DNA from: Tillus elongatus | Taxonomy: Eukaryota; Arthropoda; Insecta; Coleoptera; Cleridae | DNA: 64,000 nt | Direction of reading: 5' to 3' | NCBI GenBank assembly: GCA_964006375.1 | Contig: OZ023269.1 | Location: 6,890,426-6,954,425, forward strand | Part shown: in pieces, positions 1 through 64,000 of the stretch | Layout of the letters: every line of letters starts with the position of its first letter | Numbering within the stretch: position 1 is the first letter of the stretch | The notes under the pieces: generated by a model | Databases searched by the model: none | What the model was told of the DNA's origin: nothing | Seen by the model: only the letters and a program-made list of their open reading frames with translations | Position numbers and translations under genes: made by a program

Positions 1-420
1 AACAAGAGGTGGGAACTTTTTTGTCTTTTAACTAACAGGCCTAAATTTTGGTACCTGGCTCACTATTTATAATACAAATCCGTGTAATTTGGTTGCCCTT
101 ACTTTGATATTTCCGGAGATATAATTTTTTTCCGAAAGAAAACACAACATTTTCTGGGAAAACCTGGGTCGGTTTTCCTGGCTAAGGAAGCCACTTGCAA
201 AAGGAAGGTACTCACCAAATTTGATCAAAATCGACCCATTATATTTTAATTATCGGTGTGATACACACACACACAAATGAAAATTGGCCTCAGATATGGG
301 TTCTAGGGGTCCTAGTTTGTGCACATTTGAAGAAATTTTTTCGAGATTCAAAAGTCGGGATCTCGTCATTAGTGATTTTTTTTTCAAAGAAAATTCACTA
401 AAAATCGCTAAGTACCAATT
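1..420 (+). repeat. Family Z repeat copy, (CA)n at its centre
   Basis: Left (X) arm, then a short (AC)n run at 263-274, then the right (Y) arm from about 286 with the marker words GGGTTCTAGGGGTCCTAG and AAAAGTCGGGATCTC, ending near a TTCACTAAAAA terminus. The same two arms recur throughout the window, usually with (TA)n between them. Here the central slot holds CA instead. The window edge cuts the left end. No coding potential. Confidence 0.7.
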
Positions 421-570
421 CACGTAATCTGATCGGTTATTAGATATAAGCTAGTGGACTTTTGTGGTCGAAATTTGATATATTAAAGCTCAGCTCAAAA
501 CTGGCACGGGCCGAGAGAATCCAACTAACTAATTAAAACAAAGCATTCTTTAATCTATTTGAACTGATCA

Positions 571-573
<3 letters not shown>
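421..573. repeat. Partial copy of the dispersed GGTCCAAATAGATTAAAC module
   Basis: Bases 470-545 match, with changes, the module arranged as an inverted triplet at 7048-7345: CTGGCACGGGCCGAGAGAATCC followed by AATTAAAACAAAGCA. It lies directly left of a (TA)n array. A further decayed copy is at 56725-56795. Confidence 0.5.

Positions 574-649
<76 letters not shown>
574..649. repeat. (TA)n microsatellite
   Basis: About 38 uninterrupted TA units. To the right it runs into the Y arm of a family Z repeat (650-722). Confidence 0.98.
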
Positions 650-652
<3 letters not shown>

Positions 653-722
653 ATATAAATTTTCAAACTGACTTCGGATGTGGGTTCTAGGGGTCCTAGT
701 TCGTGCTCATTTGAAGAAATTT
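650..722 (+). repeat. Family Z, Y arm, interrupted by a LINE
   Basis: Carries the GGGTTCTAGGGGTCCTAG and CATTTGAAGAAATTTTT words of the Y arm, then switches abruptly into LINE-A coding sequence at about 723. Confidence 0.7.
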
Positions 723-1362
723 TTGGCATTTCTGTGGATCTAAATCTCAATTGGCACCAACATGTCACATCAATTGCAGAAGCGGCTGCTAAGAAATTAG
801 GTTTCCTCTTTCGGGCTCGCAAATACTTTCCACCTGCTAATCTCTATACCTTATATACGTCAAAAATAAAGCCAAACCTAGAATACTGCTCCCACATATG
901 GGGTGCCGCTGCCGCTTCTACACTCGCTATGCTAGACTCCATTTAGAAGAGAGCTATACGTCTCATCGGTGGTCCTACCCTCACCCAAAGGCTGCCATCT
1001 CTTGCCCACCGACGTGCTGTTGGTGACCTTTCTCTCCTTTATAGATATCTGCACGGGCACTGCTCAGAGGAGCTTTCTTCCATAGTTCCTCCACCTGCTG
1101 CCCCCAGCAGATCTACCAGGGGAACAGAGCGAATGCACCCTTTTACTGTTCAGGTCACCAGACATAGAACATCTTGTTATGCCCGCTATTTTGGCCCGAG
1201 GACTTCCAAGTTGTGGAACTCCTTGCCGGCACATGTTTTTCCTTCTCCTCCGAACCTCCACACCTTCAAGTCCAGTATTAACAAGTTACCTCTTTCCTCC
1301 TGGTCGACACCCACGGTACGATAGTATTTAGGCTGTAAGCCCTCGTGGTGTGTTGTTGAAAT
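723..1362 (+). pseudogene. LINE-A copy 1: 3' end of non-LTR retrotransposon ORF2
   Basis: Encodes the end of the reverse-transcriptase ORF of a Jockey/CR1-like LINE found six times in this window. Recognisable stretches are [36 protein letters not shown] and [14 protein letters not shown]. The frame is broken by a TAG near 943 and by a frameshift. The 3' UTR (GTATTTAGGCTGTAAGCC, CCTCGTGGTGTGTTGTTG) ends in an A-rich tail at about 1362. It is 5' truncated and dead. The clade is inferred from the RT sequence style only. Confidence 0.85.
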
Positions 1363-2689
1363 TAAAAAAAAAGATACTCGGTGGGTAGTCATTGCATTCT
1401 GAGGACATTCAACAACGCACCGTGTTCTCAGGTGGTCACCCATCTATGATATATAGATATTTAAACTCACATTAGATGTCGGTTCTACGGGCTTTATTTT
1501 GCGCTCATTTGAAGGATTTTTTTAAACGTTTTAGATCAAAGATGCTGAAGAGAACAACTTTTTCTAAGAAAATTCGCTAAAATAATATAAATTGTGTAAT
1601 AATTGCCACTAAATATTTGTTTATTTCAAGTGCATTACTGAACAGTATGAATAGAATTATTTGACTCACAAATCCTTTTATATGTTGCCACGAAAGTATT
1701 ATAAGCAGAATAGGATTTTGGTTTAAGACAGAAGCGTTTAATATTTTGAATGATTGACTTTGTTATCTAAGTCATTAATAATATCGGCGAATAAATTTCC
1801 AGCCATTAAGTTTCTTGCGAAAGGCATGTTTTCTGAAGATTGGTCACTTAGTGAATAATCGCCTTATATAAAAACCCGAGTTTGTTGAACTGATTTTTAA
1901 TTTGAAGGTATGTTTGCGACTTGAATTCTTGGGTCAAGAATATATGATGGATAAAAGTATAAAAAATACTTTAATATACCTAGAGCGTAACACACAATGT
2001 TCTCAATGTTAGTTATTAATCATTTTCAGGATCGAAAGGAAAAGCTGTTTATTTTTATTTCTTAGAGATCCCAGATAGGTTGACCGCACTACAAGTTTAA
2101 TGTTTTAATCAAAATACCAATCACATAAGAACACATAATTATTATTATAAAGTTCGTGTAGCTTTTGACGGATTAAAAATGAACAAAGCTTCAAAGAATG
2201 CGATCCAACAAAATGAGAAGCTATTTGCAAACTGACAGATGTAATTAAATACAAAGTTGTATCATCAAAACTTTATTTTCTAATGGAAAATTTTGAGTCG
2301 ATCTAATAATAATGCTTATCGCGAATGTTCCAGAAAGACATCATATACGCAAAAATTCTGGACGCGGCAAATGCATTATTGTAGTGAATCTTCGGAAAAA
2401 AATTTAACCCTTCAAAGCACAAATTATTTTTTCTTTATGAAGACCATTTTCTGTGTGTTTTTTTTTTGTCATTAGTTTACGTAGATATATTATGAATTGG
2501 AATAATGCAGTGAGTTTTTTCAGCCATTTGGAAATTATTAGACGTTACCATATGGTAATGCTGGGATTTTGTACTACTGCTGGATTTACAATGAATACGG
2601 ACAAAGTTCTAAACAAATTTACTCAATTGATTTTATTATGCAAATTGTAGTTACAAGGCAAATATGACCCACATCGCATTTTTTTAAAT
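1363..2689. other. Non-coding AT-rich sequence with a diverged family Z arm
   Basis: A worn Y arm lies at about 1455-1580 (GGTTCTACGGGC, GCGCTCATTTGAAGGA). Bases 2345-2400 carry a degraded GGACGCGGCAAATGCATTAT terminus of the MITE/Z type. The rest shows no recognisable gene; the short ORFs here look like chance. Confidence 0.5.
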
Positions 2690-4860
2690 ATTTCAACAAC
2701 ACACCACCGTGGGTACGATAGTATTTGTCGACAAGGAGGAAAGAGGAAACTTGTTAATTATGGACTTGAAGGTTTGGAGGCTCGGGGGAGAAGGAAAAAC
2801 ATGTGCCGGCAAGGAATTCCACAACTTGGAAGTCCTTGAGACAAAAGAGCGGGCATAACAAGATGTTCTATGTCCGGTGACCTGGACAGTAAAAGGGTGC
2901 ATTCGCTCTGTTCCCCTGGTAGATCTGTTGGGGACAGCAGGTGGAGGAACTATGGAAGAAAGCTCCTCTGAGCAGTGCCCGTGCAGATATCTATAAAAGA
3001 GAGAGAGGTCACCAACGGCACGTCGGTGGGCAAGGGATGGCAGCCTTTGGGTTGGGGTAGGGTCACCGATGAGACGTATAGCTCTTTTCTGAATGGAGTC
3101 CAGGATAGCGAGTGTAGAAGCGGCAGCGGCACCCCAGATGTGGGAGCCGTATTCGAGGTTTGGCGTTATTTGTGAAGTTGCTGCCAATTGAGATTTCGAT
3201 CCACAAAAATGCCAACAAGTGAAAAAGACGCATTACTGTGAATAACTTGGTTGTTCATTGTGATGGGTCTAGGGCTGGTGTATCTCTTATGAGATAAAAA
3301 GCAAGACTGATATTTGGTGTGGTTGAATTGTACAAGATTTCTACTTCCCCAGTCTAATATTTTTTGGAGATCCACGGAGACAGAACCCTCCATGAGTCTG
3401 CGATCCTCATCTAATTGGGCTTAAGAGACAGGCTTAGAATATTGTATATTTGAGTGGAGGGTGCTGTCGTCCGCGTAACTGTGAACTGGGTTGGATGTGT
3501 TAGAGAAGAGGTCATTGATGTGGAGAAGAAACAAAGTAGGGACTAAAGCTGATCCTCGAGGAACCCCTGCATTAATTGGATACAGTTTAGAGGAATGGCC
3601 ATCCACGACAACAGAAATGCTCCAGTTGGAAAGGAAATTTGCTGTCCAGTTACAAAGTTTTGGTGGTAGGCCATAGGCCGGAAGTTTATTAAGCAGCGGT
3701 GCGTGCTAGACCTGGTCGAATCTGGGATTCACCGTATCGTTCCAAAGACTTGTTCCAAGAATGGATGACAAAGGAAAGGAGGCCGGCAGTTGATCTGCGC
3801 TGACGAATTTTTAGTAATTCGGTGTTTATATACCTTTCCATCACTTTAGAGACGACTCAAACGAGAGAAATAGGCCTGTAGTTGCTAGGAGGCGCTTTGG
3901 ATCCTTTCTTGAGGACGGGTTGTACTCGAGCAGTTTTCCAGTTACTAGGGAATATGCCTCTATTGATGTCTGACACAGACGAGTCAGGACAAGAGCTAGT
4001 TCTGGTGCGCATTTTTTGAGAACAATTGCTGGGTTCTCGTCAAGGCCAGAGGCTTTCCTGGTATTAAGAGAAGAGAGCATATTTCGTACCTTTTTAGTTT
4101 TGAAAATGATATCCTTCACTTTATGCGTGACATTGGGGACTGTTGGTAGATGACCATTTGGAGGTGGGTTGAGAGTGGAATTGCCGGCGAACAACGGAGC
4201 AAGAAGTTCAGCCTTGCCCAGTGCGGTAGAAACAAGAGGTGGGAACGTGCTCCTGCAGAAATTATTCCCAATAGATTTAGCAAGAGTCCAGAAGGGTTTG
4301 CTGCCGTTGGAGCTTGAGAGGACTTTATTTTTGATGTGGTTATTAAACGAGTTTTTTGCCTCAGAAAGAATGCGGACATAGCGGTTTCTTGCGTCGTTGA
4401 ATGCTTGACGGTTTTCTTGACTGGGATTGTGTAGAAGCGTTTTATGAGCTTTGACCTTTTCAAGTCTGGCCTTGTCACAAGATTTAGAGAACCAGGGCTT
4501 TTGAGTGGCTGAAGAGTTTTGCTGTGTACGTGGAATAAATAATTTCATGCCAGCTTGGATAGTTTCAGTGACGTTTTATGAGATATCAGAGTGGTCAGGA
4601 TGAGAGAAGCAGACAGACGCCCATGGAAATGAAGAAAAGTAATCCCGCATTTCCAGTTCGCGGAGTTGTAGTGCCAAACGATACGTGGTTGTGATGACTG
4701 TGTGATCTTGGGTTGAATTGCGCAGGAAGCAGTGACCATGCCGTGGTCTGAGCGACCAAGGGGGGCGGTGACTGATATCTTATAGCATTCAGGTTTTGTA
4801 GTAAGAAGGAGATCAAAGGGATTTGAGCTGTGTGTTGGGATGCGAGACATGTGTGACATG
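2690..4860 (-). pseudogene. LINE-A copy 2: EN (end), RT and 3' UTR
   Basis: On the - strand the order is: end of the AP-type endonuclease ([27 protein letters not shown]) near 4720-4870, a linker ([16 protein letters not shown]), RT with INAGVP-GSAL and the catalytic [10 protein letters not shown] near 3470-3590, then the RT C-terminal part ([17 protein letters not shown]) down to the 3' UTR with a T-rich (+) boundary near 2690. Several frameshifts and stops. In the RT motif VPQGSAL the Q is R here. 5' truncated and not functional. Confidence 0.88.
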
Positions 4861-5282
4861 AAAATATGAGTATTTTTTCGCTTATATTTTTCTTTACTTC
4901 CAAGGGTTTGAATTTCTGTCAAAAGTTAATTATTAACTTTCCACATTTTCATTTTTCTTTCAATTTTAATCACAGATTATATTATTTGAGTTTTATATAT
5001 TTTATCAGAAAATTTTCATGTAAAAAAATATTAAGTTAGTTTCCGCACAATTTTGTTTAGTATTATCGTAAAAATAATTTATTATCATTTTTTTTGTGTG
5101 AAATGTTAGTAATTAATAAATAATGTTTAACAAGTTTTTGTAAAAAATGTTTGGAAACTAACGGAAAAAAATTAATTTCGAATTTTCGTGAAAAAAATTG
5201 GCTTAGCAAATTTTTGTGTAAAAACTTTATAAGTTTTCGTAATAAGTACAATTTGGAGAACCCACTAATATAGTTTTCAGAA

Positions 5283-5322
5283 TTGACGATCGTTTCCCTG
5301 ACAAAGTTAGCGTCATCACAGA
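5283..5322 (-). ncRNA. Hammerhead-like motif, H2 copy 1 (decayed)
   Basis: Read on the - strand: GTGATGA in place of CTGATGA, a CGCTAAC...GTCAGG hairpin, then GAAACGATCGTC. The palindrome ACGATCGT before the C would form the tiny stem III. The first C of the core is lost, so self-cleavage is unlikely. Confidence 0.4.
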
Positions 5323-5335
5323 GAGTTTATTCATC

Positions 5336-5378
5336 CCTCTGATGACGCTAACTTTATTAGAGAAACGATCTTCAGGTG
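5336..5378 (+). ncRNA. Hammerhead-like motif, H2 copy 2
   Basis: Core box CTGATGA at 5339-5345, hairpin GCTAAC..TTAGA, box GAA at 5362-5364, ACGATCTTC up to 5373, and CCT/AGG (5336-5338 with 5374-5376) as the base of stem I. Compared with a canonical hammerhead there is one extra base between CTGATGA and stem II, and ACGATCGT has become ACGATCTT. Motif-like, activity doubtful. Confidence 0.45.
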
Positions 5379-6164
5379 TGAAAACCGTATTGTGATGAAT
5401 TTGGTTCCCCAAATTGTACTTATCAGTGCTCATTACATGTTCTAATCTGCACTCAGTAAAGTTTTCCTAAAAAAAATGTTTTTATTATTTTTGTGTAACA
5501 TTATTTAGGCCAATTTTAAACAAAGATGCGAATTTTGGTGAAAGAATTTGTTAATTTTAATGTAAAATTTCTTTATTAAACTTGTGTCGAATAGCTTCTT
5601 GTGATTTATTATATCTTGGCAAGTGTAGTTTTTGTGTAAGCTGCTTGAATAGGTGCCCGAGCCAGGGATATCAGACCAGTTTTTTTGTGAAAAGTTTAGG
5701 TTTATTTTCGAAAAATGATTGTGCTAGTTCAAAAAATAAAGTTATTTTGGTGAAATATGGTCATGCTTTTCTACTATAAAGGTTAAAATACCAATCAAAT
5801 TTAATGTCTTTCATTCAAAGAGAAATATATTTGTAGTTAAAAACATTTTAAAGAAAATTCGCTACCATCACACACTTGCTGCGTCCACACTTTGTGTTAG
5901 GCTCTCGTTCTACGATGTTCGAGTATTATATTGTATTAAATCATTTTTACTTTCGATATTATAATTACCTTCCTTAATGCATTAAAACAGTTAATTATCA
6001 TATTTTCATAATAAATATAAATTTTAGGCTCCAGTAAAATCCGGTTTTTATAGCATCATTTACCGTTATATTGTTTTTGAATGGAATAGTAAAAATATGT
6101 GATCGTTAGTGATATTACATAAGATTTACAGATATACATACAAATTCTCATAGGCTATTCATCT

Positions 6165-6250
6165 CTTTTAGTGAATTTCATGAGGAAATCGCGACCTTTG
6201 AATTTTCAACAAATTTCTCAAATAAACTTGGCCCCCTTGGATCAGTTTCA

Positions 6251-6323
<73 letters not shown>
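6165..6323 (-). repeat. Family Z, Y arm followed by (TA)n
   Basis: 6165-6253 is a reverse-oriented Y arm (TGAGGAAATCGCGACCTTTG, TTGGCCCCCTTGGATC). 6254-6323 is an uninterrupted (TA)n run of about 35 units. Confidence 0.75.
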
Positions 6324-6326
<3 letters not shown>

Positions 6327-6351
6327 TGTCCTCATTATACTTCAAATAAAA

Positions 6352-6625
6352 AAGTCTGGACGCAGCAAGTACGTTATGGAAGTGAATTTTCATAAAAATT
6401 GTTGGTCAGCGGTATAACCTATATAGTAGAAACAATGTACCATATTTTATCAAAATAACTTGTTTGAAAATGTACAAACATTTTCCGAAAATAAACTGAC
6501 AATGTTTCCAAGAAAACTCGTTTCCTAGCCGACGAACCTTAGGTTAATAGCAAATTGAGTTATTAAATTTTGAAGCCTTTAATGAAAATTCGCTACCAAA
6601 ACGCACTTACTGAGTCTCAATTTTT
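6352..6625. mobile_element. MITE M1, about 275 bp, with ~38 bp inverted termini
   Basis: The left end has CTGGACGCAGCAAGTACGTTATGG...AGTGAATTTTCAT written out over 6356-6392; the right end is its complement (ATGAAAATTCGCTACC, AACGCACTTACTGAGTC). The interior (ACCTATATAGTAGAAACAAT, AATAGCAAATTGAGTTAT) matches the copy at 56376-56680. No coding capacity. Target duplication not resolved. Confidence 0.7.
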
Positions 6626-7047
6626 TTACAAACGTGCATCATATTTCGACGAAAAATGCAAAAATGCAATAAGGAATGTTCAAAAAAATTGTAGGTATAA
6701 CCAACGATTGATGGGCTACCCTGGAATTGTCAAAATAGTTTTATAATATGCAGCTCAAGACACCCTATAAGTAACGCATACAATTTTTTCTCGTATCTTG
6801 CATAATAACAATTATATTGAGCTTTTCCGTAGAAATGCGTGACCCTGTATCTATGTAAACAGAAAGTAAACCGGATATGGATTCTAGGGAGCCTAGTTTA
6901 TCCTCATTTAAAGAAATATTTTTAGAAATCAAAAGCCTCGGTCTTCTCATTAACGAATTTTTTCTGCGAAAATTATCTAAAAATTATAGACCGTTAAACC
7001 ATAAACTTAACTAAAACTACTGCCAAAGCATCAGAGAAAGTGTCTAT
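6626..7047. other. Non-coding; family Z Y-arm remnant
   Basis: 6855-6975 is a Y arm without a TA array (GGATTCTAGGGAGCCTAG, CGGTCTTCTCATTAACGAA). The rest shows nothing recognisable. Confidence 0.5.
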
Positions 7048-7345
7048 TGCCCGGTCCAAATAGATTAAACATTGCTTTGTTTTAATTAGATAGTCGGATT
7101 CCCACGTCCATGTCAGTTCTGAGATGACTTTTGATTAAAAGTCAGTTCAGAACTGGCATGGACCGGGGAATTCGACTGTCTAATTAAAACAAAGCAATGT
7201 TTAATCAATTTGGAATGGGCAGATTTTCCTGGATAATTTTCTAGGAAAAATCTGCCCGGTCCAAATAGATTAAACATTGCTTTGTTTTAATTAGATAGTC
7301 GGATTCCCACGTCCATGCCAGTTCTGAGCTGACTTTTAATGTATC
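7048..7345. repeat. Module of ~90 bp in + / - / + arrangement
   Basis: CCCGGTCCAAATAGATTAAA starts the first copy at about 7052. Its reverse complement fills 7131-7222, and a further direct copy lies at about 7252-7345. Copies 1 and 2 form a near-perfect hairpin; copies 2 and 3 are separated by a small AGATTTTCCTGG / CTAGGAAAAATCT palindrome. The module also occurs near 470-545 and 56725-56795. Confidence 0.75.
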
Positions 7346-7439
7346 TAATTTCGACCACTTTAATTATAATGCATATTTGTAGGAAAAGAAATTGCATAAG
7401 TTCGTTAGCCAGGAAAATCTGCCCAGTCCAAATAATTTC

Positions 7440-7921
7440 TTATAATTTCTGTGCTTCGGTTAGGTCTCTGATTGACTGTCGTTGGTGAGAAGAACGGTTG
7501 GAAAGTGGAGGTTTAGCAGAACGTAATATCCTGGCCGTGTCCTGTCTCGTAATTTCAGCTTGCTTAGGCAGTAGGTGTGTTATAACATATTCTGATTGAG
7601 AAATTATCTTTTCTATTGGGATAAATTTAGCGGTTGGTGCAAAATTAAAACCTTTGGATAGAACTTTGATGGCGAGTTCACTTATGTTGGAATTTGAAAG
7701 GTTGTGAACCACTGTAGTAGGATTGGCATTATGTGAGTGTTGTTTGAGATTTTTGTGGTCTAGAAGATGCTGTAATTTTCTTTTCTGTACGTCCGTCTTT
7801 TGTTGTGTAACATGTTCTGCTTTACTTTGTGCGACTCTGTCTAGGGTATCCCAAAGTGTAGGGTGTATTTTGAATGTGTGTATTTTTATGTTCGTGTCGT
7901 AAAGCAATGTGTTGGTAGTGT
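7440..7921 (-). pseudogene. Penelope-like element, N-terminal part of RT ORF
   Basis: A 155-codon open stretch on the - strand ends ...VVHNLSNSNISELAIKV, LSKGFNFAPTAKFIPIEKII, RQDTARILRSAKPPLSN. The words 'VLSKGxNFAPTxKxIP' and 'ARILRxAKPP' are the conserved N-terminal region of Penelope-like (PLE) reverse transcriptases. The ORF stops just before the RT catalytic core would begin, so the element is truncated. Upstream on the same strand (8370-7930) lies its leader with a hammerhead-like motif, which is where PLE terminal repeats carry ribozymes. Family call confident; activity ruled out by truncation. Confidence 0.78.
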
Positions 7922-8370
7922 TAAGGTGTCGTCTTGTCTCGTGAATTGGATTTCTAAGAAGAGCGCAAAGCCTGTTCGTTTTAAAATGTTGGAGATGGTA
8001 TGTGATTTGGTGTGGTGTCTAAGTTGAAAATATTTTGCGACCAAGTGGTGCTCACTGCAAGCTTTTAAAAGGTGAGGTCACAAAGGAGACGAGATTTGCG
8101 AATGAGAAGTTTGTTGAAAGTTTTGGTAAAAGATAAAAGTTCCTCCCACTAGAGGCGAATTAAATGTTCGAAAAGATTACCGCGGTTTTTAATTTGAGAC
8201 ATACTTGGTTCTCCGCTTGAACCGCGTCCAGAATTTATTAAAACTCGACGTTTCGGATCATCTTTTGGAGCTATTTTCAATAGACAAAGAAAATATGTAA
8301 GGACATGAACTCTAAGGCCTCAATCTGCCTACTACCTAGAGTGGTGGACAAAGGTGGTTTGGGTTGTTGT
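7922..8370 (-). repeat. PLE terminal repeat and leader
   Basis: Read on the - strand: a hairpin unit (CACTCTAAGG-like) near 8310-8370, the hammerhead-like motif at 8237-8284, TTCTGGACGCGG, GAGAACCAAGTATGTCTCA, then about 300 bp of leader to the PLE ORF. The same blocks flank the 70 bp satellite at 36425-38062. The right edge (GGTTGGGTTG... and its complement at 8345-8397) is a small palindrome abutting a mariner relic. Confidence 0.7.
8237..8284 (-). ncRNA. Decayed hammerhead-like motif of the PLE terminal repeat
   Basis: On the - strand: TTGAAAAT where CTGANGA is expected, a hairpin position (AGCTCC...GATCC, now poorly paired), then GAAACGTC with palindromic ACGT as minimal stem III, then GAGTTTTAATAAATTC. 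C3 and G8 of the core are both changed, so it should not cleave. Confidence 0.45.
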
Positions 8371-8394
8371 ATCTCGATTGCAACCCAACCCACC

Positions 8395-9388
8395 TTTGTT
8401 CACGACAGGCAGTACATATTTTTAATGATCGTCATCCTGAGAAGAACACTGCATATCGGTACGTCCTGAATTTAATGCATAGATTTTGGGAAACTGGATC
8501 GGTTGCAAAGAGAAAGCATCAACGTGAGCAGGGCGTACGTAATTAGGGTAATCATGTAGCTGTTCTGAGTCACATCACAATGGAACCAAATTTGACTCTC
8601 AGGAAACTTGCAAGTACCTACTTCCGGGATTTATGTAGCTATAGTTGCCACCCAATCTTAAAAACGTAATAAGTATCACCCATACAAAATTAATTTGGTA
8701 CAGGACCTTAATGAAGAGGATCCTGATCGCCGCGTGAAGTTCTGTGAAGAAATTAGTGATCCTGCCAGAAGGAATCCAACCTTTTTTTACTCAATCTGTT
8801 TTTCCGATGAATGTGCGTTCCAACTGGATGGCCACGTCAACCACCAAAATCCAAGAACTTTTCGTTAAACTTATACGCAGCATCCGGGGAAATTGAATGT
8901 TTGGGCGGGCATACTGGGAGACCACCTCATAGGACCTTTATTCCTACCGGGAAATCTGTATGGAAACACATATCTGGATCTACTGGAAATGCATATCTAC
9001 CCGTTGATTGTGAAAGTATTGAAATATGACAACGCTTTGGCAGAAGGGCGGATGTGTAATTTGAGCAAGATGGTGCCGCATCACATTATGCCGCAGCTGT
9101 GCGTGATTTTCTTAATCAGAATTTTCCAGTCACTGGATTAGGATGCAGGGGTTCAATTGAGTGGCTTCCCAGATCTCCAGATTCAACACCGTTAGACTGT
9201 TTTCTATGGGGATACACTTGAAGTCGAAAATTTATGCAACACGACCAAACTCACTTGAGGAGCTTCGTCGGTTAATTGTTAAAGAATGTCGTCAGATAAC
9301 GCCGGAAATGCTGCGAAATGTTCGTTCGGAAGTGGATCAAAGATTTTATAATTGTTTGGAAGTGGAGGAAAACAATTTGAACATTTAA
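8395..9388 (+). pseudogene. Tc1/mariner-type transposase relic
   Basis: Broken reading frames match the helix-turn-helix and DDE transposase of the type seen at 46332-47394. N-terminal part IFNDRHPEKNTAYRYVLNLM and RFWETGSVAKRKHQREQGV; middle PNLTLRKLA; catalytic region with FSDEC-like coding (8800-8815); C-terminal NSLEELRRLIVKECRQITPE, MLRNVRSEVDQRFYNCLE. Many stops and frameshifts. No inverted termini were found, so only the coding core survives. Confidence 0.75.
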
Positions 9389-9474
9389 TTACATAACATT
9401 GTTTCATTCATCGATATTTTGTCTTATTCTTTAATCGATTATTTTATTGCCATATTCAAACTAAAATTTAAAAA

Positions 9475-9780
9475 AGTCTGGACGTAGCAAGTGCGTTATG
9501 GTAGTGAATTTTCATAGAAATGATCTGGCACCAAATATTTTTTATAACTTTTTTTCTTGTAACATAGAAATATAAATTTTGGTGTATAGTTTACCTTTTT
9601 TATCGTTAGTCTACGTACCAAATTTGGTTACCATAGTTTTTTTATTTTTTGAGAGATTTTTTTTTTCGAAATAGAACTCAGAATTTTCCCGGAAAACCTG
9701 GTCCGATTTTCCTGGCTAACGAGCTTATCCAAGCCACTTACGAAAGGAAGGCACTGTCGCCTGCCGTGGAAAAAATAATA
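9475..9780 (+). repeat. Family Z, X arm
   Basis: Starts with AAAAAGTCTGGACGTAGCAA, GTGCGTTATGGTAGTGAATT and continues through the arm words CCGATTTTCCTGGCTAACGA and AGCCACTTACGAAAGGAAGG. No Y arm follows. Confidence 0.65.
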
Positions 9781-10439
9781 TTTTTGTTATGCTATATTTG
9801 AATACATTTTGATTCACTTTTTTACCTCCTGCATTCAACAAACAAAATTAGTATATCGTGGATCGAGGATCGCAGAGGTGGCAGCCATTAATACAGAATC
9901 AAAATAAGTATAGTGTTAATGGTTGCAGACGTTATATACATCCATATCCATATACATCAGTCGCGCGGCGGTATGTATTTTTCGGCGCTCTGAGGAAATG
10001 CGATACTTCAATGCGAAATGATCGACTATCTTCGTCGAAAACGACCGAATAAGCAATCTGATTGTGCGCTTTAAAATTCCACACTTGCAGTTTGCAGTGG
10101 ACTTTTCGCAGAGCATGTGTAGTAATTTTCGTGTAGTGCTTCATGTCGGATTGATTTTAATTAGATCATTTCGTTGTTGTTTACATGTTCTCTATCAAAA
10201 ATAGATGTATGGATTTTTTGTTTATGTTATAAACTAAAGTGAATGCTGAGTGTTGACAGAATTGTGATTTGTGTTAGTAATTATCAAAGGAAATGACTTT
10301 TTAACTACTATAACTTTTAACTAACTAGAGGAACACTTGGTAAGTAGTTAATAATTATTAAGTTTAGTTAGTTTAGTAAGTAGGTTTTTTATAATACATT
10401 TTTGGGGAAAAAAGGAAGAGCCCTTCATTTTTACATTTT
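9781..10439. other. No feature recognised
   Basis: AT-rich, non-repetitive within the window, and without a convincing ORF. The short ORFs on both strands near 9900-10140 do not resemble a known protein. Confidence 0.4.
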
Positions 10440-10564
10440 TAATGAATTTTTATCTAAAAAAATTCACTAATAGAGAGGTATCGATGGAGAGACTTTGCAA
10501 AATTTTTTTCAAATGAGCACGAACTAGGACTCCTAGAACCCATATCCGGGGTCATTTTCAATTT

Positions 10565-10642
<78 letters not shown>

Positions 10643-11125
10643 GTATGTATGTATGTATGTATGTATCCAACCGATAACCAAAAAATAAGCAACAAACTCG
10701 GCAAGTGCCTTTCTTTTATTAATGCCTTGGATGAGTTCGTTAGTCAGGAAAGTCAAAGGTTTTCTGCGAAAATTTTGACTTTTGTTTCAAAAAAAATCTT
10801 TTTCTCCGAAAATTAAAAAACTATTTTAATGAAATTTGGTGGATATGTTGCCTTGTAAAATACCTTACCACACACTAAAATTCAACTTTCTACATTTTTA
10901 TAAAATTCAGTTATTCAAATTTGGAGTATTCATTTGAAAAAAAATTTTTTCTCCGAAAATTACAAAGTTATTTTGATGAAATTTGGTGGATATGTTGCCC
11001 TGGGTAAGACCTTACTATGCACCAAAATTCAATTTAATAAGTTTGTAAAAACTTGAGAGTTATTCAAATTTGAAGCACTTAATAAAATGTCACTACCATA
11101 ACGCACTTGCTGCATCCCGAACTTT
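10440..11125 (-). repeat. Full-length family Z copy with central (TA)n
   Basis: In reverse orientation: Y arm 10440-10560, then (TA)n at 10572-10636 followed by TATG repeats to about 10667, then X arm to the terminus TAACGCACTTGCTGCATCC at 11098-11116. Both outer ends carry AGTGA(A/C)(A/T)TTTT. About 690 bp. It is the clearest guide to the structure of the family. Confidence 0.75.
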
Positions 11126-11415
<290 letters not shown>

Positions 11416-12940
11416 GTATGCGTTTGTCGTGAGTAGAATTAAGAAAGCTTTGAAATGAGGTGTCACTCAACATATAGGGTGCCATTTATAATTTAAAGGT
11501 ACTTTACGCCCCTGCCTAAGCGGTAGGTTCCAAGACACCAAAATTTACGCCATCATTATGTATCCCCTTTGAAAACAAAGTCGACTTGTCTGCTTTTTTT
11601 TTATTTTTTTAATTCCGATATTTTTCACTACGTGGGAATTTTTAATTGGTAGACCTGTATATACATCAAATTTTGTTAAAACCTGTAATTATCTTCATTC
11701 TGTTATTACCCTGGATGGGTTGGGAACAGTTTGTTTTGGAAAAATGCAAATCCGAAAATTAGGAAGGTATTTAAATGAAATTAGGTAGACAAGCTGCCTC
11801 TGTATATTTTATACCATGTACTGAATATAAAGTTTATATGTTAATAGAAAATCAAGTTATTAGTAAATAAACAAATTAGAATGAAATTCGCAACATAACG
11901 CACTTGCTAAAGATTTTATTATTTTATACAGTTACCAATTACTGTTAACGCTGACATCTATAGCTACAACTCCATAACTCTGTGCTTTCTTATTTCTTAG
12001 TCAATGGCCGTATGGAAGGAACTATTTTGCTATTAAAGTCTATGATTTGTTTAAACTTAGGCGATAATAGACATTAGGGAAGCGTCACCTTTATATATTG
12101 AACGAAAAGTGTCTTTTTACAACAATTATCATTCAAACTATCGTTAAATATTTTAGTTTAAATAAACAAGAAACTTTTTAAATATGTTAGAAGCCTGGAC
12201 TGTTGCGATCTAAACAGTTTTTCAGATAAAAAATATCAGCTTTAAACTATAAATAAAAAATACCTTTTCGGTATGACTTTAGACAACTTATAAAGTTTTG
12301 TTTTTAGCGAAATATTTGGGACCAGATCATTTATATGATAATTCACTACCATAACGCCCTTGCTGAGTCCAGACTTTTTTATTCAAACCTTGTTTACGAT
12401 TTTATGAAGTTGCGTATTCAAAATTAATTCGCTGTTGTTCTCAATATTAAAAACTTTTTTATTATATCTTTACTCGTATAAAACTTGCAATCGAAATGTT
12501 TTAAGATGGGTAGGTATAGATTTTTACATCCAGAATATATTTTAATAATAAAACAAATCTAATTTTCTCTAATATACCTACTTAGTTAATTATTGTAATG
12601 TGAAAAGCACGTTGAGGTGGAAATAAATAGAATGATCTACAGGTAATATTCTTTTTTATTTCAACAGTTAATTAATCTTATTTGTAGCATTTGATTTACT
12701 TACTTGTCCAGAAAAGAGACAGATAAATTTAAAAAGTCTAGAGCTAAAAGAAAATCTAGTTTCTTTCTTCGCAGATTATGACACATTTAATTTTTGCAAA
12801 ACGTGAGGCGTACTTTTTACTTTCGTAATTTATTACTCCATTGTATTTTTGAATCACCAGAAAGATGTACATTTATAGTTGGTTAAAATGTTTTTACTAC
12901 GAAAGCGTAGAACGGCCATTATAGGTGAAAATATTTATAT
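11416..12940. other. AT-rich non-coding DNA
   Basis: Only worn repeat termini are recognisable: GCAACATAACGCACTTGCT at about 11890 and ACTACCATAACGCCCTTGCT plus GAGTCCAGACTTTTTT at about 12345-12385. No gene or RNA seen. Confidence 0.45.
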
Positions 12941-13183
12941 TTTCGACTTTAAACATGAAATTATGCTTAAGTTGCAGTTTATACTCGAAATTTTTGCCTA
13001 ATTTCGTGCTTGAACTCCAAATTATACTAATTTTGAGTTTAAATACGATATCATACATGCTTTACAGTTAAAACTCAAAATTAATCACAATTTTGCCTTT
13101 AAGCAGGAAATTAAGCTGAATTTCGACTTTAAAAATACTAAAAATTAGTACAATTTCGAGTTTAAACTCGAAATTATAAATGG
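12941..13183. repeat. Degenerate ~30 bp tandem repeat, 8 units
   Basis: Units start at about 12941, 12972, 13002, 13031, 13061, 13091, 13121 and 13154. The consensus is roughly TTTCGAGTTTAAACTCG followed by AAATTATACTAA; the last unit (13155-13172) has the perfect palindrome TTCGAGTTTAAACTCGAA. It ends about 400 bp upstream of the proposed RhoGAP start codon. Confidence 0.7.
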
Positions 13184-13587
13184 TATGTTGCCTAGCTAGG
13201 TTTAGTAAATTGTTTTGTTGATATATTACTGAAATGCAAGGTGTTTCTATTATTACTGACAACTGACAGCTAAATTACTCTATAGTTCTTTCCAATCTGA
13301 ACGGATTAATTTCTTTAGGTTGAAGGGTGTTTACCTGTTTAGTGGAATTTACATTTATTATGTTGGTTCACCCTGCTTCATTTAACATAAACAATGGCGT
13401 AGTGGAGTTAAATGGTGGCTTTCATAAAAACATTTTTGTGTCGGGCAAACACATTATGATATTAATGACATTTACAGAATATAAATCTGTAATGGATGTA
13501 ACTGGAGACAATATATTAGTATTAAAATGACGTTTTACATATCAAATCCTTAGTGTATAAATTAAAAATTTAAAATTATGTCAAAAC

Positions 13588-22320
<8,733 letters not shown>

Positions 22321-22486
22321 CCTCAGCTACAATGTGTGTCATAAAAAAAACCTCGAATAAGATGTGTATATACATATTTATATAACATATTTATATAAAT
22401 CCTTTATCCTAAACATTTTATATCTAGATATTCTTTGTGAAGTTTCAGTTCATTACCTTTATTTATCAATTGTGATTTAATTATAG

Positions 22487-22492
22487 AATAAA
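22487..22492 (+). terminator. Polyadenylation signal AATAAA of the RhoGAP gene
   Basis: Lies 167 bp after the stop codon, in an AT-rich 3' UTR, and before the Harbinger element that begins at 22560. Confidence 0.6.
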
Positions 22493-22559
22493 TCTGTTTT
22501 CTTATGAAAATACTTTTTACTGTTTGTTTTCTGTTTTCATTATACTGTTTACTGTATTA

Positions 22560-23397
22560 TGCCGGGTCCAGACCAAGTAGACAAAACAAAGACATTCATG
22601 TTTCGCGACAAAGTGGCGACAAATCCGATACATTTTTTTCTTATTTTTGTTTTGTTTCCAAATTCAGAGACAGTTACAAGTCCCGTTTTGAGTCGGTAAA
22701 GATCAAATGGTCTCTGTTTTGTCTGCATATTTTACGACAAGTTGTTGGCGCAGTGTGGACGGTGTGCGCTGACAAAAGTAGGAAACCAAATAACCAGTGG
22801 AAAATCACACATATTTAGTTGTGTTGTGTTGTTGTGTAGTGGGGTACTAATGTTTGCGAAAAATGTCGGGGGGGAAAAAGAGGGAAACAGAAAATATTTG
22901 CAAATTAATAGAATTGTACAGAGAGCATTCTGTTACACTTATAGCATTTCGGTAGTTAATATGTCTTTTGGCAACTGCAGGACCAACAAGGCGTATCAGA
23001 TTCTCGAAATCTTCGGTGGACATTCTTAGAAAATTCTTAAAGCTTGAACGAATCTCACCACTTAGTCCAATATCATTCTCACGTAACTGAACTAACAATT
23101 TATTTATGGAATAACTTTCTCTCTTTTTCAAGCTTGGTCTCATCCAAAAACGTTTGCGATGAGAGAAAGATATAACAACTGGCGGCTAGCAATAAATCTT
23201 CATTTTTTAAATTTTCTTCCTGATGGAAACGCCACATGGTTAAACAACTGATTCGCAACAACTGAATTTTGTTACACATTTGTCCTTGTGGTGTGGACAG
23301 TTTGTCTCAATTTTGTCTTGTCTGAATACCTAAAATTTTGTCGTGTTTTTGTCTCAAAATCGTGTTCGCTTTTTGTCTGCTTGATCTGGACCCGGCA
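22560..23397. mobile_element. PIF/Harbinger element, non-autonomous, TSD TTA
   Basis: Termini TGCCGGGTCCAGACCAAG... and ...TCTGGACCCGGCA are inverted; both sides are flanked by TTA (22557-22559, 23398-23400), the target site preference of this superfamily. Subterminal AGACAAAA / TTTTGTCT words are also inverted. 838 bp, too short for a complete element; it keeps an N-terminal transposase fragment on the - strand. Confidence 0.85.
22900..23160 (-). pseudogene. Harbinger transposase N-terminal fragment
   Basis: Reads RKRFWMRPSLKKRESYSI, then FKNFLRMSTEDFENLIRLVG, AVAKRHINYRNAISVTE. These correspond to the N-terminal region of HARBI1/PIF transposases ('RFWVRP', 'FLRMSxxxFxxLLxLVGP', 'RxAIS'). 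The coding then breaks off at the point where the DDE domain should start. One frameshift just upstream of the RKRFW stretch. Confidence 0.8.
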
Positions 23398-23479
23398 TTA
23401 GAAATAACATTGGATATTAATTAAACTAAAACAAAATTTGATGCCCCTGCTAAGTGTCCTATAGCATATGGTGTATATA

Positions 23480-25555
23480 CAGTGTGAAACACACTTGTGG
23501 AATAAAATTCATTATTCAGAAAGAAAAATAGTTTTTGTGGAAAACACTGAGACCTGTGAAGTTTAATTTGTCGAACATTATCTTATAATCATAGTTAAAA
23601 AAATTAAACTCCCACCATTTTACCGTCACCACTTTATCCTTCTTATTTTTTAAACAGCAACCCTACATTTTTTCATCACAATTCGATGGATCACATTTTT
23701 CTGAATGCGGAGATACCCCATATGTATGGTCTAACATTACAGTTCTCAATACAGAGTGGAAATTTAATACCAGAGTATTAAAACTAAACAGTTGACCCTG
23801 AAATTCAAATTTCGAAAATAAACTTAATAAAAACGTCCCTTTCTTATAATAAATGTTAAAAAAGTTCTCCATTCACTTGCACATAACGAAATAATCTGCT
23901 CTGGAATTCTTCACTGACTCTTATCTTAAATTTCTTATCTTGTCTTTTTATTTAAAACGTACTTGGTATCATTAATCGTTTCTTATTAACTACCAATCTT
24001 TCCAGTGTGAAAGGTGAAATTTAACAGTTTTGTTTTACTTTGTGCTGTATTGTGTTGAATGCACCGTCTAATAAATTAGTTGTAATTTTGTTCCGATAAT
24101 TTCAATTAATTTTGGTCTAATAATGCGATACTTAACTGAAACTCTGCGAACAGAAATATTAATAATGGTTGGGTATGGTGATATGTGTAGAACACAGGCA
24201 CAAGTTGTTAACCTATTTAATGAAAAACATCCAGATTTGCCCCCACTAACCCAGAGAAATGTATCTAAGATACATTCACAGTTTCGTGATTATGAACACT
24301 TTAAACCACTGCCTAGGAAACCCAAGTTTGATGAAGAAGATGTAAAACTCAATATTTTATTGGCTTTTCAAGAAGAACCAACAACTTCTACCCGTCAAGT
24401 TGCACGTGAAAATGATGTTAGTCAATCAACAGTTTTAAGGTGTCTCAAAAACAAAAAATGCATCCTTATAAACTACAACACGTTCAAGAGTTGATTGACG
24501 GTGATTTTGATAGAAGACTGCAATTTTGTGAACAACTGCTGGACATGTTACATAGAAATGTTATTACTTCTGCTGACGTTCTGTTTTCTGATGAAGCAAC
24601 ATTTCTTTTGAATGGCGATGTAAACAGGCAAAATTGCAGATACTCGGCTGCCGAAAACTCCCACTGGATGCGACAAACACACTCAGCGTCCATAAAAGTT
24701 GAATGTTTGGGCTGGTATCATTGGTGATCACGTAGTTGGACCTGTTTTTATAGAAAATCTAAACGATCCAAGATATTTAGAAATGCTAAGAGAACAGGTT
24801 GTCCCAATGTTAGCAGAATTGTATGCAAATGTAATGAATGGAACCCCATATTCCCCATGAAAAGATATGGATTCAACAAGATGGTGCACGACCCCACTTT
24901 GCTCTTCAAGTACGGGAGAATTTACACTAAGTCTTTCCAAAAAATGGATCGGATGAAGAGGTTTCGTAGAATGGCCTGCTAGATCACCAGATCTTACACC
25001 TCTTGATTTCTTTTTATGGGGATACCTTAAAAACAGAGTGTATAAGATGCAACCTGCTGATTTAGATGATTTGAAAATGAAAATAACAGAAATTATGAAC
25101 CTAACGTCTGACGTGTTGAACAGAGTTAGGGAAGAATTCCAGAGCAGATTATTTCGTTATGTGCAAGTGAATGGCGAGCAGTTTGAACATTTATTATACG
25201 AAAGGGACGTTTTTATTAGGTTTATTTTCGAAATTTGAATTTCAGGGTAGACTGTTTAGGTTTAATTTTCCGGTATTAAATTTCTACCCTGCATTGAAAA
25301 CTGTAATACTAGACCATACATATGGGGTATCTCCACATTCAGAAAAATACGATTCATCGAATTGTGATGAAAAAATGCTACGTTGCTATTAAAAAAAATT
25401 GATAAAGTGGTGGGGATAAAATGGTGGGAGTTTAATTATCTTAACTATGATTATAAGATAATGTTTGACAAATTAACTTTACGTGTCTCAGCGTTTTTCA
25501 GAAAAACTATTTTTGCTGAATAATTAATTTTATCCCATAAGTGTGTTTCACACTG
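23480..25555 (+). mobile_element. Tc1/mariner-type transposon, near complete, ~440 bp TIRs
   Basis: CAGTGTGAAACACAC at 23480 and GTGTGTTTCACACTG ending 25555, each next to a TA (23478-23479, 25556-25557). The inverted repeats continue inward for roughly 440 bp (23480-23920 against 25117-25555), taking in the last codons of the transposase. Total 2076 bp. Lies in the intergenic space between the two host genes. Confidence 0.88.
24123..25238 (+). pseudogene. Transposase of the 23480-25555 element
   Basis: Begins MRYLTETLRTEILIMVGYGD, with an HTH (STRQVARENDVSQSTVLRCL), and proceeds after a frameshift near 24450 to HPYKLQHVQELIDGDFDRRL, the first catalytic D in LFSDEATFLLNG (24590-24625), second in IQQDGARPHFAL (24875-24910), third in [20 protein letters not shown] (24985-25040), and the C-terminus VQVNGEQFEHLLYE. 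At least three frame breaks. The last ~25 codons lie inside the right TIR. The D..D..D arrangement is of IS630/Tc1/mariner type; subfamily not assigned. Confidence 0.85.
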
Positions 25556-25993
25556 TATAAAAGTAGTGGCGTGCGAACTCACATTTTTTTAAAAATCAAA
25601 CTATGAACGAACCCCAGTAAATATGTTGCCTCGAACTTCGAACCTCAGAAATAACTAGCGTGTGTAAGGTTGTAACCGTCCTTAAACAAAAACTTGACCG
25701 GAGACGTGGTATATGGTGATTGACCTCAAGTGGATTTGAATCTGCTTGATAGTGAGGTCACTTTTGCCTATTAGCCCTACCCTAAAAGCATCTATCTATC
25801 AGATCATTATTATTATTAAGACTAAAAACACCTTAGGAGGTTGGCAGATCTTGATATGGTTTGATACTCACGCTCCTTTCTGTGTTGCTCTGTCTGAGGT
25901 CTTATATTTGTGAGCGCCCCAGGCTAGGGCCTGGTTATATAAAATTTAAGGCATCTAGATAAACGATAATTAGAATTTATTAATTGTGTTGCT
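25556..25993. other. Intergenic; partial second copy of the hAT end
   Basis: 25566-25680 resembles the left end of the element at 25994 (GGCGTGCGAACTCAC, AACTATGAACGAACCC, CTCGAACTTCGAACC). The rest, with a short TATC/ATT run near 25790-25820, is unidentified. Confidence 0.5.
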
Positions 25994-27025
25994 TAGAGGT
26001 GTGCGAACCCATGTTTTGTTCGAACCGAACTATGAACAAACCCAAGCAAATATGTTGTCTCGAACTTCGAACTACTGAAATAGTATGTCCAAGGTTCACA
26101 GTCGAACTTCGAACTTCTTAGAAATTCAAAATCGATCATCGAACTACCCAAAATTCTTCAGTGTTTATATATCATTTCCTTAAATACAAAATTTTGCAAT
26201 ACTGTAACATACAATATTTGATATGTGAAAGATTCCCACTCTTTTTACAAAAAGGAAGGATTCGACAAATTTGCAGGTTGATTTGGTGAAAATGCCTTCC
26301 GGTTCTGATCGTTGTGGAGATGGGTCAACGTTAAATTAAAAACACAAAATATTTGAAACTTTTTTAGATTTCTAGATCTATAGATAAGCTCAATTATAAA
26401 TATGTTATTGTCCCTGGCTAGGCAGTTTTAGCAAACAGATTGGGAGGGTTCAAAGTGAGCATGATAGGTATAAAATAATCAGTTACAAGTTTGAACTGTC
26501 TCCTTATTGTGAATATTTAACTGTTTTTGCTCACTGTGTAATAAAGCATGTTGAAACCAGTGTTTTCCAAAGGCAATCTGTAATTATCCTCAAATTCTGA
26601 ACATTTACGTTACCGATCGCCTTCGAACACCGCCATCATAATGTTGTTACTGAAATAGGTGTTGGGAGGCTAGGGGATATACAAGAAAAATAATTCTGTG
26701 ACTGCTAAATGGCTCCGTCGTGTCTCAATGTGTCTCATCTACTGTCAAAAATATGCATGACTGAAATCTCCTGAAACTACGCTATCGACTCAATCAGTTT
26801 AAAGCGCCGCTACCGAGTTAAAGGGGCCGCAACTTCGTTACTTTTGGCAACATTCAATGCCCGTAAAGTTAAATTTCGAAGTATCTTTGAGCAACGAACT
26901 TCGAACTATTTTGAGGAATAAAATATTTCGAACTTCGAACTATTTCAACATCGCTAGTACGCACATATTTTCGAACCGAAGGTTCGGTTCGGAATTTCGA
27001 AGCTTCGCACACCTCTAGTGTTGCT
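25986..27025. mobile_element. Non-autonomous hAT element with 8 bp TSD
   Basis: The element body is 25994-27017 (1024 bp). Termini TAGAGGTGTGCGAA and TTCGCACACCTCTA are inverted; the direct 8-mer GTGTTGCT flanks it (25986-25993, 27018-27025). Eight-base TSDs and this terminus style are typical of hAT. The interior is rich in CGAACTTCGAACT repeats and contains a segment resembling the tail of the SINE at 58371. No transposase ORF. Confidence 0.87.
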
Positions 27026-28854
27026 GCCAAACAGGGGAGATATTAGGGAGGAATTTCTCTTCAATTTCAATTAAACAGATATGTTAATGTAACAATAATA
27101 TTAAATTTATTCATATAAATAAATTTGGGATAGCAAACAAAATTAAATTAACATGGTTGGCAAATTTCAAACAAATATTAACTCATACACAAATAAATAT
27201 CAAATAAACAGCAAGAGTTTCAAGGAAAAGAAATTATCATTTCATATAGCATATGACAAAATAAATAAATGAAATGGTTCTAGTTTATAAAAATATTAAC
27301 ATTACATATTTGAGGTATATTAAGGAACAAATGCTGTATTTTACAGCTCAAAAGCAAATACAAATTATTACTTAAATTGCTTGATGTTCGTCAATCAGTT
27401 CGGTTGATTTTTCAATTAAATAACTGGCCAGTCCTTTGAGTGAGGCTCCATTTAAGAAAAATATTACTAGGTGAAATTTTTACTTTAATGATTGTCAATG
27501 AAAAATATTAAGAAATGTACAGGTTAAATATTTTACAAACAAAAATCTGCTAATTACAATTTCAAGTATTATGTATCTAAATTCACAATATTGACAAAAT
27601 TCTAAAGAATAAACAGGAAATTTACAGTTGCCCTTACAGACACCTCACTGACACTATTGAAGTTCAAATTTAATAATGTTACTTTGAAAATTGCAACTGT
27701 AATGATTCAAATAATAGACTGCCGCATGAAAGGTTTTTGATTGTTCTACGCAAATAAGTTTAAAGTTTCATCGACTCACCAAGTCCTGACACCTGGGGTT
27801 ACCTGTTGAACCCTTGAAGATGCTCTCCAAGTAATCAACCAGGGCTAACATAAACTTACCAATTCCAATCGAGAGGAGGGGAGGTTGGAGAGAATAAGCG
27901 GCACTTTCCCTAAACGTTTATTGGGCAGGTGGATCTTGTTGCTCCAATACTGGAGGAGACAATTTGGCCCATAACATCAAATGAACAACCGTTTTAAGTC
28001 GATGTTCGGAATTAATTTGATTGAAATCTCTCTACGGCAATTAAAATGTAAATTGGCTCAAGGGAAATTTACAATGCCAATTGATTCAGCGCTCGGTAAC
28101 AATCAGAAACTTTGTGTGATTAACTTGAGGGATTCACCAGGTCGGTGAACAAAGGATCACTGCTTAACTCGCGTTTTCCTGCTAAACACGTTGTTAATTT
28201 AAATTCAAAAACCAATCAAATGATATTAAACAATCACTGACAACTGTTGTTAGATAGTATCGACAACAAAAAGGAATTTTAAGCCTGTTTTAAGATATTT
28301 ATGAGCCACGCTAATTAGAACAATGTTAACTTGTCAATAGCCTAGCTCACTCTCTACGCTGGCAACTCAATCTTCCTCTTGCCAGCTGCTGCACGAAAAA
28401 TTCTTGCCGTGACCGTTAGTTGCTGTGCGCGAGCTCTTTCTAGCTTCCCTTCTCTTCGAATGAGATAAAACGAGACCTCCAATCGGTGGCGAAGTCACGT
28501 CGTTTTCTATACACACCTCAAACAATAATGGACTTGGTCCACCGTTCTGTAACCGTTTTTCTAGATTTCATCGTAATTACGTCAGCTTCTGTTATTTACC
28601 TAGAATTTCAGGACAATAGAGATATTTATTTTCCCCAACAAAAATGCAATGTCTTTCAATATTTGGATTTTGACGTATCTTATAGGGAATTCAGTACGGG
28701 TGTTATGATATAAAATTTCTTAGCGAATTTTAAATGAAAAATTTTAAAATCAAAACACGAATTGCCTTACAGATATTTGATTGTCGGCTATTAATTAAAT
28801 CTCTTACGGGTTCATTTTGAATATTTAAAGTAGTAACGAAACGCAATCGTTACA
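27026..28854. other. Unassigned intergenic segment
   Basis: 27026-27770 is AT-rich. 27770-28490 is higher in GC and less repetitive. On the - strand it holds a strong donor-like AGGACTTG/GTGAGT at about 27775-27785. It may be a non-coding exon or the remains of an LTR element; neither is shown. The 75-codon ORF at 28486-28713 has no recognisable similarity. Confidence 0.35.
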
Positions 28855-29088
28855 AGGTACACAGTCAAACTTTGAACTTCTTAAAAATCTAAAATCGAAC
28901 TAACCAAAATCACTTCCTTAAATACAAAATTTAGGCATATTGTAACATACACTATTTGGAACGTAGAAGATCCTCATTCCTTTTACAAAAAGCAAAGGTT
29001 CAGCAAAATTTGCATTTTGTAGATTGAGTGGAAATACCTTCCGGTGCTGATGTTAGTTGTTGTGAAGATGGGTCAACAGTTAATAAAA
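28855..29088 (+). repeat. Interior fragment of the same hAT family
   Basis: Matches 26090-26345 within the complete copy (CACAGTCAAACTTTGAACTTC, TTCCTTAAATACAAAATTT, ACCTTCCGGTGCTGATG). No termini. Confidence 0.65.
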
Positions 29089-30060
29089 AAAAAGTCTGGA
29101 CACAGCAAGTGCGTTATGTAGTAGCGGCTCCTGCCTTAATGCATTGGGGGTGCGCAAGAAAAAAAGTTCGGGACGCAGCAAGTGCGTTATGGTAGTGAAT
29201 TTTTATTAATGCTTCAAATTTGAATAACTCAAGTTTCTACAAACTTAGAAAGTTGAATTTTGGTGTATAGTAAGGTCTTGCCCAGGGCAACATATCCACG
29301 AAATTTCATCAAAATAACTTTGTAATTTTCGGAGAAAATTTATTTTTTTAAAAGAAAACTCAAAATTTGAATAACTCAATTTTCTAAAAATGTAGAAAGT
29401 TGAATTTTAGTGTGTAGTAAGATCTTTTACAAGGCAACATATCCACCATTTCATTAAGATAGCTTTGTAATTTTCGGAGAAAAAGTTTTTTTTTAAACAA
29501 AACTCACAATTTTCCCGGAAAACCTTATCTGATTTTCCTGACTAAGGAACTCATCCAAGGCATTAATAAAAGAAAGGCACTTGTCGAGTTTCATCGAAAT
29601 CAGTTGCTTATTTTTTGAGTTATCGGTTGGATACATATATATGTATCCATCTGATAACTCAAAAAATAATTAACCGATTTCGATGAAACTCGACAAGTGT
29701 CTTTCTTTTATTAATGGCTTGGATGAGTTCGTTAGCCAGGAAAATTGGGCGGAGTTTTCTTTCGAAAAAAATTTTTTCTCCGAAAATAACAAAGCTGTTT
29801 TAATGAAATTGACTACGTATGTTGCCTTGGGAGACACCTTACTAAGTACCAAAATTAAACTTTCTAAGTTTACAGAAAATTGAGTTAATGAAATTTTAAA
29901 TTTTCTTTTGAAAAAAAATTTTTTTCTCTGAATATTACAAAGTTATTTTAATGAAATTTGGTGCATATATTACCTTAGGGAAGACCTTACTACATACCAA
30001 AATTAAACTTTCTAAGTTTATAGAAAATTGAGTTATTGAAGTTTGAAACATTTTGTTCAT
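29089..30060. repeat. Long palindrome made of two family Z X-arms
   Basis: Arms of roughly 420 bp (about 29210-29638 and 29639-30040) are inverted copies, centred on the perfect 20-mer palindrome at 29629-29648 (GGATACATATAT and its complement). Outer left words: GGACGCAGCAAGTGCGTTAT; inner: GAGTTATCGGTTGGATACAT. Either a fold-back form of family Z or two facing insertions. Confidence 0.75.
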
Positions 30061-30603
30061 AGTTCGGTTGGAAAAAAACAAGGGCTCTCACACTTAAAAA
30101 AAAACACATTTATATGCTTTTAGTTTTATTGCCCCTCACTTGCGTGTATATATACCTGTTTCGACAATAAATATTATTATTATTATCAAATGGTAAAAAG
30201 AAAACTGCAAATAAAAATAATATGGGTATATATTATCACATTAAATTTGTATATAATTGTCATGAAATGAACATTTTGTGAACACAGCCTCAAAGCAAAC
30301 AGGCACTCTTTAAAAACTAAATTTTAGAGAAATTACAATAATAAATAAAATAAACATCAATAAATAATACTACAGCAACAAGCTTAAATACAAATGACAA
30401 AAAACTATATATATTTATTGGGAACATGAAAATATATATTTTTTGTTTAACTTAATCAACGATTAACATATAATATATAGTATGGTCAGATCGTAACACT
30501 TAAAAAATACTTGTTTTACAAGATTCATTATGACATTATATAAAGTAAACTAAACTACTAAAACAATAAAGGAAATATCTTTGAGCATGCAAGTCTAATA
30601 AGA
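30061..30603. other. Downstream of NT5DC; retroelement tail
   Basis: A 3' tail of a non-LTR element may end at about 30150-30190 (CCTGTTTCGACAATAAATATTATT). TTTATT at 30414-30419 is AATAAA on the - strand and could serve as the NT5DC poly(A) signal. Confidence 0.4.
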
Positions 30604-30808
30604 TTATACGAAATATGATATATATTCATGGGGCATTACACCTCTTCTTGGATAAAAAGTATGATTCACTGAATATTTCAGCAAGTTACTTATATTGGAA
30701 GTGTAGATATCCGCAAATCTGAAGAGTCTTCTAGAAAAATATGTCGGATTGTGGTATGTACGGAAGACACTGCCAAATTGTTTGTTGAAGACACATTTTA
30801 TGTCATTT
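30604..30808 (-). CDS. NT5DC2/3: NT5DC exon i (last, with stop)
   Basis: Acceptor TTTATTTCAG; (R)[67 protein letters not shown], stop TAA. A GTATAA sits just before the stop, so a further exon carrying the missing tail is possible though not seen. Confidence 0.9.
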
Positions 30809-33800
30809 CTGAAATAAAAGAAAGAAAAATCACATATTAATAAATATACAAACACCTTAAAACATCTCTAATTATGTAAGGCTAGATGCATTCTCACCAC
30901 AATTAGAACCGTATACCGGTTTCGCTCTAATTAGAGCTCTTCAGTACGGCATACTAATTGCAGCGAAAATACACCTATAAAGTAATACGGCTATGGTAGC
31001 CAGCCTTCCAACACTAAGTGAGATGTAAGACACGAAGCATGTGCCGCCACCTCGTTGCAGAACCAAGTAGTATGTTGTTACGGCAGCTTCAAATAACACG
31101 GAATGTTAAAAAATAGAGATTGTATACAACCAACTAACAATTTAGTAAATTGTCAGCCCTGGCCCATTTCTACCCTAATATAGGGACAAATGCACAATAA
31201 GCCAAAGGTTGCAGTGCTATCAGGGCTGCAAAGCCGCGGACGAGCCCTGAAGAAGGAAAAAAAAACAGGGACAAAGTATGTAACACTCTTGTGTTATTTG
31301 TAATACTACTTGGTTTCGCAACGAGGGTGCGGCACGTGCTTCGTGTCTTACATGTCACTTAGTGTTGGAAGGCTGGCTACCAGAGCCGTATTACTTTATA
31401 GATGTATTTTCGCTGCAATTAGTATGCCGTACTGACGAGCTCTAATTAGAACGAAACTGGTCTACGGTTCTAATTGTGATGAGAATGCATCTAGCCTTAC
31501 ATACTTTGTCCCTATATTAGAGTAGAAATTATCCAGGGCTGACAATTTACTAAATTGTTAGTTGGTTGTATACAGTCTCTATTTTTTAACACTCTTGTGT
31601 TATTTGAAGCTGTCGTAACAACATACTACTTGGTTCCGCAACGAGGTGGCGGCACATGCTTCGTGTCTTACATCTCACTTAGTGTCTCTAATTATGTTGG
31701 ATTGAATCAGTATACCTTTCCACCATTGCTTGAATCCCACACGGTTTCGCTGTGGGTCCTTCACTGTTTTGTAAACCGCCTTTACAAAAGTCACATCTAG
31801 AAACATTTAACAACTCATAAAAAAATACCCCCATATAGCAAGACGTACCAAAAAGACTACTAACAAATTGGAAAATATACAAAAACAAAAGTATTATTGA
31901 AAAATTAGTTTTGTTGGACTGTATCAGGACACTTTTCTGCCAATTCTAAGATCTCTTAAGGTTTCATTGTAAGTTTTTCACTCTTTAACATCTAAACTGC
32001 CCTCACCGATTTTACAAAACATTTTATAACTCGCTGGGGAGCGCTCGAAGCCGTTCTCTCTTTTTAGTGAATTTTCTTGAAAATTTTTTAAAAAAATCAC
32101 TCTTGAGGAGATCCCGACTTTTGAATTTTGAAAAAAATTCTTGAAATGAGCGCAAACTAGGCCCCCTAGAACCCATATTCAGGGTCAGTTTTGATTTTTA
32201 TGTGTATCGCACCGATAAATCAAAAAGTAATAGGCCGCTTTGATCAAATTTGCTACAAACCTTCCTTTTGCAAGTGGCTTGGATAAGTTCGTTAGCCAGG
32301 AAAATCGGATGAGTTTATCCAGGAAAATTTTGGGTTTTTTTGCAGAAAATTTTAGAATCTCCGAAAATAGTAAAGCTATAACAACAAAATTTGGTGCGCT
32401 GGTTTCAGGCATTAAGGTAAAAGACATAAAAGTTAAAACGTCAAAATTGATAATCATGGTAGTGGTACTAATGTGAGTGGAAATACGACACGAAATAACT
32501 AATAAGCTCCTAGATCTGTGTCTAAGTCATTATTTTCCTTCATTTCGTTGAAATATGAGCAAAAAATCCATTGTAAATAAAAATTGTTTGGTATAAATAA
32601 TAAAGACGTTAGAAAATTAACATACTAGCGTATATACCTGCTAGTACATACATCTGTCATCTCGATGGTGGTCGAGTGGTCTCAGCGGTGTGCATCAGAT
32701 AATCGAGTCCTATAATAAGACTAGTTCTAATCCTACTTAGTGACTTCACTTTTTATTAATTTTTTTTTAGTCTTTCATTTCATTTTACCGTTACCTGATC
32801 AGATTGTTGTTTTTCCGATGAATTTTTTAGCGAGTTTTTGTATAAAAAATAATGTAATAAAGAGATGAAAATTTTCAAGACTTAGTTCAATTTGAATAGC
32901 ATATCTGGTTGTTTTTTCTTGCCCTAACTTAGTGAAACCGTTCCATATTTAATACAGTCGTAGACTTTTCTAGTGGCTTCACAAGTGCTTGTTTTTTTCT
33001 GCGACCGATTTCAATTTTTAGTGAATTTTGCGTCATAACAAAAAATTACGTACCAAAATTTATATCTGTAGGTTTAAAGACAAAAAAGTTATAGGCATTT
33101 AAAGAAAAAGATTTAGAATTCAATATAAGGAAAACTCTATTGTCGTATTTGTGACACTGTTCCACGCCTACCTGTTGGGCTTCTGTAACTCACTTGTTAC
33201 AAGGAATAAATAAAGGTTTATCTATCTATCTTTAAGCGATTCAAGACCCAAGAATTCGATTCTCAAAAGGATTCGATCTTTCCCATGACTACTCCTGAGG
33301 TGGTCCCATTTTCACCAAGTCAGTATCTGATGGTAGGATCTCAGGATAATCAAGCAAAATCCTCTTATAATCTATGCAACTTAAAGTTCTACTATAATAT
33401 GGCACTTTGATTACATTATAGCTGTTTTCTAATACCGTACTCACTACGAGAATATGTTCCTGTGATTAATTGCAAAACTTGCACTGGCACAAGGAAGGGT
33501 GCAGACCTCTCACTGCCAGCGGCATCTTATGTCGTTAGCGCAAACTATGTGCATTTTGTGACATAATAACTCCAAGTGTGAAATTCGAATTTAGACTCGC
33601 TTATTGCAATCTTTGATATTTTTTCTGGTATATTAGACAACTTTATAGAAAAATAACTGGTATGTCAGACTCATATTCATGCCAACTTTCAAAATACGGA
33701 ATAAAAAAATTTTTGTTACAACCCCATTGTGAATCAATTTTTAAAAATATTTTTTTGTTTGGAAGGATATACTCCTCAGATGATCCTATTTTCGCCAAGT

Positions 33801-36800
33801 CATTATTTGATGATGGGATCTCAGGATAATCAAGGAAATCCTTTTATACTCCGACACATATCAATGTGAGGTGTCTTCTAAGAGTGCAGTGACCTGTCAG
33901 CACCCCAAGGTTGCGGCGAAGCACCGGTCGACTCCTACCGAGTAGCCAGACAGTCATGTCTCTGTCCGGCCCCTCCACGAAGTCACTCGCCTGCCTACAG
34001 CCACCGGCCAAACCCCAGTGCCTCTCCATGGCCTCCCAGTCCACCTGTCTAAGGCGACAGAGACTGTCTTCCTACTTAGGCTGTCGATGTATATTCCTAC
34101 TCTGGAGGATTGTTGATCCTCCAACCACAGTTCGTCGGTAAAACAGACCAGGCTTGCGAACTGGAATGTAACCTTATTTTCCCTCCACTGATCCCTATTT
34201 GGGATTCTGAGGGTCTATGGCCTAGTCAAACCTAATATCGTCCTCTACATTCCGTACCTTGATGTTGGAAATCGGAATTTTCTTTTCCACCTCCTTGGAG
34301 AGTCTTGCATGCACTATTACTGCTCCCCGTCACCACACCAGTTTCCAGAGTCTCGCATTCTAAGATGCGACTCCATAGCCTCCCTTCTGATACAGATGGG
34401 AAGCGGTGGCAGCATCAGCAAGACCTCTAGCGCGACTGAGGGTGTCGTCCTGTGATACCCAGGAATTCCAGCCTTTGTAGTTTGGCTAGCTTCTTGTTAG
34501 CAGTTTGGTTCACACCAGACCAACGCCGCCCCGCCTAACGATCACAGTGTAAATCCAATGAAGGATCCGAGGATTAAGTCCCCAGATCCTCCCTATCATT
34601 CAACGCAGCTGCCAGATGGTCGCTAGTCCCTTCCTTACTGCTCGTTCTCTACCCCCATATAATATATGTAACTTAAAATTCTACTATGATACGGCACTTT
34701 GATTATATTATAGCAGCAGTTTTCTAATGCCATACACACTACGTACATATATTTACATTAAAAATGGAAAAATAAACAAAAAAATAAATAAAAAATTAAA
34801 CAGACTCCAAAACAGGCACTAAAAGCGAAAAATAACTGGATTACAGGTTTAATTCAAAAGACAAAAATTAATTTAAATGAAATATTATTATACACGCTAC
34901 CTACTTATCTGTTCCAAGTTAGTGCGAAGCCCGAAACACAATAATACTTAGCGATATAAACATCTTAATTAATAACGGATTATAATTCTAATGAAATAGC
35001 TAAATATGTTGTGTTAATGATGCATGCATTCAAAAAAATGTTCCACTATTTTGTTGGTTGATGTATAACAGGACTGACTAGATACATTTTTCAAACAAAT
35101 TTTGAGTACCTTAAGGTTACATTTGAGACCGTTCTTTGTTTAACTTACAAACTAACGTTCAGTGTGTGTGTGAGCATAAGCAAGAATACTTGAATAATGT
35201 TTTATATTACCTTAATTGATCTCGCTCAGCCATCCATTTTGATAATATTCTTTGTTCCTCTGCATTTTCACAATCTTGATGATCCTCGATTAACTGAGTC
35301 AACATCTGAAGCCAGTTGGCGTCTTTCTTGAAAACAGGATTGTTCAGGGTCGCTATTTCATGCTATAAGATAAAAATAGGTAATGCCATTGTAACCGATT
35401 CAATAATCTATCAAAATAAAATATAATAAACGGCGTTTGTCAAAAAAAAAATAAAAAAAAAGGCGATGACATCATATTTGAAAAGCAGGAGTGGGAGAAA
35501 TGTAAATTTTATGCAACAATCTGTATTTTTTAATAGAGTCGACATGTCTGAGCATTTTGTCATAACACAAATCGCCCAATTTTTAATGAATTTATTCAAT
35601 AATCACTGCCAAAATTTAGATCTGTTTAACGTGCATAACTATTTTAAGAAATTTAATAAAATACAATTAAAAAAACTGTGTTGTAGCTGCTATATCTTTA
35701 ACCACTATAGGGAGAATCTTAAGTGAAATTGTCGAGTTACAAGCTCTAAAACAATGGTGATGGTGAAGTAAAATTCCTTTTTTTTTACCAACGTGTTTAT
35801 AATTGTATTATCTTCTAGTTTATTTATGATTTGTACCCTACTGTACTGTAAAAGAAATAAACACATTTTAATTTTTTAAAAATCTACTTTATACATATTT
35901 TAATATTCTGAAATCAAAGGGGAAAATTTCACTGATTGGCCCCCTGCGATGGTAAATTGTTACAGTAGTTCTGATAACATAAATTTATTGGCTCATTCTT
36001 TTCTTGAAATTCTATTTCAACAGATTTCGCACAGACTGTATATAAAAAAACTAAAGTAACTTTATAAGAATGGCGATTGATATTATCTTTAAATTAGGTT
36101 TATGCCCTGGATGTTTTTCAATTACAAAAACTCTTATAGAAAAATTTGCCATTTAATAAATTTCTTAAATCACTATATGAACTAGAGAACCTAATATCTA
36201 ATTTAAGTATTTAAACATACGTACCATGTCTTCGTTTTACATATAGCTTAAATAAGTTCGTTGGTCAACCTAACCAGATTAGTTTTTCGAAGAAAAATTC
36301 AATTTTTTTTGAGAAAATTTATGTTTTTCATTATTGCCTGAAATAAATTTTACGCACTACACTCTCAATTATCAGGGATAATGAAGATTAGGAACACTGA
36401 TAATTGGAAAACACGAATAATACCACCATAATAAAAGATTTCCGCGGTCTTTAATGTGAGACATACTTGGTTCTCGGGTTGAACGTTGAACCGCGTCCAG
36501 GATTTATGAAAACTCGATGTTTCAGCTCCTGTTTTGGAGCCATTTTTAAGAGGTAAAGGAAATATGTATGGACACTCTAAGGCCTTAATCTGCCGACTCC
36601 TTAGAGTGGTTGACAAAGATGGATAAAGGAAATATGTAAGGACACTCTAAGGCCTCAATCTGCCTACTCCTTAGAGTGGTTGACAAAGGTAGGTAAAGGA
36701 AGTATGTAAGGACACTCTAAGGCCTCAATCTGCCTACTCCTTAGAGTGGTTGACAAAGGTAGGTAAAGGAAGTATGTAAGGACACTCTAAGGCCTCAATC

Positions 36801-38058
36801 TGCCTACTCCTTAGAGTGGTGGACAAAGGTGGGTAAAGGAAATATGTAAGGACACTCTAAGGGCTCAATCTGCCTACTCCTTAGAGTGGTTGACAAAGGT
36901 AGGTAAAGGAAGTATGTAAGGACACTCTAAGGCCTCAATCTGCCTACTCCTTAGAGTGGTGGACAAAGATGGGTAAAGGAAATATGTAAGGACACTCTAA
37001 GGGCTCAATCTGCCTACTCCTTAGAGTGGTTGACAAAGGTAGGTAAAGGAAATATGTAAGGACACTCTAAGGCCTCAATCTGCCTACTCCTTAGAGTGGT
37101 TGACAAAGGTAGGTAAAGGAAGTATGTAAGGACACTCTAAGGCCTCAATCTGCCTACTCCTTAGAGTGGTGGACAAAGATGGGTAAAGGAAATATGTAAG
37201 GACACTCTAAGGGCTCAATCTGCCTACTCCTTAGAGTGGTTGACAAAGGTAGGTAAAGGAAATATGTAAGGACACTCTAAGGCCTCAATCTGCCTACTCC
37301 TTAGAGTGGTTGACAAAGGTAGGTAAAGGAAGTATGTAAGGACACTCTAAGGGCTCAATCTGCCTACTCCTTAGAGTGGTGGACAAAGGTGGGTAAAGGA
37401 AATATGTAAGGACACTCTAAGGCCTCAATCTGCCTACTCCTTAGAGTGGTGAACAAAGGTAGGTAAAGGAAATATGTAAGGACACTCTAAGGCCTCAATC
37501 TGCCTACTCCTTAGAGTGGTTGACAAAGGTAGGTAAAGGAAGTATGTAAGGACACTCTAAGGCCTCAATCTGCCTACTCCTTAGAGTGGTGGACAAAGAT
37601 GGGTAAAGGAAATATGTAAGGACACTCTAAGGGCTCAATCTGCCTACTCCTTAGAGTGGTTGACAAAGGTAGGTAAAGGAAATATGTAAGGACACTCTAA
37701 GGCCTCAATCTGCCTACTCCTTAGAGCGGTGGACAAAGGTGGGTTGGGTTGTTGTAGCTCGATTACGGGGCCTCAATCTGCCTACTCCTCAAATCTCGCC
37801 GGAGATCGTCTGTGAGGTCTCAGTGTGTTCAACCCTAGGCCTCAGAGAGATCTTTCCGAGTAGGCAAATTGAGGCCTTAGAGTGTCCTTACATATTTCCT
37901 TTACCCATCTTTGTCCACCACTCTAAGGAGTAGGCAGATTGAGGCCTTAGAGTGTCCATACATATTTCCTTTACCTCTTGAAAATGGCTTCAAAACAGGA
38001 GCCGAAACGTTGAGTTTTCATAAATTCTGGACGCGGTTTAACCTGAGAACCAAGTATG

Positions 38059-38148
<90 letters not shown>

Positions 38149-41100
38149 AGCTCCAAACTAAATGAAAACATCATTGGAACAAATAAACACAAAATAAACG
38201 CAGAGGATTATAAAAATATATATCTTATTTACCGTCAATTCTGTAATAATAGCACCAGTTCTCCAACCATGTTCTAGAGTGACATCAGCCAAATCACTGT
38301 ATGGATGGTCACCAAAGTAAAGAACCTGATGACCTCTCCAACCAGTCAGATCTTGAAGCTGCTTAACAGTACCCTAAACAGAAAAAGCTCATAAATATTA
38401 AAGTGAAACATACAATTTTTTGCTAGTTATTAAAGTCAACGAATAAGATGTGACAAATTTAAAATATTTTATCTATTGTAGAGTTCAGTCGATGCACAGC
38501 ATGAGAAATTTTTCTGTTACAAATGAAAAATAATATATTGTACTAGAACTAGAAAGGAATAAGTACACTTGAAGAACCCAAATCACCACAACACATTTTT
38601 TAAAGACCTGACGATCGTTTCACTAACAAAATTAGCATCATCAGGGGATGAAAAATTCTAACAACTTACTACTAAACATCACCTTTTATACTGAATCTTA
38701 GGTAAAGAACGATACCGAGAGGGAGACTAAATCACAGGCAAATTGTCTGTGTATTGTATTTTAATTGCCGGATGAGGTTTTTTAACTTCCTTTATAACTT
38801 TACCTGACAAGTTTCGGAATATTAATCTATCAAAGACAGAGTGCAAACAGGACTACAAACCACTGCAGGAGCTCTGTTTAAGGAAGTTTTGTTTTTTATT
38901 GCCTTAGAAATATAAATACTTTCGTACACATCTAGCTTCACTGGCTGTCTAACATTTTTGATAAGTTTAAGATTTTCTTTATCTATGTGGTGGTTATTAT
39001 TATGTTGTGCCATGCATGACTTGTCTACACTACTGTATCTTAGCTGTGGCAGATGTTCAGTGAATCTAGCCTCTAGTTACTTACTGTATATCAGCCTTCA
39101 TTGACAATTATTTCTTCTGTTGTCTTATGTTATTCGCATGTGACAGTATTTGAAATACAGCTGTGTTATTATTATTATTATTATTATTATTAAGAGTAAT
39201 TGAAAGCGTTATAATCTGTATGTGTAATTTCTAGCCAATTGATGACAAAATTGACTGTATATTTAGTCAATAGAATGTGATAACCACCCTGAAAAATAAA
39301 AACTAACTTACTTCATAATAGATGGTTCCCTTTTCTAGTTTGGTAACTCTATCCCAGATATGTGTACCACTCCTTTCGTCATATACTCGAATAGGTCTGG
39401 AAATATCAGTAAAAAATCTTGGTTTTCTGGCTTGTACTATCAAAACATCAAAATAGTCTTTCCAGTCAGGTCCCAGTAACATTTCCATTCCCTTATTTCT
39501 AAAAACAAATAAAAAATTGTATACAGTAAACTTAGGATGTCTAGTATAAATTCAATATAATACTAAGTAACAGAAATTTAAAACAGATCAATCTTATTTT
39601 TAAAAATGCGGTACTTTGATGCAAAAAATCTTCCCTTATTAAAGGTGGCTAACCCGTTGAAATTTTTAAATTGTAAGGGGGTCATTTCAAAGGTAATTTA
39701 AGAAGCGCTTTGGATCCTTTCTTGGGACAGGTTGTACTCTAGCAGTTTTCCAGTTACTAGGGAATATGCCTATATTGTAAGATGTGTGAAACAGACGAGT
39801 CAGGACAGGAGCAAGTTCTGGTGCGTATTTTTTGAGAACAATTTATGGGATCTCCTCAAGGCCAGAGGCTTTTCTGGTATTAAGAGAAGAGAGCATCTTT
39901 TGTACCTTTTTAGTTTTGAAAATGATATCAGTCATTTTATGTGTGGCATTGGGGACTGTTGGTGGTTGAACATTTGGAGGTGGGTTGAGAGTAGAATTGC
40001 CGGCGAACAACGAGGTAAATAGTTCAGCCTTGCCCAGGGCGGTAGAAACAATTTCATCCCCTGAGACAAGAGGTGGGAATGTGCTCTTGCAAAAATTATT
40101 CCCAATAGATTTAGCAAGAGTCTAGAAGGGTTTGCTGCCGTTGGAACTCGAGATGACTTTGTTTTTGATGTGGTTATTAAACGAGTTTTTTGCCTCAGAA
40201 AGAATGCGGACATAGCGGTTTCTTGCATAGTTAAACGCTTGACAGTTTTCTTGACTGGGATTGTGTAGAAGCGTTTTGTGAGCTCTGACCTTTTCAAGTC
40301 TGGCCTTGTCACAGGATTTAGAGAACCAGGGCTTTTGAGTGGCTGAAGAGGTTTTCTGTGTATGTGGAAGAAAGAATTCCATGCCAGCTTAGATGATTTC
40401 GGTGACGTTTTGTGAGATATCAGAGGGGTCAGGATGAGAGAACCAGACAGACGCCCATGGAAATGACGAAAAGTAATCCCGCAATTCGTCTCAGTTCGCG
40501 GAGTTGTATTGCCAAACGATATGTGGGTGTGATGACTGTGTGACCTCGGGTTCCATTGCACAGGAAGCAGTGACCATGCCGTGGTCTGAGCGACCAAGGG
40601 GGTGGTGACTGATGTCTTATAGCATTCAGGTTTTGTAGTAAGAAGGAGATCCAAGGGATTTGAGCTGTGTGTTGGGATGCGAGGAAAGTAAGTAGGTTGC
40701 TGAACCATATTGGCTAAATAATTGCTGACTGCAAAGGCCCCCGCTGCTCTCCCTTGTGGATCGGTTTTTGAAGATCCTAGCCATTTCTTATTATGGACAA
40801 TTGAGGTCACCAAGAATAGTGACCTCGGAGGAAGGATATTCAGAAATCAGATGGTCGGTTTTTTCAGAAAGGTAGTCGAAGAGCTGGACAAAGTTGTTGT
40901 CAGAAGGTGACCGGTAAATGCAACAGATGAATTTAGTTTCAGCCCTGAGAGAGAGTTTCATCCAAAGTATGTCTTGTCTGCCAGCTTCCAAATTGGGGAG
41001 TCTGGTGCAGGGTAGATTGCTACAGACGTATGCGCACACACCTCCATGCAATCTAAAGGAAGTAAGGAGCTCATACCCCGGGAAATTAAGGTGATTAGTG

Positions 41101-44100
41101 ACTGATTTGGGTATCGGTGTGGAAGAGGAGTTGGGGCCTATTAGCCTGGAGGAAATGGTGGATGGAGTTCAGGTTAGAATTTGGGCCACATATATTCGAG
41201 GATATGTTAAATCTTGATGCCGGCGCCCCCTGCACACCACTCTCCCGGAGATCCGAATGGAGGGGTATTTTATCTGCGGAATCTTTTGTACAAGGAGGAG
41301 CCATCATTATTTTGTTTATGAGGGAAACCGACTCATACACCAGAACCGGAAACGTCCCGTTGGGACTTGACCGGCCCCTTGATGTAAGGGGTGGTACCTC
41401 CTCAGGAGTGAAAAAAATCCTTTACTATCACGTAAAGGAAAAGTCCACTACCACCTACCATTTTGTTTTGTGTATTTTTTTTAGATATTATTTTTTGTTT
41501 TGTTTATTTTTCTTGTTTGAGATTATCAAAACTGAAGTTTATTTTGTTTGGTGAAGAATCTGTAACTTCTGTTATACTTTAAAGATGTTTTGTAAAAGGG
41601 TTATCTGTTTAGTTAATAAATAAATAAATAAATAAATTCCCTCTGGTTCTAATGCTTTTTTGATGTATATATTCTCCAATATGTGCTTAAATTGATAAAT
41701 AAGACTGAAATAGTTCTTAATTTAATAGATCTACTTAAATAAAAAAATACTTACACAAATTTGTATGGACTATTTGTGACTAGGAACATTTTCTTGTTAG
41801 CATTTTTCAGTCTATCAAAAAATGGCCTTAGTTCATCATTCTTTTCAATGTAATCAGAAACATTTTGTGACACGATTTTGTGCATCACCGGATGAGAATT
41901 TTTAATTGAACTCTAAAAATTTAAACAAGTTTGTTTCAGGAAATATTACTGTGTTATTTTAAATACCTTGACATCTCTGAATAATATTTCTGGATGATAA
42001 TCAATATGGTTTCGTTCAAAATAATCAGCAACGTTACAAAGTAACCCCATTTCAGGTACAGAAAATAGATCAGCCAGTTGTACCATTTTGGAATGCGTAT
42101 CCTGCAATATCAACTATAAAAATACAAAAAAGTGATTAACATGCAAACATGCTTCTGAAAGAGGTGTTAAAAGCTATTTTATGCAAGTGAAATAGAAGTA
42201 AGAGTAAGAGCATTCTTGATAAACTATAAGTGCAACCAATGTATACATATTATAATCACTTATTACTAATTATAAAATATATTATTTTTATATGCCAACC
42301 TATTCAGCTGATTTAACACCTTGCAACCATTTTTTTAAAATCTAACGTAACACCAGCACCAACTGTGAACTGTAAGCACTATTTTTAAAGCTAAACCAAA
42401 TGGTATTTAAAAAGAGAAGCATATTCAAAGAGTTTATATTGAGATTTTTAAATGAAACCTCTTTAAAAAAACATTTGTCTTTAATTAAAGTACACGAAAA
42501 ACTATCTGACTCTAAGGTTTTAAGACTATAAATTTAGGAACCTCATCTGTCTGAAGAACACTATGGAATTTTAACATTTAAGAAAAATGTGGATTTAAAG
42601 TAAAATCTTTGATAAGTGAGCAATCTAAAACAAAGAGCATACAGTTTTTGTACACACCAAAGTTTCTGATTTAACATAAATGCATGAACTAATCAAGCAA
42701 TATCTGCAGCACAAACCCAAAGGAAAGGGTAGAGCTAAAATTTAAAAAGAAGACAAATTAGAAGCAAAATAATTGAGAGTTGATAACCTGGATGAAGATC
42801 AGTTCAGGTTAAGACCGAGCCGATAAATTAAACCAAGCGATGCTGACACTCAAAACAATAGGGGAAAAAAGGCTTGGGAATAATAGAGATACGTTTAATG
42901 CTTTTGTACACATAGAAAAAGCATCCGATAAGGTGGGCTGGAACATGTTTCAACAAGTTGAATAGGCAAGTTCGCTAGGCATTCTTCCTGAAGCAAAAAA
43001 CTCGTTTAATAACCACATCAAAAACAAAGTCCTCTTAAGCTCCAGCCACAGCAAACCCTTCTAGACTCTTGCTAAATCTTTTGGGAATAATTTCTGCAAA
43101 AGCACGTTCCCACCTCTTGTCTCAGGGGATGAAATTGTTTATACCGCCCTGGGCAAGGCCGAACTTTTTGCCTCGTTGTTCGCCGGCAATTCTACTCTCA
43201 ACCCACCTCCAAATGTTCAACCACCAACAGTCCCCAATGTCGCGCATAAAATGACGGATATTTTTCAAAACTAAAAAGGTATGCAAGATGCTCTCTTCTC
43301 TTAATACCAGGAAAGCATCTGGCCTTGACGAGATCCCAGCAATTGTTCTGAAAAAATACGCACCAGAACTTGCTCCTGTCCTGACGTGTCTGTTTCAGAC
43401 ATCTTACAATAGAGGCATATTCCCTAGTAACTGGAAAACTGCTCGAGTACAACCCGTCCCCAAGAAATAATCCAAAGCGCTTCCTAGCAACTACAGGCCT
43501 ATTTCTCTCCTTTCAGTCGTCTCTAAAGTGATGGACAAGTATATAAACAGTGAATTGCTAAAATTTCTTGAAAACCAGTCTAATCCACGACAGGCAGATG
43601 GATTCCATCAGCACAAATCAACTGCCGACCTCCTTTCCTTTGTCACTCATTCTTGAAACAAGTTTATGGAACTACACGGTGAATCCCAGATTGTCGCTCT
43701 AGACATATCCAAAGCATTCAACCAGGTCTGGCACGCAGCACTGCTTAATAAACTTCCGGCATATGGTCTACCACCAAAACTCTGTACACGGACAGCAAAT
43801 TTCCTCTCCAACCTGAGCATTTCTGTTGTCGTGGATGGCTGTTCCTCTCTTTAGCCCAATTAGATGAGGATCGCAGACTCATGGAGGTGTCTGTCTCCGT
43901 GGATCTCCAAAAAATATTAGACTGGGGAAGTAGAAATCGTGTACAATTCAACCCCACCAAATCAGTCTTGCTTTCTCTCTCATAAAAGATACACCAGCCC
44001 TAGACCCATCACAATGAACAACCAAGTTATTCAAAGTAATGAGTCCTTTTCACTTGTGGGCATTTCTGTGGATCGAAATCTCAATTGGCACCAACATGTC

Positions 44101-45818
44101 ACATCAATTGCAGAAGCGGCTGCTAAGAAATTAGGTTTCCTCTTCGGGGCTCGCAAATACTTTTCACCAGCTAATCTCTATACCTTATATATTTCACAAA
44201 TAAGACCAAACCTCGAATACTGCTCCCACATCTGGGGTGCTGCTGCCGCTTCTACACTCGCTATCCTGGACTCCATTCAGAAAAGAGCTATACGTATCAT
44301 CGGTGACCCTACCCTCACCCAAAGGCTGCGATCACTTGCCCACCGACGTGCCGTCGGTGACCTCTCTCTTTTTATAGAGAGAGAGGGCACTGCTCAGTGG
44401 AGCTTTCTTCCATAGTTCCTCCACCTGCTGCCCCCAACAGATCTACCAGGGGAACAGAGCGAATGCACCCTTTTACTTTCCAGGTCACCAGACATAAAAC
44501 ATCTTGTTATGCCCGCTCTTTTGTCCTGAGGACTTCCAATTTGTGGAATTCCTTGCCAGCACATGTTTTTCCTTCTCCCCCGAACCTTCAAGTCCAGAAT
44601 TAACAAGTTGCCTATTTCCTCCTTGTCGACAACCACGGTACCTTAGTATTTAGGCTGTAAGCCCTCGTGGTGTGTTGTTGAAAGAAAAAAATAATAAAAT
44701 AAAATTAAAATAAAAAAAGGCGAGTAACCTGTAGAGTTCCAACTATTAGGTCATGAATTAGAGTCCTATATTCAGATAGTCAGTTTTTTTTTACACGAAT
44801 GTGGAATAGTTTGATTCTAATGGGTTCTGACCCCTTGTCTATTGTAATTATTTTCTTTTTCTCATGATACACTCAGTCCCTCGCGGAACAAGAGATTTGC
44901 ACCACGTTGATCTTCTAGTAACTGGAGACTGTCACAAATATAACCTTTTGGTTTTATTATTATCATACAACGAAGGGAGCTAGATTGGACATGAAAAATA
45001 GACACATTATTTTCAATCTATACAAAAGTAGTGCCATAGGTGTGCAAAAATAGAAATAAAGCTAAACGACTAACAACTTGAACATGTAGAAATGTTCACG
45101 TACCTTGGAATTAATATAATAGATGATATTATGATTATAATAGATAAACGAGGTGTTTTCCAACCTACTTTCTGATGGCTCAATAAACCTCTTTTTTAAT
45201 GGACAATAATAATAATAACAATAAAGATAATGTAACGGTTTTGAAAACAACATTTATGTTTATTTTGACAATTGTATAATTTTTATCCGTTCCTAGTTAA
45301 AGCCAGCTTGAATTGATCTAACTTGCTAGAAAATGTATTAAGCTAAGTGCAATGGCTAATAAAAATGTTTTTACAGGCAAATAAAAACAAAATGCAGTTA
45401 GAACGAATACATGCAGTCTTTCATGCTGCAGGCATGTTTTTTGCCTGATCTAACAATAAAGAAAACAGCTGTGATTAATACAAGATGTCATGACTCTTAT
45501 TCAAATATGCTATAAATTTGCCTTCTTGAATCAAGAACTTGGAATGGTTTTTAATTTTTAGTTTATTAATAAATATGTTAAAGTACGTTTTCTGGTACAC
45601 CTTGACCTTTTTTCGCCAATATAGCTTATTTGTGTTGAGCAAAATATACACACCAAATTTTGCGTCTTTATACCTAGTGGCTCTAAAATTATGGCCCAAG
45701 ACAAAAATACGCAAAATCAATAAAATTGGTAATTAAGGATTATTGACCCACTAAAGGTGGTATGGAATAGCCCAAGTGACCTATATGCAGGTAAAGTATC
45801 TACACTTACCAATGCCGC

Positions 45819-45900
<82 letters not shown>

Positions 45901-47777
45901 GGCGCATTGAAAACGAAACAGACAGATTTGCGTCCAGATAAATATTGTTTTTAAAAAACCCTGAAACATATCAATTTTAATATTGAGGGGGACATGTTTT
46001 GACATAAAACTCAACTTTGTCACATCAACCCCTTAAAGAGGGAACATGGGTCGAGTGTTACATCATTTGCAAGCTCTTCTTTTCTGAATTCAGCACACTA
46101 TTTTTTTTGGAAGTTGTATCAACTTGTTTAAAAATTATTCACAGTTGAAGATGCAAAAATGCATTTCACTCATTCCGATAAGAAATGTGCTGATAGTCAA
46201 TGTTTTGTTGGTTTATAAACAAAAAATTGACTATCAGAACATTTCTTATCGGAATGAGAGAAATGCGGTTTATTATTTCAGTTTATCGGTCGGTTTACAA
46301 CTTAATAGTACTACTGAAAATTAATTTCACAATGGTGTATTCTGTAGAAGAAAGAGTTGAAATAATTACTCTTTTTTTTCAAAAACGATGACTGTGCCAA
46401 CCGCACAGAAAATTTGTTTAATGAACGACATCCGAACAGACATGCTAACAGAAAATACATTTTGGAGTTAGTTGCAAAGTTTCGACAAAGTGGTTCAGTA
46501 GCCAACAAAAAACGGGATCATGAACGTGAATTTCCGGTTAGAAATGAGACCACTGAGATTGAAGTTTTGGGACAAATTGCTGCAGACCCAACTTTGAGCA
46601 CGAGAAAATTGGCCACTGTTTCAAACATCAAAAGAACTATTCAGCGAATATTGAAGCATCATAAATTTCACCCATATAAAATTCATCTTGTACAACAACT
46701 GAATGAAGATGATTTTGATCGGCGGCTGGAGTTTTGTGAAGTTATGACTGCACGAATAGCTGATAACGGGAACTTTCTGTTCAATATCTATTTTTCAGAC
46801 GAGTGTACGTTTTTATTAAACTCTACAGTCAATCGTCATAATTGTCGTTATTGGGCAGATAATAATCCAAGAAATTTTCACGAAGTCCACACTCAAACTC
46901 CACAGAAATTGAATGTCTGGACTAGCATTTTTGGAGACCGTTTAATCGGACCAATTTTTCTTGATGGCAATTTGAGTGGCGTAACGTATTTGGAGTTACT
47001 AGAAGATATCGTTCAGCCTCTACTAATTGACATTGTTGAAAATGATGATCGCTATCAAGAAAATAAATTAGTGTTTCAACAAGATGGAGCTCCTCCGCGT
47101 TAGGGAGTTTTTTTACAGAGAGTTTCCAGGACAGTAGATTGGGTGTAGAGGTGCTATTGAGTGGCCCCGTAGATCACCGGATTTAACTCCTTTAGACTTC
47201 TTTCTATGGGGCCATTTAAAGAGTAGAATTTATGCAACAGTACCGGAGTCTCTGGAAGAATTACGACGCATTGTTGAAGAATGCCGTCTAATGACTCCAC
47301 AAATGCTCCAGAATGTCAGAGCTCGTTTTGAACAAAATTTGTACTTTTGTATGGAAGCTGGTGGTCAACAATTTGAACACTTACTTAATGAATGAACATT
47401 TTTGAACGTTTGGTTTTGTTTTTTAGTCTTTTTTCATGAAAAATTAACTAATCAGTGCATTTCTTATCACAATTAATGAAATACGTTCTTGCAACTCAAA
47501 ACTGTGAATAATTTTAAAACGAGTTGATAAAACTTTCAAAAAAATTACTGTGCTGAATTCAGAAAAGAAATAGCTTTCAAATGATGTAACACTCTAACCA
47601 AATTCCCTATTTAAAATATAAGTGTTGTTATCACCACCCTTAAGGGGTTAATGTGACAAAGTTGAGTTTTATGTCAAAACATGTCCCCCTCAATATTAAA
47701 ATTAACGTGTTTCAGCGTTTCTCAAAAAAAATATTCTCTGGACGCAAATCGGTCTGTTTCGTTTTCAATGCGCCGTC

Positions 47778-47873
<96 letters not shown>

Positions 47874-50800
47874 GCTCTGGACATGAGTTCTAGGAGTCCA
47901 ACCAAGTTCGCACTCATTTAAGGATATGTTTTCAAAATTCAAAAGTCGCGATCTAATAAGCGAATTTTTTCTACAAAAATTCGCTAATAAATTAGATTTT
48001 TTTGGAACAAAGAAAAATAGTAACATCTATTCTGAAATTAAAATAGGATATAATATTACAATCAAGTGTATTTTAAAAGGGTACACTCAAACATACAAGT
48101 TGAGCTGAAATTTGAATCATAAATTATTAACATTTTAATTGCTGATTCATAGGTTTAAAATTAAACTTCCTCAGACATGAAACACAGATACCTGTTGATA
48201 AAAGTATGATAAACATAAATGTTATCAGTTGATAAATAAAAAGTAACTGCAGATAAGCAGTTCTGTTTATCTCCTGGTTATTAAATAAAAATAAGCTGAT
48301 TCAATTTCCTTAAATTTATATCCACTCTATGAATAATTACATTTGAATGAATGTTATTTCCAGAAACCCTAAATGACAAATTAAACTTGTTGAAATTAAT
48401 TACTGAAGCAAATCACAGCAAAAAATACTCATGCAAATATTTTCCCTGGCATTTATTCTAGGAGGAAATGCTGAAAATAATTGCAATTTCATGGAATAGA
48501 ATCCTTACATTTTAGGCTTGACCTTGCACATTTTTATATTCAGAAAAAACATCCTGAATCCCACATGAACTGCATTTGTGTCACTGCTCACCCACCCCCT
48601 TCCTGTGCTACTGCACTTGAAATGAATCAAGTTTAATTATCCAGTTATACAAAGTAATTTCCTTTTATACTGTCTCTTTTCTTTCCTTACACAAATTAGC
48701 AAATCTTTCTGGAAACATTCATGCAATTTACATACAAAACACCCAAATAATGAAACATAACACAATAAAATTAATTAAAACTATAAATGGCTACTTGTTT
48801 AATTAATTTTACACATCAGCCAGTGGCAGCTCTTTGAAGTGGGCAAGGTAAGCAATGCCCATTCAATTAAATTAAACAACAAATTGTTATGAGACTAGTG
48901 AGTCTGTTTTTACAAGCTTTTATTTAACTTCACCTGTTACCTGGTATGTTTTTTTTTTATTTTATATTTCAACAACACACCACGAAGGCTTACAGCCTAA
49001 ATACTATTGTACCGTGGGTGTCGACAATGAGGAAAGAGGCAACTTGTTAATTCTGGACTTGAAGGTTTGGAGGTTCAGAGGAGAAGGAAAAACATGTGCC
49101 GGCAAGGAATTCCACAACTTGGAAGTCCTCGGGACAAAAGAGAGGGCATAACAAGATGTTCTGTGTCTGGTGACCTGGACAGTATAAGGGTGCATTCCCT
49201 GTTCCCCTGGGAGATCTGTTGGAGGCAGCAGGTGGAAGAACTATGGAAGAAAGCTCCTCTGAGCAGTGCCCGTGCAGATATCTAAAAAAGAGAGATGTCA
49301 CCAACGGCACGTCGGTGGGCAAGGGATGACAGCCTTCGGGTGAGGGTAGGGTCGCCGATGAGACGTATAGTTCTCTTCTGGATGGAGTCCAGGATAGCGA
49401 GTGTAGAAGCGGCAGTGGCACCCCAGATGTGGGAGCAGTATTCGAGGTTTGGCCTTATTTGTGAAGTATATAAGGTATAGAGATTAGCTGGTGAAAAGAA
49501 TTTGCGAGCCCGGAAGAGGAAACCTAATTTCTTAGCAGCCGCTTCTGCAATTGATGTGACATGTTGGTGCCAACTGAGATGTCGATCCACAGAAATGCCA
49601 ACAAGTGAAACGGATGCATTACTTTGAATAACTTGGTTGTTCATTGTGATGTGTCTAGGGTTCGTGTATCTCTTATGAGAAAGAAAGCAAGACTGAGATT
49701 TTGTGGGGTTGAATTGATTTCTACTTCCCCAGTCTGATATTTTTTGGAGATTCACGGAGACAGAACCCTCCATGAGTCTGCGATCCTCATCTAATTGGGC
49801 TAAAGAGACAGGCTTAGAATATTGTATATTTAAGTGGAGGGTGCTGTCGTCCGCGTAACTGTGAACTGGGTTGGATGTGCTAGAGAGGAGGTCATTGATG
49901 TGGAGAAGAAACAAAGTAGGGGCTAAAGCTGAACCTTGAGGAACTCCTGCATTAATTGGATACAGTTTAGAGGAATGGCCATCCACAACAACAGAAATGC
50001 TCCGGTTGGAGAGGAAATTTGTTGTCCATGTACAGAGTTTTGGTGGTAGCCCATAGGCCGGAAGTTTATTAAGCAGCGCTGCGTGCCAGACCTGGCCGAA
50101 TGCTTTGGATATGTCTAAAGCGCAATCTGGGATTTACCGTGTAGTTCCATAGACTTGTTCCAAGAGTGGGTGACAAAGGAAAGGAGGTCGGCAGTTGATC
50201 TGCGCTGACGGAATCCATACTGCCCGTCGTGGATTAGACTGTGTTTTTCAAGAAATTTTAATAATTCGGTGTTTATAGAGAATAGAGCATCTTTCGTACC
50301 CTTTTAGTTTTGAAAATGATATCCGTCATTTTATGCCTGACATTGGGGACTGTTGGTGGTTGAACATTTGGAGGTGGGTTGAGAGTAGAATTGCCGGCGA
50401 ACAACGAGGTAAATAGTTCAGCCTTGCCCAGGGCGGTAGAAACAATTTCATCCCCTGAGACAAGAGGTGGGAATGTGCTCTTGCAAAAATTATTCCCAAT
50501 AGATTTAGCAAGAGTCTAGAAGGGTTTGCTGCCGTTGGAGCTTAAGAGGACTTTGTTTTTGATGTGGTTATTAAACGAGTTTTTTGCCTCAGAAAGAATG
50601 CGGACTTAGCGGTTTCTCGCGTCGTTCATGACAAGTCAATGTTGAACCAGTTCCGCTTATCGGATTGGGCTGAAATTTGGACAGGTGTATAAGTCAGGTG
50701 ACAATGCAACATAGGCTATCTGTCATTATCATAAATTCAATATGGCGGACGCGCCAAGGGGGGAGATTTTTTTCTTTTTTCACAAACCCCTGACGTGGGC

Positions 50801-53800
50801 ATCAAATTAAAGGGTTTTGCGAGTAAAATACAGAAGGCTAGATGCTGGAATATTTCTTTCTAAACAACTCCCTTGATATCGGTAACAAATGAAAAGGGCT
50901 TCAGGAGTAAAATACAGTAGGCTAGGTGACGCTTTCATAATTTCAATATGGCGGCCGACGCAAAGTGGCAGAATATATTTTTATTCACAACCCCCTTGAC
51001 ATAGGTATCAAAAGAAAGGGCTTCACGAGTGAAATACAGTAAGTTCGTTAAAACTTTCATAAATTAAAAATGGCAGCCGATGAAAAATGACAGAATATTT
51101 CTTTCACAACAACCTCCTTGATATGGGTATCAAATAAAAGGTTTTCACGAGTGAAATACAGTATCGCTACTTTTTCGCTTTAGCACGTCTAAATAAAAGC
51201 TTGTTTTTAAAAGGGTTTTTAACTCATTACTTATTTATTTGTAATTTCTGTAAAATATAATAAAAGACATTTTCTAACCGTTAGTGAAGGTTATAACTCG
51301 AGAAAGCTGCTTATGAAGAGTATTTTAAAAATATCTATATATAACCATATATATTTAAAAAGCTCTCAATAAGCTGCATCAAATGACATAAAAATATACA
51401 GATGTTCCATTTAAAAAATCATGTCTGGTTTGTATTACAAAATCTGTGCTTAATACAAAAATATTTGCATCATTGAATTCTGTTAAAAAAATCTATTACA
51501 ATTAGTTTTCATAGATTTATTATCGCATCATATAAGGGAGATAGAGGGTGTCTAAAAATGACAGATTTTCAAAATCATCATGCAGCTCAAAAACAAAGAG
51601 TGGCATGTCAGTTTTGATTTCTGCATTGCTAGTTTCACAAAAAAAGTAGTACTGTGAAAACCGCAACCTTCTATCTCTACTCATAACAGTGTTACCCCAC
51701 AGAACCACAGAGATCTGGACACTCTGTACACTTTACATTACCACGAAATATATTATTATTATTAGACGGATTTATTATACTGTGGCGACACCTATATTTC
51801 AATTCACACACTGCCACTGGCATTAGTAATGGTGATTAAATAGGATGTATTATTAAAACCTAAAAACTTGATTTATTTGCATTAACAGAACTTTCTTTGT
51901 GTACCTAAAAAATATGATCATTCTGGTGATGACTTAAAAATAACCTGTGCAATTAGCAAGATGCAAGAAATAACAAGACTTACTAAATATTTCTCTAAGA
52001 AACAGGTGCTTGTTAAATATATAAAATAAAGTATACATTACAGCAGAATTTTTAGTATGTCCTTCAACATATGCAATTGGTATGATGCGGTTCTTATATA
52101 ACTTCAGTACTTCTTCATCTGACAGGGGTGTGAGTCCCCTATAAACAGATCCAAACTGGATTTGCAAGAATGAATCTAGTTTAAGCAAGACACCTTTTCC
52201 AATATCATAATGAAGACCTCTAACAGCAAAACCTGGCTTATATTCAAGCTTGGAAATCTCCACAGGATACTAAAATTCAACAAAATAAATAATACTAATT
52301 TATTGCAACTTCAGCGAAAGGCAGTTTAAATTTGGCTGGCATTTTATGTTTTTCTAAACATGATTAAAAAGTTACAGTAAAAGATTTTGTATAGCAGAAA
52401 TTGAGGATCAAAATGAAGGACTTTACGAGTGACATTTAAAAAAAAATTGCGTTCTTAACTGAAGCTGCTTTAGTGCACTGAGTTCTACATACAAGTGGAC
52501 GAAAAGTAATTGTACACAAAGCAGCAGTGGCACCAAAATATTCTGATTGACCCAAAGTTACCTCAAGTCATTAATCATTGTTGTTGCTTTTACTGGTGAA
52601 ACCATTAAACACTAACATAGATATAGAGACTTCTTATCTGGCTAGACAACTGCTTGATTTCTTCTCTGTAAGTGTTTCGTCCTTTTATGATGCTATAAAA
52701 GGACGAGACCAGTTACAAAGAAGAAAACAAGCAATTGTGAAGCGAGATAAGTAGTCTCTACATCTATATTTAGTAAAGTTACTGCAGTCTAAAAGTTAAA
52801 ATTAAAAGTGACAAATTGAATTTAAATTTTCCTTGACATCCAGAAAAGTATTTGATCTATTGTCTTTAAAATTGGTACAGATGAGTTTTCATGGTGGTAA
52901 AAAATAATTAATTCCCAATTTTGCTCTAGTGTATAGTCAGATTAGTCAGATTTGGTGATAATAGGCTTAATATATGATTTCCATTTATTTAACACCAAAT
53001 GACATTCTAATACTACATGAGGATTTTCATTCCCTCGTATGTTTCTTTCTGTAGTTGAATACACACGGGCGAGTAAATATAGCTTTATCTGCAAATAGTA
53101 TTTGATTCACAAACAGTGGATCTGTATTCTGTTTGTTTCTGAAAGAATCACAAAATTGTAGTCTAGCTGAAAAATCAGCTGGCAATAAATTGTATGGGTG
53201 GACGGCATACCATGATCGGCATGGATACGAACATGCACCATGAGTGGTGGGGAAGCTCAGACACAAACTCTAGGGGTGAGTCAATTTTTCTTTATGAAAT
53301 TTAACTTAGACATATTGAATCGAGGTAATAAACCGACCTTCGTCACAACACAGCGTGAGGAAGTTTTAGATCTAACAGATTCCACCCAGTTTCTGGGTGA
53401 CTTTGTTAAGAACTGGGCTGTGTCTGGGGAAGTGAGTAGGTCAAACAACAGAGACATCCGGTTTGAAATCGCCAATGTCGAAAGACAAACAGTATGGTAC
53501 CGGGAGCATCGCAAGGCGGACTGGGATGCCTACAGGGTAGACCTAGCAGTGAAACTGCGGGGGGTTAAGAGCACCATAGACAATTCAATAGACCTCGAGA
53601 TTGCGGTAGCCCAAGTGCAAGACGCAATCACCTCGGCCTATAACGCCAACTGCCCCCTGAAAATGAGGGTGTCCACCAGGAACGTCCCGTGGTGGAACGA
53701 TGACCTCAGGCAAAGGAGGACGCAGGTTCGTAAGCTGTTTAACGCGGCCAAAAGGTCGGGAGCATGTGATGAATATAGACAGGCCCTATCGACCTATGAC

Positions 53801-56800
53801 AAAAGACTGAGGGACGCCAAGAAAGAGTCGTGGAGGAGGCACTGCGAAGAAGTGGAAAACACGTCTGAGAGTGCTCGACTACACAAGATCCTGTCTAAGG
53901 GCCCTCAGACTAACATAGGCTCCCTTAGAACACCCACGGGAGGCTTTACAAGCTCAGGAGAGGAAACTATGGAAGTTTTACTCCAGACACACTTCCCCGG
54001 CTGTAACATAATAAACCAATCACCTCCGGACTGGGAACACTCAGAAATAGAGGCGCCTTATAGGCGGGCATCTAGAGTAAACTGGACAGTCGCTAAAGAG
54101 GTGGTTACTTGGAGCAAAATCAGATGGGCGAGTAACAGCTTTAAGCCAAACAAATCCCCGGGATTTGATGGAATAATGCCCATCATGCTCCAACAGGGTA
54201 TAGATATACTGGCGCCGGCGCTTACCCTAATTATGAGGGCCAGCCTGGCTCTGGGGTACATTCCGAGGGCATGGAGACCGGCCAGGGTTGTATTCAATCC
54301 TAAACCTGGGCGTCCAACAGACCAGGCAAAGTCCCTGAGACCAATAAGTCTCATGTTAAAAAGAATGGAAAAACTGCTCGACCGGCACATTAGGGGCGGT
54401 GTACTGGAAGCATATCGCCTACACTGCAGACAATATATATACAGAGCAAGAGTCTCAACAGAAACAGCACTGCACCAACTGGTGCTGAAACTGGAGAATA
54501 CGCTGGAGGTGGCGCTGGGGCCCTTCCTAGACATAGAGGGGGGCCTTCAGCAACACCTCATTCGGATTGGTTCTGGCAGCTGTCAGGGAGTGTGGAATAG
54601 AGGAGACCTGCTGCAGGTGGATCGGTTCCATGCTAATGGACACAGTGGTGTTCACCTCACTTGCGGGAGTGACTCTGCTGGCGGGGTGTTGGCAGGGGAG
54701 CGTTATGTCTCCCTTGCTCTGGTGCCTAGTCGTGGACGGCCTGCTAGGGAGGCTCTCAAGAGGGGGGTATGAGGTACAGGGCTATGCGGATGACATTTTC
54801 ATCATAGTCCGAGGAAAGGTTACACAGTCAGTGTGGGAGCGCATGCAGACAGCACTGAAAGTGGTGGAAAGGTGGACGGTTGGCCAAGGGCTCGGGGTGA
54901 GCCCCGAAAAAGCAACCGTCATACCGTTTACGAGGAGGAACTGGGAGAGCCACAGAACTCTCACTCTATATGGTAGAAACATCCCAATGGCCAGGGAGGT
55001 AAAATATCTTGGGGTTGTATTGGACTCTAAGCTAACCGGGAATGGTCACGTTGAAAAAATACTGCGTAAGGCAGTTACGACCCTAGCCGTCACTAGGCGG
55101 CTATATGGAAAACCGTGGGGACTAAGACCTACTATGGCTCACTGGCTGTACACAAGGGTGGTCAGGCCATCGTTAACATACGCGGCACTTGTCTGGTGCC
55201 CTAAGGTGACACAATTCAGTGCCAAACAAAAACTAGGCAAGGTCCAAAGGCTGGCTTGCCCTGGACATCACAGGGGCCATGTCTTCAACCCCAACAGCCG
55301 CCATGGAGGTGTTGCTGGATTTTATAGTTTGTATGACATTTATAGTTTGTATATTTATGATATCCTGCTTAATGCAAAAGAAAAGGCAGGGGAAATACCT
55401 CATAATAGTAAAACCATATACAAACATAGTATATGTTACAAAGCTGAATATTTACAATAAACCCCCTGGGAGTGTGAGAAATCTGGATCCTAGAGCATTT
55501 AAAAGGAAAACATGTGAAATCTTGACAATAAAAGCTCACTATTCCCTTGAATATATGGTTGACTATTTAGTCTGTTATCTCTATCCTGAGTTTAATAAAA
55601 AAGAATCATTATTTACGAAATTTGTTGTAAAAATGTATTGTTGTTTATTTATATTGATGACTGCCATCCTTACTTGCAATGTATGTTGGCAATGATAAAT
55701 AAATGAAACGAAATGGAACAAGACTTTGCGATCTACGTAAGCAGGAATTGATTTAAATTGCATGATAAGAGTTGTTGTGAGAGTTTTCAGAAGTATATTG
55801 AAATCTTAAGACAATATTGAATATTGTTCTCATGACTGGAGTACTGCCCAAAGACAACCTTGACCCTCCTAGATTCTATTCAAAAACGAACTGTTCGCCT
55901 TATAGGAGATTCATCTATCAGTTAATCTCACTTCTCTCAACCACAGGAGAAAGGTTGGAGATCTCTGCCTCTCCTATTGATATTACTATCGGCATTGCTC
56001 CTTAGAAACTGCTTTGTTCGTACCTCCACTTTAATCGGCCAACCTGATTTAGTCGAAAAGCACACGCTTTTAGTGTTAAATTACCACTTGTCTAACGGTT
56101 CCTTACGAACCTTCGTTATTTGCCAGAGCAAATAAGCTTTGGAATGCCCTCCCGGCAGACATAAATCTCTAACTAATGAATAAGGGCACAACAAACAAGT
56201 TCATGACGTCTTAGAAACACAGGCTTTGATTTTCATGAACTATATCATAAAAAAAAACAGAAAATAATTCCTAAGAATTTGGAAGAGCACTCCTGTTGAA
56301 ATTGTTATTTTAGTTATAATTTGATTGTGTAAAATAAAACCTGTGCACCAAAACATGTGTCTAAGAATTGTAAAAAACTCTGGACGCAGCAAGTGCGTTA
56401 TGATAGTGAATTTTCATAAAAATGTTTTTAATAGCAAATATGTTTTTTTCAAGGAAAGCAGGCATTAAACTTGGTTACCAGTATAACCTATATAGTAAAA
56501 ACAATGTGCCATCTTTCATGAAAATAACTTTACTGTTTGAAAATGTACAAAAAGAAACAACAAAACTAGTTTACTGTCCAACGAACCTTAGAGGTTAATA
56601 GCAAATTGAGCTATTCAAATTTGGGGCATCCAATAAAAATTCGCTACCATAACGCACTTGCTGAGTCCCGAATTTATTTTCTTACAAACATGCATTATAA
56701 TTTCGTTGTCGAAATTCCATACATTTAAGGTCAACTCAGAACAGTTACTGACCGGGGGAATCCGCCTGTCAAATTAAGACAAATCATTGTTTAAGAAAGG

Positions 56801-56853
56801 TACTCGCCAAATCTGACCAAAATTGGCCCATTCTTTTTTGAGTTATCGGTGTG

Positions 56854-56927
<74 letters not shown>

Positions 56928-59900
56928 ATATAAAAATTGAAACTGACCCCGCATATGTGTTCTCGGGGGCCTAAAAAGGCTTTTGATAAGATAGATCACA
57001 GAATCTTATTGATAAAGCTGCAAAAATTTGGAGTTTTTGGAAATTTGTTGGCTTGGTTTGGGGACTTCTTGTCTAATAGAAAACAAATAGTTAAAATAAA
57101 AAATTATCTATCTAAAGAGATCGATGTGACTTCGGGTGTGCCACAGGGCGGGCATCTCTCACCATTGCTCTTTAACATATTTGTTGATGATGTGACTCGC
57201 TGCTTTGAATATGCAGATACACTTTTATATGCAGACGATCTGAAGATGTTTGTTGAGATTAAAACTCCTGAAGATAATTTGAAATTACAGGCAGATATAG
57301 ATAATTTGATCCAGTGGTGTAGGAATAATAATATGTTGTTAAATAAGAGTAAATGCTGCTATATACAATTTTCTAGATCGAAAAATATTTGAAATTTTGA
57401 TTATAAAATGGAAGATACTGTCTTAAAAAAGGTTGATCAAATAAGAGATCTGGGAGTGTACTTTAGTAGTGATTTGACATTTGGTAAGCATATTGAATTA
57501 ATTACAAATTAATCCTTGAAAATGCTGGGATTTTTGAAAAGAACATTGGCAGACTTCTCCAATGTAAACTGTTTAAAATCTGTGTACTGTGCATATGTCA
57601 GATCTGTGCTTGAATACGGCAGCATTGTTTGGTCACCATTCAGATACATAAAGATCTACTTGAAAGAGTCCAAAAAAGATTTCTTAGGTTTGTGGCATAT
57701 AAGATGGGTATCGTAACTGACCAAATTGACTACTTACAACTTTATACTCAATTAAATTTGATTACTCTCGAACAACGAAGGGTTAATTTTGACCTTTGCT
57801 TTTTATATAAATTGCTGAATGGTGTTGTAGATTCTCCTGACTTACTAGCTATGATTAAGCTTAGTGTTCCATCCAGAACCTTAAGACACCATGGTCTATT
57901 TAATGAGAGTTTCTATCGTGTTAATTATACTTTTCATTCTGCAGTTCCAAGAATCTGTAGAAATGCTAACAAATATTGTGAAAAAACTGATATTTTTTTT
58001 GTAAGCCTTGCTGAATTTAAAAGTGTGTTAGAAAATATTTTTTAGGTTTATATTATTAGCTTGTTTATAGTTAATTTGATTTTTGGTTGTAAATTAATCT
58101 GTAAATTGGCTCAGACCGTTAATAAATTATTATTATTATTATTATTATTATTATTTGAAGAAATTTTTTCAAAATTCAAAAGTCGGGATCTCCTCATTAG
58201 TGAATTTTTTTTAAGAAAATTCACTAAAATTTCTACAAGAAAGCATGGATTTAAAATAAAAAGAATTATGAAAAAGCATCCAAGAAAGGACAAAAAAAGA
58301 TTCTCAGACAGAGAATTTTAAAATAATTTTCTGAAGAATCTAAACTAGCTCTCTTCTCATTATTACAGGAGAACCTCGGTGGTTCAGGGGTAAGAACGTG
58401 TGCCTCTGAACCGAAGGGTACTGGGTTCGATCCCAGGGTACTCCTTTCACTTTTTCAATACAAACTGTAATATTAACATCAACCGAGGTTCTGGAATTGT
58501 ATTTGAGCAAGTTGAATGTCTGCACGTTCCGTCCTTCGGAGGGGGCGTAAAGCCGTCGGTCCCGTGTTCATACGATGTTGGACACGTTAAAGATCCCTAA
58601 CCTCCTTACAGAAAGGCAGGGGTTCGGCAAAATTTCCAGGATAGTGAGGTGAAACTGCTCCCTGGCGTCGGTGATTGGCCATAGTCGCGGAAATAGGCCG
58701 ACGTTAAAGAAACAAAACACACACACACATTATTACAGGAAAGACATTCACAGCAGATATTTGCGTTTTAAATATCATGAAGAGAAAATTATATGCAGAT
58801 CTAACAAGCAAGATTGCTCAAGTTATTACAGGTTGTGATCACATAAGTAACAATAAGTTTAAAAATTATAATTATTTTTTAAGATTTGTAACTGATTTAC
58901 AAAGTAATCAAGTAATAATAATTTGTTTTGTTTACAAACTAAATTACAATTAACTTTTATCAATAATTTTACTACATACTAGACATTTCTTATCTAAAAC
59001 ACAATAACAAATTTTCTTTATAGTATCCTATTATTTTATAGGTAATTTGATCGCAGTAAAAAATGCCTTAAAAACCATAAAGACACTCTTAAAATACATT
59101 TTTTGTGAGTTATTTTTTTTATTGGGGTAGAATATTATAGGTAAAATAATTTTTTGTAATACTTTCATTAAAAATATGCTTTGTTTAAATTGCAATTATA
59201 GTTTTTTGTATCTTCTGTAAAATTATTTCCATTTTTTAAAATTAAACAGTACTACGTTTTAAGCCTCGACGAGCCAATTTATACAATAAACTTCTAATTG
59301 ACTGGTTATATTGTCAAACTGATTAAAAACTGTGTCAAATACTCTTTCAAACTTAGCTGCGTAACATGTATTTATTAAATTTATTTTTCATGAAGACTCA
59401 GATTCTTTAGAGCTTAAAGAAACAGGATATTTATCATTAAAAATAGTGTTAATTCATAGAAATCATCCCAAATAAACCTGAGAATTTATCAAATTGCTTT
59501 ATACTGCGCATTTAATAAGTCCTGAATTAATTTAAATAACTGAACAGCTTATCTCGACTTATATTTTACAAAGTGAATGTCAGATTCATTTGTAAACATT
59601 TTCCCCTGAATCAGCAGCAAAAACAACATATTTTCAAAGAAATTCAACTCATTTCTTATCATAAAAAACAGGTTTGGCTTTTTGTAAAGCATAATATGAT
59701 TGATAAGCTTAGGCATATCCCAAAAAGTAAGAAGTTGGTACAAAATAGTTTTACTTGTGAATCTTCAATCAAAAAAATTAAAGCACACACTAACTGACAA
59801 ATTTGTGGGACACTTCTGAATATATTATTCATACTGATACATCTAATAAAAAGAATTAAAATTGTTTATTGCAATAAAATACTTTAGATGGTTATCTGAA

Positions 59901-60678
59901 TAAAAAATTGGAGTTTCTTAAGAACCAAATATTAATTCTTTATGACAATAAAGATATATTGTACTATAATTGTTTTAGAAAGTATTATTTAATTCTCTAT
60001 GGATATGTATGTAGGTACTGTAAGTCTGACCACCTAAAACATTTTTGAGATGGACAGAGTTGAGTGAGATAAAAAATATACATAGATAGGAATGTTAGTA
60101 GCCATCAGAATGATGGGACAGATTTAATTACAATTCAAACTATTTTTGTAAAAATGATGCCTATCAATTTATGATATTCATAATTTGTATTTAACTATAA
60201 AAAAATACATAAAATGCCTGTCAAATTTAGAGCAGCCTTGTTGCTAGGAAATAGCAATTTACCTTGTATTGTTCAATGAGAGTCTGCCGTCCTAAGTTAT
60301 AAAGGAGATAATCCATTGATGGTTTATAGCATGCCAAAGTGTAGTCATAGTCAAATCCATAAACCTTGACTTCTTTAAGATCAAGTTCATTGCAAGCAAA
60401 AACAGCCTTTGGGTTCACATCTTTGGGCAATTTCTTAGCTAAATTGACATAACATTATTTAATCAAACGTGACATGCAGTTTAATATAGTTGACAATACA
60501 AGACAATTAAATAATTTAAATAGGGGTTTATTTTTAAACGTGCTACAAGGTGAATTCCGTTATGTGTTATGTTTCTACTTACATTGACATTTGGCTTTTA
60601 CGCGCTTGTATGCTTCCTCCAGGCGGGCTTTTGAATGAAATCTTACAGGTATTTTTGTACTTAGACATTTTTGATTTT
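30604..60678 (-). CDS. NT5DC2/3: 5'-nucleotidase domain-containing protein (NT5DC2/NT5DC3 type, HAD family)
   Basis: Nine exons on the - strand, all with GT..AG borders and matching phases: 60678-60583, 60438-60263, 52269-52042, 42101-41967, 41912-41755, 39498-39312, 38373-38233, 35362-35211, 30808-30604; together 491 codons plus stop. HAD motifs: I in [20 protein letters not shown] (nucleophile and acid Asp), II in [12 protein letters not shown], and IV in [17 protein letters not shown]. Other family signatures are [37 protein letters not shown] and [31 protein letters not shown]. All catalytic residues are present, so phosphohydrolase chemistry is plausible; the physiological substrate of NT5DC proteins is poorly defined. 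The 5' exon(s) and N-terminus were not found. Introns, up to about 10 kb, are filled with transposons. The protein ends soon after FYPRRG..PHE, short of the CTGC..TPFLGDMAH tail known in vertebrates. Confidence 0.93.
30900..30960 (-). ncRNA. Hammerhead ribozyme, type I topology, copy 1
   Basis: On the - strand: stem I 5' side CAATTAG (30960-30954), TAT loop, GCCGTA (30950-30945); core CTGAAGA (30944-30938); stem II GCTCTAATTAGAGC (perfect, 30937-30924); core GAA; ACCGGT palindrome as minimal stem III (30920-30915); cleavage base A (30914, triplet GUA); then TACGGT and CTAATTG (30906-30900), which pair with the 5' side. All invariant core bases are present. Confidence 0.8.
31182..31275 (+). 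mobile_element. 76 bp LINE-B tail insertion with TSD AGGGACAAA
   Basis: 31191-31266 equals the 3' UTR of LINE-B (CAAAGGTTGCAGTGCTATC, GCGGACGAGCCCTGA, A-tail) seen also at 18169-18260. It is flanked by AGGGACAAA (31182-31190 and 31267-31275). The facing retrozyme unit at about 31495-31520 has the uninterrupted sequence with one AGGGACAAA (as TTTGTCCCT), i.e. the empty site. Confidence 0.88.
31416..31476 (+). ncRNA. Hammerhead ribozyme, type I topology, copy 2
   Basis: Stem I 5' side CAATTAG (31416-31422), TAT, GCCGTA (31426-31431); core CTGACGA (31432-31438); stem II 31439-31452 with a single C-A mismatch; core GAA (31453-31455); ACTGGT as short stem III (31456-31461); cleavage after C31462 (triplet GUC); stem I 3' side TACGGT (31463-31468) and CTAATTG (31470-31476). 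Stem I therefore has 6 + 7 pairs around an asymmetric loop. Changes relative to copy 1 mostly keep the fold. Confidence 0.82.
31691..32044. other. NT5DC intron, nothing recognised
   Basis: No shared repeat or ORF of note. Confidence 0.4.
32045..32420 (-). repeat. Family Z copy without a microsatellite
   Basis: Reverse-oriented Y arm (GGAGATCCCGACTTTTG, CCCCCTAGAACCCATAT), the centre TTTATGTGTATCGCACCGAT with no TA array, then X arm (GCAAGTGGCTTGGATAAGTT, CGTTAGCCAGGAAAATCGG). Confidence 0.7.
32664..32735 (+). repeat. tRNA-like sequence (degraded tRNA or SINE head)
   Basis: GGTGGTCGAGTGGTCTCAGC GGTG resembles a class II (Ser/Leu) tRNA 5' half with an A box; TAGTTCTAATCCTAC stands where the B box GGTTCGAATCC would be. 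No closing acceptor stem, so not a working tRNA gene. Confidence 0.45.
32736..33839. other. NT5DC intron; one retroelement-like tail
   Basis: 33150-33235 ends in AATAAATAAAGGTTTATC and further TATC units, the look of a LINE 3' end. Nothing else recognised. Confidence 0.4.
33840..34645 (-). pseudogene. I/R1-group LINE fragment, ORF2 C-terminal part
   Basis: - strand frames give [32 protein letters not shown] and, near the end, [21 protein letters not shown]. These correspond to the post-RT region and the end of RNase H of the LINE at 19666-20949. Frames are badly broken. GC is higher than in the neighbouring intron. Confidence 0.72.
34646..35210. other. NT5DC intron, nothing recognised
   Basis: AT-rich; no repeats shared within the window. 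Confidence 0.4.
35211..35362 (-). CDS. NT5DC2/3: NT5DC exon h
   Basis: Acceptor [58 protein letters not shown]; donor GTAATA within an Arg codon. Confidence 0.92.
35363..36424. other. NT5DC intron, nothing recognised
   Basis: AT-rich. The 86-codon ORF at 35466-35726 lacks any recognisable similarity. A family Z X-arm remnant may be present at 36240-36320 (AAATAAGTTCGTTGGTCA). Confidence 0.4.
36425..36550 (-). repeat. PLE terminal repeat, left flank of the 70 bp array
   Basis: Reverse-oriented: CCGCGGTCTTTAATGTGAGA, CATACTTGGTTCTCGGGTTG, CGCGTCCAGGATTTATGAAA, then a decayed hammerhead-like motif (36510-36552 on the - strand: TTAAAAATGGCTCC...GGAGCTGAAACATCGAG in pieces). Same blocks as 8150-8285. 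Confidence 0.72.
36551..37740. repeat. 70 bp minisatellite, 17 units, with trimeric higher-order pattern
   Basis: TAAAGGA recurs every 70 bp from 36554 to 37674. Each unit includes CACTCTAAGG ... CCTTAGAGTG, a perfect 10 bp inverted repeat around a 16 base loop. Units differ at a few diagnostic sites (GGG/AGG start, AAT/AGT, GGCCTC/GGGCTC, TGAC/GGAC, GGT/GAT), and from unit 7 these follow an A-B-C order of period 210 bp. Confidence 0.95.
37741..38062 (+). repeat. PLE terminal repeat, right flank of the array
   Basis: After a short junction, 37850-38062 is the + oriented version of the left flank: TTAGAGTGTCC, CTTTACCTCTTGAAAATGG, GCCGAAACGTTGAG, AATTCTGGACGCGG, GAGAACCAAGTATGTCTCA. The two flanks thus face in opposite directions around the array. 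Confidence 0.72.
37973..38022 (+). ncRNA. Decayed hammerhead-like motif of the PLE terminal repeat
   Basis: CTC / GAG pair as base of stem I, TTGAAAA in place of CTGANGA, hairpin GGCTTC..GGAGCC, GAAACGTT with ACGT palindrome. Two invariant core bases are changed, as at 8237-8284. Confidence 0.45.
38063..38144. repeat. (TA)n microsatellite
   Basis: About 41 TA units, right after the PLE terminal repeat and 90 bp short of NT5DC exon g. Confidence 0.98.
38233..38373 (-). CDS. NT5DC2/3: NT5DC exon g (HAD motif IV)
   Basis: Acceptor [55 protein letters not shown]; donor GTAAAT. The GDH...SDLAD acidic pair binds the metal ion in this family. Confidence 0.95.
38374..38602. other. NT5DC intron, nothing recognised
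   Basis: Starts immediately upstream (gene sense) of exon g; from 38560 it merges into the H2 repeat. Confidence 0.4.
38603..38648 (-). ncRNA. Hammerhead-like motif, H2 copy 3 (best preserved)
   Basis: On the - strand: CCC, CTGATGA (38644-38638), hairpin GCTAAT..GTTAGT, GAA (38621-38619), palindrome ACGATCGT (38618-38611), C (38610), AGGTC. The core boxes are intact, but as in the other H2 copies an extra base lies between CTGATGA and stem II, and stem I has only two certain pairs. Confidence 0.5.
38649..39311. other. NT5DC intron
   Basis: A short (ATT)n run at about 39167-39193. Otherwise nothing recognised. Confidence 0.45.
39312..39498 (-). CDS. NT5DC2/3: NT5DC exon f
   Basis: Acceptor TTTTTAG; one base completes Val, then [62 protein letters not shown]; donor GTAAGT. 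Confidence 0.95.
39499..39699. other. NT5DC intron, nothing recognised
   Basis: Short AT-rich stretch between exon f and LINE-A copy 4. Confidence 0.4.
39700..41450 (-). pseudogene. LINE-A copy 4: 5' half with endonuclease
   Basis: The only copy here that keeps the 5' region. On the - strand: leader/N-terminus ([20 protein letters not shown]), start of AP endonuclease ([27 protein letters not shown]), [36 protein letters not shown], catalytic [28 protein letters not shown]-like region, then linker. It stops at about 39700 just as RT begins. Several frameshifts. So it is 3' truncated, unusual for target-primed LINEs and best explained by a later deletion or rearrangement. Confidence 0.85.
41451..41754. 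other. NT5DC intron
   Basis: Contains a TAAATAAATAAATAAA run near 41617-41636 and nothing else recognisable. Confidence 0.4.
41755..41912 (-). CDS. NT5DC2/3: NT5DC exon e (HAD motif II)
   Basis: Acceptor [60 protein letters not shown]; donor GTAAGT after two bases of the Val codon. Confidence 0.93.
41967..42101 (-). CDS. NT5DC2/3: NT5DC exon d
   Basis: Acceptor [54 protein letters not shown]; donor GTATTT. 45 codons, phase 0. Confidence 0.92.
42102..42788. other. NT5DC intron, nothing recognised
   Basis: AT-rich, no shared repeats. Confidence 0.4.
42789..42985 (+). pseudogene. Small RT fragment of another LINE
   Basis: Across frames it reads [58 protein letters not shown], the RT block 'QxGFRxxR...AFVDxxKAFDxVxW'. 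Short and broken; family not assigned. Confidence 0.55.
42992..44690 (+). pseudogene. LINE-A copy 5: RT without the YADD block
   Basis: Begins within the linker ([11 protein letters not shown]), continues [40 protein letters not shown], then at about 43842 jumps from VVVDG to [12 protein letters not shown], deleting the section with VPQG and the catalytic YADD. Then [40 protein letters not shown] and the usual 3' UTR with A-rich tail at about 44690. Confidence 0.87.
44691..45822. other. NT5DC intron, nothing recognised
   Basis: AT-rich. Short ORFs on both strands at 45475-45736 are mutual shadows without similarity. Confidence 0.4.
45823..45896. repeat. (TA)n microsatellite, left of mariner
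   Basis: About 37 TA units that end exactly at the left terminus of the mariner (GGGTGGCGCATTG). Confidence 0.98.
45897..47780 (+). mobile_element. Tc1/mariner-type transposon inside (TA)n
   Basis: Left terminus GGGTGGCGCATTGAAAACG, right terminus CGTTTTCAATGCGCCGTCCTG; the inverted repeats extend about 250 bp (AGGGGGACATGTTTTGACA is shared, near 45985 and inverted near 47680). Both ends sit on (TA)n, so the TA duplication cannot be told from the array. About 1.88 kb. Between 46158 and 46265 an extra 40 bp-arm hairpin precedes the ORF. Confidence 0.85.
46332..47394 (+). pseudogene. Transposase of the 45897-47780 element
   Basis: Starts [16 protein letters not shown], loses frame in a T-run at about 46372-46385, then is open for 229 codons: [76 protein letters not shown], first Asp in [31 protein letters not shown], second Asp in [10 protein letters not shown] stop (TAG 47101) and frameshift follow; then [20 protein letters not shown] with the third Asp, and [20 protein letters not shown] to [13 protein letters not shown] end. 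Only a few lesions, so a fairly recent death. Confidence 0.88.
47781..47995 (+). repeat. (TA)n array and family Z Y arm, right of mariner
   Basis: 47781-47868 is (TA)n of about 44 units; 47869-47995 is a Y arm (GAGTTCTAGGAGTCC, CAAAAGTCGCGATCTAATAA). The mariner therefore sits in the central TA slot of a family Z element whose other arm is not evident on the left. Confidence 0.8.
47996..48951. other. NT5DC intron
   Basis: AT-rich; CCAGTGGCAGCTCTTTGAAG at about 48820 resembles a dispersed CAGTGGCGGCTC terminus also seen near 15698 and 29118. Nothing else recognised. Confidence 0.4.
48952..50628 (-). pseudogene. LINE-A copy 6: RT and 3' UTR
   Basis: T-rich (+) boundary at about 48950. On the - strand 49986-49282 is open for 234 codons: [40 protein letters not shown] (catalytic Asp pair intact), [40 protein letters not shown]. 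Upstream the RT start is deleted at about 50278, joining a thumbless RT to the linker KVRKML. 5' truncated at about 50628. Confidence 0.87.
50629..51180 (+). repeat. Diverged tandem repeat, about 4 units of 84-124 bp
   Basis: The phrase TATCAAAN(A)AAAGGGCTTCACGAGTGAAATACAG recurs, in pieces, near 50796, 50880, 51003 and 51127, and AATATGGCGG or AAATGGCAGCCG near 50738, 50945 and 51066. Not shared with other parts of the window. Confidence 0.65.
51181..52041. other. NT5DC intron, nothing recognised
   Basis: AT-rich. The 62-codon ORF at 51520-51708 (-) could not be identified. Confidence 0.4.
52042..52269 (-). CDS. NT5DC2/3: NT5DC exon c
   Basis: Acceptor [84 protein letters not shown]; donor GTAATG. 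Phase 0 on both sides, 76 codons. Confidence 0.93.
52270..52623. other. NT5DC intron, nothing recognised
   Basis: Immediately upstream (gene sense) of exon c; no repeat seen. Confidence 0.4.
52624..52760. repeat. Long hairpin (about 65 bp arms) in an NT5DC intron
   Basis: TAGAGACTTCTTATCTGG... pairs with ...GAGATAAGTAGTCTCTA, and the centre is CGTCCTTTTAT/GATGC/TATAAAAGGACG. By eye roughly 85% of positions match, with a loop of about 5 bases. Could be a small fold-back MITE or yield a small-RNA hairpin when transcribed. Confidence 0.7.
52985..53266 (-). pseudogene. Transposase fragment of a further mariner family
   Basis: - strand: [50 protein letters not shown]. This is the region around the first catalytic Asp in the same transposase superfamily, but a different family from those at 24123 and 46332. 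Only about 80 codons left. Confidence 0.65.
53267..55318 (+). pseudogene. LINE-B copy 2 (I/R1-group): EN end and RT
   Basis: Open for over 500 codons from about 53240: end of endonuclease ([40 protein letters not shown]), linker ([40 protein letters not shown]), RT ([57 protein letters not shown]). Frameshift at about 54540-54770 within the VPQG region, then [20 protein letters not shown] (catalytic Asp pair) and [38 protein letters not shown]. It breaks off at ...AMEVLLD (55318) without RNase H. GC clearly above the surroundings. Confidence 0.87.
55319..55849. other. NT5DC intron, nothing recognised
   Basis: AT-rich; short ORFs only. Confidence 0.4.
55850..56180 (+). pseudogene. Diverged LINE-A-like fragment
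   Basis: Across frames: [25 protein letters not shown]-like, [15 protein letters not shown] and [15 protein letters not shown], the counterparts of [21 protein letters not shown] and [13 protein letters not shown] in LINE-A. Too diverged to be the same family. Confidence 0.65.
56181..56375. other. Nothing recognised
   Basis: Short AT-rich gap. Confidence 0.4.
56376..56680. mobile_element. MITE M1 copy, about 300 bp
   Basis: CTGGACGCAGCAAGTGCGTT ATGATAGTGAATTTTCAT on the left; complement AAATTCGCTACCATAACGC, ACTTGCTGAGTCC on the right. The interior matches 6352-6625. Confidence 0.75.
56785..56970 (+). repeat. Family Z: X end, (TA)n, start of Y arm
   Basis: GAGTTATCGGTGTGATACA, then (TA)n at 56858-56924, then GAAACTGACCCCGCATATGT, GTTCTCGGGGGCCTA, where LINE-C begins. 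The Y arm resumes at 58157. Confidence 0.8.
56971..58157 (+). pseudogene. LINE-C (Jockey/CR1-like) RT, inserted in a family Z element
   Basis: Reads [60 protein letters not shown] (catalytic Asp pair intact), [20 protein letters not shown], then stop and frameshifts, [32 protein letters not shown], and the end [20 protein letters not shown] to a stop at 58045. The tail is AATAAATTATTATTATT... (58122-58155). 5' truncated within RT. A third LINE family, distinct from A and B. Confidence 0.86.
58157..58240 (+). repeat. Family Z, rest of the Y arm
   Basis: TTTGAAGAAATTTTTTCAAA, AGTCGGGATCTCCTCATTAG, AAAATTCACTAAAA. Continues the arm interrupted at 56970; about a dozen bases of the target are missing between the halves. 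Confidence 0.75.
58358..58740 (+). mobile_element. Complete tRNA-derived SINE with 13 bp TSD
   Basis: Flanked by CATTATTACAGGA (58358-58370 and 58728-58740). The body 58371-58727 starts with a tRNA-like head having an A box (TGGTTCAGGGG) and a B box (GGGTTCGATCCCA); then a central block TTCCGTCCTTCGGAGGGG(G)C, GTAAAGCCGTCGGTCC, CACGTTAAAGATCCCTAACC; then the tail domain CAGGGGTTCGGCAAAATTTC, AGGCCGACGTTAAAGAAAC and (AC)n. The perfect TSD indicates a young insertion. Lies in the NT5DC intron between exons b and c. Confidence 0.88.
58741..60262. other. NT5DC intron, nothing recognised
   Basis: The longest stretch here without a recognisable repeat; AT-rich, short ORFs only. Confidence 0.4.
60263..60438 (-). 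CDS. NT5DC2/3: NT5DC exon b (HAD motif I)
   Basis: [20 protein letters not shown], then [34 protein letters not shown], donor GTAAAT. Holds the DxD nucleophile motif. Confidence 0.95.
60583..60678 (-). CDS. NT5DC2/3: NT5DC exon a (most upstream found)
   Basis: Acceptor TTATCTTAG, donor GTAAGT. Frame fixed by the next exon: ...[26 protein letters not shown]. The ATG inside it (60668 region) is out of frame, so this is an internal exon. Confidence 0.75.
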
Positions 60679-61337
60679 CTAAGATAATGCAGCTAATTTT
60701 TTGTGATAGACTACTAGAAATAAACTTGCATAACAACATACCTACACACTACCTTTCGCATCAGCACATTCACACATGTGTCTACCCTTTCCCTGCCTTT
60801 CTCTATAATCGCGGCATCGGCACGTTCATGCGCATAAACTAAACACTCATGTATGTGTAGAATGACTACTATGCGTTCGGAACGTTTGAACTAATTAATA
60901 TATTTTATTGATAAAATACTTGTCATTCTAAGTGTAGGAAGTAGAATTTATAAAATTCAAGGACTCGTCATCGTCAATTGTGATTGCAAAATTTACTTCA
61001 CCTTTAGAACGAGTAATTTTCCTGGCGCATTTTCTGAGTTGTATAAAATTTCATTTTTTTAGACCACATATTAAATGAAAAACACCAGTGGCGTATTCCA
61101 CACGTTTTCACTCTGTTCGCAAAGAGTAATATTATCTTTTTTTATTTATATGGAGTTTTATTATTTTTGACAATATTTATAAATGGCTTATAAATATTTT
61201 CACCTCATTTTTCTGCAATCTTGAAAATTTTCCCATTACAATTATCTTTTACACTTCGTCAAAAAATTTAAAAATCGATACTTTATTTGCAGTAATAGGT
61301 ATGGCAATACGATAACTAGATAATACTAAAATAAAAT
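60679..61337. other. NT5DC intron upstream of exon a
   Basis: No further NT5DC exon was recognised here or up to the window end. Confidence 0.45.
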
Positions 61338-61511
61338 CTCTGGATGCAGCAAGTGCGTTATGGTAGGGAATTTTGTTTAAAATATTTTTTATAGCAAATG
61401 TCTTTCTTTGATGAAAGCATGCCTCAAACTTGGTTGCCTATATAGTAAAAGCAATGTACCATATTTTATCGAAATAAATTTATTGTTTGAAAATATATAA
61501 ACATTTATCAG
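61338..61511. repeat. Left half of a MITE M1 copy
   Basis: CTGGATGCAGCAAGTGCGTT, ATGGTAGGGAATTTT and interior words as in M1, cut off where a second M1 starts at about 61512. Confidence 0.65.
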
Positions 61512-62956
61512 AAGTCTGGATGCAGCAAATGTGTTATGGAAGTGAATTTCCATAAAAATGATTTTAATAGCAAATGCGAGCAGGCATCAATCTAATTATC
61601 GGTATAGCCTATGTAGTAGAAACAATGTACTATAGTATCAAAATTACTTATGGTTTAAAAATATACAAAAACTTTCCGAAAATAAACTTAAATGTTGGTT
61701 TCCTAACCAACAAAGCTTACGTTAATAGCAAATTGAGTTATTGAAATTTGAAGGATTTAATGAAAATTCGGTAAATTAGCAGATTAGCTCCCGAACTCTT
61801 TTCAAAAAATTGTTTTCAGAAATATTACTAAGACCCCACCTGGATGCACAAACCACAAGAAAAATTTCTGGTTCACACCCCCCAAGGAAGTTACGGGACT
61901 GGGAGTGAATAGGGGTGCTGGGCGGCGTAGGTAGTAAAAAGGAAATATGAGCAGAAAAAAGCGAAGAAAACTGCTTAAATAATAATAATAATAATAATAA
62001 TAATATATTCGTCATTCAATTTTACAGTGTATCTTACAAGAAGCTTAGCTTGTGGATGTAAATAATACAATTTTAAAAATTTCATGTCCAAACAAATATC
62101 TAAATGTCGTTGAACTGTCACTTCCAATTTTGCAGCTCGATGGTCCTAAAAGCCACTATTCTCTTCACCTATACGTCTTGACTCTCTTAGCAAACTAGTC
62201 TTTATTATTTGTAAAACTCCTCCCTCTTAAATTTATAATAATAGCACAATAATGTTTCTCACTTTCTACAGGAAGTTTTGACATTTTGCTTGACAGACAT
62301 ATATTTGAAGCCATATCCCCGTTAAACCCCGCCTACCCCGCACAGCACCCCTATTCGCCCCCAGGTCACGTAACTTCCTTTAGGGGTATGTACAAAAAGT
62401 TTTTTTTGTGGTTTATGCAACGAGGGTGGTTGTATGCGCACGAGGGGGGAAGGAAAATGCCTACGACGAAGGACCCCCCCCCCTGCTTCGACTTATGGTA
62501 TGGTTGGGGGGTTGCGGGTGGCTGCTTCGTGGTGGGAATTTTCCTTCCCCCCTCGCGTGCATACAACCACCCTCGTTGCATAAACCACAAGAAAATGTCT
62601 TGTTCATAGCCGCCAAAGAAGTTACGGCACCTGTGGGAATTTGGGTGCTGTGCAGGGTAGGCAGGGTTTAAGGGGGATATGGCTTCAAAATGTGAAAAAT
62701 ACAACTTTCAAGCTCGTTTTATTCGCATTTTCTGCTCATATTTCCTTTTTACTAGCTACCCCGCCCAGCACCCCTATTCACTCCTGGTCACGTAACTTCC
62801 TTGGGGGGTGTGAACAAGAAATTTTTCTTGGGGTTTGTGCATCCAGTGGGGGGCCTAGGCAAGTTTCTGAAAACAGTTTTTTGAAAAGCGTTTGGGAGTT
62901 AATCTGCAAATTTACCGAAAATTCGCTACCAAAACGCACTTACTGCGTCCAGATTT
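61512..62956. mobile_element. MITE M1 split by a fold-back element
   Basis: Left part 61512-61769 (CTGGATGCAGCAAATGTG ... TTTAATGAAAATTC) and right part 62917-62956 (GAAAATTCGCTACCAAAACG, CACTTACTGCGTCCAG). Removing the insert and one GAAAATTC restores an ordinary M1. Confidence 0.85.
61770..62916. mobile_element. Fold-back element, 1147 bp, 8 bp TSD GAAAATTC
   Basis: Termini GGTAAATTAGCAGATTAGCT and its inverted partner ending AATCTGCAAATTTACC. TSD GAAAATTC at 61762-61769 and 62917-62924. A GC-rich module (words CCCAGCACCCCTATTC, GTCACGTAACTTCCTT, AAACCACAAGAAAA) occurs four times in alternating direction: about 61820-61980 (-), 62320-62440 (+), 62560-62690 (-), 62740-62860 (+). The inner pair forms a palindrome centred near 62499. 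A (TAA)n run lies at 61977-62005. No transposase. Confidence 0.85.
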
Positions 62957-63339
62957 TAAACGCATGATATTTTGATAAAAACTGCAAAAATGCATTAACG
63001 AATTTGTTCTACGAAAATTAACTAAAAAAATTATAGACCGTTAAACCATAAACTTCACAAAACCTACAGATAAATATCCAAAAAGGCATCAACTTAACTA
63101 AACTGACAGCCAAAGCATCAAAGAAGGGGTCTATTTGAAATGAATATTTTGTAAACATTTAAGTAAAATGAAGGGCAATGACGGTTGAATATGAAACTTA
63201 AGGGTTTGCAGAACACTCTTCTTACAACATTTTCTTTTCACAATCGGTATTTGTTTCACGTTCGTTGCCTAAACATTGCCAATTTTGACGTTTAAAATTG
63301 AGAGTTTGACGTTTTGAGGAAAACTCCAAAATTTGTTTC
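62957..63339. other. Nothing recognised
   Basis: AT-rich, short matches to sequence near 6970-7020 (AATTATAGACCGTTAAACCA). Confidence 0.45.
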
Positions 63340-63780
<441 letters not shown>

Positions 63781-63809
63781 AACTCAGAAACGGTTGTTAT
63801 TATGTTAGA

Positions 63810-63905
63810 AACATATCCCGTTAAAGATCCGTACCTCCTTGCAGAAAGGAAGCGGCGCTGCAAAATTCTCAAGGTGGTGGGGGAATATGGTGTGTTTTGT
63901 TTTTT
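63810..63905 (+). repeat. SINE tail fragment
   Basis: CCCGTTAAAGATCCGTACC, CTTGCAGAAAGGAAGCGG matches the tail domain of the SINE at 58371-58727. Confidence 0.6.
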
Positions 63906-64000
63906 AACCGACTTCAAAAAAGGAGGAGGTTCTCAATTCGACTGTATTTTTTGCGTGTGTTACCTCAGAACTTTTTTCTAGGTAAACCGATTTTGAGAAT
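63906..64000 (+). repeat. Start of a dispersed insect repeat
   Basis: ACCGACTTCAAAAAAGGAGG, AGGTTCTCAATTCGACTG is a phrase I recognise as common in insect intergenic DNA; the element runs off the window and its class is not clear. Confidence 0.4.

Follow-up and report, generated by a model that had tools for sequence, protein, structure and literature searches.

The element described here, a composite insertion of non-coding, hammerhead-bearing units in the genome of the beetle Tillus elongatus, probably represents an animal (non-LTR) retrozyme whose circular or multimeric RNA is copied onto both nicked strands of its target from two internal start sites, A and B, most likely by the enzyme of a Penelope-like element (PLE). 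As to the enzyme that moves animal retrozymes, PLEs are called a strong candidate in the sections of PMC7229834 cited here, and LINEs or PLEs are still named as the movers in the cited part of a 2024 review (PMC11722881). Insertion ends record this reaction. Those of the beetle family lie at two fixed internal sites that are used as a pair, an anatomy that synthesis on both strands would explain and that ties retrozymes to PLEs through anatomy instead of through co-occurrence.

Composite insertion in an NT5DC intron

In the window, i.e., the whole stretch of 64,000 nucleotides that was analysed, positions 30878-31685 are occupied by a single insertion of non-coding units of about 320 bp, which from left to right comprises one unit on the minus strand, a filler of 76 bp, a scrap of 17 nt and about 1.2 units on the plus strand ending at 31685 (Table 1). 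The unit is 319-320 nt long, the G + C content of the element is 41.8%, and the minus unit (reverse complement of 30870-31190) matches the plus array (31303-31685) at 93-94%. The first-pass annotation had counted one minus and about 1.3 plus units; the former count holds, whereas the plus part amounts to about 1.2 units together with a short rearranged piece. Since the 12-bp direct repeat CTCTAATTATGT encloses the whole composite, it most likely entered as one insertion, and the filler is possibly captured RNA. As no coding frame combining RT and GIY-YIG is present within 30866-31697, the retrozyme itself does not qualify as a PLE, although it may use one. The retrozyme-like identity proposed earlier is supported by the size of the unit, its type I hammerhead and its tandem arrangement, together with low G + C content, target duplication and multicopy dispersal, all of which match the description in the cited sections of PMC7229834.

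Table 1. Features of the composite insertion and of the host gene (positions in the window)
Feature	Position	Strand	Basis or remark
Last coding exon of the host NT5DC gene	30607..30808	-	PF05761; lower limit taken from the open frame; AG of the 3′ splice site ends at 30809
Target-site duplication, left copy	30866..30877	.	CTCTAATTATGT; last 5 bases TATGT also match the element end at site A
Inverted arm of one retrozyme unit; site A (~u40) at its outer 3′ end	30870..31190	-	sequence comparison
Type I hammerhead, complete core CUGAAGA / GAA / GUA, predicted cut after 30914	30900..30960	-	core motif
Filler separating the arms, 76 bp, with a run of 9 A	31191..31266	.	source not found
17-nt unit fragment	31267..31283	-	reverse complement of 31497-31513
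Direct arm of ~1.2 retrozyme units; site B (~u222) at its outer 3′ end	31281..31685	+	31303-31685 continuous, 31281-31300 rearranged
Type I hammerhead, complete core CUGACGA / GAA / GUC, predicted cut after 31462, C.A mismatch in stem II	31416..31476	+	core motif
Target-site duplication, right copy	31686..31697	.	CTCTAATTATGT, direct repeat, 12 bp
Open frame with upstream NT5DC exon	38161..38373	-	PF05761
Relic of a Penelope-type endonuclease C-terminus in another NT5DC intron	38828..39076	-	63% identity with the L080 protein (82 positions)
Open frame with further upstream NT5DC exon	39306..39551	-	PF05761

Exons with PF05761 lie on the minus strand on both sides of the element, which confirms its previously noted placement in an NT5DC intron; the intron is the last one of the gene, and the left repeat lies about 57 bp upstream of the 3′ splice site. 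In the predicted fold of the element's sense transcript, 58 of the sense hammerhead's 61 bases are paired to the other arm, which may explain why a self-cutting unit is tolerated in an intron. The relic in another intron of the same gene, on which a Pfam search by itself returned no match, shows by its similarity to a Penelope-type protein of the same genome that such elements were once active nearby; it is separate from the retrozyme. Four further frames of the window (17177-17938 and 49282-50130 on the minus strand, 19645-20946 and 54537-55457 on the plus strand), three for reverse transcriptase and one for RNase H, belong to other retroelements. In addition, the WW-MyTH4 and RhoGAP frames at 13702-14961 and 21592-22317 on the plus strand look like one ARHGAP39/Vilse-like gene; the first of these frames, which is 87% identical to its counterpart in Zophobas morio and 84% identical to that in Dendroctonus ponderosae, places the host among the beetles.

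Insertion ends across the family

A genome search, by which the first-pass annotation had expected the family to be defined, revealed a multicopy family with copies on contigs C1 to C9, of which 77 high-scoring loci were examined. Sample 1 (search with 320 bases of the locus) comprises 40 scored loci including the window, the best of 5476 first-look candidates, and sample 2 (search with the minus unit) consists of 40 scored places out of 3813 candidates, which yielded 37 new loci; both are top-scoring parts and not random samples, and 5476 and 3813 denote mostly unscored candidates and not copy numbers. The copies of sample 1 differ from the majority sequence by a median of 5%. Units were numbered from the predicted ribozyme cut (u1), with site A taken as u36-48 and site B as u213-229.

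Both orientations are present in 27 of the 40 loci of sample 1 and in 24 of the 37 loci of sample 2, i.e., in 51 loci (50 of 77 by a second count), and the inverted and tandem layout, regarded as unusual on first inspection, is thus anything but unusual within the family. In all two-orientation loci the minus part precedes the plus part (head-to-head), the reverse order being found in none. The outer 3′ ends (n = 128) fall at A in 52 cases, at B in 46 and elsewhere in 30, so that sites covering 30 of the 319 unit positions take 98 of the 128 ends; in these counts the right flank of L014, which reads N, was classed as 'other', and the left end of L027, which resembles A, was left out. Where both outer ends of a composite are fixed, one lies at A and the other at B in 15 of 15 composites of sample 1 and in 13 of 15 of sample 2, the exceptions being one A+A (L060) and one B+B (L077), which gives 28 of 30 in total (one-sided binomial, 4e-7), with the proviso that both search queries end near site A and that B+B composites may therefore be under-sampled.

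With respect to target duplications, a score of at least 9 was reached by 6 of the 15 two-ended composites of sample 1 as compared with 0.19% of 1560 cross-pairs, the other 25 loci scoring at most 6. In sample 2, a score of at least 8 was reached by 11 of the 15 two-ended composites, all of them A+B, as compared with 0.23% of 1332 cross-pairs and 1 of the 22 other loci. Taken over both samples, 18 of the 30 two-ended composites score at least 8 and 12 score below 8. The duplications of the 21 composites with a score of at least 7 have a modal length of 12 bp (range 7-14) and a G + C content of 30%, and no clear motif was found in them.

In contrast to the outer ends, the inner 5′ ends are spread evenly over the unit (n = 100, KS p 0.24), with three at the ribozyme cut where 1.9 are expected. 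Aligned segments of at least 60 nt run through the ribozyme cut in 51 of 51 A-ended and in 36 of 45 B-ended cases, and 84 of 126 such segments are longer than one unit. At the inner junctions of sample 1 (n = 27) there is a gap of 0-2 in 10 loci, an overlap in 9, a gap of 3-30 in 5 and a gap of more than 30 in 3, the window's own junction being among the last.

Raw divergence, with medians of 7.5% between arms, 8.1% between same-strand units and 9.5% between loci, does not settle the number of templates, and the sharing of common variants was used instead. Over 14 variable columns of sample 1, the arms of one locus agree at 0.743 (42 pairs) and same-strand units at 0.759 (55 pairs), as compared with 0.598 for different loci, and none of 1000 permutations reached the arm or the same-strand value. 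Minus-strand copies of L005, which belong to a related satellite, were dropped before this count. This tandem satellite (L005:1-1420, with a period of about 160 bp by eye) lies beside the retrozyme insertion and shares part of u107-u210; no hammerhead was found in it by a regex scan. The minus arm at L019:1232-2501 contains two units, seemingly alternate ones, with no difference in 312 columns, as against 5-9% between other pairs, a pattern that a recent duplication of two units would leave.

Proposed mode of insertion and candidate enzyme

Fixed outer ends together with scattered inner ends indicate that synthesis began on the outside and stopped anywhere. That the two arms end at different fixed sites suggests copying onto both target strands, from a separate start site for each, and the variants common to both arms suggest a single template. 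As the arms pass the cut and exceed the unit, the insertion ends point to a template longer than the ribozyme-cut linear monomer, i.e., to a circular or multimeric one, and multimeric linear transcripts would also account for arms longer than one unit.

According to the mechanism proposed here, family RNA would be cut by its own hammerhead and closed into a circle, as in the published pathway, or left multimeric. An RT-endonuclease would nick both target strands about 12 bp apart, and each target 3′ end would prime reverse transcription inside the RNA, one at A (about u40) and the other at B (about u221). Each synthesis would then proceed round the template to a varying extent, in many cases beyond one unit length, before the two cDNAs are joined at their ends in the centre of the composite and the staggered nicks give rise to the duplication of about 12 bp; the resulting composite would be head-to-head, with A at one end and B at the other. 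Ends, order, duplications, arm lengths and the alleles shared from the template are read from the sequences themselves, whereas ribozyme activity, the RNA circle, priming on both strands and the enzyme are deduced from them. Against this mechanism stand the 30 of 128 outer ends that lie at neither site and the 12 of 30 two-ended composites without a clear duplication.

In L1 twin priming there is one fixed 3′ end, which is often A-rich, and the second site or other outer end is variable. Ordinary LINE mobilisation of this type, where the fixed 3′ end is primed once and a second, internal priming inverts the 5′ part, would accommodate duplications of about 12 bp, which are within the LINE range, as well as the TATGT microhomology at the left junction of the window, and RVT_1 frames, of unassigned type, are present in the window. 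Also, Nematostella retrozyme-like repeats with 15-bp duplications were compared to LINEs in the cited part of PMC4918200. However, an anatomy with one fixed and one variable end was not met in the 30 composites, in which both outer ends are fixed and nearly always represent A and B, and the duplication, where present, mostly adjoins site A or B directly, a poly(A) or simple-repeat tail being absent. LINE mobilisation is therefore an unlikely explanation.

Foldback or self-priming of a single cDNA would likewise generate an inverted repeat, and head-to-head PLE inserts have been read as the result of self-priming on an antisense template (PMC3846280, in the part cited). In line with such an origin, palindromic overlaps are found at 9 of the 27 inner junctions of sample 1 and common variants are shared between the arms of a locus. 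A self-copied arm should, however, bear the outer end of its partner, whereas the ends differ in 28 of 30 composites, and the arms are unequal in length and inner start, which renders foldback quite improbable. A tandem satellite or decayed repeat that was inverted by later recombination, with the hammerhead as a passenger, would fit the neutral-looking decay of the copies and the related satellite adjoining the L005 insertion; already disfavoured by the fact that 18 of 30 two-ended composites lie as a whole within one duplication (score of at least 8), by the invariable order of minus before plus and by the clustering of ends at two sites, it is very improbable indeed.

As to the enzyme that would copy retrozyme RNA from A and B onto both strands, GIY-YIG domains exceed the cut-off at 150 of 150 scored places of the beetle genome (the best of 14221 candidates), and a 637-aa frame with RT and GIY-YIG is present at L080, with homologues in Tribolium, Aromia and Molorchus; judging by this pair of domains, the RT and GIY-YIG proteins of the genome would be those of PLEs. 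No PLE with ends matching A or B was found, the comparison covering one PLE copy, L080, which is 5′-truncated and shows no detectable similarity to the retrozyme unit. The 5′ flank of L080 (its first 510 bases or so), considered as a PLE end, turned out to be another repeat and is uninformative on PLE ends.

According to the cited part of PMC3846280, a PLE insert has the structure pLTR-ORF-pLTR next to a further, inverted pLTR, most commonly head-to-head, the duplications measure 8-10 bp, and one of the inverted ends may bear a 'tail' of 31 bp; trans-mobilisation of a gene with pLTRs on its flanks is also described, and no evidence for cross-mobilisation between PLE families is reported there. 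The PLE protein of an anole, a predicted dimer, cuts and extends both strands and starts at two internal sites, which the genomic ends match (PMC11167929). The beetle retrozyme thus resembles PLEs, as far as described in these sources, in the head-to-head insert within one short duplication, the unequal outer ends (cf. the 'tail'), two internal start sites of reverse transcription, the hammerhead within the element and AT-rich targets (PMC3846280, PMC11167929). It differs from PLEs in that it codes for no protein, that its start sites are about 140/180 nt apart as compared with about 30-40 in PLEs, those of the published assay lying close together (PMC11167929), and that one of each site is used in nearly every two-ended composite, whereas the PLE start sites are alike on both strands (PMC11167929). 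Synthesis on both strands would also offer a simple reading of head-to-head PLE inserts.

That A and B pair with each other was guessed before any circular fold was computed. The circular fold of the window's minus unit reaches -102 as compared with -76.6 ± 4.7 for shuffles, 0 of 100 being as low. In the circular consensus fold of 41 copies of sample 1, A faces B with a probability of 0.75; the value is 0.77 when each locus of either sample is represented by a single copy (34 and 23 loci) and ranges from 0.68 to 0.78 over ten random subsets, as against 1.1% for random pairs of sites. In folds of single copies the pairing exceeds 0.5 in 12 of 41 (9 of 41 by a narrower measure), and it is absent from the best circular fold of the window's minus unit. 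These predicted folds are consistent with the notion that A and B may be the two strands of one helix that is presented to a two-headed enzyme. By extension, and with rather less than even confidence, we put forward that a dimeric PLE-type RT might grip a rod-like circular RNA at a single helix and start DNA from both strands of this helix, with one site per nicked target strand; A and B would then constitute an integration signal, and the head-to-head composite would be the normal product of animal retrozymes. With the insertion ends as a record of the reaction, the question of the enzyme becomes testable with existing genomes and the published in vitro assay.

Predicted hammerhead ribozymes and relation to other retrozymes

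As stated on first inspection, the hammerhead core is complete on each strand (CUGANGA, GAA and GUH at 30900-30960 and 31416-31476), and the outer stem I CAATTAG/CTAATTG and a tiny palindromic stem III are present in both orientations. The inner stem I of the window hammerheads is CCGUA/UACGG, stem II is GCUCU..AGAGC, and stem III has shrunk to the palindrome ACCGGU. The minus hammerhead has the better fold (z -3.2, 3 of 200 shuffles as good) but GUA as its cut site, whereas the plus hammerhead has the usual GUC and does not stand out from shuffles (z -1.4, 13 of 200 as good), probably because of the C.A mismatch in stem II. At the gathering score, Rfam matches no family in the whole window; with relaxed filters on 30600-32000, Hammerhead_HH9 (RF02275, gathering score 52) is the best family at both sites, with 27.6 bits (E 2.3e-4) on the minus and 20.9 bits (E 0.032) on the plus hammerhead. 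The covariance-model match anticipated in the first-pass annotation is accordingly obtained weakly and without threshold, and not at the gathering score, likely because stem III is almost absent. RF02275 was also matched below the cut-off in all eight further family loci tested, an arbitrary 8 of 76 others.

The core is intact in 109 of 154 hammerhead-spanning copies and in 66 of 76 loci, the cut-site C is found in 141 of the 154 copies and the window's A in 7, and pairing is seen in 93-98% of cells for the four stem parts and in 87% for a possible third pair of stem III. The first reading had it that differences between copies mostly keep the fold; in the 154 spanning copies, however, double changes in the stems number 4 as compared with 5.3 expected by chance, which is consistent with neutral decay from one or a few similar masters, shows no selection for the fold, and neither proves nor disproves it. 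From these sequences we infer ribozyme activity of the family hammerheads; that they are merely hammerhead-like and inactive, for which the missing Rfam match at the gathering score, the plus copy folding no better than many shuffles and the absence of covariation within the family could be adduced, is scarcely credible in view of the mostly intact core, the prevailing cut-site C and the eight of eight HH9 matches below threshold.

A different hammerhead is located at L001:1501-1546, the sole RF00163 match (33.7 bits, cut-off 34) among the best 74 of 207343 candidates in the 1.72-Gb genome, with no tandem repeat within its 3-kb stretch. A hammerhead-like string at L080:4141 was rejected, as it has one extra base after the core and is without Rfam support at E 1.

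On sequence grounds, the beetle element is a further animal retrozyme, the apparently new feature being its paired-site, head-to-head signature. With the animal non-LTR retrozymes in the cited sections of PMC7229834 it shares a non-coding unit of about 300 bp (there about 170-400 nt), the type I hammerhead, tandem arrangement, low G + C content, a highly self-paired predicted circle, duplications of more than 4 bp and PLEs in the same genome. It differs from them by its very short palindromic stem III, its beetle host and its head-to-head composites with two fixed start sites, which those sections do not mention. Nor was a report of head-to-head animal retrozymes or of a paired-site signature met in the open-licence literature surveyed, as far as the cited portions extend. 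Stem III, ACCGGU, recalls amphibian and PLE-type hammerheads in which stem III is minimal or missing, forms reported in the cited parts of PMC7229834 and PMC7761336 to cut better as dimers; in contrast to these, stem I of the retrozyme keeps an internal loop and the outer helix CAATTAG/CTAATTG. Plant LTR retrozymes, as described in the cited part of PMC4918200, are likewise hammerhead-bearing and non-autonomous with a circular RNA life cycle, the circle being putative in the beetle, but have a type III hammerhead, LTRs and 4-bp duplications, as opposed to a type I hammerhead, no LTRs and duplications of about 12 bp here.
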